The position numbers and the translations under genes are program-made. Shown here in pieces: positions 1-64,000 of a stretch of 64,000 bases of DNA. The stretch is from Deltaproteobacteria bacterium. GTDB taxonomy: Bacteria; Desulfobacterota; Deferrisomatia; Deferrisomatales; BM512. The notes under the pieces are model-generated. The model ran no database searches, was not told the origin of the DNA, and saw only the letters and a list, made by a program, of their open reading frames with translations. The stretch covers positions 1 through 64,000 of the forward strand of contig PKTT01000009.1 of assembly GCA_002869015.1 (NCBI GenBank). The letters are read 5' to 3'. Position 1 is the stretch's first letter. Every line of letters begins with the position of its first letter.

Positions 1-570
1 AATGCCTCTGGTGCTCTCTGATTTTATCAGCGCATTTCTTACTGTCTCAAAGCCCCCGGTTGAGCTCTTTAGGACCACCGCCAATGGGGATGCCAGAATT
101 AAAAGCGAGAGTAGCAATGCAACTGCCCGGCGTGGCTCGGGGGGCGGCGCGCTCATTGAATATCTAACAGAATATAGCAAAGCAACCGCTAGGGTTACCC
201 CCAGAAGCGCATCGCCGCCAAGGAAGGCTGCGATGGGCAGGAGCGCACAAGCTGCGATTATAAACAACTTCGCATTCTTGCCCAGGAGTGAGCCAAGGCG
301 CCCGAGAATAAACCCGAGAACCCCAACCCCTGCGCCGAGGGCAAGGGCGAAGAACAGTCCACCCGCCAGCGCCGGCTTTATCGACTGCATGGTGCCCCAG
401 TGGCCTGCGCCTGGAAGGGGGACGAACCCCGCAACTTTAAGCGCCAGGTTTTTTGCCAGAAGCTCCTCGGTGGAGGTCATCGTGCGCGCCGCGCCCATGG
501 CGAACGCCGCAACCATTCCCGTCAGTATTGACCAGGGCAGCGGCGGAACTTTCACGCCCTCGAACTTCAC
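1..570 (-). CDS. Hydrophobic membrane protein, 3' end outside window
   Basis: The frame is open from a GTG at 570 to the window edge, giving 190 residues without a stop. It encodes several hydrophobic stretches rich in Ala, Leu and Gly, with a basic Gly-rich linker between two of them, so it is an integral inner-membrane protein. The GTG overlaps the TGA of the upstream flavoprotein gene as GTGA, which indicates translational coupling and one operon. I do not recognise the family. The opposite strand is also open over most of this stretch, but its product is Ser/Arg/Pro-rich and looks like a shadow. Confidence 0.6.
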   Translation of the reverse strand, partial: MKFEGVKVPPLPWSILTGMVAAFAMGAARTMTSTEELLAKNLALKVAGFVPLPGAGHWGTMQSIKPALAGGLFFALALGAGVGVLGFILGRLGSLLGKNAKLFIIAACALLPIAAFLGGDALLGVTLAVALLYSVRYSMSAPPPEPRRAVALLLSLLILASPLAVVLKSSTGGFETVRNALIKSESTRGI

Positions 571-1148
571 TTGCTCTTCCTCAAGGTGGCGGAGAGCTCT
601 TCGCCAAAAGCGTCAAGCTCGCTTAGCAGCTCTTGGCGCTCGGTAAACTCGCCGGGGCCCTGCAAACCTGCGCCGATAATTGTCTTTGTCTCAAAGCCGT
701 AGGCAGAGAAGATGGTGGACATTGAATTGAGGGTGTTTTGATAACCCTCGGGGTCTGGGTGGCCCTGCGACATTAAAAAGGCGAGGGGCCGCCCGGCGGG
801 GAGGCGCAACTTTCGCTCCGCGTCCCTGAGTGAGTACCACCTGTCCAGGAAGGCTTTGAAGGTGCCGGAGACGTAACCGTAGTAATTAGGCGACGCCAAC
901 ACTACAGCGTCGCAACGCTTCAAGGACGCTAGGAGGGGGGAGAGGTCGTCACGGATGACGCAGGAGTCGGTGGTGCTCCGGCAGCTTCCGCAGCCCGTGC
1001 ACCCCTTGAAGTCCATCTTCGCAAGGTCGTAGCGCTCAATCGCGCCGCCGGCTTTGACCGCTGCGGCGGCCAAGCGGTTCGCCATGCCGGATGAGTTTGA
1101 ATTTTTTCGCCCGCTTGATAGGACCACTGTTATCATATATTCGCTCAC
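567..1148 (-). CDS. NADPH-dependent FMN reductase / flavodoxin-fold protein
   Basis: A protein of about 193 residues of the multimeric flavodoxin / NADPH-dependent FMN reductase type. The N-terminus has the phosphate-binding loop pattern (VVLSSGRKNSNS). A CTGCGSCR segment follows; such cysteine motifs are common in iron-sulfur flavoproteins and related reductases of anaerobes. Downstream is the conserved ASPNYYGYVSG flavin-contact motif. The GTG at 1148 is preferred because AGAGAGG lies five bases upstream; an ATG four codons later is an alternative. Its stop overlaps the start of the downstream membrane-protein gene. Its electron donor and acceptor cannot be inferred. Confidence 0.8.
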   Translation of the reverse strand: MSEYMITVVLSSGRKNSNSSGMANRLAAAAVKAGGAIERYDLAKMDFKGCTGCGSCRSTTDSCVIRDDLSPLLASLKRCDAVVLASPNYYGYVSGTFKAFLDRWYSLRDAERKLRLPAGRPLAFLMSQGHPDPEGYQNTLNSMSTIFSAYGFETKTIIGAGLQGPGEFTERQELLSELDAFGEELSATLRKSK

Positions 1149-1252
1149 GTATGCCTCTCTGGGTTTGTTGGTGTGCCGCCTCATATTGGGAGGCCATAGT
1201 TAAATTACCATAAGTTAATCGGGGGTTACAGAACTCCCGGCGGAGAATAATA

Positions 1253-2299
1253 ATGAATAGAATCGATTTGAATTCAGCCCCCTGGCGGGAGTTCGACTAC
1301 CCACGCCTCCTTGAGACCGGGTTGGCGGGGGAGTGGCCCGCCGGAAGCGGATATTTCACGGTGGAGGAAATACCTCTCTATCCCTTTTCCGGCGATGGTG
1401 AGCACGCCGCCCTGAGTGTTGAGAAGGTTGATATGACGACACGTGACCTTGCCCTTGCGGTTGCCGATGCCCTCGGCGTGGGTGGCGCGGCAGTCGGCTA
1501 CGCCGGGATGAAGGACAGGGACGCAGTTACACTCCAAGCCTTCACCATTACAGGGGTCGACGAGGAGAAAGCCGCCCGCGCGTTCACCGAGGCGGGGGCT
1601 AAAGTTATCTCGGCCACGCGCCATAGAAACAAGCTGAGGCTGGGGCATCTTGCGGGCAACCGCTTTTTAGTGAGGCTTAGGGGCGGGGATATTGAGAGCG
1701 CATCGAAAGCTTTAGAAGAGCTTACTAGACTGGGGCTACCCAACTACTTTGGGCCGCAGCGCTTTGGGGCGAGGGGCGACAACGCCCGCGAGGGATACCG
1801 TTTCCTCGCCGGGGAAGTGAGACGCAAAAAGGTGGGGCGCTGGAAGCGCGACCTTATAATCTCCGCGCTGCAATCACTGCTCTTCAATGAGGTGCTGGCG
1901 AGGCGCATTGAGGCGGGAGACTTTAGGAGGGTAATTTCCGGCGACCTCCTTAAAAAGCATGACTCCGGGGGCATCTTCATCTCGGAGGAGGTGGAGGTGG
2001 ACCAGCCCCGCCTCGACTCCTTTGAGGTGAGCCCGACAGGACCTATCTTCGGCAAGAAGATGAAGAGCCCGGAGGGCGCGATTGCAGAGGCCGAGCGCGG
2101 GGTGCTTGATGATTTCGGCCTTGCTGAGGAGCTATTTGGCAGGGAGACGGGAAGCAGAAAGGAATTAAGGGCTCCAGTTGCAGGGGCCTCGGCGAGTGAG
2201 TGGGATGAGGGGGTTGAGCTCACCTTTACCCTTATGCCAGGGGTTTATGCCACATCGCTGGTTAGGGAGATAGCAAAGAGCGGCGTATTCAGGGTTTGA
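1253..2299 (+). CDS. truD: tRNA pseudouridine(13) synthase TruD
   Basis: Converts U13 to pseudouridine in tRNA. The 348-residue product has the family signature GYAGMKDRDA near residues 82-91, with the catalytic aspartate at about D88, and the conserved PNYFGPQRFG motif in the insertion domain. The length matches bacterial TruD. The ATG follows a GGCGGAG-containing leader. The gene is convergent with the Fe-S protein gene downstream, and the two 3' ends overlap by 11 bases. It is a stand-alone transcription unit on this strand. Confidence 0.95.
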   Translation: MNRIDLNSAPWREFDYPRLLETGLAGEWPAGSGYFTVEEIPLYPFSGDGEHAALSVEKVDMTTRDLALAVADALGVGGAAVGYAGMKDRDAVTLQAFTITGVDEEKAARAFTEAGAKVISATRHRNKLRLGHLAGNRFLVRLRGGDIESASKALEELTRLGLPNYFGPQRFGARGDNAREGYRFLAGEVRRKKVGRWKRDLIISALQSLLFNEVLARRIEAGDFRRVISGDLLKKHDSGGIFISEEVEVDQPRLDSFEVSPTGPIFGKKMKSPEGAIAEAERGVLDDFGLAEELFGRETGSRKELRAPVAGASASEWDEGVELTFTLMPGVYATSLVREIAKSGVFRV

Positions 2300-2981
2300 G
2301 GCTCTTTAACCCGTAGGGGCACGCTGCTCCGCAGATGTTGCAGTTGTGCCCGGCGTTGAATTGTTTAAAGCGGCGCTTCTTGAAATGGTCGCATTTTGAC
2401 GGATCGAGGAGGGCCTCCCGTTCAACCCCGGCCTTCCAGCTCTCCCCGGTGATTGCCCCGGCGGGGCATGCCTTAACGCACTCGGAGCAGCTACCGCAAA
2501 AGGAGGTTGTGACCGGCTTTCCCGTGGGCAGGGGGGCGTCGGTGAAGACGCTCCCAAGCCTCACCCAGGGGCCGTCGGTGCGCGTCACAAGCTGGCAGCA
2601 CTTTCCTATCCATCCGAGCCCTGCGAGCGTTGCAACGGTCTTATGGGGGAACTCCCCGGCGATCTTCTCCAGGTCGGTTCGCTTTGATGCTGCAAGGTGA
2701 ATAGCGTTATACCCTATGGCTCTAATATCCCTTGAGAGCTCCGCGCCCAGCTGGTCGATGATCAGATTTACCCTATTATATTCATCTGCATAGCTGCGGT
2801 TGGGGCCAGCCTTGATGGAGGCCATTATCTCCTTATCCATAGCCACACTGAAGGCTACGCCGCGTGGATATGGAGGTGAGGGGCTCTCTCCCATAAGCAC
2901 GGATAAATCTGCGATACCCCAAAGTGATATCCCCCGCGCCTCAAACCAGCGGCTCAACCATTGATGGTTTATAGCCGCCAT
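2289..2981 (-). CDS. QueG-like double [4Fe-4S] cluster protein
   Basis: A 230-residue protein resembling the C-terminal half of epoxyqueuosine reductase (QueG) and related 4Fe-4S double-cluster proteins. It has CGSCSECVKACP near residues 161-172, a further Cys at SKCDHF and CNICGAACP near the C-terminus, enough to ligate two [4Fe-4S] clusters. The preceding LAGLGWIGK segment is also typical of QueG relatives. It is shorter than true QueG (about 350 residues) and lacks the HEAT-like C-terminal region, so a queuosine role is not assured. Its ATG overlaps the upstream transporter stop by one base (TGATG), indicating coupled translation. Confidence 0.75.
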   Translation of the reverse strand: MAAINHQWLSRWFEARGISLWGIADLSVLMGESPSPPYPRGVAFSVAMDKEIMASIKAGPNRSYADEYNRVNLIIDQLGAELSRDIRAIGYNAIHLAASKRTDLEKIAGEFPHKTVATLAGLGWIGKCCQLVTRTDGPWVRLGSVFTDAPLPTGKPVTTSFCGSCSECVKACPAGAITGESWKAGVEREALLDPSKCDHFKKRRFKQFNAGHNCNICGAACPYGLKSLKP

Positions 2982-3901
2982 CAGTGGAGTTCAGCCGGTA
3001 GCGGTTCTATATCTTTTGTTTCAGCGCCCGTTTGGCTGAGTATGACTCCAAAGAGTACGAGCGCCGAGGCGAGATATTGCACCGTCGAAAAGCGCTCCCC
3101 CAGGATTAGCCAGCCAAGCAACAGGGTGAAGACAGGTATCAGGTTGATAAAGGCGGTTGCTTTGGCTGCCGGGATCATGGAGACGCCGACGTTGTAGAGG
3201 CCATAGGCCCCAACCGTGACGAAGGAGCCCAGATAGAGCACGGCGAGTGAATCGGAAATGGGCGGGTTGGCGGGAAACGAACTTCCGGGCAGCAGGAGGA
3301 AGGGGAAGAAAAAGAGCGCCCCCGCGAAAGCCTGAATGCCTGTCATCACAAGGGGAGAGTAACGGGTGGAGAGGCGCTTTAGGGTAATGATGTACCCCGT
3401 TGCGCAGACCATCGCCATGAACTCGTAGAAATTGCCGAGGAGGGGGTTGGGGGCGTATTCACTCACCTCCGCGCCAAAGCTGAGGAGCCCGGCGCCACCT
3501 ATGGCGAGTATAAATCCCGCAGCAGTCCTTATCGTCAGCCGCTCTCCGAGAAAAAGCGCCGCGACCAATGCGACCATAAGGGGGAGCATGGCGCAGATCA
3601 TCCCCGCTTGCGACGCGGTGGTGTTCTGGAGGGCTTTGGCCTCAAAGATGAAATAGAGGCAGGGTTCGCAAAAAGCCATGAAGAGGATCGCCGGGATGTC
3701 GCTCCTACGCCATGGGGCGCTTATGAATTTCCTTATAAAAATGAGAAATATCACAGAGGCCACAAACATTCGCGAGAAGATTACGAACATCGGGTCGAAG
3801 GAGCGGAAGGCCATTTTAAGCGCGACGAAGGAGCTTCCCCACAGCAAAGTAGCCGTTACGAGGCATAGGAACGCCGCGAATCTTGGAGCTGAATTAGACA
3901 A
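2981..3901 (-). CDS. EamA/DMT-family transporter
   Basis: A 306-residue polytopic membrane protein with about ten hydrophobic segments in two repeated halves, as in the drug/metabolite transporter superfamily (EamA). Markers are the N-terminal LLWGSSFVALK motif and LGERLT / LGERFS at the ends of the two repeats. Family members export amino acids and other small metabolites; the substrate cannot be read from sequence. It lies 12 bases downstream of a LysE-type exporter gene and overlaps the next gene by one base, so several of these leftward genes probably share a transcript. Confidence 0.85.
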   Translation of the reverse strand: MSNSAPRFAAFLCLVTATLLWGSSFVALKMAFRSFDPMFVIFSRMFVASVIFLIFIRKFISAPWRRSDIPAILFMAFCEPCLYFIFEAKALQNTTASQAGMICAMLPLMVALVAALFLGERLTIRTAAGFILAIGGAGLLSFGAEVSEYAPNPLLGNFYEFMAMVCATGYIITLKRLSTRYSPLVMTGIQAFAGALFFFPFLLLPGSSFPANPPISDSLAVLYLGSFVTVGAYGLYNVGVSMIPAAKATAFINLIPVFTLLLGWLILGERFSTVQYLASALVLFGVILSQTGAETKDIEPLPAELH

Positions 3902-3913
3902 GTTTTATTTCTT

Positions 3914-4537
3914 TTAAGTTGCGCGTTTCAAGGTCGCCGTCATAACCCCCGCGCCTAAAAGCGCAGTCCCGCCGCATCTTGCGAAGAACCTTTGCGAGCG
4001 GGGGGTTGATATGCCCTTCACTTTGGCGGCGAAGATAGCGTAGAGCGCGGCGTTTATGGTCGCCATAACAAGGAAGGTGGCTCCAAGTATTATGAACTGT
4101 AAAAGCGGTGGCTTAGACGTATCGACAAAGTGGGGGAGAAAGGCGACAAAAAAGGCTATCGACTTGGGGTTTAGCGTGGTGACAAGCCAAGCGTCCCTTA
4201 TGTGCGGCATACGCTTGCCGCTCGCTGTGGCGGCTTGAGCCTTCGTTGAGGGGGCCGTCCGCCACATCTTTACGCCAAGGTAGATGAGGTATGCCGACCC
4301 CAGAAGCTTGAAGATGGAGAAAAGCGCCGCAGAGGTGCTAAGGACAGCCCCAAGGCCGATAAGCGAGAGCGTCATCGCCGTGAAGTCGCCAAGGAGTACC
4401 CCAATCGTCAACGGTACAACGGAGCGCCGCCCGTGGGCCATCGCCTGACCTACGACCAACAATATAGTAGGGCCGGGGATTACAAGAATCACGGCGGAGG
4501 CCAGAAGGAAGGCGATGTAGTGGTCTATGCTTATCAT
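3914..4537 (-). CDS. LysE/RhtB-family amino-acid exporter
   Basis: A 207-residue inner-membrane protein with the six-helix layout of the LysE/RhtB family. The first helix carries the signature ILVIPGPTILLVVGQAM, followed by the conserved G-D/LGA pattern and the LNPKSIAFFVAFLP motif in the middle of the protein. Members export amino acids such as lysine, threonine or homoserine lactone; the substrate here is unknown. It precedes the EamA transporter by 12 bases, so two candidate metabolite exporters are probably co-transcribed. Confidence 0.88.
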   Translation of the reverse strand: MISIDHYIAFLLASAVILVIPGPTILLVVGQAMAHGRRSVVPLTIGVLLGDFTAMTLSLIGLGAVLSTSAALFSIFKLLGSAYLIYLGVKMWRTAPSTKAQAATASGKRMPHIRDAWLVTTLNPKSIAFFVAFLPHFVDTSKPPLLQFIILGATFLVMATINAALYAIFAAKVKGISTPRSQRFFARCGGTALLGAGVMTATLKRAT

Positions 4538-4546
4538 TGACGCACT

Positions 4547-4804
4547 TTACTCCTGGGGTTTATGGCACATGTAGCACTTTTGGTGGTCCAGGACCAGCGC
4601 GCCCTCTTTATTCAAATGGTCCGCCTGTACTTCCGGGGCATCGCCCCCCGGGAGGTGGCAGGAGGGGCACCTTGAGTACTCTTTCGGGTTGACGTGTATC
4701 TCGTCCTTCGGGGTTTTTGGCGTCGTCTCCGGCGGTGCGTTAAGGAGCACGACAAGAACGGTTCCGCACACTGCCACGAAGGCTAAGTTCTGCCAGATTT
4801 TCAT
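4547..4804 (-). CDS. Small dihaem c-type cytochrome
   Basis: An 85-residue protein with an N-terminal hydrophobic helix (signal peptide or anchor, residues about 5-25), then a short periplasmic domain with two CXXCH haem c sites: CPSCH near residue 46 and CYMCH near residue 77. There is a single non-motif His between them (ADHLNKEG) that could serve as a distal ligand. It resembles the small NapB/NrfB-like electron-transfer cytochromes in size, but I do not see a specific family. It lies between the Lon-like protease and the exporter genes, all leftward. Confidence 0.8.
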   Translation of the reverse strand: MKIWQNLAFVAVCGTVLVVLLNAPPETTPKTPKDEIHVNPKEYSRCPSCHLPGGDAPEVQADHLNKEGALVLDHQKCYMCHKPQE

Positions 4805-4838
4805 TTGAAGCCTCTCAACTTGAATTGATCAAATAAAC

Positions 4839-7235
4839 TTAATCAGAGTGTACCTGTTTCCAACTTTGGACGATACGCTCCATCTTTGCGATTACCATGC
4901 CATTTACGGAATCGCTGGGATACTCGCCTACGGAGCTTCTCTCCCCGGCGGGAATGCCGGTCAACAGCTCCAGCCCCTCGTCGATGGTGGAGATTGGATA
5001 GATATTGAAATTACCCGCCTTCACCGCCTCTACCACCTCTCTGCTAAGCATGAGGTTTTTGACGTTTGAGGCGGGGATCATCACGCCCTGTGTGCCGGTG
5101 AGGCCCTTTGCCTTACAGGTTTTATAGAACCCTTCAATCTTGAGGTTGACGCCGCCGATAGCCTGGACCTCGCCCATCTGATTTACCGAGCCCGTGACGG
5201 CGATATCCTGCCGGAGAGGTAGGTTTGTCAGGGCTGAGATCAGCGCGTAAAGCTCGGTGGAGGAAGCGGAGTCTCCGTCAACCCCTCCGTAAGATTGCTC
5301 GAAGCAGAGGGTCGCCCCAAAGGCGAGGGGGTGCTTCTGGGCATATCTGGAGCCGAAGAAGCCCTGAAGGATTAGGACGCCCTTGTTGTGGGTCGGCCCG
5401 CCTAGCTCAGATTCGCGCTCGATGTTCGTAACGCCCTCCTTGCCGAGGAAGACGCGCGCAGTCACGCGGGTCGGCTTGCCGAAGGCATAGTCGCCCATAT
5501 CGTAAACTGAGAGGCCATTTATCTGCCCAACCTTTGCGCCCTCGGTGTCTATAAGGATCGTGCCCTCCTCGACCATCTCACCGATGCGCTCTTCAAGGTA
5601 GTCGCTGCGAAATATTTTCTCATCTATGGAGCGCTCTACGTGGCGCTCCTCAACCATCTGGGTGCCCTCTTTGATCGCCCAGTGGTTGGCCTCGCGGACG
5701 AGGTCGGTTATCGCAAGAAAGGAGGTTGAAAGTTTGGAGGTCTTATCGGCCTCCCGAAGTCCGAATTCAACGAGCTCCGCCAGGGCTCCGTTTGAGAAGG
5801 GCAAGAGCCCCTCCTCTTTAGAGAGGCTTGAGACGAGGTAGGCGTAGCTCATCCTGTTGTCCTCGTTATCCTCCATGGAGTGCTCAAACTCGCCCTTCAC
5901 TTTAAAGAGCTTGTGGAAGTCCTCATCGTGCATTCCGAGGAGGTAATATAGCCAGGGGGTACCTAGGAGGACGACCTTAACCTTGGAGGGGATTGGCTCC
6001 GGCGCAAGGGAGGTTACAGAGATAAGGCGGTACTGCTCGCCGGGGTCCTCCATGCGAATCTCTTCATCTTTAAGAACGCGCTTTAACGCCTCATAGGAGA
6101 AGGGGTTCAGGAGCACTTCGCGGGCGTTTAATATCAGGTAGCCGCCGTTGGCTCTGTGGAAGGCCACCGCCTTGATCATCGTATAGTCGGTTATAAAAGC
6201 GCCGTACTGTGCCCGGTGCTCAAGGCGCCCGATGAGGTTGTGATGGCTTGGGTTGGACTCAAAGACAACCGGCGAGTGTGTAAGTTCGCTATTGTCAACG
6301 AGGAGGTTGACACGGTAGCGCTTTATTACCTCCTCCACCCCCTCCGGTTGAGGCATAAAGGGCAGGGGCACCGGCGGCCCTGAGGAGCCGTCGTTGCGAA
6401 ATTTATCAATATTGTCGAGCACGTCGGCCTCTATCGCCGCCAGATAATCCAGAACCTTTGAATATGCCCGGTATTCAGCTTTAAGCTCCTCGAACTCATG
6501 GCCGACTGCCGCGAGGGCGACCCTTGAATCGAGCTTTCTTAACTCACCTTGCGTCGATTTTTCAAGCTCCTTCACCTCGTTTATTGTCTGTGCGAGGGTC
6601 TCCTGCACCTCTTCACGCGCGGTGTTGATCTCCTCCTGCTTATCCTCCGGCAGCTTGGTGAAATCCTCCCCTGAGAGGGGCTTGCCGTCGATGGTGTAGG
6701 TGAGGGTGAGACCCTCGGCGGAGCGCTGGACAATAAAGTTGTGTTGGTTGGCGTTCTCCTCTAAAGCCTGAAAGATGTTGGATTTTTTCTCTGCCAGATT
6801 CTTTAGTATATCAGCCTTTTCCTTGCCGTACTCATCACCGGCGAAGGCCTTGGGTATCTCCTCCGTAAGACGCTTTACGAGCCTTGCTACATCATCGCGA
6901 AAGGTGCCGCCCATCCCTGCCGGGAGTGATATGGCTAAGGGCTTTTCACCATCTTTAAAGTTGTATACGTAGAGCCAGTCATTCGGCACCTCGCCTGATT
7001 TTGACGCCTCTTCGATGATGGTTGTTGCGGTGGTCTGTTTACCCGCGCCTGGGGGGCCCAAAAGGAAGATGTTGTAGCCGTGGCTCTCAATTTCAAGGCC
7101 AAAGGTCAGGGCGCTCATCACGCGCTCCTGCCCCAGTGGCATCTTTAAGGCGGGGACATCGGCGGTTGAGGTGAAGGGAAATGAGGCAGGGTCAACCTCT
7201 TTTCTCAGTTTATCTATCGGCAAGGGCTTTATCAT
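4839..7235 (-). CDS. LonB-type ATP-dependent protease (YcbZ-like)
   Basis: A 798-residue AAA+ protease of the Lon-related family that includes E. coli YcbZ. The Walker A motif GPPGAGKQT is at residues 60-68, followed by a long coiled-coil insertion (about 160-270) and the rest of the ATPase domain. The C-terminal Lon protease domain has the catalytic serine at about 656 in GDSASS and the catalytic lysine at about 699 in GGVNLKIEG; the 43-residue spacing equals that of classical Lon. It lacks the Lon N-terminal substrate domain. The ATG follows CGGAG seven bases upstream. It heads a leftward group. Confidence 0.93.
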   Translation of the reverse strand: MIKPLPIDKLRKEVDPASFPFTSTADVPALKMPLGQERVMSALTFGLEIESHGYNIFLLGPPGAGKQTTATTIIEEASKSGEVPNDWLYVYNFKDGEKPLAISLPAGMGGTFRDDVARLVKRLTEEIPKAFAGDEYGKEKADILKNLAEKKSNIFQALEENANQHNFIVQRSAEGLTLTYTIDGKPLSGEDFTKLPEDKQEEINTAREEVQETLAQTINEVKELEKSTQGELRKLDSRVALAAVGHEFEELKAEYRAYSKVLDYLAAIEADVLDNIDKFRNDGSSGPPVPLPFMPQPEGVEEVIKRYRVNLLVDNSELTHSPVVFESNPSHHNLIGRLEHRAQYGAFITDYTMIKAVAFHRANGGYLILNAREVLLNPFSYEALKRVLKDEEIRMEDPGEQYRLISVTSLAPEPIPSKVKVVLLGTPWLYYLLGMHDEDFHKLFKVKGEFEHSMEDNEDNRMSYAYLVSSLSKEEGLLPFSNGALAELVEFGLREADKTSKLSTSFLAITDLVREANHWAIKEGTQMVEERHVERSIDEKIFRSDYLEERIGEMVEEGTILIDTEGAKVGQINGLSVYDMGDYAFGKPTRVTARVFLGKEGVTNIERESELGGPTHNKGVLILQGFFGSRYAQKHPLAFGATLCFEQSYGGVDGDSASSTELYALISALTNLPLRQDIAVTGSVNQMGEVQAIGGVNLKIEGFYKTCKAKGLTGTQGVMIPASNVKNLMLSREVVEAVKAGNFNIYPISTIDEGLELLTGIPAGERSSVGEYPSDSVNGMVIAKMERIVQSWKQVHSD

Positions 7236-7506
7236 CTTTTGCTCCGAAAACAGTTTGACTATTTATTTTACTCTGCTGAGTGGGATATTCAAGAACTCTA
7301 AGGTGTCTGGTTATTTGCAAATAGCTTTGGATACGGCGATATCGATATTTTATCTGCCCAAAAGAGACTACCACTTGAGCTGGCCCAACGATTGATGAAA
7401 ATACCTTATTTGTGAATTTTGCGCATTATAAAGGGAGAGGGCGAGTTCCTTAGGAATGCTAATTCTGCTAATCTCAAGGCCTCTGAAGGGAGTTGGATAA
7501 ATTAAA

Positions 7507-9120
7507 GTGTCTGAATTCAGGAAGATAAAGATCGCGGGGCTTAACCTAGCCCCCGGAGCGCCGGAAAAGGAGCTCATCGCCGAGGCTGCGGCCCGCCTTT
7601 GCTTGGCGTATGGCGATATAGCGGGCGCCAAGGTGCTTAAGCGCTCCCTCGATGCCAGAGGACGCCGCGCCCCAAGGTATGAGTACACCCTTGGGGTTCT
7701 CCTCCCCGAAAATATTGAAATTCCAGCAATAAATAATGTGAGCCCCTGGAGAGAGTTTGAGCGGGTGCCCATACCGCCCCGGGGAGCGGCTGAACTTCGA
7801 GCGGTGGTCGTGGGCGCGGGGCCAGCCGGGCTCTTCGCGGCGTTAAGGCTCACAGAATATGGAGTCAGGGTAAGGGTGCTTGAGCAGGGCAAGCCCCTCC
7901 ATGAGCGCACCAAAGACGTGGCCGAGTATTGGCGAAGGGCGAACCTTACGCCATCCTCCAACGTCCAATTCGGCGAGGGAGGCGCAGGGGCATACTCTGA
8001 TGGCAAGTTGACCACGAGGGTTAAGGATTACCGTAAAGGCTGGGTGCTCTCCAATATAGCGGCGGCTGGTGGCGGCGAGAGTGTTCTGGTAGATTCGAAG
8101 CCGCACCTTGGCACCGGGCGGCTACGCACCGTGGTAAAGAGGCTCCGGGAGCGCTTGCTTTCGAGAGGGGTGGAGTTTTATTACAATACCTACGTTGACG
8201 ATCTATACATGGTCAACGGCGAGGTGCGTGGAGTAACTACAGCTGCTGGGCCTGTGGAGGCGGACGCGGTCTTTTTGGCCGTGGGGCACTCTTCCCGTGG
8301 ACTCGCTGTCAACTTGGTGAGGGCGGGGGTGCTGCTGGAGGCTAAGGGCTTTGCCATGGGTGTGCGCCTTGAGCTCCCTCAGAGCGCGGTTAACCTGGCG
8401 CAGTATGGTGATTATTGCCAGATGCCCGCTCTTCCGCCTGCTGAATTTGTCCTTAAGGAGCGCGGTATAGAGGGGCGTGGTGTATACTCCTTCTGTATGT
8501 GTCCGGGGGGAACCATAGTCCCCGCAGGTACCGAGGCAAATGGTGTCGTAGTAAATGGGATGAGCGGCACCAACCGCTCCGGGCGTTTCGCCAACTCTGC
8601 GATTGTCGTGGAGGTGCGGCCGGAGGATTTCGGAATGGACCCGCTGGGGGGAATAAACTTCCAGAGAAGGTGGGAGCGCGCGGCTTTTGAATCTGCCGGC
8701 AGGGGATACCTCCCGGCCCAGCGCGTCTCGACTTTCCTTGGCGCGGGGGATGAGAGGGTTAAGGAGCGGTGCAGCGCCCCCTGGCCGCTGGTGGAGAGAC
8801 AGCTCGCTTCGCTCTTGCCGGAGTTTGTAAGGGAATCTTTGAAAAGCGCGCTGCCTAAGATGGAGGGAAAAATCTCTGCGGTGCGAGAGGGGACGCTGGT
8901 AGGTGTAGAGACGCGTACCTCCAGCCCCTTTAGAATAACTCGTACCGAGGAGATGTGCTCCCTTAGCCACCCGAGGCTCTATCCCGTGGGCGAGGGAGCT
9001 GGCTACGCAGGGGGTATAGTTAGCGCCGCTGTGGATGGCGCGCGCGCCGTGGATGAGTGGTGTCGCCTTATGGGTGGCGGGCTTCAGGAGCGGGAGCTTG
9101 ATATCGAGGTGAAAAGTTGA
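7507..9120 (+). CDS. FAD-dependent dehydrogenase (COG2509 type)
   Basis: A 537-residue flavoprotein. After an N-terminal domain of about 95 residues comes the dinucleotide-binding fold with GAGPAG at 103-108 and an acidic strand end (VLEQG). A second signature, SNVQFGEGGAGAYSDGKL, is characteristic of the uncharacterised FAD-dependent dehydrogenase group COG2509. The C-terminus has the YPVGEGAGYAGGIVSAAVDG FAD motif. The substrate is unknown. Translation starts at a GTG. The stop overlaps the TTG start of the hexahaem cytochrome gene, which suggests the two may be linked in electron transfer. Confidence 0.87.
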   Translation: MSEFRKIKIAGLNLAPGAPEKELIAEAAARLCLAYGDIAGAKVLKRSLDARGRRAPRYEYTLGVLLPENIEIPAINNVSPWREFERVPIPPRGAAELRAVVVGAGPAGLFAALRLTEYGVRVRVLEQGKPLHERTKDVAEYWRRANLTPSSNVQFGEGGAGAYSDGKLTTRVKDYRKGWVLSNIAAAGGGESVLVDSKPHLGTGRLRTVVKRLRERLLSRGVEFYYNTYVDDLYMVNGEVRGVTTAAGPVEADAVFLAVGHSSRGLAVNLVRAGVLLEAKGFAMGVRLELPQSAVNLAQYGDYCQMPALPPAEFVLKERGIEGRGVYSFCMCPGGTIVPAGTEANGVVVNGMSGTNRSGRFANSAIVVEVRPEDFGMDPLGGINFQRRWERAAFESAGRGYLPAQRVSTFLGAGDERVKERCSAPWPLVERQLASLLPEFVRESLKSALPKMEGKISAVREGTLVGVETRTSSPFRITRTEEMCSLSHPRLYPVGEGAGYAGGIVSAAVDGARAVDEWCRLMGGGLQERELDIEVKS

Positions 9121-9809
9121 AGAGTTTGATGTCGGTGTTTTTTTCACCGATCGTTATTTTTTTTATCGTTACTTCAGCCATTGGCGCAGAGCTTGAGGTG
9201 TTGGCTCCCGTTGAAGGGTACTCACCCGATTGCGAGACCATTTGGAGTGTGGTCCGCGCCGACGGCGAGCCCGGCTACACCGTCAACGGCAAGCCCGTAG
9301 AGTACAGCGGCTTTGAGGAGGATGGGGTCTACCACCAGCGGATAACCCTTGGTGGGGAGATCGTTGTATCTCGGGGGGAGCGTTCGGAGACTCTTAAGCT
9401 CAAACCATGCCTTGCCGGAGATGGGGCGAAGTTCCACAAGGTGGGCGAGGCACTTTGTAAAAGTTGCCATGAATTTGCCCCCAATGATTGTAAGGGGTGT
9501 CATCAGGACCACGGCCTGGGTAAGCATGAGAAGCAGGAGTTCTTTGACCTTTGCTCGGTTTGCCATAAAGGGGTTGGCCTTCCGGCGAATGAGGAGATGG
9601 CCGCCGTTTGCGGGCGCTGTCACAAGAAGCACTCTTTGAAAAAGCACCCGAAGCTGCGCCACGCCGTCACCTCCGCCAACGACCCCCTCCGGCCCGGCCA
9701 CATGATGGATTGCGCCTCCTGCCACAACCCCCATGACCCGATGAGCCCCGGCAACCTCAGTCGCCCTGAAAAGCGCGCTTGGTGCCGCACCTGCCATAAG
9801 ACTCCGTGA
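9117..9809 (+). CDS. Periplasmic hexahaem c-type cytochrome
   Basis: A 230-residue secreted protein. Residues 1-23 form a signal peptide. Residues 24-95 form a haem-free beta-rich domain, and the C-terminal part holds six CXXCH motifs: CKSCH, CKGCH, CSVCH, CGRCH, CASCH and CRTCH, with additional histidines for bis-His ligation. Such cytochromes carry electrons in the periplasm of anaerobic respirers. The TTG at 9117 overlaps the previous stop as TTGA and has GAGGTG five bases upstream; an ATG at 9129 is possible. The coupling suggests partnership with the FAD dehydrogenase, though that enzyme is cytoplasmic and a direct link is unproven. Confidence 0.87.
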   Translation: MKSLMSVFFSPIVIFFIVTSAIGAELEVLAPVEGYSPDCETIWSVVRADGEPGYTVNGKPVEYSGFEEDGVYHQRITLGGEIVVSRGERSETLKLKPCLAGDGAKFHKVGEALCKSCHEFAPNDCKGCHQDHGLGKHEKQEFFDLCSVCHKGVGLPANEEMAAVCGRCHKKHSLKKHPKLRHAVTSANDPLRPGHMMDCASCHNPHDPMSPGNLSRPEKRAWCRTCHKTP

Positions 9810-9874
9810 TGGCATAAAACCTTGAAATGTAATAAGATTGCTGTGTTTTAAAGCGATGACCGCGAGACGGGGCG

Positions 9875-10897
9875 ATGGTAAAGAATAAAGAAGATATAGA
9901 TAAGCACCTGGATGTCGGCGATGAAGAGAGCGAGCTTGAAGAGGATGAGGTCGTAGAGCCGGTCCCTGTTGATGGCGATGATGGTGATGATGACCCGGCT
10001 GAGGGGCTCGAATCCTTCTCCATTGAATCGGATTCAAACTCAATCATTTCAGCCGACCCCTTACAGCGCTACCTCGCAGAGGTCAGCCGCCACCCCCTCC
10101 TCAGCCGAGAGGAGGAGATTCTCTACGCAAAGAAGTACCGCGATGAGGGTGATGTAGACTCCGCATATACAATGGTCGTCTCCAACCTCAGATTGGTAGT
10201 GAAGATCGCCTACGAATTTCGGCGCAATATGACCAACCTCCTCGACCTGATACAGGAGGGGAACATCGGCCTTATGCGCGCGGTAGAGAAATTCGACCCC
10301 GAAAGGGGGGTGCGCCTCAGCTCATACGCGGCTTGGTGGATTCGCGCCTACATGATCCGCTATATCCTCAACAATTGGTCGCTGGTGAAGATTGGAACCA
10401 CGCAGAATCAGCGCCGCCTCTTCTTTAACCTGAAAAAGGAGAAGGAGGCCCTTGAGGCCGCCGGCTTTAAGCCTGAGCACAAGCTCATAGCCTCCCGCCT
10501 CGGGGTCAAAGAGCAGGAGGTCAAGGAGATGGAGATGCGCCTCGCGGGGCAGGATCTATCCCTTGATGTGCCCCTTGGGGAAGATAATGACGCTACGCGC
10601 ATTGATTTTCTCGAGGATGAGGAACCGACCTCGGCTGAAAATGTAGAAATGAAAGAAATACAGCAAGTTATACATGAAAAGCTAATGGCGTTTCGAGATA
10701 CCCTTGAGGAGCGGGAGGCGGAGATATTCGACCAGCGCCTCATCGCGGAGGACCCCGTGACCCTGCGTGAGTTGGGTGAAAGCTTCGGGGTCTCCAGGGA
10801 GCGCGTACGCCAGCTTGAAGGCGAGCTTAAAACGCGCCTTAAAGAATTCCTCACCCAGTTCCCGGAGCTGGAAGATGTCTTCCTCTCCCTTGACTGA
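9875..10897 (+). CDS. rpoH: RNA polymerase sigma factor RpoH (sigma-32 type)
   Basis: A 340-residue sigma-70-family factor. Region 1.2/2.1 starts near residue 61 (DPLQRYLAEV), region 2.3-2.4 is at about 125-170, and the RpoH box (TTQNQRRLFFNLKK) at about 175-188 identifies it as a heat-shock sigma. Region 4.2 with GVSRERVRQLE is at the C-terminus. Residues 1-58 form a very acidic extension that is not usual for RpoH. The gene overlaps xseA by 23 bases. RpoH normally directs chaperone and protease genes; the box also takes part in core binding and chaperone-linked turnover. Confidence 0.9.
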   Translation: MVKNKEDIDKHLDVGDEESELEEDEVVEPVPVDGDDGDDDPAEGLESFSIESDSNSIISADPLQRYLAEVSRHPLLSREEEILYAKKYRDEGDVDSAYTMVVSNLRLVVKIAYEFRRNMTNLLDLIQEGNIGLMRAVEKFDPERGVRLSSYAAWWIRAYMIRYILNNWSLVKIGTTQNQRRLFFNLKKEKEALEAAGFKPEHKLIASRLGVKEQEVKEMEMRLAGQDLSLDVPLGEDNDATRIDFLEDEEPTSAENVEMKEIQQVIHEKLMAFRDTLEEREAEIFDQRLIAEDPVTLRELGESFGVSRERVRQLEGELKTRLKEFLTQFPELEDVFLSLD

Positions 10898-12230
10898 TAC
10901 TAGCTGGACCCCCGCGCCCGGTGAGGTCTTAACCGTCTCGGACCTTGCCGCACGCGTTCGTGAGATGACGGAGCGCACCTTCACCGATATCTGGGTAGAG
11001 GGGGAGATATCCAGCCTGCGCGTTCCCGCCTCAGGGCACGCATATTTTACCCTTACAGATGATTCGGCGCAGTTAAGGTGCGTTTGTTTTCGTACGGCTA
11101 GGAGGCTTTTGGCCTTCTCTCCCGAGAATGGGGACGAGGTCCTAGCCCGTGGACGGCTTTCCCTCTACGAGCAGCGCGGAGACCTACAGCTTATCGTGGA
11201 TTTCATGGAGCCGCAGGGTGAGGGGGCCGCCCTCATCGCCTTTGAACTCCTAAAGAAGAAGCTCTCCGCCGAAGGGCTCTTTGATGAGGCGCGAAAGAGA
11301 GAGCTGCCGAAGATGGTGCGCAAAGTCGCGGTGGTAACATCGCCAACCGGGGCGGCGGTCAGGGACATCATCGAAGTCTTCGGCAGGCGGGCACCATGGG
11401 TGTCGATCACTGTGGTGCCTACTCGCGTACAGGGTGTGGAGGCGCCGGCAGAGATAGTAAAGGCAGTTAGAGACGCTCAGTTGATTGAGGGGGCGGAGCT
11501 TCTCATCGTAGGCAGGGGAGGTGGTTCCGGGGAGGACCTCTCTGCGTTCAACGATGAAAGTGTTGTACGGGCCCTAGCTGACTCCCGGCTGCCGGTAATT
11601 TCAGCAGTTGGGCATGAAATTGACTTCACCCTTACTGATTTTGTAGCGGACAAGCGTGCACCGACCCCCTCCGCAGCCGCAGAGATGGCAGTAAAGGAAG
11701 GTATCCATTTTAAGGCGCTCCTTGAGCGGGCAGAGCTCTCTCTCGCCAACTCGATGGTTGCGTTGATATCTGATTTAAGAAGGCGGCTTATAAGCCTGGA
11801 CCCCGCGCGCTATGAGCCCGGACGCAAACTTGAGATGGCGAGGATTCACGCGGACAGGCTCCTTGAACGAGGGTTATCCGCGCTTATGGAGAAAGTCTGG
11901 GAGGCCCGTTCAAGTTACCGGGAAGCGGCCAAGCGGCTGGGGCTCTCCAGCCCCGAGCTTAGAGTCTCACGCGCAGAGCGCCGCCTGGACTCGCTGGATT
12001 CGAGGTTGCTGCCCACCATAAACTCACTGATCGCGCAGCGGGGCAGGACGCTTATGGTTGCCGATGAGGGGCTTAAGAGCCTGGACCCCAAGGGGGTTCT
12101 TAAGAGAGGCTACTCCATACTCACCGACGACGAGGGCAAGATACTTCGTGACGCCAAAGGTGTGAAAGCCGGGGAGCAGCTTACCGCAACCCTCGCCAGG
12201 GGCTCTTTGAACCTCACCGTAAACAAATAA
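10875..12230 (+). CDS. xseA: Exodeoxyribonuclease VII large subunit
   Basis: A 451-residue XseA. It starts with the OB-fold nucleic-acid-binding domain (LTVSDLAARVRE to about residue 110), followed by the catalytic domain with VVTSPTGAAVRDI, VGRGGGSGEDL and SAVGHEIDFTL, then a coiled-coil region and the C-terminal KRGYSIL segment. The enzyme degrades single-stranded DNA to oligonucleotides with the small XseB subunit, which is not encoded in the window. The start is the ATG at 10875 inside the end of rpoH, after GGAG; upstream in-frame starts would extend into non-homologous sequence. Confidence 0.92.
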   Translation: MSSSPLTDTSWTPAPGEVLTVSDLAARVREMTERTFTDIWVEGEISSLRVPASGHAYFTLTDDSAQLRCVCFRTARRLLAFSPENGDEVLARGRLSLYEQRGDLQLIVDFMEPQGEGAALIAFELLKKKLSAEGLFDEARKRELPKMVRKVAVVTSPTGAAVRDIIEVFGRRAPWVSITVVPTRVQGVEAPAEIVKAVRDAQLIEGAELLIVGRGGGSGEDLSAFNDESVVRALADSRLPVISAVGHEIDFTLTDFVADKRAPTPSAAAEMAVKEGIHFKALLERAELSLANSMVALISDLRRRLISLDPARYEPGRKLEMARIHADRLLERGLSALMEKVWEARSSYREAAKRLGLSSPELRVSRAERRLDSLDSRLLPTINSLIAQRGRTLMVADEGLKSLDPKGVLKRGYSILTDDEGKILRDAKGVKAGEQLTATLARGSLNLTVNK

Positions 12231-12360
12231 CAGGAAAAATGTCTGCGGCATTTCCCGGCGGCTTAAATTAATCGGTTTTGCCCGTCATTGCAGTAGCTTG
12301 ACCGGGTATTCCCCCGCTGCTAGGATTTGGGAAATATACCCTTAAAGGACCGGATTTGAG

Positions 12361-13596
12361 ATGATACCCTTTCAAGAAGCTCTAGATAAAATACTCTCCG
12401 AAATAAAGCCCCTTCCCGGCGAGATGGTCGCGCTGCCGGACTCACTTGGCAGAGTCATCGCCGAGTCCATATGCGCGCCGAGAAATCTTCCCCCCACCGA
12501 TAACTCGGCGATGGACGGCTACGCCTTCAAACATGGTGGGCCGGGTGCAGAGGGCGGCACCCTCAAGATGATTGGCGATATAGCGGCGGGGTACAAGCCT
12601 TCACGGGCACTCAGCCCCGGAGAGACCTTCAAGATAATGACCGGCGCGCCGATGCCCGAGGGGGCGGATACCGTGGTTCCGGTGGAGGATACATCCATTG
12701 AGGACGATATCGTCACCATCAAAAACACTCCCTCTCAGGGGGCTAACGTAAGGAAAGAGGGTGAGGACGTATTGAAGGGTGACGAGGTTATCCCAGCCGG
12801 TACGCGGGTAAGGCCCGCCGAGGTGGGGATGATAGCCTCGATGGGGCGCACCTTCATAAGGGTAAGGCAGCGCCCACGCGTTGCCATCCTCTCCACCGGT
12901 GATGAGATCGTGGAGGTGGACGCCCACGACCCTGGCGACAAGATTATTAACTCAAACTCCCATGGCCTTGCGGCGCAGGTGGCGGATGCGGGGGCTATCC
13001 CCGTTAGGATAGGAATTGGAAGGGATGACCCCGAGGGGCTCATGGAGGTGCTCTCAGAGGCGCTTTTGTGCGATGTTGTCATAACGACGGGCGGCGTCTC
13101 TATGGGAGATTATGACTTCGTGCGCGATGTGCTCGCCCAGTGGGGGATGGAGCCCCGTTTCTGGAAGGTGGCGATAAAGCCGGGCAAGCCTGTCCTCTTC
13201 GGGATGAAGGGCAGCGTTCCGGTATTCGGCCTCCCCGGCAACCCGGTCTCCGCGCTGGTATCCTTCGAGCAGTTCGTCCGCCCCGCGCTTAGAAAACTTA
13301 TGGGGGCAAAGCGCCTCTTTCGCCCTGTCTTCAAAGCGCTCCTCACCGAGGAGGCGGGTGCCCTTGAAACACGCGGAGGCCGCACAGAGTTCATCAGGTG
13401 CATCGTCAAGCGCCACGAGGGCACCTTCAAGGTGACTTTCCTTGGCCGGAGGGGCTCCGGGATGCTCTCCACCCTCGTTGAAGCCAACGCCTTGTTGATA
13501 TTGCCCACGGACCGCTCTAAGGTCGTGCCGGGCGAGCTGGTCGATGTGCAGATTTTCGATTACGACTTCTTTGAGGGGAGCGAGCCGGGGTGGTAA
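12361..13596 (+). CDS. moeA: Molybdopterin molybdenumtransferase MoeA
   Basis: A 411-residue MoeA, which inserts molybdate into adenylylated molybdopterin. The N-terminal domain has NSAMDGYA (near 50) and MTGAPMPEGADTVVP. The central MoaB/Mog-like domain has STGDEIVE, NSNSHGL and TTGGVSMGDYDFV, and FGLPGNPVSALVSFEQF precedes the C-terminal beta domain. The gene starts 130 bases after xseA; that gap shows no clear hairpin or promoter. The stop overlaps mobB, so moeA, mobB and the following gene form one unit. Confidence 0.95.
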   Translation: MIPFQEALDKILSEIKPLPGEMVALPDSLGRVIAESICAPRNLPPTDNSAMDGYAFKHGGPGAEGGTLKMIGDIAAGYKPSRALSPGETFKIMTGAPMPEGADTVVPVEDTSIEDDIVTIKNTPSQGANVRKEGEDVLKGDEVIPAGTRVRPAEVGMIASMGRTFIRVRQRPRVAILSTGDEIVEVDAHDPGDKIINSNSHGLAAQVADAGAIPVRIGIGRDDPEGLMEVLSEALLCDVVITTGGVSMGDYDFVRDVLAQWGMEPRFWKVAIKPGKPVLFGMKGSVPVFGLPGNPVSALVSFEQFVRPALRKLMGAKRLFRPVFKALLTEEAGALETRGGRTEFIRCIVKRHEGTFKVTFLGRRGSGMLSTLVEANALLILPTDRSKVVPGELVDVQIFDYDFFEGSEPGW

Positions 13597-14096
13597 CGAC
13601 GCGCCCGCCCATCCTCCTTCTGGCGGGGTACTCCTCTTCCGGGAAGACGACCCTGCTGGAGCAGATACTTTCTGGCCTCACAGCGCGCGGCTACCGCGTG
13701 GCGACGGTAAAGCACACCTCAAAAGCGGTGAGGATGGATGAGGAGGGGAAAGACTCTTGGCGTCACCGCGAGGCGGGCGCAGTAGCGACCTTTCTCGTCG
13801 CGGCAAATGGCGTGGCAGCGTATATGGAGAAGGATGAAAAGACCGGCCCGGATACCCTTTCCCCTCTCTGCCCGGAGGGCACTGACCTGCTGCTCGTCGA
13901 GGGCTTTAAAGGGATAAGCGGACATCCGAGGATAGAGGTGTTCGGTGAGGGCGCGGAGGTAACCGCCCCGGGGCCGGAGACAATCCTCAGGGTCACCGCG
14001 CATGATGACCTCGCCGACCATGGCAATGGCATTTACTCTCGCGACGAGGTTGACGGGGTGGTTGAAGCGATAGCCGAAAAGCTTCTCGGAGGGTGA
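13590..14096 (+). CDS. mobB: Molybdopterin-guanine dinucleotide biosynthesis protein MobB
   Basis: A 168-residue GTPase-like adaptor protein for guanylation of the molybdenum cofactor. The P-loop GYSSSGKTT is at residues 13-21 and the VKHTSK motif follows about 25 residues later. DLLLVEGFKG is the Walker B-like strand that typifies MobB. The GTG start overlaps the last codons of moeA, which supports coupled translation. MobA is not in the window. Confidence 0.92.
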   Translation: MVTTRPPILLLAGYSSSGKTTLLEQILSGLTARGYRVATVKHTSKAVRMDEEGKDSWRHREAGAVATFLVAANGVAAYMEKDEKTGPDTLSPLCPEGTDLLLVEGFKGISGHPRIEVFGEGAEVTAPGPETILRVTAHDDLADHGNGIYSRDEVDGVVEAIAEKLLGG

Positions 14097-14097
14097 G

Positions 14098-14883
14098 ATG
14101 GATAGCCTCCTAAGGGTCACATCGCTAGAAGAGTTGGAGGGCGCGGTGCTTGAGGGCTACTCCGGGGTGCTCTTTGGCGTGGAGTTTTGCCCCCATCTGC
14201 TCCCGCATCCCGATGACGTAGCCATTGCCCGTAAAAAGCTCCGCTCACTTGATATGACCCTCACCCTCGTAACCCCACTTGTCAGAGAGGCGCACTTCGA
14301 CTTCGTCTGTGAGTGGCTGCGCCGCTCCATCGCCGAGGGAGAGGAGTGGGTGGCTAACGATTGGGGGCTTATGAAGAGGATGCGAGAAGAGGGGCTGAGA
14401 AATCCCGTAACAGCGGGGCGCCTCCTCTCCAGACAGCGCCGTGGCCCCAGAGTGCTCGACATGATAGAGGCGGCCGATATCAATCAAAAGCGCGCGCTAA
14501 GGGCCAATATCTGGGGAGATCCCGCTATCTTGGAGCTTGGCGCGAGGCTTGGCATGCGCGGCGTGGAGGTTGACGCGACCCTGCAGGGGGTCGAACCCTT
14601 TACCATGCCAAAGGATTTCATCCTTACCGTATGCGGCCCCTACATTCCTGTTACCCTGGCTATCGCGTGCCCATGGAACATTGAGGGCGCCACTAACCCT
14701 AAGCGCTGCCATCGCCCATGCCGCCGCCATTCACCGGTTATCATGGAAAATCAGGAGAACCCCTCAAGGATATATGCAGGCTCCAACGCCCAGTTCATAA
14801 AGGTTGAAGCCGCATACGTTTACCGCCTCGCCGAGGCGCTTGGCGCGGGGTGGATCGCCTGGTCGGAGTCGATGCCGCTATAG
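14098..14883 (+). CDS. U32-family (UbiV-like) putative [4Fe-4S] protein
   Basis: A 261-residue protein with an alternating strand/helix pattern as in the U32 peptidase-like TIM barrel. Cysteines at 31, 191, 204 and 208 give C...C-X12-C-X3-C; from memory this matches the spacing of the four [4Fe-4S] ligands of E. coli UbiV (39, 180, 193, 197). The N-terminus (GVLFGVEFCPHL) also aligns with UbiV's first ligand region. UbiV and UbiU hydroxylate the ubiquinone precursor without oxygen; related U32 proteins modify RNA. The start is one base after the mobB stop. No UbiU-like partner is visible here, so the substrate is open. Confidence 0.65.
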   Translation: MDSLLRVTSLEELEGAVLEGYSGVLFGVEFCPHLLPHPDDVAIARKKLRSLDMTLTLVTPLVREAHFDFVCEWLRRSIAEGEEWVANDWGLMKRMREEGLRNPVTAGRLLSRQRRGPRVLDMIEAADINQKRALRANIWGDPAILELGARLGMRGVEVDATLQGVEPFTMPKDFILTVCGPYIPVTLAIACPWNIEGATNPKRCHRPCRRHSPVIMENQENPSRIYAGSNAQFIKVEAAYVYRLAEALGAGWIAWSESMPL

Positions 14884-14924
14884 CGCCACGAAAGCCGGTT
14901 TTAATCCAGAATAATTCAGCGCGA

Positions 14925-15731
14925 TCACTCTTCTCCGTAGAAGGTGTAATCGAACTGGGCGAAGAGGTTTAGCCTGGAGATCGTCCAGTGGTTTGGAAAG
15001 TATGGCATCTGCGCGCGGCGCACAGTAGCCAGCGCCTCATTGTCGAGAATCCTCGAGCCGGAGGACTCGGCGATGGTAGCGTCGGCGTGCCCCGAGGGTG
15101 TAAGGGATATTCTTAGCGTTACCGAGCCGGGCCGTTCGGCGGCAAGGAGCGCCTCGCGCCAGTTCCAGCTCCTGTCTATGGCGGAGCGGACCGCCTCAAG
15201 GAAGCCTCTGTAGCGAAGGTCTCTGTCCCTGATGTCAATGGTAACCTCGCCGGGAGATTTGGTGGGGTCGGGATTCTCCGGCGTTATCCGCGAGAGGTCT
15301 TCAGGGGATACCGAGAGGTCAAGAGGCTCCTCCTCGGCGATTTCGGGTGACGCTTCGGCACCTTGCGAGTCCTCGGCCTGTATTTTAACCTCTTCCTCAG
15401 CTTGTGCCTCCGCTATGTTTGGAGCTGCGGCGGGTTTAGAAGTTTTCTTGGTTTCAGTCACGGGAGGGGGAGGCTCAGCTACAGTAGGCGCTCTCGGCTC
15501 TTTGGGTTTTTCCTGCGCAGGCAGGGCTTTCACAGCTTTTTTTTGCGCGGCGGTAGAAGCGGTGGGCGGCGCCTCGATCTCAGGCTCAACCAACGCTATA
15601 GAGACCAACTGCTCCGGGGGGCGCTCGGCGGGCACGAAGATGCCCAGATCAAGGGCGGCCAGCGCACCGTGGAGGAGGAGGGAGACAGCTATCGCCAAAA
15701 GGGGTGGGATAATATCCCGGCGTACTTCCAT
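14925..15731 (-). CDS. TonB-family energy transducer
   Basis: A 268-residue protein with one N-terminal membrane helix (residues 8-31) that contains S17-LLL-H21, the Ser-X3-His motif that in TonB contacts ExbB/ExbD. A long Pro/Ala/Lys/Glu-rich periplasmic spacer (about 45-160) follows, and a C-terminal TonB-like domain (about 175-268) with VTLRISLTPSGHADATI and ILDNEALATVRRA. It would transmit the proton-motive force to outer-membrane receptors. ExbB, ExbD and receptors are not in the window. The chosen ATG begins just before the helix; longer forms would run into the divergent aminotransferase gene. Confidence 0.83.
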   Translation of the reverse strand: MEVRRDIIPPLLAIAVSLLLHGALAALDLGIFVPAERPPEQLVSIALVEPEIEAPPTASTAAQKKAVKALPAQEKPKEPRAPTVAEPPPPVTETKKTSKPAAAPNIAEAQAEEEVKIQAEDSQGAEASPEIAEEEPLDLSVSPEDLSRITPENPDPTKSPGEVTIDIRDRDLRYRGFLEAVRSAIDRSWNWREALLAAERPGSVTLRISLTPSGHADATIAESSGSRILDNEALATVRRAQMPYFPNHWTISRLNLFAQFDYTFYGEE

Positions 15732-15821
15732 GAGCTGAGAATCGTTCTCCTTTCCTTGCCGCGGGTGTATCTGAGTTGTTAAGATTGTACCATTATACGG
15801 AGTCTTCATTCGGGAGGAAAC

Positions 15822-17003
15822 ATGGTTCGCGACAACGTCTCCAAGCGGACTAGAAATATGCCCAGCTTCATAGCCATGGACGTCCTTGAAACGGCCAAGG
15901 AGCTTGAGCGAGAGGGCAGGCACATAATACATCTGGAGGTGGGCGAACCCGACTTCGACACACCTCCGGCGGTGCATGAAGCGGCGCTAAAGGCGATGGC
16001 CGCGAGCGAGACGCACTATACACACTCGCTCGGCATCCACGAGCTGCGCAGCGCGATATCAGTTCACTACCAAAAGAAGTATGGTGTGGATGTTGACCCG
16101 GCGCGGGTAATCATAACCTCAGGCTGCTCGCCTGGGCTTTATATGACCTTTGCGGCGCTCCTTGACCCCGGTGACGAGGTTATCCTGACCAACCCTCACT
16201 ACGCCTCCTATCCTCCGATGATAGAGTTCTCGGGGGGGGCGCCGGTTTATGTGCCGGTGCGCGAAGAGGAGTGCTTTCAGTATGTTCCCGAGGAGGTGCG
16301 CCCCTTTATCTCCCCGCGCACCAAGGCGCTCCTCATAAACTCCCCGGCCAACCCGACGGGGACGGTGATAAGCCCCGACAGGCTGGAAGAGGTGGCCCGC
16401 ATAGCGGAGGAGGCGGGGAGCTTCGTCGTAAGCGACGAGATATATCACGGCCTGGTCTACGCCGGGGAGAGTGAACACTCCATCCTCGAATTTACAGATA
16501 AGGCTTTCGCTATCAACGGCTTTTCAAAGCTCTACGCGATGACAGGGTGGCGGCTTGGCTATGTAATCGCCCCTGAGGAGTTCGTGCGTCCAATTCAAAA
16601 GATGGCGCAGAACTTCTATATTTGCGCCAACTCCTTCGTTCAGCATGCCGGGATTGCGGCGCTAACCTCTACGGAGGCAGAGGTGAAGGAGATGGTGGCG
16701 ACCTATGCGGCGCGGCGCTCCTATATGGTGGATCGCCTGGAAAAAATGGGCTTTAAATTTAAATGCCACCCAACGGGGGCTTTCTATGTTTTTGTAAACA
16801 TGAGCCACCTGAACCCCGACTGTTACGAGCTGGCCTTCGACATATTGCGGGAGGCCGGCGTCGGCTGCACGCCGGGGATTGATTTCGGCAGCGGCGGCGA
16901 GGGGTATATCCGCTTCACCTACGCCAACTCCCTTGAGAACATCAAGGAGGGGATGGACAGGCTTGAGCGTTATGTAATGAAATTGACGGAGAAGAATAGA
17001 TGA
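15822..17003 (+). CDS. Pyridoxal-phosphate aminotransferase, class I/II (AspC-like)
   Basis: A 393-residue fold-type I aminotransferase. The N-terminus has HLEVGEPDFDTPP (substrate carboxylate region). NPANPTGTV and SDEIYHGLVY contain PLP-binding residues. The Schiff-base lysine is K236 in NGFSKLYAMTGWRLGY, and RFTYANS near the C-terminus contains the substrate-binding arginine. Aspartate, aromatic and alanine aminotransferases all share this pattern, so the substrate is not assigned. GGGAGGAAAC directly precedes the ATG. The stop overlaps the DUF1178 start (ATGA). Confidence 0.9.
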   Translation: MVRDNVSKRTRNMPSFIAMDVLETAKELEREGRHIIHLEVGEPDFDTPPAVHEAALKAMAASETHYTHSLGIHELRSAISVHYQKKYGVDVDPARVIITSGCSPGLYMTFAALLDPGDEVILTNPHYASYPPMIEFSGGAPVYVPVREEECFQYVPEEVRPFISPRTKALLINSPANPTGTVISPDRLEEVARIAEEAGSFVVSDEIYHGLVYAGESEHSILEFTDKAFAINGFSKLYAMTGWRLGYVIAPEEFVRPIQKMAQNFYICANSFVQHAGIAALTSTEAEVKEMVATYAARRSYMVDRLEKMGFKFKCHPTGAFYVFVNMSHLNPDCYELAFDILREAGVGCTPGIDFGSGGEGYIRFTYANSLENIKEGMDRLERYVMKLTEKNR

Positions 17004-17422
17004 TTACCTATGATCTCTCGTGTAAAGAGGGTCACCGCTTTGAGGGGTGGTTCCAGAACCGCGAGGATTTTGATAGACAGCTTGGCGAGGGGCTTATCCA
17101 CTGCCCGCTTTGCGATTCGACGGAGATAAAAAAGCTCCTCTCCGCAGTCGCGGTGCATACGGATAAGGGGTCTCAGCCAGCTGCGCCCGCCCGTGGGGCG
17201 GATTCCAGGAAGGTGGAGTCATACTTTCGCGCGCTGGGAGATTTCGTCGAGAAAAATTTTGAGGACGTAGGCGAGCGCTTTGCCGAGGAGGCGCGAAAAA
17301 TTCATTCCGGTCAGAGCGAGGCCCGCTCAATAAGGGGCGAGACAACCCCCGATGAGGAGGAGGCGCTGACGGAGGAGGGGATCGGTTTCTTAAAAATGGC
17401 CCTCCCCAAATATGATGGTTGA
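17000..17422 (+). CDS. DUF1178 family protein
   Basis: A 140-residue protein of the DUF1178 family. The N-terminus MITYDLSCKEGHRFEGWF is diagnostic. It is followed by HCPLCDSTEIKKLLS, so C8, H12 and the CPLC pair could bind zinc in a rubredoxin-like knuckle. The rest is a charged helical region. Function is unknown. It overlaps both neighbours (4 bases with the aminotransferase and 11 with the SPASM gene), so it is translated within this operon. Confidence 0.88.
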   Translation: MITYDLSCKEGHRFEGWFQNREDFDRQLGEGLIHCPLCDSTEIKKLLSAVAVHTDKGSQPAAPARGADSRKVESYFRALGDFVEKNFEDVGERFAEEARKIHSGQSEARSIRGETTPDEEEALTEEGIGFLKMALPKYDG

Positions 17423-18257
17423 GCTCTCCTCACCCCTTCGGGTCACCTGGGACCTCCCCGCCAATGAGGAGCTTGCCCGCCTTCTGTGGCGAAAGCTGGT
17501 TGAGGGGAGGGTTCTATTTGTAGACGCTCTGGTGAGCCGCGAAAGCATAGGAGCTCTTGGCGCCATCGGCGAGGAATTTGCCCTCCCCGGAGGGCCACGG
17601 GTAACCCTCTCAATCCCCGGCGACCTGATTGATGAACTTTCAGGATTCGGGGCCTGGATCTCCAGCTTATCCCTTAACATCCTGCCGCCATATGGTGATA
17701 GCTACGCTGAGTTGTCTGGACGTGTAGGCGAAGTCTCCATTGCGCTCTGGTCGACGCCAGAGGGCCTTCAAGATTTTAAAGAAGCCATTTATGTTGCAAA
17801 GCGCTCAAATGGCTCAATCGCTATAATGAACCCCCATGCTAAAGCTCAGGCCCTTAGCGCCGCTCACCGTGCATACGCATTGGCCGCATGGAGTGAAGCC
17901 GGGGAGCCCTCCCGGGTGCCGTTGAGAGTACATGACCTCTTTCTCTCGGAGGCCCTTGGCCTTGAACCATTTAAAGCTTACGCGGGGTGCGCGGCCGCTT
18001 CATCCTTGGCGCACCTGACCCATGCAGGTAAACTCGTAGCGTGCAGAACGCTTCCCCTTGAGCTTGGTGACCTTGTTGACACCTCGCTTAAGGATATCTG
18101 GAAGTTGGCTTCAAGAAGCCAACTTGCAAAGAACCTCTCGGCGCTGCCCGAGGAGTGCGAGCCCTGCTCCCTCTCCGTGCGTTGCGGTGGAGGATGCCCC
18201 GGGCTTGCGCCCGAAGCGGGATTAAGGGACACCTCCTGTGAGGGTGTGAGAGATTGA
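17412..18257 (+). CDS. SPASM-domain protein lacking the radical-SAM cysteine motif
   Basis: A 281-residue protein. The C-terminal 90 residues form a SPASM domain: GKLVACRTLP, GDLVDTSLKDIWKLA, CEPCSLSVRCGGGCPG and a final Cys, which together can bind auxiliary Fe-S clusters. The N-terminus begins PLRVTWDLP like a radical-SAM protein, but the place expected for CX3CX2C has no cysteines (ANEELARLLWRKL). It may correspond to the SPASM partner of the Geobacter GeoRSP radical-SAM system, which I recall as lacking the SAM domain; this was not checked. No radical-SAM or PqqD-like partner is visible. Start M1 or M2 is equally possible. Confidence 0.72.
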   Translation: MMVELSSPLRVTWDLPANEELARLLWRKLVEGRVLFVDALVSRESIGALGAIGEEFALPGGPRVTLSIPGDLIDELSGFGAWISSLSLNILPPYGDSYAELSGRVGEVSIALWSTPEGLQDFKEAIYVAKRSNGSIAIMNPHAKAQALSAAHRAYALAAWSEAGEPSRVPLRVHDLFLSEALGLEPFKAYAGCAAASSLAHLTHAGKLVACRTLPLELGDLVDTSLKDIWKLASRSQLAKNLSALPEECEPCSLSVRCGGGCPGLAPEAGLRDTSCEGVRD

Positions 18258-18264
18258 GGAGAAG

Positions 18265-19401
18265 ATGATATATCTGGACAACGCCGCAAGCTCACACCCA
18301 AAGCCGCAGACCGTCTACGATGCGGTCCAAGAGGCGCTCAAGACGGGAGCGAACCCGGGTCGCTCAGGGCACACCCTTGCCCTCAACGCATCAAGATATA
18401 TCCTCTCCTCCAGAGAGGGGGTGGCGAGGCTCATCGGGGCTACCAGCGCTTCGCGGGTCATCTTTACTTCAAATGCAACCCACGCGATAAATCAGACTCT
18501 GCAAGGCTTTTTAAGGGAGGGGGACCATGTGGTTTCCTCCGCCATGGAGCATAACTCGGTCCTGCGCCCACTTCACGCCCTTGAAGCGCAAGGGATCAGC
18601 CACACCCTTGTAGAAGCCGATGGTGCTGGAGTGATCGACATCGATAAGGTGGCTGATGCCATCACCCCGAGAACCCGCCTTGTAGCCCTTACCCACGCAT
18701 CCAACGTTACGGGAGCGCTCCTCGATATAGAGCGTGCGGGAGAGCTTTGCAGGGCTAGGGGGGTTAAGTTCCTCCTGGACGCCTCCCAGAGTTTGGGCGC
18801 CATCCCAATCGATGTAGTGGCTTCGGGGGTGGATATGCTCGCGGCGCCGGGGCACAAGGGGCTCCTCGGACCGCAGGGCACGGGGATTCTCTATGTGGGC
18901 GAGGGGGTGGAGCTCAAACCGCTCATCACAGGTGGCACCGGCTTCGCCAGCGAGTCTCGGGAGATGCCCGATGAGCTGCCTGAGGCCCTTGAAGCGGGTA
19001 CCCTGAACACCCCGGGGATAGCAGGCCTTGGCGCCGGTGTTGAGTATCTGCTCTCCAGAACCGTTGAGGATATCCGCGCAGATGAGCTGGAGATCATCGA
19101 ATACCTGATTGAGGAGCTGCCCAAAGTTCCAGACTTGACTCTCTACGGCCCACGTGACCCCTCAAAGCGCCTCGCGGTCTTCGCCTTCAATATCAAGGGG
19201 GTTGACGGCGCACATGTGGGATACACTCTGGACGAGGTCTACGGTATCGCCGTACGGGTGGGGCTCCACTGCGCCCCCGACGCCCACAAGGCTATTGATG
19301 CCTTTCCAGTGGGCACCGTGCGCGCCTCCTTCGGACCCTTCAATACTATCCATGACGCCAAGAAGCTTGTTGAAGCACTGACGATGATCGCTTCGCTCTA
19401 A
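18265..19401 (+). CDS. Cysteine desulfurase-like class V aminotransferase
   Basis: A 378-residue PLP enzyme of the cysteine desulfurase family. The N-terminal IYLDNAASSHPKP motif, HNSVLRPL, DASQSLG and the Schiff-base lysine K198 in APGHKGLLGPQG are all present. GLHCAPDAHKA contains a candidate catalytic cysteine at C336. It resembles the EF2568-type subfamily rather than IscS or SufS. It may supply sulfur or selenium, or act as a lyase. It begins eight bases after the SPASM gene, so it shares that operon. Confidence 0.88.
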   Translation: MIYLDNAASSHPKPQTVYDAVQEALKTGANPGRSGHTLALNASRYILSSREGVARLIGATSASRVIFTSNATHAINQTLQGFLREGDHVVSSAMEHNSVLRPLHALEAQGISHTLVEADGAGVIDIDKVADAITPRTRLVALTHASNVTGALLDIERAGELCRARGVKFLLDASQSLGAIPIDVVASGVDMLAAPGHKGLLGPQGTGILYVGEGVELKPLITGGTGFASESREMPDELPEALEAGTLNTPGIAGLGAGVEYLLSRTVEDIRADELEIIEYLIEELPKVPDLTLYGPRDPSKRLAVFAFNIKGVDGAHVGYTLDEVYGIAVRVGLHCAPDAHKAIDAFPVGTVRASFGPFNTIHDAKKLVEALTMIASL

Positions 19402-19423
19402 AGAAAGGCAAAAAGAGGAATAA

Positions 19424-20671
19424 ATGGATAAAAATTTCGTTCTCGATACAAATGTCCTCCTCCACGATCCTCAGGCTATCAACGCCTTTGACGAGCACAC
19501 CGTAAATATCCCGATTACGGTCATAGAGGAGATCGACCGCTTCAAGAAGGGGCTGGATGAGACGGGACGAAACGCACGTCAGATATCGCGTTTTTTGGAT
19601 AGCCTGCGTGAATCCGGCGACCTGAAAGAGGGAATACCAATAGGTGAGAAGGGCGGAAAGATAAGAGTTGTCTTCGGCTCGGAGTTTGTTGACCTCCTGC
19701 CAAAGGAGCTAGTCGGTGAGAAGGCTGACAACCGCATCCTGGCCGTTTGCCTTGGCCTTCAGGAGAAGGAGAAGCCGCCGGTAATCTTTGTCACCAAGGA
19801 CACCAACCTTCGCATCAAGGCCAATGTGCTTGGCATAACGGCGGAGGACTATGAGCGCGGACATGTAGTCTCTATAGATGAGCTCTATTCAGGGAACACA
19901 AAGCGCTTTGTCTCAGCTGAATCGATAGAGTCCTTTTTCAAGGTTGGCGCCGCACACGTTGAGGAGGTTGTAGATAGGGTGGTGGAGGAGGGCGAGGAGC
20001 CATCTGTGCAGGATGAGCTTAAGCCAAATGAATATGTACACCTTGTAAGCGAGGTGGACCCACAGCAAAACGCCCTTGGCCGCCACACAAAAGATGGGGA
20101 AGTAGTCGCCCTTCAGATACCGAAGGATATTTGGGGCATCCACCCCCGCAACCGCGAGCAGCGTTTCGCCATGGATGCCCTTTTAAATCCCGAGATCAGC
20201 CTGGTAACCCTAGTGGGGCAGGCCGGAACGGGTAAGACCCTCCTCGCCATCGCCGCCGGGCTACAGATGTCGGTTGAGGAGCAGGTCTATAAACGCCTCC
20301 TCGTCAGCCGCCCGATCTTCCCGATGGGCAGGGATATAGGCTTCCTCCCCGGCGATGTGCAGGAGAAGCTGCGCCCCTGGATGCAGCCGGTATTCGATAA
20401 CGTAGAGTTCCTCTTTTCAGGCGTTGAGGGGCGCGACGGCAAAAAGCATAGGGGCTACGAGGAGCTTATAGAGATGGATATGCTAGCCCTCGAACCGCTC
20501 ACCTACATAAGGGGCCGCTCGATTCCCTACCAATACATCATCGTGGACGAGGCGCAGAATCTGACTCCACATGAGGTCAAGACGATTATCACCCGCGCGG
20601 GCGAGGGGGCCAAGATCGTCATCACCGGTGACCCCTACCAGATAGACAACCCATACATAGACTCAACCTAA
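19424..20671 (+). CDS. PhoH-family PIN/ATPase protein, interrupted by an in-frame TAA
   Basis: A 415-residue product of the PIN-PhoH (PhoH2/YlaK-like) type. The N-terminal PIN nuclease domain starts FVLDTNVLLHDP, with conserved acidic residues, and runs to about residue 140. The PhoH ATPase domain has Walker A GQAGTGKT near residue 265, and IIVDEAQNLTPHE and VITGDPYQIDNPY. At 20669-20671 a TAA falls between DST and NGLSY, where homologues read DSTSNGLSY. The same frame then continues for 37 family-like codons to a second TAA at 20783-20785. The product thus lacks the conserved end unless the stop is read through or is a sequence error. Confidence 0.85.
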   Translation: MDKNFVLDTNVLLHDPQAINAFDEHTVNIPITVIEEIDRFKKGLDETGRNARQISRFLDSLRESGDLKEGIPIGEKGGKIRVVFGSEFVDLLPKELVGEKADNRILAVCLGLQEKEKPPVIFVTKDTNLRIKANVLGITAEDYERGHVVSIDELYSGNTKRFVSAESIESFFKVGAAHVEEVVDRVVEEGEEPSVQDELKPNEYVHLVSEVDPQQNALGRHTKDGEVVALQIPKDIWGIHPRNREQRFAMDALLNPEISLVTLVGQAGTGKTLLAIAAGLQMSVEEQVYKRLLVSRPIFPMGRDIGFLPGDVQEKLRPWMQPVFDNVEFLFSGVEGRDGKKHRGYEELIEMDMLALEPLTYIRGRSIPYQYIIVDEAQNLTPHEVKTIITRAGEGAKIVITGDPYQIDNPYIDST

Positions 20672-20785
20672 AATGGACTGAGCTACTGTGTGGAACGATT
20701 CAAGGGCCAGGAGGTGGCTGCACACGTTACCCTCATAAGGGGCGAACGCTCAAACCTCGCGGAGCTTGCTGCGGAACTGCTATAA
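20672..20785 (+). pseudogene. Detached C-terminal segment of PhoH
   Basis: These 37 codons, in the same frame as the upstream phoH gene, encode [14 protein letters not shown], then [12 protein letters not shown] and a final LAELAAELL, then a TAA. This is the conserved C-terminal end of PhoH-family ATPases. There is no usable start codon or ribosome-binding site at its 5' end. It would only be made if the preceding TAA were suppressed. Confidence 0.8.
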
Positions 20786-20824
20786 TATAAAGTAGTTATA
20801 GAAATTAGTTAAGGTAAATACTAT

Positions 20825-21862
20825 ATGAGTGAGACCCTGATTTTGGCAATCGAATCCTCCTGCGATGAGACCGCGGCCGCTGTGCTTCGCGGCCAGCGGG
20901 AGGTGCTCTCCGACGTTGTGGCGAGCCAGGTAGACCTCCACGCCGAGTATGGAGGTGTAGTTCCTGAGCTTGCCTGCCGCGCCCATGTTGAGTCGATTGA
21001 CCCGGTGGTCAAGGAGGCGCTCGCTAAAGCGGGGGTCACCCTTAATGATATAACAGCGATCGCCGCGACGCAGGGGCCGGGGCTCGTGGGGGCGCTCCTA
21101 GTAGGGCTCTCCTACGCCAAGGCCTTGGCTTGGTCCACGGGGCTTCCCCTTGTGCCTGTAAACCACCTTGAAGCCCATATCTCAGCGGCTTTCGTCGAAG
21201 ACCCTGCGCCGGGAGATAATGAACGCCCCTTCGTCGGGCTCGTAGTCTCAGGGGGGCACACCTCCCTCTATCTTTGTGAGGAGCGCTCAAAATACAAGCT
21301 CCTTGGGCAGACCCTTGACGATGCGGCGGGGGAGGCGTTCGACAAGGTCGCCAAAATAATGGGCCTTGGCTATCCCGGCGGGGTGGTTATCGACCAGCTC
21401 GCGAAGGAGGGAAATAGGGAGAGCTTTGAGTTCCCGCGGCCAATGATGAAGAAATCCCGCTATGATTTTTCCTTCTCAGGGTTAAAGACTGCGCTTAGAA
21501 CCCACGTCGAAAGGTATCCCGAGGGGCTATCGGGTGAAGAATTAAAGGATACTTGCGCATCATTTCAGGAAGCAGTCGTCGAGGTTTTAGTCGTGAAGGC
21601 AATGCGCGCGGTCAAGGACTCCGGCGTGCGGGATATGGTCGTCTGCGGCGGCGTAGCTTGTAACTCAAGGCTTCGGGAGATGATGGCGGAGGCTTGCGAA
21701 AAGCGGGGTATAAAGTTAGTTATACCGCGTCCACGCTACTGTACCGACAACGCCGTAATGGTGGCCGCCGCAGGGCTCCACCGCTTTGAAGCGGGGGTAC
21801 GCGGAACCATGGATATACAGGCTGTACCTACCTGGCCGCTGGAGGGGTTGGGTGGCGAGTGA
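20825..21862 (+). CDS. tsaD: tRNA N6-adenosine threonylcarbamoyltransferase TsaD
   Basis: A 345-residue TsaD (Kae1/YgjD), the catalytic subunit that transfers the threonylcarbamoyl group to A37 of ANN-decoding tRNAs. It has the N-terminal AIESSCDETAAAV motif, NHLEAHISAAF with the metal-binding histidines, VSGGHTSLYL and VCGGVACNSRLR. The TsaC partner is encoded 10 kb downstream on the other strand (30972-31601). The stop overlaps the rsmA start. Confidence 0.96.
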   Translation: MSETLILAIESSCDETAAAVLRGQREVLSDVVASQVDLHAEYGGVVPELACRAHVESIDPVVKEALAKAGVTLNDITAIAATQGPGLVGALLVGLSYAKALAWSTGLPLVPVNHLEAHISAAFVEDPAPGDNERPFVGLVVSGGHTSLYLCEERSKYKLLGQTLDDAAGEAFDKVAKIMGLGYPGGVVIDQLAKEGNRESFEFPRPMMKKSRYDFSFSGLKTALRTHVERYPEGLSGEELKDTCASFQEAVVEVLVVKAMRAVKDSGVRDMVVCGGVACNSRLREMMAEACEKRGIKLVIPRPRYCTDNAVMVAAAGLHRFEAGVRGTMDIQAVPTWPLEGLGGE

Positions 21863-22671
21863 TGGTTAGGGGAGCGCCGGCACCCGACAAGGCCTTGGGC
21901 CAGCATTTTCTAAGCGATCCAAACATTCTCGCCAAAATCGTAAATGCCTCGGGGGTGCAGCCGGGGGAGGCTGTGCTGGAGATTGGCCCCGGACCAGGCG
22001 CTCTTACTAAGGCGCTCATAGGGGCGGGGGCCCATTTGACCGCCATAGAGGCGGACCCTAGGATGGTTGCCCATCTAAATGAAGAGCTAGGGGGTACATT
22101 GGAGCTGATCGAAGGCGATGCCCTCAGGACAGATTACTTGGCCCTCGCCGAAAAAGCAGGCGGCCCTATGCGTCTCGTCGCAAACCTTCCCTACAATATA
22201 TCCGGACCGCTTATGGCGCTCCTTTTAAAGGAGCGTAGCGCCTTTAAGTCGATGACGCTCATGTTCCAACGGGAGGTCGCCGAGCGAATCGCTGCACCGC
22301 CGGGAGGAAAGGAGCGGGGAAAGCTCTCCGTCATGGCGCAGGCCTTTTGCAAGGTTAAGCGGGTCATGCGCGTTCCCCCGGGTGCTTTCATCCCGCCTCC
22401 AAAGGTTGAATCGGCGGTAATACACCTGGACATACTCCCGGAGCCGGTCGCCCCGCTGGAGGACGAAGGGATGCTATGGCGAGCCGTTGCGGCGGGTTTC
22501 GGGCAGCGCAGAAAGATGCTTCGTAACACCTTAAAGCCCCTGCTAGCCGGCCTTCCCGGCGAAGAGCTCTTCCTTGAGGCCGGGCTAAAGGGTACGGAGC
22601 GTGCTGAGACCCTCTCCGTGGCTGAATGGATCCAACTTGCAAATGTAATCGCTGCGAGGGAGTTGGATTGA
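21859..22671 (+). CDS. rsmA: 16S rRNA dimethyladenosine transferase RsmA/KsgA
   Basis: A 270-residue methyltransferase that dimethylates two adjacent adenosines in the 3' hairpin of 16S rRNA. Motifs seen are KALGQHFLSDPNIL, EIGPGPGALTKAL (SAM-binding motif I) and NLPYNIS (motif IV), followed by the C-terminal helical domain. It starts at GTG (21859) overlapping the tsaD TGA, or at the adjacent ATG (21862). The stop overlaps the TTG start of the kinase gene, continuing a chain of coupled genes. Confidence 0.95.
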   Translation: MMVRGAPAPDKALGQHFLSDPNILAKIVNASGVQPGEAVLEIGPGPGALTKALIGAGAHLTAIEADPRMVAHLNEELGGTLELIEGDALRTDYLALAEKAGGPMRLVANLPYNISGPLMALLLKERSAFKSMTLMFQREVAERIAAPPGGKERGKLSVMAQAFCKVKRVMRVPPGAFIPPPKVESAVIHLDILPEPVAPLEDEGMLWRAVAAGFGQRRKMLRNTLKPLLAGLPGEELFLEAGLKGTERAETLSVAEWIQLANVIAARELD

Positions 22672-23588
22672 GCGTCTATACCAACCTCTCGGAGGAAGAG
22701 ATAGGCCGCTACGCAGAGAGTGCCGGTTTGGGGAAGGTGTTAAGCGCAGCGCCGGTTTCAGATGGAATTGAGAACACAATTTACAGGGTGGAGACAGAGC
22801 GCGGCACCTTTATCCTCACGCTATTTGAAAGCGCCGATGATGAGCGGGTGCGGGATATTGGCCGCATCCTCTCCGCCCTTGCCGCTAGGGGAGTAAAAGT
22901 CGTCGCGCCCCTTGGCGATATAATCATCCACAGGGGAAAGCCGCTCCTCTTCTTCCCCTTTGTGAAGGGGTTGCAGCCAGCCAAGCCTACTAAGGAAAAT
23001 CTCCGTTCACTGGGCCGAGAAGTGGCAACTTTGCACCTTGGCGGCGTTGGCCTTGAGGAAAAGGTGTCACCAAGGAAGCTAAGCGGCCGCCACCTCGCCG
23101 AAAAGCTACTGCCGGAGGTCTCTAAAGAGGCAAATATATACCCGGAATATACCGATTTCCTGCTCACCGAGGCCCTTTACCAGTCGAGGGTGCCGGAGGA
23201 GTCATTGCCGGGTGGGTTGATCCACGCCGACCTCTTCCCAGACAACCTGATCTTCGGCGCTCAGAAGGGAGAGGTCAAAGCAATACTCGACTTCGCCCTA
23301 GCGGGCTACGGCCCCTATCTCTTTGACGTATGCGTAGCGCTCCTTGCTTGCGTCTACCTTGTGACGAGCGATAGCGAGGAGCGCGAGGTGATGAGCAAAA
23401 TCCTTTTGGAGGGGTATGAGAGCGTTAGAGCTCTTGAGGCCGGGGAGCGTGAGCTTATAGTGCCTTATATCAGGCGCGCCGCACTGCGCTACCTCTGCAT
23501 GAGGCTGGAGCGTGGACGCAGGCCCTCTGAATCGGGGGTAGTCAAGGACCCCGAGGAGCTACTCAGGGTCATCGAATCCTTTAAGTAA
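22668..23588 (+). CDS. Homoserine kinase (ThrB type II, APH fold)
   Basis: A 306-residue aminoglycoside-phosphotransferase-fold kinase that fits the type II homoserine kinase family. Markers are the N-terminal SVYTNLSEEEI, SDGIENTIYRVETERG near residue 30, the catalytic GGLIHADLFPDNLIF and the magnesium-binding ILDFALAGYGPYLFDV. It would phosphorylate homoserine in threonine synthesis. The TTG at 22668 gives the canonical family N-terminus, overlaps the rsmA TGA (TTGA) and has GAGGGAG upstream. Other threonine genes are not nearby. Confidence 0.85.
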   Translation: MSVYTNLSEEEIGRYAESAGLGKVLSAAPVSDGIENTIYRVETERGTFILTLFESADDERVRDIGRILSALAARGVKVVAPLGDIIIHRGKPLLFFPFVKGLQPAKPTKENLRSLGREVATLHLGGVGLEEKVSPRKLSGRHLAEKLLPEVSKEANIYPEYTDFLLTEALYQSRVPEESLPGGLIHADLFPDNLIFGAQKGEVKAILDFALAGYGPYLFDVCVALLACVYLVTSDSEEREVMSKILLEGYESVRALEAGERELIVPYIRRAALRYLCMRLERGRRPSESGVVKDPEELLRVIESFK

Positions 23589-24950
23589 CTACTTATTGCC
23601 GCCACCGGAGGAATTAGACCCTCCGCGCCGCCTTCTGGAGGAGCCCCCGCCGCCTCGCCGTTCACCGGATTTGTTAGAGCTGTTGCCTGCCCTCTTGTCG
23701 CCGCTCCTGCCGCTGGGACCTCTCCCTCTGCTGCCGCTTATTTTTTTAATGGCTCGAGGCCTTCTTGGGGGTTTTTTGAAGTCTATAAAGTAATCGCTGT
23801 TCAGCTCACCCACAGGTATTGAGTGGCCTATGTATTCCTCAATCTCGGGGAGGGTGAAGACATAGTCCTCACAGGCGAGGGTGATTGCCTTGCCCGATTT
23901 GCCCGCGCGCGCCGTGCGCCCTATGCGGTGTACGTAATCCTGAGGGTCCTGCGGCACATCGTAGTTTATTACATGGCTTATATTCTCTATGTGGAGGCCG
24001 CGCGAGGCGACATCGGTAGCGACCAGCACCTTAACGTCGCCCGAGGAGAAGCGCTTTATGACTTTCAGGCGGTTTACCTGAGTGACGTCGCCCGAGAGGA
24101 GCACTGTAGGGTGCCCATTGGCGTTAAGCGTATCGCGCACCTTTATCGCCGCCCGCTTGGTGTTTACGAAGACGAGCGCCTTCGTCCACTCCTCCTTTTC
24201 GAGAAAACCCAGCATGTAGCTCATCTTCTCGTCGGAGCCGAGGTGGTAGAGGGTTTGCTCAACCTTGTCGGCCACCAGATTGTCCGGCGTTACCTCAACC
24301 AGCTCCGGGATGTTCATATACTCGTAGGAGAGCTCCATTACACGCTCGGAGAGGGTGGCGGAGAAGAGCATCGACTGGCGCTCGTTGTAGGGTGACATGC
24401 GCCTCAAGAGAAAGCGGATGTCTGAGACAAAGCCCATATCGAACATGCGGTCTGCTTCGTCAATGACCGCCATCTCAACATGGCGGAGGTTGTAAACCCG
24501 CTGCTTCAGGTAGTCTATGAGCCTGCCGGGGGTCCCCACGAGGAGGTCCACGCCCTGGCTGATCTCTTCTCGCTGCTTCTGATAGTCAACCCCTCCGTAG
24601 GCGAGCAGAATCCGTATGGGAAGGTCGCCGCCCTTTACTATCTCCTCGGCGTCCTTCGCTACCTGGACTGCCAGTTCACGGGTGGGAGTTATTACTATGG
24701 CGCGGGGGCAAACGCCACGCACCCCTTTGGGAGGCTCCGTGCGGAGGAGTTTTTCAAATATGGTGATGAGAAAAGCGGCGGTCTTGCCCGAACCGGTCTG
24801 CGCCTGAACAGCCACATCCTTGCCGGAGAGTGAGGTTGGCAGAGAGAGGGCCTGAACTTCGGCCAAATACTCAAAGCCGCTTGCCGTAACCCCCTTTAAA
24901 AGTTGTTCCGGGAGTTCAAGGTCTGAAAATTTTACATCTGAAAGTTTCAT
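23589..24950 (-). CDS. DEAD-box ATP-dependent RNA helicase
   Basis: A 453-residue RhlE/RhlB-like helicase. The Q-motif is near residue 30, Walker A is QTGSGKTAA, motif Ib PTRELAVQ, motif II IDEADRMFD, motif III FSATLS and motif VI HRIGRTARAGK. The last 60 residues are a low-complexity tail rich in Arg, Gly and Ser, typical of RNA-binding helicase tails. It probably acts in ribosome assembly or RNA decay. A sigma-70-like promoter lies about 50-80 bases upstream. It is convergent with the homoserine kinase gene, with no intergenic bases. Confidence 0.93.
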   Translation of the reverse strand: MKLSDVKFSDLELPEQLLKGVTASGFEYLAEVQALSLPTSLSGKDVAVQAQTGSGKTAAFLITIFEKLLRTEPPKGVRGVCPRAIVITPTRELAVQVAKDAEEIVKGGDLPIRILLAYGGVDYQKQREEISQGVDLLVGTPGRLIDYLKQRVYNLRHVEMAVIDEADRMFDMGFVSDIRFLLRRMSPYNERQSMLFSATLSERVMELSYEYMNIPELVEVTPDNLVADKVEQTLYHLGSDEKMSYMLGFLEKEEWTKALVFVNTKRAAIKVRDTLNANGHPTVLLSGDVTQVNRLKVIKRFSSGDVKVLVATDVASRGLHIENISHVINYDVPQDPQDYVHRIGRTARAGKSGKAITLACEDYVFTLPEIEEYIGHSIPVGELNSDYFIDFKKPPRRPRAIKKISGSRGRGPSGRSGDKRAGNSSNKSGERRGGGGSSRRRRGGSNSSGGGNK

Positions 24951-25002
24951 AAATGGTAGTTGGCTCCTTATAATGGTTGCCTAATGTGTTAAACCGATAG
25001 AG

Positions 25003-25031
25003 AATCTAGGCTCTATTAGGTGATTAGTCAA
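25003..25031 (-). promoter_or_regulatory. Sigma-70-type promoter for the DEAD-box helicase
   Basis: On the minus strand, TTGACT (25026-25031) and TAGATT (25003-25008) are separated by exactly 17 bases. Transcription would start near 24996 and give a leader of roughly 45 bases before the helicase ATG at 24950. A short inverted repeat, ATAGAG/CTCTAT, overlaps the -10 region and could be an operator. The divergent K+ channel gene starts at 25048. Confidence 0.6.
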
Positions 25032-25047
25032 CCGGAGCATACAAGTA

Positions 25048-26073
25048 ATGCCGATAAATAACCGTCTATTGTCGACTTTTTTGCAGATATTCTTCGCTCT
25101 GCTCATGATGATCGTCGTCGGGGCGGTTGCCTTTCACCTCCTGGAGGGTTATTCCGCCATCGACAGTGTCTACATGGCGGTTATAACGCTCTCCACGGTC
25201 GGCTACGGCGAGCCGGCACCGATGTCACAGGCGGGGAGGCTCTTTTCCATCGTCTACATTATCGGCGGAGTAACAATGGCGACCTATTTTTTAGGCTCGC
25301 TCTCCCGTCTGCTCATAGAGGGGCAGATACAGTGGGCAATGGGGAGGAGAAGAACGATGTCCAAGATTAACAGGATGAAGGACCACTACATAATCTGCGG
25401 CTACGGGCGGATTGGGAGCCTTGTGGCCGGAGAGTTCGCGGCAAAACCGATACCCTTCGTTATTATTGAGCGCGATGAGGATATCGTCAAAAGGATACCC
25501 GACGATATACCCGTCATCTATGGCGACGCCACCGAGGAGGAGATATTAAAGGATGCGGGCATCGAGAGGGCAAAAGGGCTCGTTACGGTCCTTAGAACCG
25601 ACGCAGACAACCTCTTCGTGACGCTCTCCGCCAGGGAGCTGAACCCCAGCCTCTTTATAATCTCACGCTATGAGGAGGAGCGGAGCGAATCCAAGCTGCG
25701 CCGCGCCGGAGCGGACAAGGTCGTCTCTCCCTACATAATCGGCGGCACCAGGATGGCAAGCGCTGCCTTGAGGCCTGCGGTGATAGACTTTATTGAGCTA
25801 GCCACACAATCGGAGAACCTGGGCCTTCAGATAGAGGAGGCCGTTGTGCCGCCGGGTTCACCCATCGCCGGAGTCTCCGTAGTAGACTCGAATATACGCT
25901 CAAGGCTCGATATTATTATCGTGGCGGTGAAGAAAAAGAGCGGCCACATGAACTTCAACCCCGGCGCTTCAACGATCATTGAAGAGGGCGACCGGCTCAT
26001 TGCGATAGGCGAGCGAGCACATTTAAATGAGCTTGACGTGCTCCTTGGCGCCGAGCCGGAAAAAGATGGATAG
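25048..26073 (+). CDS. Two-TM potassium channel with RCK (TrkA-N/C) domain
   Basis: A 341-residue channel subunit. Two membrane helices flank a pore loop whose selectivity filter is TVGYGE at residues 50-55. A TrkA-N/RCK domain begins near residue 110 (DHYIICGYGRIG, Rossmann GxGxxG, acidic residue in VIIERDED), and a TrkA-C domain covers the last 80 residues. The architecture matches Kch/MthK-type ligand-gated K+ channels. The antiporter gene follows after five bases, which suggests coordinated ion homeostasis. Confidence 0.92.
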   Translation: MPINNRLLSTFLQIFFALLMMIVVGAVAFHLLEGYSAIDSVYMAVITLSTVGYGEPAPMSQAGRLFSIVYIIGGVTMATYFLGSLSRLLIEGQIQWAMGRRRTMSKINRMKDHYIICGYGRIGSLVAGEFAAKPIPFVIIERDEDIVKRIPDDIPVIYGDATEEEILKDAGIERAKGLVTVLRTDADNLFVTLSARELNPSLFIISRYEEERSESKLRRAGADKVVSPYIIGGTRMASAALRPAVIDFIELATQSENLGLQIEEAVVPPGSPIAGVSVVDSNIRSRLDIIIVAVKKKSGHMNFNPGASTIIEEGDRLIAIGERAHLNELDVLLGAEPEKDG

Positions 26074-26078
26074 ATAAG

Positions 26079-27029
26079 TTGCTTCTGGCAGTTTTCCTGC
26101 TCTTTTTGGGTGCGTTTCTTCTCTATTTCGGCGCCAACTGGCTTGTCGTGGGAGCCTCGGCGCTTGCGGGCAACTTCGGTGTCGCTCCGGCGGTGGTGGG
26201 GCTTACGGTTGTAGCCTTTGGCACCAGCCTGCCAGAGCTGGTGGTTACAGTCACAGCCGCCGCGCGTGGTTCCTCATCCATGGCGCTGGGCAACGTGGTC
26301 GGCTCAAATATCGCAAACATAGCCCTGATATTGGGAGCGGCTTCATCAATCAGAGCCTTAAAGGTCGAGCTCACTATGTTGAAGCGCGAGGCCCCAATGG
26401 GGCTCGTGGCGCTGGGGTTGGTGGTGCTTTTGACCCTCGACGGAGTCCTCTCCAGAATTGACGGAGTGCTCCTCCTCACAGCTTTTCTAATCTTTCTCTG
26501 GTGGTCAGTTACAGCAGAGCGAAAGATGGGGGATAGCGAACAGCAGGCATTTGATTCGCCGGTGCTCTTCAGCAGGGGCAAATCGCTCCTCATGGTCGCG
26601 GTGGGCCTGGGCGCCGTACTGGGGGGCGGTCAGGCGCTGGTGGAGGGCGGCGTCATGATTGCCACCGCTCTTGGCGTATCCTCTGTGGTAATAGGCCTTA
26701 CTATTTTGGCGGTGGGCACCAGCCTGCCGGAGCTGGCTACTTCTATGATGGCGGTCGCCAAGGGCGAAGATGATATAGGCGTCGGGGGAGTGCTCGGCTC
26801 AAACCTCTTCAACCTTCTGCTGATACTGGGGATTGCGGCGCTCTTGACGCCCATTGAGGTGCCGCGCACATTCTTTACATTTCAATACCCGATCCTTGGC
26901 GCCTTCACCCTTGGGCTTTTACCGATGGCCGCCAGCGGAGGGATGATCAAACGAGGTGAGGGGGTATTGCTGCTGGTTGGGTATATCCTTTACGTGGCGG
27001 CGCTTTATCTCTATCCCGTAGCAGGTTGA
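26079..27029 (+). CDS. Calcium/sodium antiporter, CaCA family (YrbG-like)
   Basis: A 316-residue inner-membrane protein with about ten helices in two inverted halves. Each half carries the alpha-repeat signature: FGTSLPELVVT with GNVVGSNIANI, and VGTSLPELATS with GGVLGSNLFNL. This is the K+-dependent Na+/Ca2+ exchanger-related YrbG group. A central loop lies between the halves. It begins at TTG 26079, five bases after the K+ channel gene. Ion specificity cannot be resolved. Confidence 0.9.
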   Translation: MLLAVFLLFLGAFLLYFGANWLVVGASALAGNFGVAPAVVGLTVVAFGTSLPELVVTVTAAARGSSSMALGNVVGSNIANIALILGAASSIRALKVELTMLKREAPMGLVALGLVVLLTLDGVLSRIDGVLLLTAFLIFLWWSVTAERKMGDSEQQAFDSPVLFSRGKSLLMVAVGLGAVLGGGQALVEGGVMIATALGVSSVVIGLTILAVGTSLPELATSMMAVAKGEDDIGVGGVLGSNLFNLLLILGIAALLTPIEVPRTFFTFQYPILGAFTLGLLPMAASGGMIKRGEGVLLLVGYILYVAALYLYPVAG

Positions 27030-27111
27030 CCCTGGGAGGGGCAGGTGCTATAAATTCCCACTTTGAATGGCTATAGGCATCAGCCTAGATTTACTTAAAT
27101 TGGAAGGTCCA

Positions 27112-27873
27112 ATGAAAAAGAGAGCAGGCAAGGGAAAGTTCATTATTGGGGCGCTATTTCTGGCCGCTGTAGTTGTGGTGCTGGTAGCGGTAGACTTCCT
27201 CTCCATTGTGAGAGCCCCAAAGGCCGAAGCGGCTGCCCTATCGGAATCAATCTCCTCACGCTGGATAGAGCTAAACATCGAAGATCTCAATAAAAAGTTC
27301 AAATCCGAGCTCATGGGTACAGGTGTTTGGCTAGGCAAACTGGAGGTTTCCAACCTTTCCTACACCGGCGAGGTGGATGGCGGCGCTGATATCATCGCTG
27401 AGTATGATATCGTTGAGCATAAGAAGATTACAGGTTCCCTCGATATCCTGATATCCCTGGAAACATCCGAGCTGGTCGGCGTCACTGAGCCGGCGGTTTC
27501 AAAGGTGACGATCAGGGAGATCTTACCGGCGGGCGGTGATAAAGCGGTCGTCGAAAATGAAGATATCTTCTCATACGACGCCCTTGGAAAAGAGCGCGTG
27601 AGATATTACATCACAGCCTCCTCAGCTATAATCTGGACGCTCCTCGTCGCCGGAATTACCTATGGCGGTTTTCGCTTTTTGTTCTCACTCATCATGGGGG
27701 CGGGGCGCGGCACGGGCGCTGTTTCCCTTACCACCCTGATCTTCTCTGCCGGCGCGGTACTTCTGGCTGCGTCATTTGAGCCCGCCTTTGTGGTAGGCGT
27801 GGCGATATCGTCAGTCCTATTCCTGCTTTGGTGGTTTGCCTTCGCCAGAGGCGGGGAGCTTTCGCACGCCTGA
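27112..27873 (+). CDS. Membrane protein of unknown function
   Basis: A 253-residue protein when started at the ATG at 27112, which has GGAAGG four bases upstream; a start 45 bases earlier is possible. There is one N-terminal helix (about 9-27), an extracytoplasmic domain of about 135 residues with many acidic positions and beta-rich prediction, and three closely spaced C-terminal helices. I do not recognise a family. The rightward neighbours are an antiporter and a PilZ protein. Confidence 0.6.
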   Translation: MKKRAGKGKFIIGALFLAAVVVVLVAVDFLSIVRAPKAEAAALSESISSRWIELNIEDLNKKFKSELMGTGVWLGKLEVSNLSYTGEVDGGADIIAEYDIVEHKKITGSLDILISLETSELVGVTEPAVSKVTIREILPAGGDKAVVENEDIFSYDALGKERVRYYITASSAIIWTLLVAGITYGGFRFLFSLIMGAGRGTGAVSLTTLIFSAGAVLLAASFEPAFVVGVAISSVLFLLWWFAFARGGELSHA

Positions 27874-27909
27874 TAAGGGGTTACTCCCAAACACCGTGGA
27901 GGTGTGACG

Positions 27910-28257
27910 ATGGGCGATGATGGTAAGCGTGTAAACGAGGGTGATAAAGACAAAGTTCGCAGCCATGTGCGTGTAGAGCTGGCGATGCCGGTGGGAATAG
28001 TCTCAGGCGCTCTGGGGCAGGCTGCGGGTAAAGTTTACACCACAACGGATATCTCTCCATCGGGCTTCTATATAAAGACCGACTTAAAAGTAGATAACGG
28101 AACGAGGCTATTCGCCAAGTATGTGCTCCCCTCCGGCAGGAGGGGCATGAGGAGCGGCAGCGTCGTCAGGTGTGACGGCAAGGGAATCGCTGTGTGCTTT
28201 GACAGCGTTGACCCCCTCATTATGGAGGAGTTCGGCTATAGCGATAAAAATCGCTAG
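27910..28257 (+). CDS. PilZ-domain protein (candidate c-di-GMP receptor)
   Basis: A 115-residue single-domain protein. It has the two PilZ signatures: RSHVR (RXXXR) near residue 17 and DISPSG (D/NXSXXG) about 30 residues later, followed by the beta-barrel with VVRCDGKGIAVCF. Such proteins bind cyclic di-GMP and regulate motility, exopolysaccharide or secretion. The ATG at 27910 sits six bases after a perfect GGAGGT, which is better placed for it than for the GTG at 27904. No diguanylate cyclase is in the window. Confidence 0.82.
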   Translation: MGDDGKRVNEGDKDKVRSHVRVELAMPVGIVSGALGQAAGKVYTTTDISPSGFYIKTDLKVDNGTRLFAKYVLPSGRRGMRSGSVVRCDGKGIAVCFDSVDPLIMEEFGYSDKNR

Positions 28258-28280
28258 AAGTTTTAAGAGTCCTCTTCCTC

Positions 28281-30146
28281 TTACTTATCGAAGACCAGCT
28301 TGACGGTGTAAGCTTCCTCAGTCCTGTCGTATGTTGCGGTGAAGCCAAGGGCCAGGTAGAGGTGTAGCATTCTCCTGTTCTGCGGGAGGATAAAGCCGGT
28401 AGCGCCGTTCAAGCCCCTCCTCCTCGCCGCCTCGACCACCAACGACAGTAGCCGCTTGCCGATTCCCTTCTCCTGCCATTCATCCCTGATTACAACGGAG
28501 GTCTCCGCCATATTTGTGGAGGGGTCAAGGCCATATTCTCCGAGCCCTATAACCTCCTCAGCGCCCTTGTTGATTCTGGTCGCAGCGATGGAGAGCTTGG
28601 TCTCATAGTCGAGGTCGAGGTTTTCCTGCAAGCGGGCGTGCGGCATGAGGTGCACCAGCGCAAAGTAGCGCAGATAGACGGTTTCCTCTGAGAGGGAGTA
28701 AAAGAAGTCCTTCATGAGGCTCTCGTCCACCGGGAGTACCGGGCGGAAGCGTACCTTGACGCCGTTGTGCGTGCCTGTGGACTCCAGATCCTCCGGGTAC
28801 TCGCGCAGCGTAGGCAGTATCTGGTCCGGGTAGACGTATTTCAGCTCCTTCGCCTCCTCTAGGAGCTTCTCGCGGTGGTCTGGGTGCGCGATCGATATCA
28901 ACGCCATCGCCCGCTCGCGTATCGATTTGCCGTGAAGGTCTGCGTAGCCCCACTCCGTTACTATATAACGGACCGTTCCGCGCGTAGTCACTACGCCCGC
29001 CCCCTCCGAGAGGGATGCTACTATCGTCGATTCGCCGGTCTTCTTTGTTGTGGATGCGAGGCAGATTATCGCCTTGCCGCCATCGCTTCTCGAAGCGCCC
29101 CTTACGAAATCAACCTGCCCGCCTATGCCGCTGTAAAAGTGGTGCCCGATTGAATCCGAGCATACCTGCCCTGTAAGGTCCACCTGTAGCGCGGTGTTCA
29201 CAGAGACCATCTTGCGGTTCTGAGAGATTATGTAGGGGTCGTTGATATATTCGCTGGTATGGAAGGCGACTGCCGGATTGTTGTCTATATATTCGTAGAG
29301 CTTGTTTGAGCCCATACAGAAAGAGGCGACCGTTTTACCTATGTTAATGGACTTGTGCTTGTTGTTTATTACGCCCTTCTCGGTCAGCTGTATAAGCCAA
29401 TCCGAGAACATCTCGGTGTGAACGCCAAGGTCGTTTTTCTCCGCCAGGGCAGGGACAACCGCGCTTGGTAAAAGGCCGATGCCGATTTGGATGGTGGAGC
29501 CGTCCTCCACCAGCTTGGCGACTATCTTGCCCATGCGCTGCGCGGTGTCATCCGGTTCGGGAGACTCGTAGGTGATCATGGGGGAGGTGTGGTCCACCAG
29601 GATGTCAATCTCGGAGACGTGGACAAAGGAGTAGCCGTGGGTGCGCGGCATATTCTCGTTTACCTCGGCTATGACCAACTGCGCCGCGCTCACTGCGACC
29701 CTGGTCACGTCGATGCTTACCCCAAGGCTAACGAAGCCGTGCTTATCCGGCGGCGATACCTGAACTAGGGCGACGTCGATGCGTATTTTCTTTGATTTTA
29801 TAAGCCAGGGTAGCTCTGAGAGGTAGACCGGGGTGTAGTCGGCGCGCCCCTCCGCTACAGCGGCGCGGGTGTTGTCGGCGATAAAGAAGGCGTTATGTCT
29901 AAAGCGGGATGAGAAGCGCTCCTCAGTGTAAGGCGCTGCGCCCAGGGTGAGAATGTGGACTATCTCGCTGTCAGTCGCCGTCCTTGATTTTGCCAGCCCC
30001 TCGACGAGGTGCTGCGGCTCGCCGCAGGCGGAGCCTATGAAGATGCGCGAACCTCGCTGGATCTTCTCCAGCGCTCTCTCGCGGGTGCGAACCTTATCCT
30101 TGTACTTCTTCTTCCAATCCGGATCCAGTAAAGCTCTTTCAATCAT
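28281..30146 (-). CDS. Acetyl-CoA hydrolase/CoA-transferase fused to GNAT acetyltransferase
   Basis: A 621-residue two-domain protein. Residues 1 to about 430 resemble acetyl-CoA hydrolase/4-hydroxybutyrate CoA-transferase: GSACGEPQHL, QIGIGLLPSAVVPAL, HTEMFSD with a candidate catalytic Glu, and YVTEWGYADLHGKSIRERA. The C-terminal 170 residues are a GNAT fold with VIRDEWQEKGIGKRLL for acetyl-CoA binding. This fusion is known in several deltaproteobacterial genomes; the GNAT part may acylate the CoA-transferase or another protein. The ATG at 30146 has GGAGAG eight bases upstream. Confidence 0.88.
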   Translation of the reverse strand: MIERALLDPDWKKKYKDKVRTRERALEKIQRGSRIFIGSACGEPQHLVEGLAKSRTATDSEIVHILTLGAAPYTEERFSSRFRHNAFFIADNTRAAVAEGRADYTPVYLSELPWLIKSKKIRIDVALVQVSPPDKHGFVSLGVSIDVTRVAVSAAQLVIAEVNENMPRTHGYSFVHVSEIDILVDHTSPMITYESPEPDDTAQRMGKIVAKLVEDGSTIQIGIGLLPSAVVPALAEKNDLGVHTEMFSDWLIQLTEKGVINNKHKSINIGKTVASFCMGSNKLYEYIDNNPAVAFHTSEYINDPYIISQNRKMVSVNTALQVDLTGQVCSDSIGHHFYSGIGGQVDFVRGASRSDGGKAIICLASTTKKTGESTIVASLSEGAGVVTTRGTVRYIVTEWGYADLHGKSIRERAMALISIAHPDHREKLLEEAKELKYVYPDQILPTLREYPEDLESTGTHNGVKVRFRPVLPVDESLMKDFFYSLSEETVYLRYFALVHLMPHARLQENLDLDYETKLSIAATRINKGAEEVIGLGEYGLDPSTNMAETSVVIRDEWQEKGIGKRLLSLVVEAARRRGLNGATGFILPQNRRMLHLYLALGFTATYDRTEEAYTVKLVFDK

Positions 30147-30167
30147 AATATTTACTCTCCGGTGCAA

Positions 30168-30968
30168 TTACCCGGAGGTCTCCACTTTCTCCGAAGAAAC
30201 TTCGGGCATATCTATTCTTCCGGCAACTACCAGGTCACGAAAGAGCATCGTTGCGCCTGTGACACAGGCGGGGAGAAGAAGTAGCCCGGCTAGGGGTATC
30301 ATAAGGAGGAGGGTTGTACCCGCTCCGAAGCCGAGGAAAGCCCAGAGGTTTGAAAAGGCGCCGCGCCGCTTGTCGGCGAAGTGAAAGCGGTGGCGGTCCA
30401 TCGGGTAGTCGAAGAACTCCCACGCAAAAAAGAAGAAGGTCACCGGCGGCCCGACAATAGCCGCGAAGGTTGTGCCAAAGGGGGGGATGAGCCCTATGAC
30501 GACAACTATGCCGAAGACCACGAGGTATAGAATTATCCTCTTTAGCGCTGCCATAAATGCTATTAAAGCGCCAGAGAGTGTTCGCGAGATGGAGAAGGGC
30601 TCAGTAAGCTCGACGCCTGAGTATAGTTTTTCCACCTTCTCGCTAATGACGTCGTTGAAGGGGGAGAAGAGGAGGCTCCCTACCATGGTGAAGGTGTAGC
30701 CGACGACAACAAGGAAAACCACCGCCAGAAGCGACGCCAGCAGATAGTAGAGAAGCTTTGACCAGAAGCCGTCGGCGGTGTTTATGAAGTTATCCAGCCA
30801 TTTTTCCAGGTTGTTTTTGTAGATCCAGGCAAAACCTGCGTAAAGAAGGGTGTTCAAAATTATCGGGATCGCAACCCAAGGCCATAGGCTGGGCGATTTC
30901 GCCATCATCTTCATACCCCTGAATGGGGTGAAGAAGCCCTTGGCGAGCGAGGTGAAGGAACCAATCAT
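30168..30968 (-). CDS. EI24/CysZ-like membrane protein
   Basis: A 266-residue membrane protein with about five hydrophobic segments. The N-terminal GFFTPFRGMKMMAKSPSLW and LPP-to-FGTTFAAIVGPP region fit the EI24/CysZ domain family. The conserved WEFFDYPMDRHRFHF segment is typical. E. coli CysZ imports sulfate; many EI24 proteins have no assigned role. It is 21 bases upstream of the CoA-transferase gene and three bases downstream of tsaC, so the three genes are likely one transcript. Confidence 0.82.
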   Translation of the reverse strand: MIGSFTSLAKGFFTPFRGMKMMAKSPSLWPWVAIPIILNTLLYAGFAWIYKNNLEKWLDNFINTADGFWSKLLYYLLASLLAVVFLVVVGYTFTMVGSLLFSPFNDVISEKVEKLYSGVELTEPFSISRTLSGALIAFMAALKRIILYLVVFGIVVVIGLIPPFGTTFAAIVGPPVTFFFFAWEFFDYPMDRHRFHFADKRRGAFSNLWAFLGFGAGTTLLLMIPLAGLLLLPACVTGATMLFRDLVVAGRIDMPEVSSEKVETSG

Positions 30969-30971
30969 AAA

Positions 30972-31601
30972 CTAACTCTCCATCAATTCTTTGAAGTAAT
31001 CTGCCATTCCCGCGCCCTCGCGGATTATATCCACATTGTCGCCGACCAAAGAGACGACTGTTGAGGGGGTCTGCGCCAGAACGCCAGAGTCGAGGATTAT
31101 ATCGACCCGCGGCCCCAATATCTTGGCTAGATCATCGGGGTTGCCGATGGGCTCGTCATTGGAGAGGTTGGCGCTCGTGGAGATAATGGGGTTCCCCAGT
31201 GCGGAGACCAGCTCAAGCGAGACTTTGTTGTCGGGGATTCTGATCCCCACGGTTTTCTGCTTGGTGAGGAGTATCTTGGGGGTCTCCCTGGTAGCCTCTA
31301 GGACGAAGGTGTAGGGCCCCGGCAGGAAGCGTTTGAGTATCCTGTACGCGAAATTTGAGACCAGCGCATAGCGGGAGATATGTTGAAGGTCCGAGCAGAC
31401 GAAGCTCATCGGCTTTTTCGGGTCGCGCCCCTTTATCGCCGTGATCTTCTCTATAGCCTTTTTATTGGTGATGTCACAGCCAAGCCCGTAGACGGTGTCG
31501 GTGGGATAAACCACCACGCCGCCGCGAGAAAGGACCTCCGCCGCCCTCTTGATGTGACGGCCCTGAGGATTATCGGGGTGTACGCTAAGTCTTACTGCCA
31601 T
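30972..31601 (-). CDS. tsaC: Threonylcarbamoyl-AMP synthase (TsaC/YrdC-Sua5 family)
   Basis: A 209-residue YrdC-domain protein that makes threonylcarbamoyl-AMP for the t6A modification of tRNA. It shows GGVVVYPTDTVYGLGCD, KGRDPKKPMSFVCSD, LPGPYTFVLEA and STSANLSNDEP, the four YrdC blocks. The ATG at 31601 follows AAGGAG at 11 bases and gives the usual family length; a longer frame adds 20 non-conserved residues. The C-terminus lacks the extra Sua5 domain. Confidence 0.92.
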   Translation of the reverse strand: MAVRLSVHPDNPQGRHIKRAAEVLSRGGVVVYPTDTVYGLGCDITNKKAIEKITAIKGRDPKKPMSFVCSDLQHISRYALVSNFAYRILKRFLPGPYTFVLEATRETPKILLTKQKTVGIRIPDNKVSLELVSALGNPIISTSANLSNDEPIGNPDDLAKILGPRVDIILDSGVLAQTPSTVVSLVGDNVDIIREGAGMADYFKELMES

Positions 31602-31684
31602 TTGGTATTTTGCTCCTTCCTCACAGGAAATAAAGATAACCCGACCGGCAATACGCGTCAATCTTCACAAGTATTTACTTTGGG

Positions 31685-31712
31685 TTGAAAGTTGGCCCAA
31701 ATTGCGTGTATT
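31685..31712 (+). promoter_or_regulatory. Possible rpsA promoter
   Basis: TTGAAA (31685-31690) and TGTATT (31707-31712) are separated by 16 bases. They lie about 120 bases before rpsA in the divergent region with tsaC. The -10 match is imperfect, and the leader that would follow has no obvious structure. Confidence 0.35.
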
Positions 31713-31832
31713 CTTTCAAATTCGTGAAAACATAGGGAATGACGCTACTTTTAACCTTACGCCGCAGTAATCAACCCGCCCGCCGAAGGGAGCGAATGCG
31801 GCACACGCTCACCGGCCCATGAGGAAGCAGTG

Positions 31833-33455
31833 ATGGAAGAAAACAAGACCTTGGAAGAGACTGAAGTTAAAGAGACCATTGAAGTGGAGGAAACCGCTGT
31901 TGAGGAGACCGCCGGAGGCGCTGATGCGCCAGCGGATAATACCTCTGCTCCAGAGAACGAAGCGCCTTCCGAGGATGCGGCCATAGCGGCCGATGAAGAG
32001 GAAGAGACAACCGGAGACTTTGCAAAGCTACTTGAAGAAAGCGGCGCGGGCCAGGTTGAGAGGCCTCCGAAGATGGGGGCGAAGATCTACTGCAAGGTGG
32101 TCTCCGTTTCCGGGGATTGGGTATTCGTCAACTACGGCGGTAAATCAGAGGGCTCCATAGCGAGAGGTGAGTTCGCCCCCGATGGCGAGGCGGAGGACAA
32201 CAAGCGCGATGAGGCTGGACGAGCCCCTCTGCCGAAGGAGGGCGATGTGATTGAAGCTTATCTGCTCTCGAATCGCGACGGCGAGACCAGACTAACAACG
32301 CGCCTTTCAAGCAGGGACCTTTCCAAGCAGGCGATACAGGACGCCTTTGTGGCTGGGGTGCCCGTAGAGGGCCGCGTATCAAAGGCTATAAAGGGTGGCT
32401 TCGAGGTTCGTGTCTCAGGGCTCAGGGCCTTCTGCCCCCTCTCACAGATAGACATACGATGGCCCCGCGACCCAGAGGTGCATGTCGGCAAGATATACTC
32501 CTTCAAGGTCTCAGAGTACAAGGAGAAGGGCCGCAATATAATCGTCTCCCGCCGTGCCTTGATGGAGGAGGAGCAGGTTACCATCAAGGAGGAGCTTAAA
32601 AAGCGCATCATCGTAGGCCAGATAGTCACCGGCCACGTAAGAAACGTCCAGCCCTTCGGCGCCTTCGTCGAGCTGGGTGGCGTAGATGGGCTCATCCCGG
32701 TCTCCGAGATGGCTTGGGACCGTGTCGAGGACCCCAAAGAGGTTTTATCCGAAGGCCAGGAGGTGTCGGCCAAGGTTATAAGCGCAGATTGGGATAAGGA
32801 GCGCATCAGCCTTTCTCTGAAAGCTCTCCAGGAGGACCCGTGGGTTATCGCGGCTGGTGAGTTCAATGTCGGTGAGAAGGTCAAGGGCCAGGTCGTTAGG
32901 CTAACGAATTTTGGCGCCTTTGTAAGCCTCGCCCCGGGCGTCGACGGCATGATACATGTCTCCGCGTTGCCCACAGACAAGCGAGTCAAGCACCCAGGCG
33001 ATGTACTCTCGGTAGGTGAGGAGGTCGAAGCGGAGGTGCTTTCAGTTGACCTTGAAAAGCGCCGCATCTCCCTTTCGATGGAGTATAAGCTCTTCGAGGG
33101 GATGGGGGCGCTGCCTTCAAACGGCGCAGTTCTGATTGGCACCGTCGAAAAGGTCGCCGACTTCGGCGTCTTCCTAAAGCTGCCCTCAGGCCATGTCGGC
33201 CTCATTCCCAACGCAGAGATGAACACCAGAAGGGGCGCGAACCACTCCCAGATGTTCAAGCCCGGCGATGAGCTTGAGGTTAAAGTGCTCGGCATTGAGG
33301 AGAGGGGTAGAAAGATACGTCTCTCCATCAAAGCCCTTGTACGCGCACAGGAGCGGGAGCTTCAGAAGGAGTACGAGACCTACAAAGATTCCGGCGAGGG
33401 GTCTATGGGGACGATGGCGGACCTCTTCAAGGCCGCTCAGCAAAAGGAAGATTAG
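31833..33455 (+). CDS. rpsA: 30S ribosomal protein S1
   Basis: A 540-residue bS1 that binds mRNA leaders for the ribosome. After an acidic Glu/Ala/Thr-rich extension of about 70 residues it carries five S1 OB-fold repeats: repeat 1 starts GAKIYCKVV, repeat 2 VEGRVSKAIKGG, repeat 3 VTGHVRNVQPFGAF, repeat 4 VKGQVVRLTNFGAF and repeat 5 LIGTVEKVADFGVF. E. coli S1 has six repeats and no such extension. The ATG at 31833 follows GAGGA at seven bases. A strong terminator follows directly. Confidence 0.94.
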   Translation: MEENKTLEETEVKETIEVEETAVEETAGGADAPADNTSAPENEAPSEDAAIAADEEEETTGDFAKLLEESGAGQVERPPKMGAKIYCKVVSVSGDWVFVNYGGKSEGSIARGEFAPDGEAEDNKRDEAGRAPLPKEGDVIEAYLLSNRDGETRLTTRLSSRDLSKQAIQDAFVAGVPVEGRVSKAIKGGFEVRVSGLRAFCPLSQIDIRWPRDPEVHVGKIYSFKVSEYKEKGRNIIVSRRALMEEEQVTIKEELKKRIIVGQIVTGHVRNVQPFGAFVELGGVDGLIPVSEMAWDRVEDPKEVLSEGQEVSAKVISADWDKERISLSLKALQEDPWVIAAGEFNVGEKVKGQVVRLTNFGAFVSLAPGVDGMIHVSALPTDKRVKHPGDVLSVGEEVEAEVLSVDLEKRRISLSMEYKLFEGMGALPSNGAVLIGTVEKVADFGVFLKLPSGHVGLIPNAEMNTRRGANHSQMFKPGDELEVKVLGIEERGRKIRLSIKALVRAQERELQKEYETYKDSGEGSMGTMADLFKAAQQKED

Positions 33456-33484
33456 CAAGCGGTTAAGCTTAAATTAAAATAAGA

Positions 33485-33513
33485 GGGCGGCCTTAATGGG
33501 CCGCCCTTTTTTT
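33485..33513 (+). terminator. Intrinsic terminator of rpsA
   Basis: GGGCGGCC (33485-33492), a loop of about five to six bases, and GGCCGCCC (33499-33506) form a perfect eight-pair GC stem followed by seven T. It lies 30 bases after the rpsA stop. The convergent DUF4407 frame ends inside the T run at 33512. Confidence 0.92.
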
Positions 33514-34336
33514 ATGGTATACCCGCAGGCCCGCCGCCCTTATTGTTCAGCTCCTCTAGCTCTTTAAAGTATTTCTTCTTAGCGGAGGAGATTTTTTCCT
33601 CAATCTCCGTCTCCTCCTTTTCCTTTCGCTGAATATGATCCTTTAGGCTCAGTACCTCTTCTTCTTTGTCTTCAAGCTGAGCCGCATAGACGCTTTTATC
33701 ATCGTTGAGCTGGTGTATCCTCTCCCTGACATCCATTATCGCCGCTTCAAGCTGGCATTTAGTGGCTATCGTATTCTTGAAGACGCCCTCCTCCTTTATA
33801 TCCCCGCTGGAGAGCTGCTTGTCGATAACCTCCATTGAGCGGCCCTGGGCGGTCAGGTCTTGATTCAGCCGCTCAAGGTCGGCGACTGAACGCCTCAAGG
33901 AATGCTCAAGCTGACGCTTCTTTTCATAGGCTTTCTTCAGGTCTTCTTTTAATGGGCCTATAGATTCGCGTATGAGGGTGCGCTCATTTTTAAGGATGAA
34001 AATGGAGTTCTCGTATGAAGCCCGGATTTCACCGGAACGCCTGTTCTTATCATCCTCCCGGACAAATATCTGGTAATTGTTGAGGCACCACTCTTCAAAC
34101 CTCAAGGGCTCGATGAAGCCCGCTTTGTTAGGCTCTCCATCCCTTCCGGCTCTCTCCGACTCATGCAGCCATGTATCGAATAGGCCACGCTGGTACTGTT
34201 TAAATAGGTCCTGGAGGCAGTCGTTGTAATATACCCTTACTGCCTTTGGCTGAAAGAGCTTGAGGATGAAGAGTCCTCCGATTAGGAGGAAGAGGAAGGT
34301 GCGTATCGCCTGCTTGGCAAGGCCATACTTTTCATC
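33512..34336 (-). pseudogene. C-terminal part of an interrupted DUF4407 protein
   Basis: This 274-codon frame directly continues the upstream gene after its TAA. It begins DEKYGLAKQAIRTFLFLLI, with a membrane helix (FLFLLIGGLFILKLF) like the last helix of DUF4407 proteins. It then runs through about 170 residues of charged coiled coil to a C-terminal GGGPAGIP. No ATG occurs in frame in its first 77 codons; the first possible start is a TTG at 34105 with no clear ribosome-binding site, which would omit the helix. So this is the detached end of one original gene rather than an independent gene. Confidence 0.75.
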
Positions 34337-35131
34337 TTACATCAACTCCGTAAGTACGCGGGATTCAGTCTCTATGCCGGGTTTTAGAAATTCAACCTTG
34401 TATTTTCTCGCTATGCCGTCGAGATCGAGGGCGTCAAAATCATTTAATTCGTCCTCCTTTTCAGCTGTTGCCTTGTCGAGCTGACTCTCGACTGCTGATA
34501 TATTCTCCCTGATTGAGCGGGCGACTACGCCATCGCCGTGAATTCCTGATGGCCCGGTCCCGGCGGTCTCCTCGATGAGCGAAGCCCTGAGCTCATCGAG
34601 CTTTTTTTCAAAATTGTCTATCTTGTTATCGTGGCTGGTAACTATACCGGTCCTTGTTTCAGCGACCTTAGCCATATTAAGGGTCTCTATGCGGCCATCG
34701 ATGTCGTAGGAGAAGACAAGCTGCGCAAGAAAGGGCGCGCTGACCATGTAAGAGCCGAGGACTATTGCAACGCGGCCGCCGACTCCGCCGAAGCCTTTCG
34801 CGATGTACTTCACTTTGTCTAGAGTTGAGAATACATTCCCCTTGATTGTGCGCTCGTAGAAAGCAAGAGAGGTGTCGAGGGTCATGAAGGTCGCGTCAAC
34901 CAGCCAGATAACCGAGAAGATGAACAAACCGCATAGGAGCGCCGCAAATACCGGGCTGACGTTGCGCCCGATGGACCAGCCCATATAGCCCCAGCTGATC
35001 CCCTCGGCCGTCGCCATAATGGTTATCATTATACGCACAACAAAGATCCACCATGCGGCGCTGGGCGTTAACAGATCATCGCGGTTTGGCTTTAGTGAAA
35101 CCCAATCTTTGATGGAGAACTTGATCTTCAT
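34337..35131 (-). CDS. N-terminal part of DUF4407 membrane/coiled-coil protein
   Basis: A 264-residue product. Three or four membrane helices fall in residues 25-150 (AAWWIFVVRIMITIMATAEG, LLCGLFIFSVIWLVD, VAIVLGSYMVSAPFLAQLVF). A coiled-coil segment of about 90 residues follows, and it stops at TELM just before where the family's final membrane helix should be. The frame continues beyond the TAA (34337-34339) into 33512-34336 with the expected helix and coiled coil. With that stop removed the protein would have about 539 residues. DUF4407 proteins have no established function. Confidence 0.78.
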   Translation of the reverse strand: MKIKFSIKDWVSLKPNRDDLLTPSAAWWIFVVRIMITIMATAEGISWGYMGWSIGRNVSPVFAALLCGLFIFSVIWLVDATFMTLDTSLAFYERTIKGNVFSTLDKVKYIAKGFGGVGGRVAIVLGSYMVSAPFLAQLVFSYDIDGRIETLNMAKVAETRTGIVTSHDNKIDNFEKKLDELRASLIEETAGTGPSGIHGDGVVARSIRENISAVESQLDKATAEKEDELNDFDALDLDGIARKYKVEFLKPGIETESRVLTELM

Positions 35132-35225
35132 GCCGCACCTCCAATGCAGTTTAGATGCCGGGGGACACCTTTAACTCCAAGGTAGGGGAGGCGCCTTAAT
35201 TTCTCATCACTCCAAAGAGTGAAAA

Positions 35226-35261
35226 TAAATAAAAAGAGGGCGACCCTTTTGGGCCGCCCTC
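35226..35261 (-). terminator. Intrinsic terminator of cspA
   Basis: On the minus strand GAGGGCGGCCC (from 35261 to 35251) pairs across an AAAA loop with GGGUCGCCCUC (35246 to 35236), with one G-U pair. It is followed by U5 and an AU-rich stretch. It lies 24 bases after the cspA stop. Confidence 0.88.
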
Positions 35262-35284
35262 CTGGCTTTTGCTTTTTGTCCCGC

Positions 35285-35488
35285 TTAGAGGGGGACTACT
35301 GAAGTGGCCTGGGGACCCTTCTGGCCCATGCCCTCCTCATACTCGACCGCCTGACCCTCTGCGAGGGTTTTGAAGCCGTCGCCCTGAATCGCGCTGTAGT
35401 GCACGAAGAGGTCGGAGCCGCCGTCGTCGGGAGTGATGAAGCCATAACCCTTCTGATCGTTGAACCACTTGACAGTACCGTTAGCCAT
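35285..35488 (-). CDS. Cold-shock protein (CspA family)
   Basis: A 67-residue OB-fold RNA/DNA chaperone. RNP1 is [11 protein letters not shown] and RNP2 is DLFVHYSAI, with the typical N-terminal GTVKWFND. The ATG at 35488 has GGAGG eight bases upstream. The gene has a long upstream region (to about 35742) that holds a promoter and an intrinsic terminator, so expression may depend on reading through the leader. The protein would bind single-stranded nucleic acids and melt secondary structure. Confidence 0.95.
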
Positions 35489-35623
35489 TTTCTTTCCTCC
35501 ACTTTTTCCGGGTGTTCTCAACCCAATCTTTCGCAACTTACTGGGCGGAGAGCCAGAGTCGGGAGGTCCCCCCCCGAACTGCTGCATATCCATCCAACTT
35601 GCTGCCTTTGCGTCTTTGACGCG

Positions 35624-35707
35624 TAAAAAAAGGAGAGGCGACTGTCGCCTCTCCCTAAAGATTTCTAACAGTTCCACGCGCTGGAACACTCCGTCTGAAC
35701 CAGCTTT
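35624..35707 (-). ncRNA. Candidate short terminated transcript or cspA leader attenuator
   Basis: Downstream of a promoter-like site at 35714-35742, about 55 bases without an ATG contain the hairpin GTTCCA-GCGCG-TGGAAC. They end in a perfect ten-pair terminator, GGAGAGGCGA/TCGCCTCTCC (35653-35631), followed by seven T on the minus strand (35630-35624). The predicted RNA is about 80 nucleotides. I see no second clear promoter between it and cspA, so it could be either an independent small RNA or a leader whose terminator is bypassed to express cspA. Confidence 0.5.
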
Positions 35708-35713
35708 CAACGC

Positions 35714-35742
35714 AAAATTACAGTAGAATTACAATCGTTGCA
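35714..35742 (-). promoter_or_regulatory. Sigma-70-type promoter upstream of cspA
   Basis: On the minus strand TTGCAA (35737-35742) and TAATTT (35714-35719) are 17 bases apart, in an AT-rich stretch within otherwise GC-rich sequence. It lies about 226 bases upstream of the cspA ATG and 127 bases downstream of the uvrC stop. Transcription from it would meet the terminator at 35631-35653 before reaching cspA. Confidence 0.5.
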
Positions 35743-35868
35743 AGAAAAAAAACACCATTTGCTGGAGGCGTGGAGCGTTGGAAAGTGCCAGCCCGTGGGC
35801 ATTTCCGGCGGTATTCATGGATGAATTTAAAGTCTGGTAAAGCCTTACGCCATAGAAATATTGTCACA

Positions 35869-37701
35869 TCAACCATTGTTTTTTAGATGCTCTGATATCT
35901 CCATCGCGAGTGTAGGGCCTATCCCTTCGACAGAGGATAGCTCCTCAACGGAGGCCTCACGAACCCTCTTTAAGGAGCCGAAGCGGGTGATCAGGGCCTT
36001 TCGCTTCGCCGGTCCTACGCCCGGTATTTTTTCAAGCGCCGAGGAGATAGTCTCCTTCCTGTGCCTCTTTCTGTAGAACTCAATGGCGAAGCGGTGGGCT
36101 TCGTCCCGAATGCGCTGTAAGAGGAAAATGGCGGAGGAGTTCTTGGAGGGGGTGAGGGGGTTCATCCGGCCCGGCAGGAATATGCGCTCAGGTGATTTCG
36201 CTCCCTCTGCGCCGGGGATGGGACGGGACTTTGCCAGGCCGATAACGGGGACGTGGCCCGCGCCTCGCTCCTCCATCGCAGCGAGCGCCGCCGCAAGCTG
36301 GCCTTTGCCGCCGTCGATGACCACGAGATCGGGGTACTCCCAACCGCCTGAGTTTCGGGCGAAGCGCCTGAGGAGGACCTCGCGCATCATGGCGAAATCA
36401 TCAGCCCCCTCGACAGTTTTGACCTTGAAGCGCCTGTAATGGTCCTTGTCGGGGAATCCGTCTAGAAAGGTCACCATCGAGCCTACCGGATTCGTGCCCT
36501 GTATGTTGGAGATGTCGTAGCACTCCATCCTCCTTGGCGGGGAGGGGAGGGAGAGGCGCTGGCGCAGCTCTTCAAGGGCGGTCTCATAGCCCACCTTTGA
36601 CCTGCGCCGCTCGGCAAGGAGCTTTTCCCCATTCTCACGGGCCATTTGAAGCAGCTCAAGGCGTTCGCCTCGCTTTGGTATGATGATGCTGACCTTTTTG
36701 CCCCGCTTCTCGCCGAGCCACTGCTCCATAACCTCACGGTCATCCTCGCTGGGGTCGCTTCCGACAACTATTTCGGCGGGCACTATGCGGTTTTCGCGGT
36801 AATAGCGGCGGATGAATTCGCCTACCACCTCACCATCATCCTCATCGAGATTTTTAAAGTAGTAGGCGCGTGAGTCGATTAGGACACCCGAGCGGATCAC
36901 TATTACTACGAACTGCGCCTCCGCGCCCTCGCGGACGACGCCAATGGCATCCCGGTCAACGGGCTTATGGGTAACCGCTTTCTGCCGTAAGAGGGTTGTC
37001 TCGACCGCCGCCAGGCGGTCCCTTAAAACCGCCGCCTCCTCAAAGCGTTCATCACCGGCGGCCTCTTTCATCTCTTCCGTCAATCTATCGATGAGCTTTT
37101 GCTTTCGCCCCCTTAAGAAGAGGAGTATCTCCTCTACCAGCGCGCCATACCCCTCCTCATCCACCAGCCCCATGCAGGGAGCGGGGCAGCCCCTAGTGGT
37201 GTGGTAAAGGCATGGCCTTGTGCGAGAGGAAAATTCCCTTTCAGAGCATTGCCTTAGGGGGAATAACTTGTGCAGCAGGTTAACTGTTTCGCGCAGCTTT
37301 CCAGCGGAGGAGTAGGGGCCGAAGTATTCAGCGCCGTCATTTTTTATCCTCCTGACAAGGGTGAGCTTGGGGAACTTCTCCCTCGTCGAGAGCCTGAGGG
37401 AGAGATAGGTTTTGTCGTCCCTAAGCTCTACGTTGTAGCGGGGATGGTGCTTTTTTATGAGGCTGTTCTCAAGGATGAGCGCCTCTTTTTCGCTGGCCGT
37501 AATTATGTAGTCGATATCGCGGGCGCGCGCCATGAGAAGGCGGATATGGGGCCTCCCGTCGCCGCCGTCGCGCAGGTAGGAGCGCACACGGGTGCGGAGG
37601 CTCTTCGCCTTGCCGACGTAGAGCACTTCTCCCTCGCCGTCCTTTATTAGATAGACGCCGGGGCGCTTTGGGAACGATGCAACCTTTTCCTTGAGGTCCA
37701 T
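35869..37701 (-). CDS. uvrC: Excinuclease ABC subunit C
   Basis: A 610-residue UvrC, which makes both incisions in nucleotide excision repair. The GIY-YIG nuclease domain is at residues 10-90 (PGVYLIKDGEGEVLYVGKAK). A UVR motif for UvrB contact is at about 195-230. The RNase H-like endonuclease domain carries MECYDISNIQG and DLVVIDGGKGQL, and the helix-hairpin-helix pair is at the end (KIPGVGPAKRKAL, SVEGIGPTLA). uvrB is 3.4 kb away on the same strand in a separate cluster. Confidence 0.96.
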   Translation of the reverse strand: MDLKEKVASFPKRPGVYLIKDGEGEVLYVGKAKSLRTRVRSYLRDGGDGRPHIRLLMARARDIDYIITASEKEALILENSLIKKHHPRYNVELRDDKTYLSLRLSTREKFPKLTLVRRIKNDGAEYFGPYSSAGKLRETVNLLHKLFPLRQCSEREFSSRTRPCLYHTTRGCPAPCMGLVDEEGYGALVEEILLFLRGRKQKLIDRLTEEMKEAAGDERFEEAAVLRDRLAAVETTLLRQKAVTHKPVDRDAIGVVREGAEAQFVVIVIRSGVLIDSRAYYFKNLDEDDGEVVGEFIRRYYRENRIVPAEIVVGSDPSEDDREVMEQWLGEKRGKKVSIIIPKRGERLELLQMARENGEKLLAERRRSKVGYETALEELRQRLSLPSPPRRMECYDISNIQGTNPVGSMVTFLDGFPDKDHYRRFKVKTVEGADDFAMMREVLLRRFARNSGGWEYPDLVVIDGGKGQLAAALAAMEERGAGHVPVIGLAKSRPIPGAEGAKSPERIFLPGRMNPLTPSKNSSAIFLLQRIRDEAHRFAIEFYRKRHRKETISSALEKIPGVGPAKRKALITRFGSLKRVREASVEELSSVEGIGPTLAMEISEHLKNNG

Positions 37702-37758
37702 GACCTGTATATTACGCCATTACAGATTAGAAACCAACGCAGCCGGAGGGTAGCTTTA

Positions 37759-38367
37759 GTGAATGAAGATGGGACGATAGCGCTGGGCCCCATAATCGCG
37801 CTTGAGGGAGCTGTGGGGAGGGTCCTGGCGATGGTACGGGCCGCGACTTACGGCCACCGCGCGGGCTCTAAGCGCCTTGGCGACCTGACCCTCAAGGGCG
37901 GGAATCTCATCAACGCGGCGAGGTCATCAAAGGATGAGCTGCGAAAGCTCCTTGCCTCCTTTGAAAATGTGGAGGAGGACCTGACCGAAACCTCCGTGCT
38001 GGCAATCAGCGCCCACTTCGCCGAGTTCCTGAGGCTTACCCTGAAGCTCGAAGGCGCAGCAACCCTCCCCGATTCCGTAGCCGGGTTGGAGGGGCTTATC
38101 GGGGTAGCGGGGGCGCTTAAAAAGGTTCGGGAGGAGTTCCCCCTCTTTTTGCTTATAGCCGCTTCGTCCTTGAGGGGGGGAGGGCTTGAGCGAAAGGCCC
38201 TTGAGGGCTATGGCAGCGATGAGGTTGAGCTCACCTTCAAAAGTGGAAAGACCCTCCTATACCGTGAGGGCGATAGAATTGCAATGACCGGCGACCAGCT
38301 GGAGCACCTTGGCAAAGCTGTTGTAGAGGCTGCAAAGATTATTGTGAATGCTTTAAGCGCACGCTAA
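37759..38367 (+). CDS. Protein of unknown function, mostly helical
   Basis: A 202-residue soluble protein starting at GTG 37759 with GGAGGG eight bases upstream. The first 150 residues are predicted helical with many Leu, Ala and Glu. The C-terminal part has a beta-like segment (DEVELTFKSGKTLLYREGD) and a final helix. I recognise no family or catalytic motif. It is followed after 22 bases by a tautomerase gene and then by an rRNA methyltransferase gene, all rightward and probably one transcript. Confidence 0.6.
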   Translation: MNEDGTIALGPIIALEGAVGRVLAMVRAATYGHRAGSKRLGDLTLKGGNLINAARSSKDELRKLLASFENVEEDLTETSVLAISAHFAEFLRLTLKLEGAATLPDSVAGLEGLIGVAGALKKVREEFPLFLLIAASSLRGGGLERKALEGYGSDEVELTFKSGKTLLYREGDRIAMTGDQLEHLGKAVVEAAKIIVNALSAR

Positions 38368-38389
38368 AGGGCGTGGAAAGGAGATTTAT

Positions 38390-38569
38390 ATGCCTATAGT
38401 AAATATCGATTGGGTTGAACGGAGCGTAGAGGTTAAGCGTGAACTCTCAAAGAAGATCACCGACGCGGTCGTAGAGGTCGCGGGGTGTCCAGCCGAGGCG
38501 GTGACGATTATCTACACGGATCACCCCAAATCAGATGTGGCGAAAGCCGGCAAACTCCTCTGCGACTAA
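38390..38569 (+). CDS. 4-oxalocrotonate tautomerase family protein
   Basis: A 59-residue protein that starts MPIVNIDW, so that Pro-1 would become the catalytic N-terminal base after removal of Met, as in 4-oxalocrotonate tautomerases. The KRELSKKITDAVVEV helix and EAVTIIYTDHPKSDVAKAG complete the beta-alpha-beta fold. AAAGGAG lies six bases before the ATG. The substrate is unknown; no aromatic-degradation genes are nearby. The next gene starts three bases after its stop. Confidence 0.85.
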   Translation: MPIVNIDWVERSVEVKRELSKKITDAVVEVAGCPAEAVTIIYTDHPKSDVAKAGKLLCD

Positions 38570-38572
38570 AAA

Positions 38573-39745
38573 GTGAGCAGAAAGGGCCGCAAGAGCGGCT
38601 TTTGCATACATAGCAGCCTCTGTCCCGGCTGCCCTCAGGGGGAGTCCCCATACCCGGAGCAGCTTGCCTGGAAGCGCGGCCTCGTTAAAGACGCTTTCCT
38701 AAGGGCGGGGATGGAGGTCGATGTAGAGGAGATAGCCCCGGCTATAAAGAGGGAGGGCTACCGCACCTCCTCCAAGCTGCCCCTTGCCAGAGGGAGGAAA
38801 GGGGTAGCGGTTGGGGTTTATAAGCGTTCGACCCACTCCGTGGTCGATATCCCAAGGTGCGTCGTCCACCATCCCCTTATAAACCGCGCAGCCAACGCGC
38901 TGCGCTATACCCTTGCCCTTGCGCCCGGCATGGTATCGCAGGGGCGCGGAGGCGAGGGGTGGATGCGCTACGCGGTCTTTCAGGTGAGCGCAGCTGAGGA
39001 GGCCCTCCTCCTGACCCTCGTCACCCGCTCCGGCGACCTCGATGGAACCCTCCTCTCTCTTGTGGCGAGGCTTAGGGAGGTTGTCCCGGAGATAAGCGGC
39101 GTTGTCAGAAACATCAATGACAGCGAGGGAAATGAAATCCTTGGCGAGGAGTATAAAACCCTCTGGGGCGAAGGGCACATAAGTGAAACCTTTGGAGAGG
39201 TGACCCTTCTGGCTTCCACCGGGGTATTCCTACAGGCTAACAGAGCGGAGGCCGCGCGGGTTTACGCCGCCGGTGTGGAGCTGCTTACTCCGATGCCGGA
39301 GGAGCGGGCTCTTGACCTCTACTGCGGGGCAGGGGGATTCGCCTTCCACCTCGCGCCTAAAGTCGCCGAAGTGGTAGGCATCGAGGTCAACCCTCGCTCA
39401 ATAAAGGACGCAGAGGCGACCGCCGAGGATGGGGGGATAACCAACAGCCGCTTTTACGCCGACGTGGTCGAAGAGCGGTTGCCGGAGCTAATCGCCGAAG
39501 GGTACTTCGCCGAGATAGTAACCATGAATCCCGCCAGAAAGGGCGCTGAACCCGAAGCAATCGCCGCCCTCAGGCAGATGGCGCCGCGCGCAATCCTCTA
39601 CCTGTCCTGCAACCCCGAAACCCTTGCCAGAGACGCCGCGCTCCTAACCGCAGACGGCCTCTACAAAATCGACCTCGTTCGCCCCTACGACTTCTTCCCC
39701 CACACAGACCACATCGAAACGCTGGCGCTCTTCACACGAAAGTGA
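38573..39745 (+). CDS. 23S rRNA (uracil-5-)-methyltransferase, RlmC/RlmD-like
   Basis: A 390-residue SAM-dependent m5U methyltransferase. The N-terminal CIHSSLCPGCPQ supplies Fe-S ligands as in RlmC and RlmD, and PEQLAWK follows as in RlmC. The SAM site is DLYCGAGGFAF. The catalytic nucleophile is the Cys in YLSCNPETLARD near residue 345. The C-terminus FPHTDHIETLALFTRK is typical. Motif IV reads NPARKG instead of DPPRxG or the RlmC NPPRRG. It starts at GTG and is coupled with the tautomerase gene. No TRAM domain is seen. Confidence 0.88.
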   Translation: MSRKGRKSGFCIHSSLCPGCPQGESPYPEQLAWKRGLVKDAFLRAGMEVDVEEIAPAIKREGYRTSSKLPLARGRKGVAVGVYKRSTHSVVDIPRCVVHHPLINRAANALRYTLALAPGMVSQGRGGEGWMRYAVFQVSAAEEALLLTLVTRSGDLDGTLLSLVARLREVVPEISGVVRNINDSEGNEILGEEYKTLWGEGHISETFGEVTLLASTGVFLQANRAEAARVYAAGVELLTPMPEERALDLYCGAGGFAFHLAPKVAEVVGIEVNPRSIKDAEATAEDGGITNSRFYADVVEERLPELIAEGYFAEIVTMNPARKGAEPEAIAALRQMAPRAILYLSCNPETLARDAALLTADGLYKIDLVRPYDFFPHTDHIETLALFTRK

Positions 39746-39785
39746 GTTTGAAGGGTGGGCGTGGCCCGCCAATTTATGTTATTGC

Positions 39786-39897
39786 GGGGGCTTCGCGCCC
39801 CCTGCACCCCCGCCGGCACTTTTTTCAAAAAAGTGCCCAAAAACTTTGCCTACTTTCTTAGATAAGAAAGTAGGTCGTCCGGGCCGCTGAAAGCGGC
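39786..39897. repeat. Cluster of four perfect inverted repeats
   Basis: In the 260 bases between the methyltransferase gene and the next small gene there are four consecutive perfect hairpins. These are GGGGGC/GCCCCC (39786-39802), GGCACTTTTTT/AAAAAAGTGCC with a one-base centre (39815-39837), CCTACTTTCTTA/TAAGAAAGTAGG with a two-base centre (39849-39874) and GCCGCT/AGCGGC (39883-39897). One may terminate the upstream operon, but four in a row resemble a REP- or MITE-like intergenic element. No coding potential is seen here. Only this copy occurs in the window as far as I could see. Confidence 0.75.
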
Positions 39898-40005
39898 AGA
39901 CGAAACGCCTTTAAATTGAGCGAAGCTCACCATCTGATCATTCCTTTGTAACCAATCCTCCCCATTAGCGTCAAAGTTAGTAGTAAACCCATTAGAAGGA
40001 TTTTT

Positions 40006-40275
40006 ATGAAGCAGTCAGATTTTGCCGAGGTGGAGAGGTTGTGCGCTCTCCACGATACGGCGTCTTGCGATTACGCTCACTGCGAGCGCTTCTATAAGGA
40101 GCTAGCCGAATTCCTCGATAATATGGAGGATGCTAAGGAGTGGAAGGTGGCAGACGTGGTTATGGAGGCGCTGGTTAACTGCGTCCCAAACCCCTCCGGC
40201 ACATGTAAGACCGCCGACCGCGTTAAGGCGACCATGCGCAAGCTCCGCAATCTCGCTGAGAAGCGGGCCGCCTGA
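40006..40275 (+). CDS. Small cysteine-containing protein of unknown function
   Basis: An 89-residue, mainly helical acidic protein with AGAAGGA five bases before the ATG. It has five cysteines: C13, C21 and C26 near the N-terminus and C59 and C67 further on, and a SCDYAHCERFY segment that could bind a metal. I recognise no family. It is monocistronic, preceded by the hairpin cluster and convergent with the DUF169 gene, whose stop is seven bases away. Confidence 0.6.
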   Translation: MKQSDFAEVERLCALHDTASCDYAHCERFYKELAEFLDNMEDAKEWKVADVVMEALVNCVPNPSGTCKTADRVKATMRKLRNLAEKRAA

Positions 40276-40282
40276 CCTCCTT

Positions 40283-41056
40283 CTATTTATCCCTTTCGCC
40301 GAAGAGCGCCAAGTAATTCGCGGGCATAGCCGGTTCACTCATCAGCCCCATGTTTAGAATGGGGTACCTGAAAGCGCCCTTCGAGCGGACGTAGTCCAGC
40401 CCTTCCGCCACCCTTTTGAATTCTGACTTGGGTATGATGAAGCTCATCTCATGGTCCTGCGTACCCGCGAACATCCTTTCGCCGGGGCCGGGCACCAGGT
40501 AGGTGCATTCCCCTGACTTAAGCACGCCCGCCAGCCAGGCGGAGCAGCCGAAGCGGCCTGTGGATTGGGATTTTACACCACTCCCTACGCCGAAGTTGGC
40601 TCCGTGGGTCAGGGTGACTATCTGCGTCGGGGTTCCGTAGACGGCGACCAGATCGGGGGTAAAGTCGCAGCGGGTGAGGGGGGCCAGCCAAACCTGGTCA
40701 TATTCGCCCTCAGAATGGCGGGGGTAGGTTGACTCCATCAGCTTGCCCACCTCAGGGTCCTCCTGATAGTAGTCGGAGACAGACCCGGCGAGGAGCCCCT
40801 CGGGGGTTATGTGGCCCATGAAGATTGAGCCGAAGGGGCAGGCGTGGTCATCAGCCGTGAAGACCATCGTCCACTCAAAGGTCCGCGCCAGGGTCATGCC
40901 CTGGCAGACCGCGAAGCGCTTGCCGAAGGTGGCGCGAGGCGATTTCGCCTTTTTGGGAGGTGCTTCCCCGCTCTTCGCCAGCTTTACACCGACGGGTTTG
41001 GTGGCGGGCCTTACGTTCCTCTCAAGGGACTCAATCAGGGCATTCAGCGCTTCCAT
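40283..41056 (-). CDS. DUF169 family protein
   Basis: A 257-residue protein of the DUF169 family, found mostly in anaerobes and methanogens. Features are VGVKL near residue 23, the central CQGMTLARTFEWTMVF and DHACPFGSI cysteine segments, and the C-terminal GCSAWLAGVL and SFIIPKSEFKRVAEGL. The conserved cysteines suggest metal or cofactor binding, but no function is established. It lies 34 bases downstream of uvrB and ends the leftward M48-cysS-uvrB group. Confidence 0.82.
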   Translation of the reverse strand: MEALNALIESLERNVRPATKPVGVKLAKSGEAPPKKAKSPRATFGKRFAVCQGMTLARTFEWTMVFTADDHACPFGSIFMGHITPEGLLAGSVSDYYQEDPEVGKLMESTYPRHSEGEYDQVWLAPLTRCDFTPDLVAVYGTPTQIVTLTHGANFGVGSGVKSQSTGRFGCSAWLAGVLKSGECTYLVPGPGERMFAGTQDHEMSFIIPKSEFKRVAEGLDYVRSKGAFRYPILNMGLMSEPAMPANYLALFGERDK

Positions 41057-41090
41057 AGGCGTGCTCCTTTCCTTACGCTTCGGCTTTTAT

Positions 41091-43088
41091 TTAAAGAATG
41101 CTCATCTCCAGCTTCTCAAGCTCTTTGATCTCGTCACGGCAGAGCGCGGCGCGCTCGAATTCAAGGTTCTCGGCGGCTATGCGCATCTCTTCTCGTAGCC
41201 GCTTGATCTCTTTTTCAATGTCCGTGGGGATGAGCACCTCTTCGGTCTCTTCGCCCTTGTCCACTGTAACATAGTCCATTTCGTAGATGGAGCTAAGCAC
41301 TTCGCCGATATTGCGTTTAACCGACTCTGGCGTGATTCCGTGCTCTTCGTTGTAGGCGACCTGCGTTTCGCGGCGGCGCGAACACTCCGCGATGGCCCTT
41401 TCAATGGAGCCTGTGACCACATCGGCGTAGAGGATTACCCTGCCGTCGACGTTACGCGCGGCGCGGCCGGAGGTTTGTATTAGGCTGGTCTCGGAGCGCA
41501 GAAAGCCCTCCTTGTCGGCGTCCAGCACGGCGACGAGGGAGACCTCCGGGATATCAAGCCCCTCCCTTAAGAGGTTGATGCCGATGAGGACGTCGTGTAC
41601 GCCCTTCCTGAGTTCGCGGATTATCTTGACCCTGTCGATGGTGGTGATGTCGGAGTGCAGGTAGCAGGTTTTTACGCCCATCTCGGCGTAGTAGCGGGTT
41701 AGGTCCTCCGCCATCCGCTTGGTGAGGGTGGTGACGAGCACTCGATCGCCGCGCTCCGTTACGGTGCGAATCTCCTCAAGGAGGTCATCGACCTGCCCCG
41801 TCGCCGGGCGTATAATCATCTCAGGGTCAACGAGGCCGGTGGGGCGGATTATCTGCTCGACTATGTGACCCTCGCCCCGCTTGCGCTCATAGGGCGCGGG
41901 TGTCGCGGAGACGTAAACCGCCTGCTTGACCTTCTCCTCAAACTCAGCGAACTTCAGCGGCCTGTTGTCGAGGGCGGAGGGAAGGCGGAAGCCGAACTCC
42001 ACCAGCGTCTCCTTGCGAGAGCGGTCACCTTTGTACATCGCCCCAACCTGGGGAATTGAGATATGGCTCTCATCGGCGACGAGCAGAAAATCCTTGGGAA
42101 AGTAGTCGATGAGGGTGGGGGGCGCTTCGCCGGGGGCGCGGCCCGTAAGGTGGCGCGAGTAGTTCTCGATGCCGGTGCAGTAGCCCATCTCCTCGATCAT
42201 CTCCAGATCGAACATCGTCCGCTGCTCTAGGCGCTGTGCCTCCACCAGCTTGTTCGCCGCCTTAAGCTTTGGCAGCTCCTCCTCAAGCTCTGCGCGGATG
42301 CTCTGGATGGCACGCTCGATTACCTCCTTTGGCGTCGCGTAGTGGGAGGCGGGGGGGATGATTACCGATTTCATCTTCCCAAGGCGCTTGCCCCTAAGGG
42401 GGTCGACGAGGTGTATCCCCTCTATCTCATCGCCGAAGAACTCAAGCCTTATTGCGTGCTCATCCTCGTAGGGCGGGAATATCTCGACGAGGTCGCCGCG
42501 AACGCGGAAGGTGCCGCGGTGAAAGTCAATGTCGTTGCGCTCATATTGCAGCTCGACGAGCCTCCTTAAGACCGCGTCGCGCTCCACCTCAATGCCCTCC
42601 TCTAGGTAGAGGATCATCTCCTCGTAGGATTCAGGGTCGCCGAGGCCGTAGATGCAGGAGACGGAGGATACGATCAGAACATCGCGCCGAGAGAGGAGGG
42701 CGTGGGTCGCCGCGTGGCGCAGCATGTCGATGCGCTCGTTTATGGAGGAGTCTTTCTCTATGTAGAGGTCCTGCTGCGGCAGGTAGGCTTCCGGCTGGTA
42801 GTAATCATAGTAGCTTACGAAATACTCCACCGCGTTGTCAGGGAAGAGCCCCTTGAACTCCTCGTAGAGCTGGGCGGCGAGGGTCTTGTTGTGGGCGAGA
42901 ACCAAAGTTGGGCGCTGGATGCGCTCCACCAGATTTGCGATGGTGAAGGTCTTGCCGGAGCCGGTTACGCCGAGGAGCACCTGCGCAGGCTCTCCCGCCT
43001 CGACCCCGGCCGCGAGGGCATCAACTGCTGCGGCCTGAGCCTCGCTGGGGGTGTACTCTGTGACGAGTTTGAAGCGTTCGCCGCTCAC
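41091..43088 (-). CDS. uvrB: Excinuclease ABC subunit B
   Basis: A 665-residue UvrB, the damage-verifying helicase of nucleotide excision repair. Walker A is [11 protein letters not shown] near residue 45, the beta-hairpin region [16 protein letters not shown] inserts between DNA strands, and DESHIS is motif [12 protein letters not shown] and [14 protein letters not shown] are later helicase motifs, and the C-terminal UVR motif binds UvrC. The GTG at 43088, 11 bases after the cysS stop, gives the normal family N-terminus. Confidence 0.96.
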
Positions 43089-43098
43089 CCCGCCACCG

Positions 43099-44580
43099 TC
43101 AATCCGCCTGGATCTTCCAGGTGGTCCCCTCCGGCCCGTCCTCAAGGACGATCTTCTTCTCGGTGAGGAGGGCTCGAATCTCGTCGGCGCGGCCCCAATC
43201 CTTGTTGGCGCGGGCCTCCTTGCGCTCTGCTATCAAATTTTCCACCCACGCCGGGTCAACATCGAGGGAGCCGAGGGCCTCCTCTTTTAATTCGGCGAAA
43301 TATTCCCCAGCGGGCTCCTCGAAGAGCCCAAAGACCGAGCCTACCTTGTGGTATCCGTCGAGTATTGCACCAAGGAGGGCGATGGTGTCTTTGCTCTCCT
43401 CGAATCCCTCGTGGAGATAGTTGCCCGCCTGACGGGTGAATTTATGCAAGTGCCCAAGGGCGCCGGCGGTGTTGAAGTCGTCATCCATCGCCGCATCGAA
43501 GTTCAAAAACATCTCAAGGAGCCCCTTGTATAGCTCTTTGTCACGGCCGATGAGATGGTCGGGGTCCAGCGCGGTTACCTCCTTGCCCTCAAGCGCCTCC
43601 TCGATGCGCCCTATAAGAGTATAGAAGCGGTCAAGCCCCGCTCTCGCCTCCCTGAGTGAGGAGTCGGAGTAGTCGATGGGGGAGCGATAGTGGTGAGAGA
43701 GGAGGAAAAAGCGCATGACCTGATGGTTTACGCTCTCAAGGACGTCGCGGATGGTGAAGAAGTTGCCGAGTGACTTAGACATCTTCTCCTTGTCGATATT
43801 TACAAAGCCGTTGTGCATCCAGTATTTGACGAAGGGCTTGCCCGTTGCCGCCTCAGCCTGCGCCGCCTCGTTCTCATGGTGGGGGAAGACGAGGTCTTTT
43901 CCGCCGCCGTGGATGTCGAAGGTTTCGCCGAGGTATTTTTGCCCCATAACTGTGCACTCGATGTGCCAACCCGGGCGACCCTTACCCCAGGGGCTCTCCC
44001 AGAAAGGCTCGCCGGGCTTTGTGGCCTTCCAGAGGGCGAAGTCGAGGGGGTTCTTCTTCCTGTCGTCCACCTCTATGCGGGCGCCGGAGAGGAGGTCTTC
44101 CAGGTTCCTGCCGGAGAGGTGCCCGTATTCGTTGAAGGAGTCCACCGCGAAGTATACGTCGCCCTCCACCTCGTAAGCGTTTCCAGCGGCTATGAGCCTC
44201 TCGATGTGGGCGATCATCTCCGGTATGTGGCCCGTTGCCCGTGGCTCCACATCTGGGTGGAGGATGCCGAGCGCGTCCATATCTTCGTAAAAGGCGTCTA
44301 TATACTTTTGCGCGAGCTCGGCGGAGGTTATGCCCTGCTCATTGGCGCGGTTAATAATTTTGTCGTCAACGTCGGTAAAGTTCCTGACGTAGGTTACGTC
44401 GTACCCCGCGTACTTCAAGTACCTGTAGATAACGTCGAAGACCACCTGTGAGCGTGCATGACCTATGTGGCAGAGGTCGTAGACCGTGACCCCGCAGACA
44501 TACATTCCCACCTTGCCTGGGGTTATGGGGGTGAACGGCTCTTTGTTGCCCGTCTGGGTGTTGTATATGCGTAATGACAT
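43099..44580 (-). CDS. cysS: Cysteinyl-tRNA synthetase
   Basis: A 493-residue class I synthetase. The HIGH motif is in [10 protein letters not shown], preceded by the zinc-ligand cysteine in [10 protein letters not shown]. Other zinc ligands lie in WHIECTVMG and FPHHENE. The KMSKS loop is [11 protein letters not shown], and the C-terminal DALR helical and anticodon regions follow. It precedes uvrB by 11 bases and follows the M48 protease gene by about 100 bases with no clear hairpin. Confidence 0.97.
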
Positions 44581-44683
44581 CTCTTACTCCGGTTAAATGA
44601 AAACTCCCACGTCAAAGCGCCTTAACCGTGGGGTAGACCGAGAGCGGAAAGTATCAGAAAGAGTGAAAAAAGTAAAGTTCGCG

Positions 44684-46096
44684 CTACCCCTTGCGGGTCT
44701 CCTCCTCAAGGCTCTTTACATCCTTTTTGAGTCCCTCAATCTCCCGCTCGACCCTATCTTTAAGTTCCCCGGAAGGTAGAGTTTCAAGGGCTTTCTTCGC
44801 ATAATCAAAGGATTGGCGAGGGTTAATGTATCTCAAGTAAAGCGCCAGATAGGCGAACCCTTCAGCCTTCCTGCCAATGCCTCCATAAGCCATCCCCCTG
44901 TAGTAATCAAGCTTGCGCCATATGGAGTTTGATGCGGAAAGCTCATCCAACACTTCAACTGCCGTATCGGGCTTGCCCCTCTCCACTGCGAGGAGGGCCA
45001 GGGTGCGCTTCAAGGCTTCATCGGCCTCGCCCCGCTCCCATATACCTCTCAACTCATCTATAAGCCCTTCGGCGCGGCCTGTGGAGACTCGCACCATTGC
45101 ATCCTCATAGAGGTGCTCTTTTCGCCCGGGGGCTATACTTTTGGCGTCCTTAATCGCTCTCTCGGCTTCCGCGTATTTGCCTATGGAGGAGAGTATCCGG
45201 GCCGCACCAATCTGCGCCTCGTAGCTAGTGGGGTTCCTTGCGGCCCTGTCAAGGACCTCTGCGGGGCCCCAGCTGCGCTTGTCGATTGTAAGGACGCGCG
45301 CTTGCAGGAGGAGAAATTTCGGGGACGGCGGAGAGGCTATCTCCGTTACCCCCGCCAGCTCCGCGGCCATATAATCGGCGCGGGAGTCGGGGATTGGATG
45401 GGTCAGCAGGTAGGCGGGGAAATTCTCCGGCAAAGCCGACCCTGCGCCCAGCTTCTCCATCATTGTTACAAGCCCCCAGGGGCTGTAGCGTGATGCCTTT
45501 ATTGCGCGCATCGCTAGCCTGTCGGCCTCCTCCTCATGTGCGCGAGAATAGGAGAGCGCCTGTGTCTGCGCCGCGGCGGAGCCGAAGGTCATCGCCGCAG
45601 CGCCCATGTTGGGGCTGCCGGCCATTGAGATGAGCACACCGGCGAGCATCGCCGCCGCCGCCTGAATCTGCAAGCGTTCGCTGGACTCGAACCTTCTTGA
45701 GATGTGCTTGCCGTAAATGTGCGCCATCTCGTGGGCGAGGACCCCGGCCAACTCATGCTCATTTGTCATAGTCAGGATTATGCCGGAGGTAAAGTAGATG
45801 TAGCCGCCCGGCAGGGCGAAAGCGTTTATGGAGGTGTCTGCTATCACCCGGACCTTGATGGGGTAGGGGGGCTCTCCCATCGTAGCCATCAATTCATCTG
45901 CAATGGAGTTTATATAGAGGTCAAGATATGGGTCCTCGGAGAGCTTGAAGGAGGCTTCTACCTGCGCCGCCGCGCGGTCGCCGAGTTGTCGCTCCGTGGT
46001 CTTTGTAAGCGCCAGCGCCGGTGATGGCATGAGGAGCGCCGACGCGGCAAAGAGGAAGAGCGTGGCAAGCGAGATTGTTTTTCGTAATTTTTCCAT
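44684..46096 (-). CDS. Periplasmic M48 metalloprotease with TPR repeats (BepA-like)
   Basis: A 470-residue exported protease. The signal peptide covers residues 1-29. The M48 domain has the zinc motif HEMAH at 122-126 and a third ligand Glu in AHEEEADRLA near 189, followed by LLTHPIPDSRADY. The C-terminal 200 residues are TPR-like helices. E. coli BepA (YfgC) has this architecture and takes part in assembly or quality control of outer-membrane proteins, including LptD. lptD is also in this window (62130 onward), though not adjacent. Confidence 0.9.
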   Translation of the reverse strand: MEKLRKTISLATLFLFAASALLMPSPALALTKTTERQLGDRAAAQVEASFKLSEDPYLDLYINSIADELMATMGEPPYPIKVRVIADTSINAFALPGGYIYFTSGIILTMTNEHELAGVLAHEMAHIYGKHISRRFESSERLQIQAAAAMLAGVLISMAGSPNMGAAAMTFGSAAAQTQALSYSRAHEEEADRLAMRAIKASRYSPWGLVTMMEKLGAGSALPENFPAYLLTHPIPDSRADYMAAELAGVTEIASPPSPKFLLLQARVLTIDKRSWGPAEVLDRAARNPTSYEAQIGAARILSSIGKYAEAERAIKDAKSIAPGRKEHLYEDAMVRVSTGRAEGLIDELRGIWERGEADEALKRTLALLAVERGKPDTAVEVLDELSASNSIWRKLDYYRGMAYGGIGRKAEGFAYLALYLRYINPRQSFDYAKKALETLPSGELKDRVEREIEGLKKDVKSLEEETRKG

Positions 46097-46219
46097 ACCC
46101 TTGAGATTACCTTATTTTTAGCTCTTTCGGAAGCTCTCGCCCTTCCACGGCGGGTCATGGCGTGGTACCATTTCACCGCTTTATCAATCTGAAAAGACTT
46201 TGGCAAAGGCTTAGACGCA

Positions 46220-47302
46220 TTGGACCATTCAGGAGTATTCCCTTTTTCTGCGCTCGTCGGACAGGAGAAGATGAAGTTGGGGCTTATCCTCAACGTAATC
46301 GACCCCACCATAGACGGCGTCCTGATACGCGGTGAGCGTGGAACGGCAAAATCAACCGCCGTGCGTGCCCTCGCGAGGCTCCTCCCCGAGCGGATGGTGG
46401 TTGAGAGCTGCCAGGTGGGGTGCGCCCCTGCGCCGACTTCATTGCTTTGCCCGGAGTGTGTGAAGCGCCTTAAGGCAGAGGGAGCGTTGCCCACCGTATC
46501 GCGGAAAATGCGGGTAGTCGACCTGCCGGTAGGGTCGACAGAGGACCGCGTGGTCGGCGCACTGGATATAGAGGCTGCGTTAAAGACAGGAACGATGGAG
46601 TTTATCCCCGGCATTCTGGGAAAGGCCAATGGGGGCTTCCTCTACGTTGACGAGGTTAACCTGCTGGAGGACCACATAGTTGACGTGCTGCTTGACTCCG
46701 CGGCCATGGGGGTCAATCGAATCGAGCGCGAGGGGGTAAGCTACTCACACCCTGCGCGCTTCGTCCTCGTGGGCACGATGAACCCCGAGGAGGGTGACCT
46801 GAGGCCTCAGCTCCTTGACCGCTTCGGCCTCTGCGTTGAGGTGAGGGGAATCGCCGACCCTGAAAAGCGTGTTGAAGTCATGCGCCGCCGCAGGGCTTTT
46901 GAACGCGATCCGCAGCGCTTCATGGAGGAGTGGGAGCAAAGAGACCTTGAGCTGGGTGAGAGAATCGCCAAAGCGGAGAAGCTCCTTAAAGAGATTAGCG
47001 TTGATGATGAAACCCTGGAGGTGATAGCGTCCCTCAGCATCGACCTCGGGGCAGATGGGCATCGCGCTGATATGGCGATGGTCAAGACAGTCTCGGCCCT
47101 CGCCGCCTTCAAGGGGCGGGTTTACGTCAGCGATGAGGATATCCGCGAAGCTGCTGAGCTCGTCTACCCCCACAGGATGAAGAAGGGCCCCTTGGAGGAG
47201 CGTATCCTCTCGGAGGAGGAGGTCGTCCACTCCATTAAGAACTCCCGCGATAAGCTAAAAGAGCGCAAGTCATCACCCCATAGTAAAAAAAAAGCCATTT
47301 AA
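46220..47302 (+). CDS. Magnesium/cobalt chelatase ATPase subunit (BchI/ChlI-like)
   Basis: A 360-residue AAA+ protein. It has FPFSALVGQEKMK at the start, Walker A GERGTAKST at 38-46, Walker B LYVDEVNLL and the sensor GTMNPEEGDLRPQLLDRFG. A four-cysteine insertion (SCQVGCAP, LLCPECVKRL) is of the type seen in putative cobaltochelatases. The start is a TTG. The gene ends at a run of nine A followed by a stop, and the VWA gene lies in the -1 frame. Together they match the single fused ATPase/VWA chelatase subunit in length. No CobN/BchH-type large subunit is present here. Confidence 0.88.
   Translation: MDHSGVFPFSALVGQEKMKLGLILNVIDPTIDGVLIRGERGTAKSTAVRALARLLPERMVVESCQVGCAPAPTSLLCPECVKRLKAEGALPTVSRKMRVVDLPVGSTEDRVVGALDIEAALKTGTMEFIPGILGKANGGFLYVDEVNLLEDHIVDVLLDSAAMGVNRIEREGVSYSHPARFVLVGTMNPEEGDLRPQLLDRFGLCVEVRGIADPEKRVEVMRRRRAFERDPQRFMEEWEQRDLELGERIAKAEKLLKEISVDDETLEVIASLSIDLGADGHRADMAMVKTVSALAAFKGRVYVSDEDIREAAELVYPHRMKKGPLEERILSEEEVVHSIKNSRDKLKERKSSPHSKKKAI
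47285..47293 (+). other. A9 run, possible -1 slippage site joining ATPase and VWA frames
   Basis: Nine consecutive A occupy three in-frame Lys codons just before the ATPase stop at 47300-47302. A shift of one base backwards on A-AAA-AAA would avoid the stop. Reading would then go through SHLSPEKKSSDR into the VWA frame at 47329, giving one protein of about 656 residues. The same shift could equally reflect a missing or extra base in the assembly. Confidence 0.5.
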
Positions 47303-47328
47303 GCCCGGAGAAGAAGTCCTCTGACAGG

Positions 47329-48189
47329 GTGGTTGTAGACGACAAGGTCTATGGAGCCCTCGAACGCCGCTATCTGGTTAAAAACCTCCGCAAAACATTG
47401 AAATTTAGAGGGCCCGCCTCCCGGGGACGGCGCATACGTAGAAACGGGGTTACGGGCTCCGGCCGCTATGTCAAGGCGCGGCTTCCCGGCAAAGACCCCG
47501 CGCCCGTAGCGCTGGACGCAACCTTGAGGGCGGCTGCCCCCAAGCAGAGCCGACGCCGCGAGCTAGGCCTCGCCGCAGAGGGGGGCGTCTCCATTCGCCC
47601 CGATGACCTGAGGCACAAGGTGCTATCGCGCCTCACCGGGGCCTCAATCCTCTTTACCGTCGACGGCTCGGGCTCAATGGGCTCCGAGGAGGTTATAAGC
47701 CACGCTAAGAGCGTGGTTCTCTCCCTCCTTACCGACGCTTACCAAAAGCGCGACCGCGTCGGCCTCATAACATTTAGGGGGACGGAAGCGAAGGTTGCGC
47801 TGCCCTTTACCACCTCCGTTGAGCTGGCGCAAAAAAAGCTTGAAACCCTGCCCACGGGAGGTAAGTCACCGGTGGCGCTGGCGCTCGCAAAGTCTATGGA
47901 GGAGCTTGCACGCGAGATAAGAAAAAATCCGGGCAGGATACCCTTTTTCATTATCCTTACGGATGGCAGGGCCAATATTTCAATGGCGGGGCTGGACCCC
48001 TTCGAGGAGGCGCTCAAGGAGGCGCGGAGGGTGAGGGGACTCGGTATAAGAACTCTTGTTGTCGATACTGACTTTACCTGGATTGATTCATTTCCCTACG
48101 CGCGCGTCTTGGCAGAGGAGATGGGGGCAAAGTGCCTCCGGCTCGCTGACCTTAAAGCTGAGTCGGTGCTTGACTTCGTCACGGGCTGA
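47329..48189 (+). CDS. VWA-domain chelatase subunit (BchD/ChlD C-terminal-like)
   Basis: A 286-residue protein whose N-terminal 95 residues are a basic linker (KFRGPASRGRRIRRNG). The rest is a von Willebrand A domain with the MIDAS motif DGSGSM at 112-117, and TLPTGGKSPVALALA and FIILTDGRANIS as the other MIDAS loops. This is the C-terminal half of ChlD or of fused cobaltochelatases. The GTG at 47329 lacks a well-placed ribosome-binding site (GGAG ends about 18 bases away), which fits synthesis as a fusion with the upstream ATPase better than separate initiation. Confidence 0.82.
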   Translation: MVVDDKVYGALERRYLVKNLRKTLKFRGPASRGRRIRRNGVTGSGRYVKARLPGKDPAPVALDATLRAAAPKQSRRRELGLAAEGGVSIRPDDLRHKVLSRLTGASILFTVDGSGSMGSEEVISHAKSVVLSLLTDAYQKRDRVGLITFRGTEAKVALPFTTSVELAQKKLETLPTGGKSPVALALAKSMEELAREIRKNPGRIPFFIILTDGRANISMAGLDPFEEALKEARRVRGLGIRTLVVDTDFTWIDSFPYARVLAEEMGAKCLRLADLKAESVLDFVTG

Positions 48190-48197
48190 AGAACTTT

Positions 48198-48836
48198 TTA
48201 ATGGCGGAAAATATCGCTGAAGGTTTTCATAAAGGCAGCGCGGACATCTCCCATCCTCTGTGTGACGCCGGTAATGGAGGTTAGCGAAGAGGGGGGAATT
48301 TCGCGGTCTCCGCAGGGGACTATAAGCTCAAAGAGTGAGAGGTCGGGAGAGATGTTTAAAGCTGCGCCGTGGTAGCTGACTCCTCTTGATAATGCAACAC
48401 CCAGAGCGCCTATCTTTCCGGCTGTGGAATAGACGCCGGGTTTGCCCCCTATCCGATATCCTTTAACCCCGAAGCTCTCAGCCACTTTTATCATGGTCTC
48501 CTCAAGGGCGGTTATGTACCCCCTGATGCCGAGCCTTCGTTCACGCACACTGAGGATTGGATAGGCCACCAGCTGTCCGGGGAGGTGGAGGGTAGCTTCG
48601 CCGCCGCGCTCCACACGGAAGAGCTCCACGCCGCGCGCTCTTAGGGTGCTCTCGTCCACGAGAAGGCCCTCAGAAGAGGCGTTCCTCCCCAACGTGACCA
48701 CAGGGTGGTGCTCGCAGAGAATGAGCGTCTCTGGACGCTCTTTAGCGACCACGCCCTCAAGGAGTTTTCGCTGTAGCGACCACGCCTCTTTATAAGGGGT
48801 GAGGCCGGGCAGGGTTATTATCTCAACTTTTGCCAA
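48198..48836 (-). CDS. lipB: Octanoyltransferase LipB
   Basis: A 212-residue enzyme that moves octanoyl from acyl carrier protein to lipoyl domains. It has CEHHPVVTLGR, RGGEATLHLPGQLVAYPIL, the lysine region GKIGALGVALSRGVSYHGAALNI and the catalytic cysteine in VPCGDREIPPSSLTSI. The common THGPGQ segment reads LHLPGQ here. The TTG at 48836 overlaps the end of lipA by 14 bases and gives a normal N-terminus; no in-frame ATG is available nearby. It is convergent with the VWA gene. Confidence 0.9.
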   Translation of the reverse strand: MAKVEIITLPGLTPYKEAWSLQRKLLEGVVAKERPETLILCEHHPVVTLGRNASSEGLLVDESTLRARGVELFRVERGGEATLHLPGQLVAYPILSVRERRLGIRGYITALEETMIKVAESFGVKGYRIGGKPGVYSTAGKIGALGVALSRGVSYHGAALNISPDLSLFELIVPCGDREIPPSSLTSITGVTQRMGDVRAAFMKTFSDIFRH

Positions 48837-49707
48837 GGATTTTTGCCTTTGCGTAACCTTCGGCGGCCCTGTAGGAGGTCCGGGCGAAGGGGGCGCTTGC
48901 AACAAATGAGAAGCCGATCTCCTCTCCAACTTTGCCAAGCTCCTCGAACTCCTCCGGCGGAAGGTAACGCGCTACCGGTTGGTTGGCGGGGCCGGGGCGA
49001 AGATATTGCCCCAGAACCAGTATCTCGACCCCTGCCTCCCTAAGCTCTCCCATTGTTTCGACTACCTCATCGCGCTCCTCCCCCATCCCAAGCAGGATTG
49101 AGGACTTCAGGATAATGCCGGGGGCAAGGCGCTTCGTCTCCTCCAAAACCTTTAATGAGCGCTCATGGGAGAAAAAAGGGTGTCGCAGGAGAGGCGAGAG
49201 CCGCTTTACGGTCTCTACGTTATGGGCCAGAAGGTCGGGACCTGCGGCGAGGATGTTTTTCAGGGGGTCACCCAGATAGTCAGGAATCAAGACCTCGACA
49301 AGGGGAGGTGGTGCTAGGGCTTTTATAGCCGTTACGGCTTCACCGTACTTTCCGGCGCCGCCATCTGGCAGGTCGTCTCTCGTAACTGAGGTTATTACTA
49401 CATACTCAAGGGCGAGCTCTTTGGCCGCCGCAGCCAGCCGGAGGGGTTCACCCTCCGGGGTCTCTCCCTTACTCGACCTTTTTACCGCGCAGAAGGAGCA
49501 GCCACGGGTGCAAAATTCACCCAGGATTATGAAGGTCGCCGTTCCTTGGGACCAGCATTCACCCCTGTTGGGGCATTGCGCCTCCTGACATACAGTGTTG
49601 AGTCCGTTGGAGGTAAGCGCGTGCTTTACCTTTACGAAGCTTGGTGAAGATGAGAAGGGGCGCTTTAGCCAACGGGGCTTTTGTTTTTCTAGTGCGTTTT
49701 TTTTCAT
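48823..49707 (-). CDS. lipA: Lipoyl synthase LipA
   Basis: A 294-residue radical-SAM enzyme that inserts two sulfurs into octanoyl groups. The auxiliary-cluster cysteines are in CQEAQCPNRGEC near residue 40. The radical-SAM CX3CX2C is CTRGCSFC near residue 72, and the C-terminal RTSY supplies the serine ligand to the auxiliary cluster. GQYLRPGP is also conserved. It is translated just before lipB, with which it overlaps. A terminator separates it from the sigma factor gene upstream. Confidence 0.96.
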   Translation of the reverse strand: MKKNALEKQKPRWLKRPFSSSPSFVKVKHALTSNGLNTVCQEAQCPNRGECWSQGTATFIILGEFCTRGCSFCAVKRSSKGETPEGEPLRLAAAAKELALEYVVITSVTRDDLPDGGAGKYGEAVTAIKALAPPPLVEVLIPDYLGDPLKNILAAGPDLLAHNVETVKRLSPLLRHPFFSHERSLKVLEETKRLAPGIILKSSILLGMGEERDEVVETMGELREAGVEILVLGQYLRPGPANQPVARYLPPEEFEELGKVGEEIGFSFVASAPFARTSYRAAEGYAKAKILGKS

Positions 49708-49762
49708 CGGGAAATTATCTTACTGTGCGCCCTTTATGGCAAAGGGATTCCCCCGGTAAATT

Positions 49763-49790
49763 AAAAGAGGGGAGCCAATCGGCTCCCCTC
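49763..49790 (-). terminator. Intrinsic terminator after the RpoS-like gene
   Basis: A perfect ten-pair stem GAGGGGAGCC/GGCTCCCCTC (49767-49776 with 49781-49790) has a four-base loop. On the minus strand it is followed by TTTTAATTT. It lies 22 bases after the sigma factor stop and before lipA. Confidence 0.9.
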
Positions 49791-49812
49791 GTTAATTCAT
49801 TGGGAATAAAGC

Positions 49813-50697
49813 TCAGGTGATTTTGGGCCGCTCCATACCCTCTTCCTCGAAGGCGATACGTATCTTATCCAGCGCTTCAATCTGAATCTGCCTTATACGC
49901 TCACGCGTTACGCCAAACTCTACGCCGATCTTCTCAAGGGTCATCGGTTCCTCGGTCCCAAGGCCAAAGCGAAGGGAGATTATTTTCCTCTCACGCTCGG
50001 AGAGGGTGGAGAAGAGCGAGTGCATATGACCCACCAGCTTGTCGGTGTGAATGCTCTCAATCGGGTCGTCGAGGCTTGTGTCCTCAAGTTTGTCCTGTAG
50101 GGTGAATTCTCCCTCGGTGTTAAGGGTCTGGTCTATTGAGAACACTTTGCGGCGTATGGCTAGGAGCCGCTTTATATAGGCTGTCTTAAAGCCGGTAACT
50201 TCGGAGAGGTCGTCTATTGTGGGGGCGGCGATGCCATCCCTGCGCATACGCTCCTTTAGCCTGCGTAGACGCTCGATATCGTCGGAGACGTGGACGGGGA
50301 GGCGTATTGTGTGCACCTGGTTGGTCAGCGCACGCTCGATGGACTGCCTTATCCACCATGTAGCGTAGGTGGAGAAGCGGCAATCTTTCTCAGCCTTGAA
50401 GCGTTCAACCGCTTTGATGAGGCCGACGTTGCCCTCTTCGATGAGGTCTGTGAAGGGGAGGCCACGGTTGACGTAGCGCTTTGCGATTTTGACGACGAGG
50501 CGAAGGTTTGACTCTATCATCCTCGACCTTGCCGCCGAGTCACCCTTTGCGATCTTGCGGGCGAGCATCTTCTCCTCGTCCGCGGTTAATAGAGTGGTTT
50601 TTCGTATCTCCTTTAGGTAGAGCCCTATTGCGCTGACTGATGCGGGTACTTTCTTTCCTGTCGTCTTTGAAGAGTACGGATTCAGTTTTCTGCCCAT
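49813..50697 (-). CDS. Sigma-70-family factor, RpoS/group 2 type
   Basis: A 294-residue sigma factor. Region 1.2 is at [12 protein letters not shown], region 2 at [23 protein letters not shown] and [16 protein letters not shown], region 3 at about 150-200, and region 4.2 at [19 protein letters not shown]. The lack of region 1.1 and the length are typical of RpoS-like group 2 sigmas; I cannot exclude another group 2 factor. The ATG at 50697 follows AAAGGGG at six bases. It is flanked by terminators on both sides, so it is a single-gene unit. Confidence 0.87.
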
Positions 50698-50829
50698 GAT
50701 ATCCCCTTTCTCATGAACATTACGGGTGGAGGAATTTTCCACCACGTGTTTTGACTCTAGTACAAATCAAGACAATTGCAATGGATATAAGCAAAAAAAA
50801 GCTAATAAAAATGGTTAATATTCATTAAC

Positions 50830-50860
50830 AAAAAGGAGGCCGCTTTAAAGGCGGCCTCCT
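50830..50860 (-). terminator. Intrinsic terminator of trpB
   Basis: A perfect ten-pair stem AGGAGGCCGC/GCGGCCTCCT (50834-50843 with 50851-50860) has a seven-base loop. On the minus strand it is followed by U4-5 from the A run at 50830-50834. It lies about 40 bases after the trpB stop. Confidence 0.9.
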
Positions 50861-50898
50861 CAGGTTAACTGTAGATAAAGCGTAACTGGTTGTGTTTA

Positions 50899-52269
50899 TT
50901 AAAACTCAGCCGCTTCAGGGAGATCCTTGATAGCGTTCCACGCCCGTTCAATCTCCGCTTCGGGGAGGTCGTACTCCACGAGGTTGTTTGAGAGGTAGGC
51001 GTCATAGGCGGACATATCAAAGTGCCCGTGGCCGGAGAGGAGGAAGAGGATGGATTTTTCCTTGCCCTCCTCCTTGGCTTTTAGCGCCTCATTTATGGCG
51101 CCGCGAATCGCGTGTGAGGACTCGGGGGCGGGGACTATGCCCTCGCAACGGGCAAAGAGGAGCGCGGCCTTGAAGCAGTCGACCTGGTCAAAAGCCTCGG
51201 CACGCATCAGCCCCTCCCGTAGGATCTCCGAAACCAGGGGAGCCATGCCATGATAGCGCAGCCCGCCGGCATGTATTGATGGCGGCATGAAGGTATGCCC
51301 GAGGGTGTGCATCGGAAGAAGCGGGGTCATCCCAATGGAATCGCCGAAATCATAGTGGAAGTGTCCGCGTGTCATGGTTGGGCAAGCTGCGGGCTCGCAG
51401 CCGAGGATGTCTACATTTTCGCCATTTATCTTGTCCAGCACGTAGGGCGCCGCGATGCCGAAGAAGTTGGACCCGCCGCCGCAGCAGCCTATGACGACAT
51501 CGGGCTTGTCGTTCGCCAGCGCGAACTGCTTCTTTGTCTCCAGCCCAATTATGGTCTGATGAAGGAGAACGTGGTTCAAGACGGAGCCGAGGGCGTACTT
51601 TGTATCCTCGCGTCCAGCGGCGTCCTCCACCGCTTCCGAGATTGCTATGCCCAGTGAGCCGTTGGAGTCGGGGTTTTCAGCGAGTATCTTCCTTCCCGCT
51701 TCCGTCTCGTTGGAGGGGCTTGGGGTAACCGAGCCTCCCCAGGTCTCCATGAGGATCTTCCGATAGGGCTTTTGCTCATAGGAGATCTTAACCATGTAAA
51801 CCTTCGCCTCAATGCCGAAGTAGTTACAGGCAAGAGAGAGGGCGCTGCCCCATTGGCCCGCGCCGGTCTCGGTGGCGATTCGCTTCACCCCCTCCTTCAT
51901 ATTGAAATACGCTTGCGGGATGGAGGTGTTGGGCTTGTGGCTGCCAGCCGGGCTTACGCCTTCATATTTAAAATAAATCTTGGCAGGCGTTCCAAGCGCC
52001 TTTTCAAGCGATGTGGCGCGGATGAGGGGGGAAGGGCGCCACTTGACAAGTATGTCTAGCACCTCTTCCGGGATGTCAATCCAGCGGTCCTGGGAAACCT
52101 CCTGCTCTATAAGCGCCATCGGAAAGAGCGGTGCAAGGTCGTCTGGACCAGCGGGCTGACCGGTAGCCGGGTGCAGCGGAGGCAGTAGCCCCTTGGGCAG
52201 GTCCGGCATTATGTTGTACCACTGGCGAGGGATTTCAATATCGTTTAGCGGGTATTTAATTTGCTTCAT
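50899..52269 (-). CDS. Tryptophan synthase beta chain, TrpB2 type
   Basis: A 456-residue PLP enzyme. The Schiff-base lysine is in [13 protein letters not shown], the substrate loop in [10 protein letters not shown] and the glycine-rich phosphate site in [11 protein letters not shown]. The N-terminal extension with PRQWYNI and the overall length identify the TrpB2 group, which often acts without TrpA and may salvage indole or use serine alone. No other trp gene is in the window. AAGGAG lies about ten bases before the ATG. It is divergent from mucR across an AT-rich region. Confidence 0.92.
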
Positions 52270-52635
52270 GATGTTGAGCTCCTTGCTTAGTATTTAATAG
52301 AAAGAAGTGACAATATTCATTATTTCATACTCGAAAATAAAATTACTGTCCAGTCAAAGAACTTAAATATGAAATCGTTGTTTTAAAACGAACTTTCTAT
52401 GGGGAAAACACAATATATGGGAGCATCCAGCACTTGCAATACAAAATATGGCTTTTCACTCAATCCGATAGAATGCCAAAACAACATCTTTAGGAGTACA
52501 GTTCCCATATAAATACAAGAAATAACAGTAGATAATAGATATTTTAATAGAAAAAAAGTTGCAACATACTAATTGTTTGGGTATAGATGTTTTTAACGTA
52601 GATATATTTAACCTCTTGATCAGTGGAGGCAAAAA
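52270..52635. other. AT-rich intergenic region between trpB and mucR
   Basis: 366 bases with no supported gene, visibly richer in A and T than the rest of the window. It holds the promoters of two divergent genes; the mucR one is clear at 52559-52587. Several TATTTAATAG-like and ATATGG/CCATAT segments could be binding sites for a regulator that prefers AT-rich DNA, such as MucR itself. No terminator hairpin or conserved RNA could be recognised. Confidence 0.6.
52559..52587 (+). promoter_or_regulatory. Sigma-70-type promoter of mucR
   Basis: TTGCAA (52559-52564) and TATAGA (52582-52587) are separated by 17 bases. The start point would be near 52594, about 40 bases before the mucR ATG. The site lies in AT-rich DNA suited to feedback binding by the MucR product. 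Confidence 0.65.
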
Positions 52636-53097
52636 ATGGACAAGAGAACTTTACTACAGATGACCGCCGATATCGTTGCATCACATGCTTCGATGAATGA
52701 ACTTGCTAAAGACGATTTGCTTAAAGAGATAGATCAGGTATTTGCCAAGCTGGCTTCTTTAAGTGACAACGTGGAAATCAATATTGAATTACCTGACGCC
52801 AGCGAAGTTGAAGAGGGCGCAGAGGGCAAACCAGCCGTTCCGCTTGAAGCGGCCTTCGGCGCAGACAAGGTCTTCTGCATGGTTTGCGGAAAGGGCATGA
52901 AGACATTGAAGCGCCACCTTTCCACGGCACACGACCTAAAGCCCGGCCAGTACCGTAAACAGTACAACATCCCCGCAGGTACGCCCCTCGTTGCGAAAAA
53001 CTACTCCGAGAAGCGTAAAGAGATGGCGCAATCCTTGAACCTCGCCGAGCGCCTTGTTAAAGCAAGGGCCGCCAGAGGTAAGAAGAAAAAGAAATAA
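52636..53097 (+). CDS. MucR/Ros-family transcriptional regulator
   Basis: A 153-residue protein. The N-terminal helices (LLQMTADIVASHASMN) are the oligomerisation part of the MucR/Ros family. The zinc finger is CMVCGKGMKTLKRHLSTAH, with two Cys and two His, and is followed by LKPGQYRKQYNIP, the family's DNA-contact region, and a Lys-rich tail. Members repress exopolysaccharide, motility or virulence genes by binding AT-rich sites. GGAGG lies seven bases before the ATG. It is monocistronic with its own promoter and terminator. Confidence 0.92.
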   Translation: MDKRTLLQMTADIVASHASMNELAKDDLLKEIDQVFAKLASLSDNVEINIELPDASEVEEGAEGKPAVPLEAAFGADKVFCMVCGKGMKTLKRHLSTAHDLKPGQYRKQYNIPAGTPLVAKNYSEKRKEMAQSLNLAERLVKARAARGKKKKK

Positions 53098-53118
53098 GCC
53101 TATTAGCTTATAATAGAA

Positions 53119-53147
53119 AAGGCTGCCTTTAAGGCAGCCTTTTTTTG
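53119..53147 (+). terminator. Intrinsic terminator of mucR
   Basis: AAGGCTGCCTT (53119-53129) and AAGGCAGCCTT (53131-53141) form a perfect inverted repeat followed by a T run to 53146. It lies between mucR and the convergent hisG gene; because of its flanking A and T runs it may work in both directions. Confidence 0.9.
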
Positions 53148-53164
53148 TTGTAGTGATAGGAGAG

Positions 53165-54037
53165 CTAGATAATCTTGTTGAGGGGATATTCAATAATACC
53201 AGTTGCGCCAAGCTCCATGAGCGCGGGTACTACCTCCCTTACTACGGACTCCGGCACCACTGTCTCAACGGAGAGCCAGTCTGAGCGAAAGAGATTCGCC
53301 ACCGTCGGCGCCTGCACGCTGGGGAGAAGCTCAACGACCTCCTCAAGCACCTTGTCCGCGACGTTCATCTTTAGCCCCACCATATCCTCGGCGCGGAGCG
53401 CAGCCTGCAACAGGAGGGCAATCTGGTCTATTTTGCGACGCTTCTCAGGGTCAGCATAGGCAGCCTTTGAGGCGATGAATTTGGTGTTGGTGACCAGGAG
53501 CGTCTCTATAATCTTCAAGCCATGGGCTTTAATGGTCGACCCGGTCTCGGTAACTTCAACTATTGCGTCGCAGAGACCCTCCACCACCTTCGCCTCGGTC
53601 GCGCCCCAGGAGAACTCGACCTCAACGTTTATGCCCCGCTCCTCAAAGAAGCGCTTAGTGAAGCCGACCATCTCAGTCGCTATCTTCTTGCCCTCAAGGT
53701 CTTCGGGCTTGTTGCAAGGGGAGTCGCCCGGCACCACAAGGACCCAGCGCGCCGGGTTTGTAGAGACCTTCGAGTAGACGAGGTCGCAAACCTCCACCAC
53801 GTCGGAGTCATTTTCTAGGATCCAGTCCTTGCCGGTGAGCCCTGCGTCCAGCACCCCGCCCTCGACGTAGCGGCTCATCTCCTGCGCGCGCACGAGGGAT
53901 AGTCTCAGATCGCTGTCATCCACTGAGGGGAAGTAGTTGCGCGAGGAGGAGCGTATCTTCCAACCGGCGCGGCCGAAGAGCTCTATCGTTGATTTCTCAA
54001 GGCTTCCTTTGGGGATGCCGACTTTGAGGATGCTCAT
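53165..54037 (-). CDS. hisG: ATP phosphoribosyltransferase, long form
   Basis: A 290-residue HisG, the first enzyme of histidine synthesis. It has [20 protein letters not shown], the PRPP site [18 protein letters not shown] near residue 160 and a C-terminal ACT-like regulatory domain (about 215-290). The regulatory domain marks the long form, which is usually inhibited by histidine and does not need HisZ. The start overlaps hisI by four bases (ATGA). Confidence 0.95.
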
Positions 54038-54411
54038 TTTTTGTAGACCTCCTCGGGGTCGAAGAGAAGCTCTCCCTCCTCAACCCAGCCACCGCAATCC
54101 CAGCGGCGGTAAAAGCATGTGCGGTGTCCGGTATGGCAGGCCGCGCCGCCAATCTGGTTGATCTTTACTATGATGGCATCGGCGTCGCAGTCGAGGAGCA
54201 CCTCTTTGACCTCTTGCACGTTGCCGCTAGACTCTCCCTTCATCCAGAACTTGTCGCGAGAGCGGCTGTAGTACCAGGCCTTTTTGGTTTCGAGGGTGCG
54301 GTTGAACGCTTCCTCATTCATATATGCGAGCATTAGGACTTCGCCGGTCTCGGCATCCTGTGCGATTGCGGGCAAGAGTCCACCGCCTTTTTCAAAGTCG
54401 GGTTTTACCAT
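54034..54411 (-). CDS. hisI: Phosphoribosyl-AMP cyclohydrolase
   Basis: A 125-residue HisI, the third step in histidine synthesis. It has [22 protein letters not shown], the metal site [12 protein letters not shown] and the zinc-binding [11 protein letters not shown]. It is the stand-alone form without the HisE domain. It overlaps hisG. It begins 32 bases after gspN, so these two his genes may be carried on the secretion transcript. Confidence 0.95.
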
Positions 54412-54443
54412 TTAAAATCTCCTGAATATTTTTAAGTGAATGG

Positions 54444-55307
54444 CTATCTGCTGCGGGGCCTTAGAGAGGTGAGGGGGCCTTTCAGTTGTATGCCATAGCT
54501 GCCGTCGGGTAATTTAAACTGAGACAACATGGCGAATACCAAGGGGACTTTTCTCTCTGCCGCGCTGTTTGACGAATTTACAGTAAGGTCCAGGTCAACG
54601 ACTGAGCGGCTGAGTATCCTGTTAACATTGCCGTTGCCCTGAAGGTTCAGCTCTATCTCGCCGCCTGTGAGGTCGCAATTTTCAATTTCGACCCGCCTGC
54701 CGCTGCTCTTTACTCTTATCCGCCCGGTGCCGAGGTCCATGGAGGGCAGATCGAGTATGAAGGCTTTGCCTGGCCCTACGTTAAGAGCGCTAAGGTCAAC
54801 CAGAAGCTCTCCATCGAGGCCGTTGGCGCTCTCCTTCACCGTGGCCCGGCCGCTTGCCGAGCCGGCCATGGGCGGAACTCCCTCCAGCTCAACTGCGCCG
54901 GAAGCTCTGGAGAGTTGAATATCTCTGAAGGTAACCTCGCCAGCTTTGGAGTAGGGGTTCGCCTTGACCTCAAGCGCCCCGCCAAATATGCTCCCGTCAA
55001 CCGTGAAGGTCGGCTCTCCTGATAATAGTGTTGTTAGGATTGGCCGCGCGGTGAGCTCTCTTAGAGTAACTTTTACGGGGAACTTATTTACCTCGGTTAT
55101 CTCAACGCGCTCAGCGTAAAGGCCCAGAATGCCGCCCGGACCCAAACCGACTATGCGCGCCTTAACCCCCTCCGTGGAGAGGCGGTCCTCAACCATGCGC
55201 GATATTCTCTCGTAAGGGAACTGGCGGTATAAAGAGAAGATGAAAACCGACGCTCCCAGTGCGGCAAGCGCGATTATCTTAATAAATTTCGCTCTCCTCG
55301 ATTTCAT
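54444..55307 (-). CDS. Type II secretion system protein GspN-like
   Basis: A 287-residue protein. One N-terminal membrane anchor (residues 9-27) is followed by a periplasmic beta-rich domain with repeated AsmA/GspN-like strands (LGPGGILGLYAERVEI, GALEVKANPYSKAGEVTFRDI). The order L-M-N and the fold agree with GspN. It is less conserved than its neighbours, so an AsmA-like protein is an alternative. Only 13 bases separate it from gspM. Confidence 0.75.
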   Translation of the reverse strand: MKSRRAKFIKIIALAALGASVFIFSLYRQFPYERISRMVEDRLSTEGVKARIVGLGPGGILGLYAERVEITEVNKFPVKVTLRELTARPILTTLLSGEPTFTVDGSIFGGALEVKANPYSKAGEVTFRDIQLSRASGAVELEGVPPMAGSASGRATVKESANGLDGELLVDLSALNVGPGKAFILDLPSMDLGTGRIRVKSSGRRVEIENCDLTGGEIELNLQGNGNVNRILSRSVVDLDLTVNSSNSAAERKVPLVFAMLSQFKLPDGSYGIQLKGPLTSLRPRSR

Positions 55308-55320
55308 AAATACTCTCTAT

Positions 55321-55866
55321 CTACTCAAAGTCACGGGAGGGCGGCTGGTAGGATGATATCTCAATCTGCGCGTCGATGAGATCTTTGTCATCGAAGCGGG
55401 GCTTTATTCTTAGCTTCTTTATCCTGAGGAGTGCGGCGTTGGGGCCGGTCGGATTTTCTACGCCATGCAAAAAGCGCACTAGAACCGGCAGCGTCACCTT
55501 ATCGAGCTTCATCTCGGAGATAGCCTCACGGTAGTGGCGAGTGTTCTCCCCGGGTTTGGGCTTCATCTGTGTAATGTTGTTTTTGATGCCGAAATTCGAC
55601 GCAATGGTCTCAAGGTGCGAGAGGGGAGAGAAGTTGCTGTCAGCGGTTATCTTGCCCTCTGTCTCTTTTAGCCTGTCGACAAGCTCCAGATAGCGGCCTG
55701 AGAGGTCCTCGACCTTGGAGAGCCGCTCGCTTTCATACTGTATTTTCTTATCCACCAGCTCAAGGTTGGAGTTTACCGGGTCTATTATAAGCGCCCAGAC
55801 AATCCCCACGAATAAAAGCACGCCGCCGATGGTTATTATCAATATCTCTCTGCGTGAGAGTCTCAT
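55321..55866 (-). CDS. Type II secretion/type IV pilus assembly protein GspM/PilO-like
   Basis: A 181-residue bitopic protein. Its membrane helix is at residues 8-27, its coiled coil at about 35-75, and its periplasmic ferredoxin-like domain at about 80-175. This is the layout of GspM and PilO, which form the inner-membrane assembly platform with GspL or PilMN. It overlaps gspL by four bases. It is assigned by context and topology as much as by sequence. Confidence 0.75.
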   Translation of the reverse strand: MRLSRREILIITIGGVLLFVGIVWALIIDPVNSNLELVDKKIQYESERLSKVEDLSGRYLELVDRLKETEGKITADSNFSPLSHLETIASNFGIKNNITQMKPKPGENTRHYREAISEMKLDKVTLPVLVRFLHGVENPTGPNAALLRIKKLRIKPRFDDKDLIDAQIEISSYQPPSRDFE

Positions 55867-57275
55867 TTTGCCCCCCCCTCGTAGAGAATGGTCATCTTGA
55901 AGATAACCACATCGGCTGTGACCCCCGCCTTTGCGTCGGTAACAGCGACTGAGGCAAAGCGCTCATAACCCTCAAGCTGGGCCTTCACCTTGTCAATCGA
56001 ATCGAAGGAGTCAGTGCTGCCCTCAAGGCGGAGCCTGCCCGGCTCAGCCTGAAAATCCCTTAGCTCAACCTTTATATCCTGAGGAATTCTATCCGAAAGC
56101 TCTTTTAAGAGGGAGAGGGGAGAGAGCTCCCGGTCCAGAATGGAGCCAAGCGCAGTGGCGCGCTCCTCCAACTCCTTTACGCGGGTCGAAAGCTGGTTTA
56201 CCTCGTCGACGATATTAGTAACCTCAGGCAGCGCCTCAACGAAGGCGCTCTTGACCCGTCCCCGGAGGATATTTAACTCGCTCTCTTTGGCGGAGGTCTC
56301 CATCCACACCGTAGCGCCCCATAGAATCGCCAAAATGGCGGCGTATACTCCCGCGGTTATCAGGTTGCGCTTGATGGGCATTGCGCTGCCGGCCGGTGCC
56401 ATATCCCCCGTAAGGAGATTTATATGGCTTGCATGTTTAATCCCCGTCTCCCGCAGGGCCAAGCCGAGGGGGATGGACCAGGTGGGCCAACCGGAACGGA
56501 ACTCCGCCCTGTCAATCTCTACATTTGAAGGGAGGGGAAGGAGGGAAACAGCGCACTCAACATCATTAGAAATTGAATTAATATCCAGCGATAAGCTGCC
56601 GGGACCACAAAGGAATATCTCCTCAGGCATAAACCCTGAAGAGGCCCAGAGGGTGAGCGCCCTTGATAGCTCGCCGATAAACTCGGAGGGGTCTTCTTTG
56701 ACGCCCGGTAGCACAAGCTGCTCCTTGAAGCCCTCCTCTTTAGTGAGCGCAAGGCCCTGTGAGAGCTCTTCATCAACCTCTATCAGCAGGTGGTTGCCGC
56801 CCTCGGGAAAGAGGGAGGCGTGCAGCGTCATAAGCGCTGTGGGGTCGCTCTCGATAATGGCGGGGGCTGCACCCTTGAGGGTGAGGCGGTCCTTTAGGGC
56901 CGCTACTTTATCATCGCGCGTAGCCGCGACAAGCACCTTTGCGCCCTTTGGGGTCTTGGCTAGATACTGTGAGGCCGTAAGGAGGTTCTCAAGGGTAAGG
57001 GGCAGCGTATCCTCGGCTTCGAGGGGCGCTGTCTGGATTGCCCTGCGCTTGTCGGAGAAGGGAACCTCTACCACCCGAAGAAAGATGGCGTCGGCTCCAA
57101 GGGAGGTGACTATAGTATCGCAGGCGGGTGGCGTCCACCCCTCCAGCAAATCTTCCGTAGGGGAAGCGGTGAGCGTGTCCACAACATCTACAACGGTGGA
57201 CCTAAAGCCCCCCTTAAGCCTCACCACGGTGGCGCGTGAGGAGTTTATCCTGATTCCCACGCTAGTTTTCGGCAT
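55863..57275 (-). CDS. Type II secretion system protein GspL-like (PilM-PilN fused)
   Basis: A 470-residue protein. Residues 1-300 form an actin-like cytoplasmic domain as in PilM/GspL, with VGIRINSSRATVVRL at the start. A single membrane helix at about 307-325 (ITAGVYAAILAILWGATVW) is followed by a periplasmic coiled coil and ferredoxin-like domain as in PilN. It would connect the secretion ATPase to the inner-membrane platform. The other gsp genes, including ATPase, secretin and pseudopilins, must be elsewhere. Confidence 0.8.
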   Translation of the reverse strand: MPKTSVGIRINSSRATVVRLKGGFRSTVVDVVDTLTASPTEDLLEGWTPPACDTIVTSLGADAIFLRVVEVPFSDKRRAIQTAPLEAEDTLPLTLENLLTASQYLAKTPKGAKVLVAATRDDKVAALKDRLTLKGAAPAIIESDPTALMTLHASLFPEGGNHLLIEVDEELSQGLALTKEEGFKEQLVLPGVKEDPSEFIGELSRALTLWASSGFMPEEIFLCGPGSLSLDINSISNDVECAVSLLPLPSNVEIDRAEFRSGWPTWSIPLGLALRETGIKHASHINLLTGDMAPAGSAMPIKRNLITAGVYAAILAILWGATVWMETSAKESELNILRGRVKSAFVEALPEVTNIVDEVNQLSTRVKELEERATALGSILDRELSPLSLLKELSDRIPQDIKVELRDFQAEPGRLRLEGSTDSFDSIDKVKAQLEGYERFASVAVTDAKAGVTADVVIFKMTILYEGGAK

Positions 57276-57337
57276 CGCTCCCCCTGAAAGGAGAAGCTCT
57301 CCACGGATGGAGAGCGGTTACTTACGAAATATACCCT

Positions 57338-57373
57338 AAAAAAAGTATCACCCCTCCCGGACGGGGAGGGGTG
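57338..57373 (-). terminator. Intrinsic terminator of rpsU
   Basis: A perfect ten-pair stem CACCCCTCCC/GGGAGGGGTG (57349-57358 with 57364-57373) has a five-base loop. On the minus strand it is followed by ATACTTTTTTT. It lies nine bases after the rpsU stop and separates it from gspL. Confidence 0.9.
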
Positions 57374-57381
57374 AAGGTGGG

Positions 57382-57597
57382 TTAGTAGCCGAGTTTGCGC
57401 ATCTGGCGGCGGCGCCTGCGGGCGGCCTTACGCTCTTTGATGCGGCGCATCTCGCTCTTCGATACGTAGAACGAGTGACGCTTAACGGCCGGCAGCACGT
57501 TCTTCTGGAAGTCCTTCTTTAGCTTACGGACTTCACGCTCGAAGTCACGGCGCGGGTCGCTTGGACGACCTTCGCGTTTGCGGTCTTCGTATGCCAA
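57382..57597 (-). CDS. rpsU: 30S ribosomal protein S21
   Basis: A 71-residue bS21, highly basic, with EREVRKLKKDFQKNVLP and the C-terminal RRRRRQMRKLGY. The frame is open further upstream, but TTG at 57597 gives the canonical MAYEDRKREGR start and has GGAGGTG nine bases before it. S21 acts in translation initiation near the anti-Shine-Dalgarno region. The use of TTG in a ribosomal protein gene with a very strong ribosome-binding site is worth noting. Confidence 0.9.
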   Translation of the reverse strand: MAYEDRKREGRPSDPRRDFEREVRKLKKDFQKNVLPAVKRHSFYVSKSEMRRIKERKAARRRRRQMRKLGY

Positions 57598-57747
57598 GAC
57601 TAATCCACCTCCTCTCGTTTGGATTTTTGTGCCCTCCACAAGCGGAGGGAAATGGCTTTTTAACACCTCAAACCCAATTATGTCAATGGTTTGTGGTAAG
57701 CCAAACGCCGCCTTACGGAGCTTTGACGCCCCATAAGGCCGGCAGTA

Positions 57748-58437
57748 TTACTTGGTTGAAAGCAAAAGCGTCTTGGGGTCCAAGGTGACGCTCACCTCTT
57801 CACCCTCTTTTGCAGAGGGATTTTTGTAAGCGCTAAGGCTAAGGCCGTTGGAGTTTGGTTCTATCCCAACGATAACGTCAAAGAGGTCCTCAATGGGGGA
57901 GACCATCTCTTTTAGCTCCCCGTCCTCGCGGTGGGTTCGGGTAGCGACCCAGGTTTTCAGCCCCGACTCACGGGTGTAGGCGCGAAGGCTGTCGAGAAGC
58001 TCGCGGGACTGCTTGTGGAGGTCAACGCCATCAATTAGGACAACTCTGGGGGAGAAGATGTTCTGCTCGACGAGGTCGCTAAGGCGCTCTTTCAGGGTCT
58101 CCACGGAGAATACATTGTTGCGGAAGGTCAGGATAAGGCGGTTGGTGACAGCCTCTTCCCATACATTGCGAGCCATCTCAAGGTCATAGCCAAGCGCGAG
58201 GTCGCGGTATATCTCCTCATACCAGGCCTGAACGTGGCTCACTGTCTCGCCAATGGAGACGTGCAGGACTGTGTTGCCGCGAAAGAGGTTGTCAAGGGCG
58301 ATCTGGATAAGCATCGCGGTCTTGCCGGTGCCCGCGCGCGCGGCGATGAGGCCAGTCTGCCCCGGCGCTAGGCCGCCGTCGTGGTTCTGGTCGAAGGCCC
58401 TGAGGGGGTTTTTGGAAACGAGTTCACTTTTAAGCAT
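57748..58437 (-). CDS. RecA-fold ATPase of unknown role
   Basis: A 229-residue RecA/KaiC/DnaB-like ATPase. Walker A is AARAGTGKTAML near residue 35, and Walker B is VVLIDGVDLHK near residue 140. The ATG at 58437 has AGGAG seven bases upstream; upstream extension gives non-conserved residues. Such single-domain proteins sit near replication or translation genes in deltaproteobacteria, but no function is known to me. It is about 55 bases downstream of fusA and probably co-transcribed. Confidence 0.75.
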   Translation of the reverse strand: MLKSELVSKNPLRAFDQNHDGGLAPGQTGLIAARAGTGKTAMLIQIALDNLFRGNTVLHVSIGETVSHVQAWYEEIYRDLALGYDLEMARNVWEEAVTNRLILTFRNNVFSVETLKERLSDLVEQNIFSPRVVLIDGVDLHKQSRELLDSLRAYTRESGLKTWVATRTHREDGELKEMVSPIEDLFDVIVGIEPNSNGLSLSAYKNPSAKEGEEVSVTLDPKTLLLSTK

Positions 58438-58491
58438 AATATAGCTCCTGTCACACAGTCGTATGACTTGTCCGGTTGACCGCATACGCCG

Positions 58492-60582
58492 TTAAGCGGC
58501 GCTCTGTTTTTTGAGCTCTTCCTGATACTTCTTGATGAGCTCTTCGGAGACCGACTTCGGTACGGGGCGGTAACGCGCAAACTCCATCGTGAACTCCGCC
58601 TTGCCCTGGGTGGAGGAGCGGAGAATCGTGGAGTAGCCGAACATCTCGGAGAGCGGAACCTCTGACTCGATGACCGAGTAGTTCCCATCCTCGCTTGTGC
58701 CCGCGATGATGCCGCGGCGCTGGTTTATAGTGGCAAGGACAGAGCCCTGGAACTCTGAGGGGGTCTCTACGACGACCTTCATTATGGGCTCCAGAATCTG
58801 CGGGTCTGCTTTGGGGTAGGCCTGGCGGAAAGCGCCGATGGCCGCCTGCTGGAACGCCATGTCGGAGGAGTCGACGGAGTGTGAATTACCGTCGTTTATC
58901 TCAACCTTGACGCCGGTTACGGGGGCGCCGATCAGGGAGCCCTTCTTGAGGCAGGCCTGGAAGCCCTTGTCACAGGAGGAGATAAACTCGCGGGGTATGA
59001 CGCCGCCGACGATGGAGTCGACGAACTCGTACTCACCCTCCTCAAGGGGGGAGAGAAAGCCCATGACGCGGCCGTACTGGCCGGAGCCGCCGGTCTGCTT
59101 CTTGTGTATGTAATCGAAGTGGGTCTCTTTTGTGACTGTTTCACGGTAGGCGACCTGCGGCTGACCGACGGTGACCTCTGCGGAGTATTCGCGCTTCATG
59201 CGCTCGACATAGACGTCGAGGTGCAGCTCGCCCATACCCTGAATAATCGTCTCGCCGCTCTCGGCGTCGATAAAGGTGCGGAAGGTCGGGTCTTCCTTGG
59301 TGAAGCGGCCAAGCGCCTTGGACATGTTGACCTGGGCCTTGTTGTCCTTGGGGGTGATCGAGAGGCTGATGACTGGCTCCGGAACGTGCATGGAGGTCAT
59401 CGTAAGCCTGGCGTCGCCGCCGCAGAAGGTGTCGCCGGAGGCGCAGTCGATACCGAACATGGCGACGATGTCGCCGGAGTATGACTTGTCGATCTCCTCC
59501 ATTTCGGCGGAGTGCATCCTCACGAGGCGGCCGACCTTGTGCTTCTTGCCCGTGCGCGAGTTTACGATGGTGTCACCCTTTGAGAGCGTACCCTGATATA
59601 CCCTGACGTAGGAGAGCTGTCCGTAGCGGCCATCCTCCAGCTTGAAGGCGAGGGCCACAAGCTCCTTCTCCGGGTCGGGAGAAACAATAACCTCAGCCTC
59701 ATCCTTATCAAGGTCAAGGGCGCGGTTCTCGACGTCCTTGGGGCAGGGGAGGTAGTTCACGACCGCGTCAAGGAGGGGCTGTACGCCTTTGTTTTTGTAA
59801 GCGGAGCCCATGAAAACAGGCGTCATGCCGAGGGTGAGGGTGCCCTTCCTGATAGCTGCGATGAGGGTCTGCTCTGTTACCGCCTCCTCAAGGATCTGCT
59901 CCATCAGCTCATCGGAGAACATGGATGCCGCGTCAAGCAGCTCCTCGCGGCGGGTCGCGGCCTCATCTGCCAACTCGGCGGGTATCTCCTCTATGCGAAC
60001 TTTCTCGCCGCTATCGCCATCGAAGTAGATGGCCTTCATGGCGACGAGGTCTACGACACCCTTGAGCTCAGCTTCAAGGCCGATGGGTATCTGCATAAGC
60101 ACAGCGTTCTGCTGGAGCTTGTCGCGCAGCTGCTCGGTTACCCTGAAGGGGTTGGCGCCTGTGCGGTCACACTTATTGATAAAAGCTATGCGGGGAACCT
60201 TGTATCGGTTCATCTGCCTGTCAACAGTGATGGACTGTGACTGGACGCCGCCGACGGAGCAGAGCACCAGAACCGCGCCGTCAAGAACCCTCAGCGCGCG
60301 CTCAACCTCAATGGTGAAGTCGACGTGTCCGGGGGTGTCGATGATATTTACGAAGTGGTTGTCCCATTCGCAGTGGGTCGCGGCCGAGGTGATGGTGATG
60401 CCGCGCTCCTTTTCGAGCTCCATGTGGTCCATCGTCGCCCCTGCGCCGTCCTTGCCGCGAACTTCATGAATGGCATGGATGCGGGCGGTGTAAAACAAGA
60501 TGCGCTCGGAGAGCGTAGTCTTGCCTGAGTCGATGTGAGCCGAAATGCCGATGTTCCTGATCCTGGAGATGTCTTCAATCAT
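58492..60582 (-). CDS. Elongation factor G, spd/mitochondrial (EFG1-like) type
   Basis: A 696-residue translational GTPase with domains I to V. The G1 motif is [16 protein letters not shown], switch II is [16 protein letters not shown] and the specificity motif is NKCD. The IDSGKT spelling and the following [24 protein letters not shown] are, as I recall, hallmarks of the spdEFG1/mtEFG1 subgroup, which works in translocation. It is not next to rpsL, rpsG or tuf. A strong sigma-70 promoter lies 110-140 bases upstream. It is probably one of two EF-G proteins in the genome. Confidence 0.92.
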
Positions 60583-60689
60583 TTTTCCATACCTGTTCGC
60601 CCCCTACCCGGGAGCGTCCTCTATTTACATTTCCCTAAGTTATCTCTTAACTTTCAGAGTTTTTCAGCCTCTGGCTGGAAAGGGCGCGA

Positions 60690-60718
60690 ATTCTATGGAG
60701 AAAGCCTCTATATGTCAA
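60690..60718 (-). promoter_or_regulatory. Strong sigma-70-type promoter of the EF-G gene
   Basis: On the minus strand, TTGACA (60713-60718) and TAGAAT (60690-60695) are separated by 17 bases, which is close to the full consensus. Transcription would start near 60683, giving a leader of about 100 bases before the EF-G ATG at 60582. The remaining part of the gap to folC (60719-60852) is AT-rich and shows nothing else I can assign. Confidence 0.75.
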
Positions 60719-60852
60719 TAAAAAAAACAAGAAATGGGATATTTATAATAATGTCGTAACGTCAAGGGCGTCTGGACAAAAACCCGCCAATTTAGTTAAC
60801 TGTTTTAACTGTACCTCAAAATTTCAAAAACGGGAGTTAATGAGGCCCGCTA

Positions 60853-62133
60853 ATGACACCAACAGAAGCTCTTAAATACATAGCTGAGCTGGATAAGTTC
60901 GGTATTAACCTTGGCCTTGAACGTATGTGGTGCATCCTTGAGCAGTTGGGTAACCCCCAGCGTGCGTACCCAGCGGTGCACGTCGCGGGTACAAATGGAA
61001 AAGGGTCCACCTCTGCGATAGTGGCCTCCATCTTTAAGGAGGCCGGGGTCCGCACCGGCTTTTATACATCGCCGCCCCTTGAGTTCTTCGGGGAGAGGAT
61101 GCGCATCGACGGTGAGCTGATGCCCGACGAGAGCCTTCCGCCTCTACTGGAGAGGGTGCTCGCCTCCTCAGAGCGCTTCCCCATCTTAAAGGAGATGACC
61201 CAGTTCGAGGTGATAACCGCAATCGCCTTCCTCTACTTCAAGGAGGTTGAGGTCGATGCGGCGGTTATCGAGGTCGGCCTTGGCGGCCGCCTCGACTCGA
61301 CAAACGTAATCGACCCCATCGCCACCGCGATAACAAATATCGCCGGTGAGCACATGGCGCATCTCGGTGGAACGCTCTACCGGGTGGGCGTGGAGAAGGC
61401 GGGTATCGCAAAGCCCGGCGTGCCCCTCGTCACCGGCGCTGTGGGCGCGGGGCTTGAGGCGATAAAGAACCGCGCCACTGAAACCGGAGCGCCGCTACTG
61501 GTTAAAGGCGTAGACTTTGATGCTGAAATGGGGGCGGATGGTTACACGTACCATGGTGTTAAAGGCGATATAGAGGGAATACACCTTGCCCTGGCCGGGG
61601 GATTTCAAAGGGATAATCTGGCTGTCGCCCTTGCCCTCATAGAGTGTTGCCGCGCCAAATTCGATATTGATGACGATGCGGTCAGGGCAGGTTGCCGCAG
61701 CGTTAGCTGGCCCGGAAGGATGGAGGTTTTCGGGCGGGGTCCGAAGATCATGCTGGATGGCGCGCACAATCCACATGCCGCGAAAGCCCTCGCCGAAGCT
61801 CTCAAAGTTAGCGCCGGCGAAAGAGCGCGCCTCATACTGGTCCTCGGGGTTTTAGATGATAAAGATGCTCAATCAATTGTCGATGAGTTGGCGCCCTTGG
61901 CGGATGAGGTAATTTATACCCGCTCCGACTCAAGCCGATCTCTCTCGCCCGAGGAGTTTGAAGCGCTTTGCGCAGGGAGGGCTAGGCACTCCATCGTCAA
62001 GGCGGGGCTCAAGGAGTCGCTCGCTGAGGCAAGGGCTCTCGCCGGACCGGAGGACCTCATTGTAATAACCGGCTCTTTGACCATGGCTGGGCAGGCCCGC
62101 TCCATCCTGAGAAGCGAGGGGCTCCTCCCTTGA
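60853..62133 (+). CDS. folC: Bifunctional folylpolyglutamate/dihydrofolate synthase
   Basis: A 426-residue FolC that adds glutamate to folates and joins dihydropteroate and glutamate. It has HVAGTNGKGSTSAI (P-loop), TSPPLEFFGERMRI, VEVGLGGRLDSTN with metal-binding residues, GEHMAHLGGT and MLDGAHNPHAAKAL. GAGG lies seven bases before the ATG. The stop overlaps the lptD TTG start, so the two are translationally coupled. Confidence 0.93.
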   Translation: MTPTEALKYIAELDKFGINLGLERMWCILEQLGNPQRAYPAVHVAGTNGKGSTSAIVASIFKEAGVRTGFYTSPPLEFFGERMRIDGELMPDESLPPLLERVLASSERFPILKEMTQFEVITAIAFLYFKEVEVDAAVIEVGLGGRLDSTNVIDPIATAITNIAGEHMAHLGGTLYRVGVEKAGIAKPGVPLVTGAVGAGLEAIKNRATETGAPLLVKGVDFDAEMGADGYTYHGVKGDIEGIHLALAGGFQRDNLAVALALIECCRAKFDIDDDAVRAGCRSVSWPGRMEVFGRGPKIMLDGAHNPHAAKALAEALKVSAGERARLILVLGVLDDKDAQSIVDELAPLADEVIYTRSDSSRSLSPEEFEALCAGRARHSIVKAGLKESLAEARALAGPEDLIVITGSLTMAGQARSILRSEGLLP

Positions 62134-64000
62134 CCCGAAGATTACTCCTCTTAACTGCGCTATATCTTTTGACGCAGCTTTTCGCTGCTCAGCACAGCTG
62201 CGCCGAAACGCTGGCCCTGAGGGAGAGCCCACGGCGTCTCACCTTCAATGCCGATTCACTCGACGTAGCAGGGGAGAACATCGTCGCCGAGGGTAACGTG
62301 ACGATAGCCTGGGATGGAAAGGTGCTTACCGCAGACCATGCGCGCTATGAGCGTGACAAGGGAACGGTAGTCGCCGAAGGCGATGTGCTGCTCGTGGATA
62401 TGGAGGGCAACCGCGTCGAGTGCGAATCTGTATCCCTCAATATGGAGACGCTGGAGGGAGAGATTCGCCAGGGCAACCTCTACCTCGCCGACTCGGGCTA
62501 TAAAATCAGCGCTAAATCATTGAGGCGTACAGGCGAGCTTACCTATGAAGCAACAGACGCCAGCTTCACAGCCTGCGACGGCTCCTCCCCATCCTGGCGC
62601 TTTGACGCCGATTGGCTGAAGGTGCGCATCGAAGAATTCTTAACCGGCGGCAACGCAGTTTTTCGCGTTGAGGAGGTGCCGGTTCTCTATACCCCATGGC
62701 TGATCTATCCGGCGAAGACGCAGCGCACAACAGGGTTCCTTCCGCCCAAGGCGGGGTGGACGACAAGAGGCGGTACGGAGCTAAAAATCCCCTTTTACTG
62801 GGCCTTTGCCGATAACGCCGATATCACCATGACCACAGACTATAAATCCCGCCTTGGAGTCGGCGAGACCTTTGATCTTCGCTATATCCTGGCGGAGGGC
62901 CATGACGGCAACTTCAAGGTTAAGCTCCTTCACGATAAGGAGGAGGATGACAATGAAGCCGAGGTCAAGGGAGAGCACCTGTCACGCTTTAGCCGTGATG
63001 ACCTCCTCGACCTCAAGGTTGATTACGTCTCCGACGCGAGCGATTACCGGGAAGACTCGGAGACCCTCGAATTAAGGGGGATTGTACGAAAGGAGAGCCG
63101 CGTCTACGGAGCCCATACGATGGAGCCCGGCACTCTCTTTTTGCTTGGCCGCTGGACACAGGCGCTTCTCGAACCGCAGGGAGACACTCTGCAACAGCTT
63201 CCTCGAATGGGCTTTTATGGAGTTGAAACACCCCTAGTCTACGGAATCAACTCATTTACTGAGGCCGAAGCCACACGCTTTAAGCGCGATGAGGGAGTTG
63301 ATGGAGATCGCTTCAGGGTCAATCATGGGCTGACAAAGGGCTTTGGGGATAACTCCGGTTGGCTGCGACTTGGCGCCGGTTACCGCTACAACTATTATGA
63401 CCTTAACTCAGAGACCTACGAAAAGAGCGGCCCTTGGGTAGAGGCGGATGGGCGGGTGGCGCTGGGGCGCCAGTGGGGGAGCGCCCTTCATGTGGTGGAG
63501 CCCAATATCAACTGGCGCTGGGAAGAGCGAAACAGGGATGATGAGGTGGAGTATTTCGACGAGGAGGATATCTTTAAGGACTCTTCGACGATTTTTTTGG
63601 GGCTCACCAACCGACTCCTCGATACGGAGAGTTTAAGGGAGCTCTTTTTGTTGGAGTTTGGCCGCGAGGTGGGGGTCAGACACCTTACGAGGGATGGGTT
63701 CGCATCGGTAAATTGGGAGAACTACCGCGCCGTGATGGAGCTCTCCCCCTTTGTAAATACAAAGCTTCGCCTTGATGGAGAGTACGCCGACGACGAGGGC
63801 GGACGCTTTAATCGTTGGGCGGGTCTTTTGACGGCCAAAGACAGACGCGGAGATGAAATCCGCTTCGAGCGCAACTTTATACGCGGCGAGGCGGACTATC
63901 TGGACGGCGGCCTTATAATACCCTTTAACGAGAGCGTCTCCGCTTCATATAGAAACCGCTTCTCCCTGAGAGACGATATAAGGCTTGAGGATGAGACGGG
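62130..64000 (+). CDS. lptD: LPS-assembly outer-membrane protein LptD, 3' end outside window
   Basis: An open frame of 623 codons runs to the window edge. It begins with a signal peptide (about residues 1-25, basic MTRRLL then hydrophobic). The N-terminal OstA/LptA-like domain follows (FNADSLDVAGENIVAEGNV, DHARYERDKGTVVAEGDVL) to about 170. Next come the FTACDGSSPSWRF segment and VPVLYTPWLIYPAKTQRTTGFLPP, which is characteristic of LptD. The rest is a beta-barrel of alternating strands. LptD with LptE inserts lipopolysaccharide into the outer membrane. The TTG at 62130 overlaps the folC TGA and has GAGGGG eight bases upstream. Confidence 0.9.
   Translation, partial: MTRRLLLLTALYLLTQLFAAQHSCAETLALRESPRRLTFNADSLDVAGENIVAEGNVTIAWDGKVLTADHARYERDKGTVVAEGDVLLVDMEGNRVECESVSLNMETLEGEIRQGNLYLADSGYKISAKSLRRTGELTYEATDASFTACDGSSPSWRFDADWLKVRIEEFLTGGNAVFRVEEVPVLYTPWLIYPAKTQRTTGFLPPKAGWTTRGGTELKIPFYWAFADNADITMTTDYKSRLGVGETFDLRYILAEGHDGNFKVKLLHDKEEDDNEAEVKGEHLSRFSRDDLLDLKVDYVSDASDYREDSETLELRGIVRKESRVYGAHTMEPGTLFLLGRWTQALLEPQGDTLQQLPRMGFYGVETPLVYGINSFTEAEATRFKRDEGVDGDRFRVNHGLTKGFGDNSGWLRLGAGYRYNYYDLNSETYEKSGPWVEADGRVALGRQWGSALHVVEPNINWRWEERNRDDEVEYFDEEDIFKDSSTIFLGLTNRLLDTESLRELFLLEFGREVGVRHLTRDGFASVNWENYRAVMELSPFVNTKLRLDGEYADDEGGRFNRWAGLLTAKDRRGDEIRFERNFIRGEADYLDGGLIIPFNESVSASYRNRFSLRDDIRLEDET

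Follow-up and report, generated by a model that had tools for sequence, protein, structure and literature searches.

Two adjacent minus-strand reading frames in the 64,000-nucleotide stretch analysed here (the window) probably represent one accessory DUF4407-like gene, acquired by this lineage and then struck by a recent nonsense mutation just before the codons for its fourth membrane helix. From ATG 35131 the frame runs for 264 codons to an in-frame TAA, and beyond this stop another 274 codons follow in the same frame before a terminal TAA, so that the joined frame of 264 residues, a stop and 274 residues comprises 539 positions (Table 1). Direct reading of the sequence bears out the original prediction that the two same-phase frames are parted solely by TAA 34337–34339 and that the intact protein would be about 539 residues long. 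The 77 codons after the stop contain no stop and no ATG, as the prediction had stated, and are also free of GTG and TTG.

Table 1 Features of the interrupted gene and its borders
Feature	Position in window	Strand	Description
Terminator hairpin of upstream cold-shock gene	35234..35263	-	Upstream border of the block
Shine-Dalgarno-like GGAGGT preceding ATG 35131	35137..35142 (to within 1–2 bases)	-	Read from the sequence
N half	34340..35131	-	264 codons; three predicted membrane helices and a coiled coil, extracytoplasmic by topology; DUF4407-like
In-frame TAA stop	34337..34339	-	
C continuation	33515..34336	-	274 codons; predicted fourth helix, then a long charged coiled coil; without a plausible start of its own
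Terminal TAA of joined frame	33512..33514	-	
Terminator hairpin common to the block and the convergent S1-like gene	33481..33510	.	Downstream border of the block

Both sides of the stop carry the signature of protein-coding DNA. An open run of 77 codons in one given frame is not rare, appearing in 1.8% of first-order simulations with the same dinucleotide steps; an open run of 274 codons appeared in 0 of 20,000 such simulations. A codon-usage score trained on 32 genes of the window gives +0.245 for the N half, +0.263 for the C half and +0.227 for the 77 codons alone, compared with 0.15–0.35 for sampled ordinary genes and with lower, mostly negative values in the other five frames. GC3 is 0.64 in the N half and 0.61 in the C half. 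Together, codon scores and simulations indicate that one and the same frame codes, or once coded, for both parts, and the lack of a second defect across 539 positions suggests that the nonsense mutation is recent. In-frame coding signal thus continues past the stop without a new start, the pattern expected of a pseudogene.

The two halves also behave as a unit in their genomic setting. Strong terminator hairpins were found only outside the two frames, which lie as one block between them, and this block has a single good ribosome-binding site, the GGAGGT ahead of the ATG of the N half. The flanking hairpins are direct repeats of each other, 83% identical over 30 nt and aligned at 33478–33507 and 35231–35260 of the window, and could aid gain or loss of the block. 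Eight related hairpin matches occur in the genome, some of them palindromic and counted on both strands. Genome G001, from the same genus, carries uvrC, the cold-shock gene and the S1-like gene at about 82% nucleotide identity, with about 8 nt between the two terminators and the whole ~1.7 kb block, both halves included, absent. Two genomes of the same family (G002 and G004) have a gap of about 75–90 nt between uvrC and S1 with no such gene inside, and neither half was found in 98 relatives. The convergent uvrC/S1-like arrangement is shared by the window, G001, G002 and G004; in G003 (L050, G003:C3) the two genes lie ~1.8 kb apart in the same orientation. With a lower G+C content (about 50–52%, against a gene mean of 58% and a minimum of 54%), which fits a recent gain, the block was more likely acquired by this lineage than lost repeatedly elsewhere; its lack in the sister genome is observed, and the direction of the change is what these comparisons suggest. 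Shared codon signal, a single ribosome-binding site, terminators on the outside only, joint absence from the sister genome and a four-helix topology that appears only on joining together give good support to the earlier view of one protein split by one stop.

Predicted topology likewise connects the halves. Membrane helices are predicted at residues 20–38, 54–72, 121–139 and 271–289 of the joined frame, and at residues 47–65, 72–90, 112–130 and 274–292 of an intact DUF4407 protein from the same phylum (L005:1417-2403, genome G360). The order of three helices, a coiled coil and a fourth helix is obtained only when the frame is joined, and the spacing to the fourth helix is about equal in the two proteins. 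Loop charges are compatible with a cytoplasmic location of both protein ends. In an alignment that adds a second intact protein, from Persicobacter psychrovividus plasmid pPP1 (L052:1983-3002), the TAA falls a few residues before helix 4, where both intact proteins read on. These two are confirmed DUF4407 proteins (E 1e-38 for L005 and 6e-34 for L052). A single-sequence AlphaFold model is confident only in the coiled coils, with pLDDT <50 for the membrane part; beyond helix 4 the tail is modelled confidently as helix over most of its length.

Assignment of the joined frame to DUF4407 is marginal at the sequence level. The Pfam search proposed with the original prediction scored 30.7 bits (E 2.5e-7) for the N half, just under the curated PF14362 cut-off of 31.3 bits, and 24.6 bits for the joined frame; a whole-genome scan that took in neighbouring stretches reached 32.9 bits. 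The score alone is not conclusive, as other phylum proteins, in which the four-helix topology is lacking, score as high as 28 bits on the same profile. DUF4407 matches were examined in 37 genomes of the phylum, and nearly all lack that topology, leaving L005 as the only clear member. hhalign gives a probability of 1.4% for the relationship, the profile match ends at DUF4407 position 216 of 297 with the C-terminal portion (217–297) unmatched, and the C half alone has no family match in the profile search. Evidence for helix 4 therefore consists of position and hydrophobicity, not sequence similarity. The proposal that the helix after the stop is the one DUF4407 proteins have at this point thus stands as regards its prediction at 271–289 and the topology and spacing of the two intact proteins, and finds no significant sequence match; family membership fares similarly, with topology in favour and borderline profile scores, so that the assignment is weaker than first proposed. 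The window protein aligns collinearly with DUF4407 over joined residues 43–173, including the W..G and Q..F..DI positions. It differs in its sub-threshold profile score, 22–25% identity, internal TAA and an extra cytoplasmic coiled-coil tail of about 220 residues. It also differs from both intact examples in having no small coiled-coil gene upstream. In those examples a small gene without a Pfam family directly precedes the DUF4407 gene (L005:2625-3083 on the minus strand and L052:1472-1999 on the plus strand), and a segment of one encoded product weakly resembles a segment of the other (27% over 64 residues, E 3e-5 in a single comparison). Similarity between the C tail and the small upstream gene of L052 is not significant.

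Searches with the N half, the C half and a three-sequence alignment found no orthologue in 98 relatives, 84,980 species genomes (searched with peptide patterns), phages, plasmids or viral contigs. The intact DUF4407 proteins that were found, L005 and L052, are distant, and each is a single frame. The same searches revealed no two-gene form, in which an upstream gene ends at TELM and a separate gene follows, nor any close homologue, and so speak only weakly against such a form. One candidate (L035) was discarded, its match being confined to a brief coiled-coil region within a phage protein of 765 aa. No relatives of L005 were found in viral contigs and phages, PDB sequences gave only insignificant coiled-coil matches to nucleoporins, and the literature on DUF4407 yielded three incidental mentions.

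The most serious alternative, though an unlikely one, is that the real gene is intact and the stop stems from faulty assembly or consensus calling, or from a minority strain variant, in a possibly metagenome-derived genome. The assembly is a draft of 67 contigs at 95.45% completeness, and a single codon is hit with no second defect in the frame, as normal constraint on an intact gene would predict. Regional base quality nevertheless looks good: uvrC and the S1-like gene nearby are full-length, and no other sense-strand gene in 124 kb of the contig has an in-frame stop followed by long coding sequence that lacks an early start. No other interior TAA was found in a sense-strand gene of these 124 kb, and other apparent split frames without an early second start lie opposite longer genes. 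A generally poor assembly is unlikely given that no other such interrupted gene occurs in this region, and we infer a true mutation instead of an error.

Readings in which the stop belongs to a working gene are less probable still. A natural two-protein form, in which the 264-residue product acts together with a downstream product started separately, is improbable: coding character is kept in both parts, the stop separates the external coiled coil from helix 4 at what may be a domain boundary, and coupled re-initiation at an unusual start codon is possible by sequence, but the continuation showed no start codon that is both in frame and preceded by a ribosome-binding site. The first in-frame TTG after the stop is at 34105, and a putative start there would leave out helix 4. 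The sole nearby GGAG (34349) faces an in-frame ATG directly followed by TAA, or an out-of-frame ATG; moreover, both intact DUF4407 proteins found are single frames. It is highly improbable that the TAA is put to use, through regulated readthrough or an unconventional restart, to give a short three-helix and a long four-helix DUF4407-like protein. We give the least weight of all to programmed or leaky readthrough, or a reassigned code, producing a short and a long form. The continuation is indeed open and codon-like for 274 codons, yet TAA, a stop read by both release factors and regarded as the least leaky, ends 10 of 32 tallied genes in the window (TAG ends 7 and TGA 15). With each of the three stop codons terminating ordinary genes, the code in use is the standard one and TAA is not reassigned, excluding a changed code. 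RNA around the stop shows no recoding signal, folding no better than shuffles (z −0.49), and no homologue conserving the stop was found.

The preferred explanation remains a nonsense mutation in an acquired gene. An accessory gene for a DUF4407-like inner-membrane protein would have been gained between the cold-shock and S1-like genes, and a single nonsense mutation would then have arisen just ahead of the codons for the fourth membrane helix. When intact, the protein would have spanned the membrane with four helices, its two ends in the cytoplasm, with an external coiled coil linking helix 3 to helix 4 and a long coiled-coil tail on the cytoplasmic side. Ordinary translation of the present sequence would yield only the 264-residue product, made up of three helices and, at its end, the external coiled coil; lacking helix 4 and the tail, this product is probably non-functional. 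The locus resembles an ordinary nonsense-mutation pseudogene in its single in-frame stop, otherwise intact frame and apparently recent accessory character. It differs in having no intact orthologue in the collections searched with which to date or polarise the mutation, and the single uninterrupted ancestral frame is presumed from the joined sequence.

In annotation, a single interrupted DUF4407-like gene, probably of recent acquisition, should replace a pair of hypothetical proteins as the description of the two frames. Beyond annotation the finding has little importance, the locus being an ordinary interrupted accessory gene. Were readthrough of the TAA to be shown, the locus would stand as a rare example in bacteria of one gene giving two membrane topologies.
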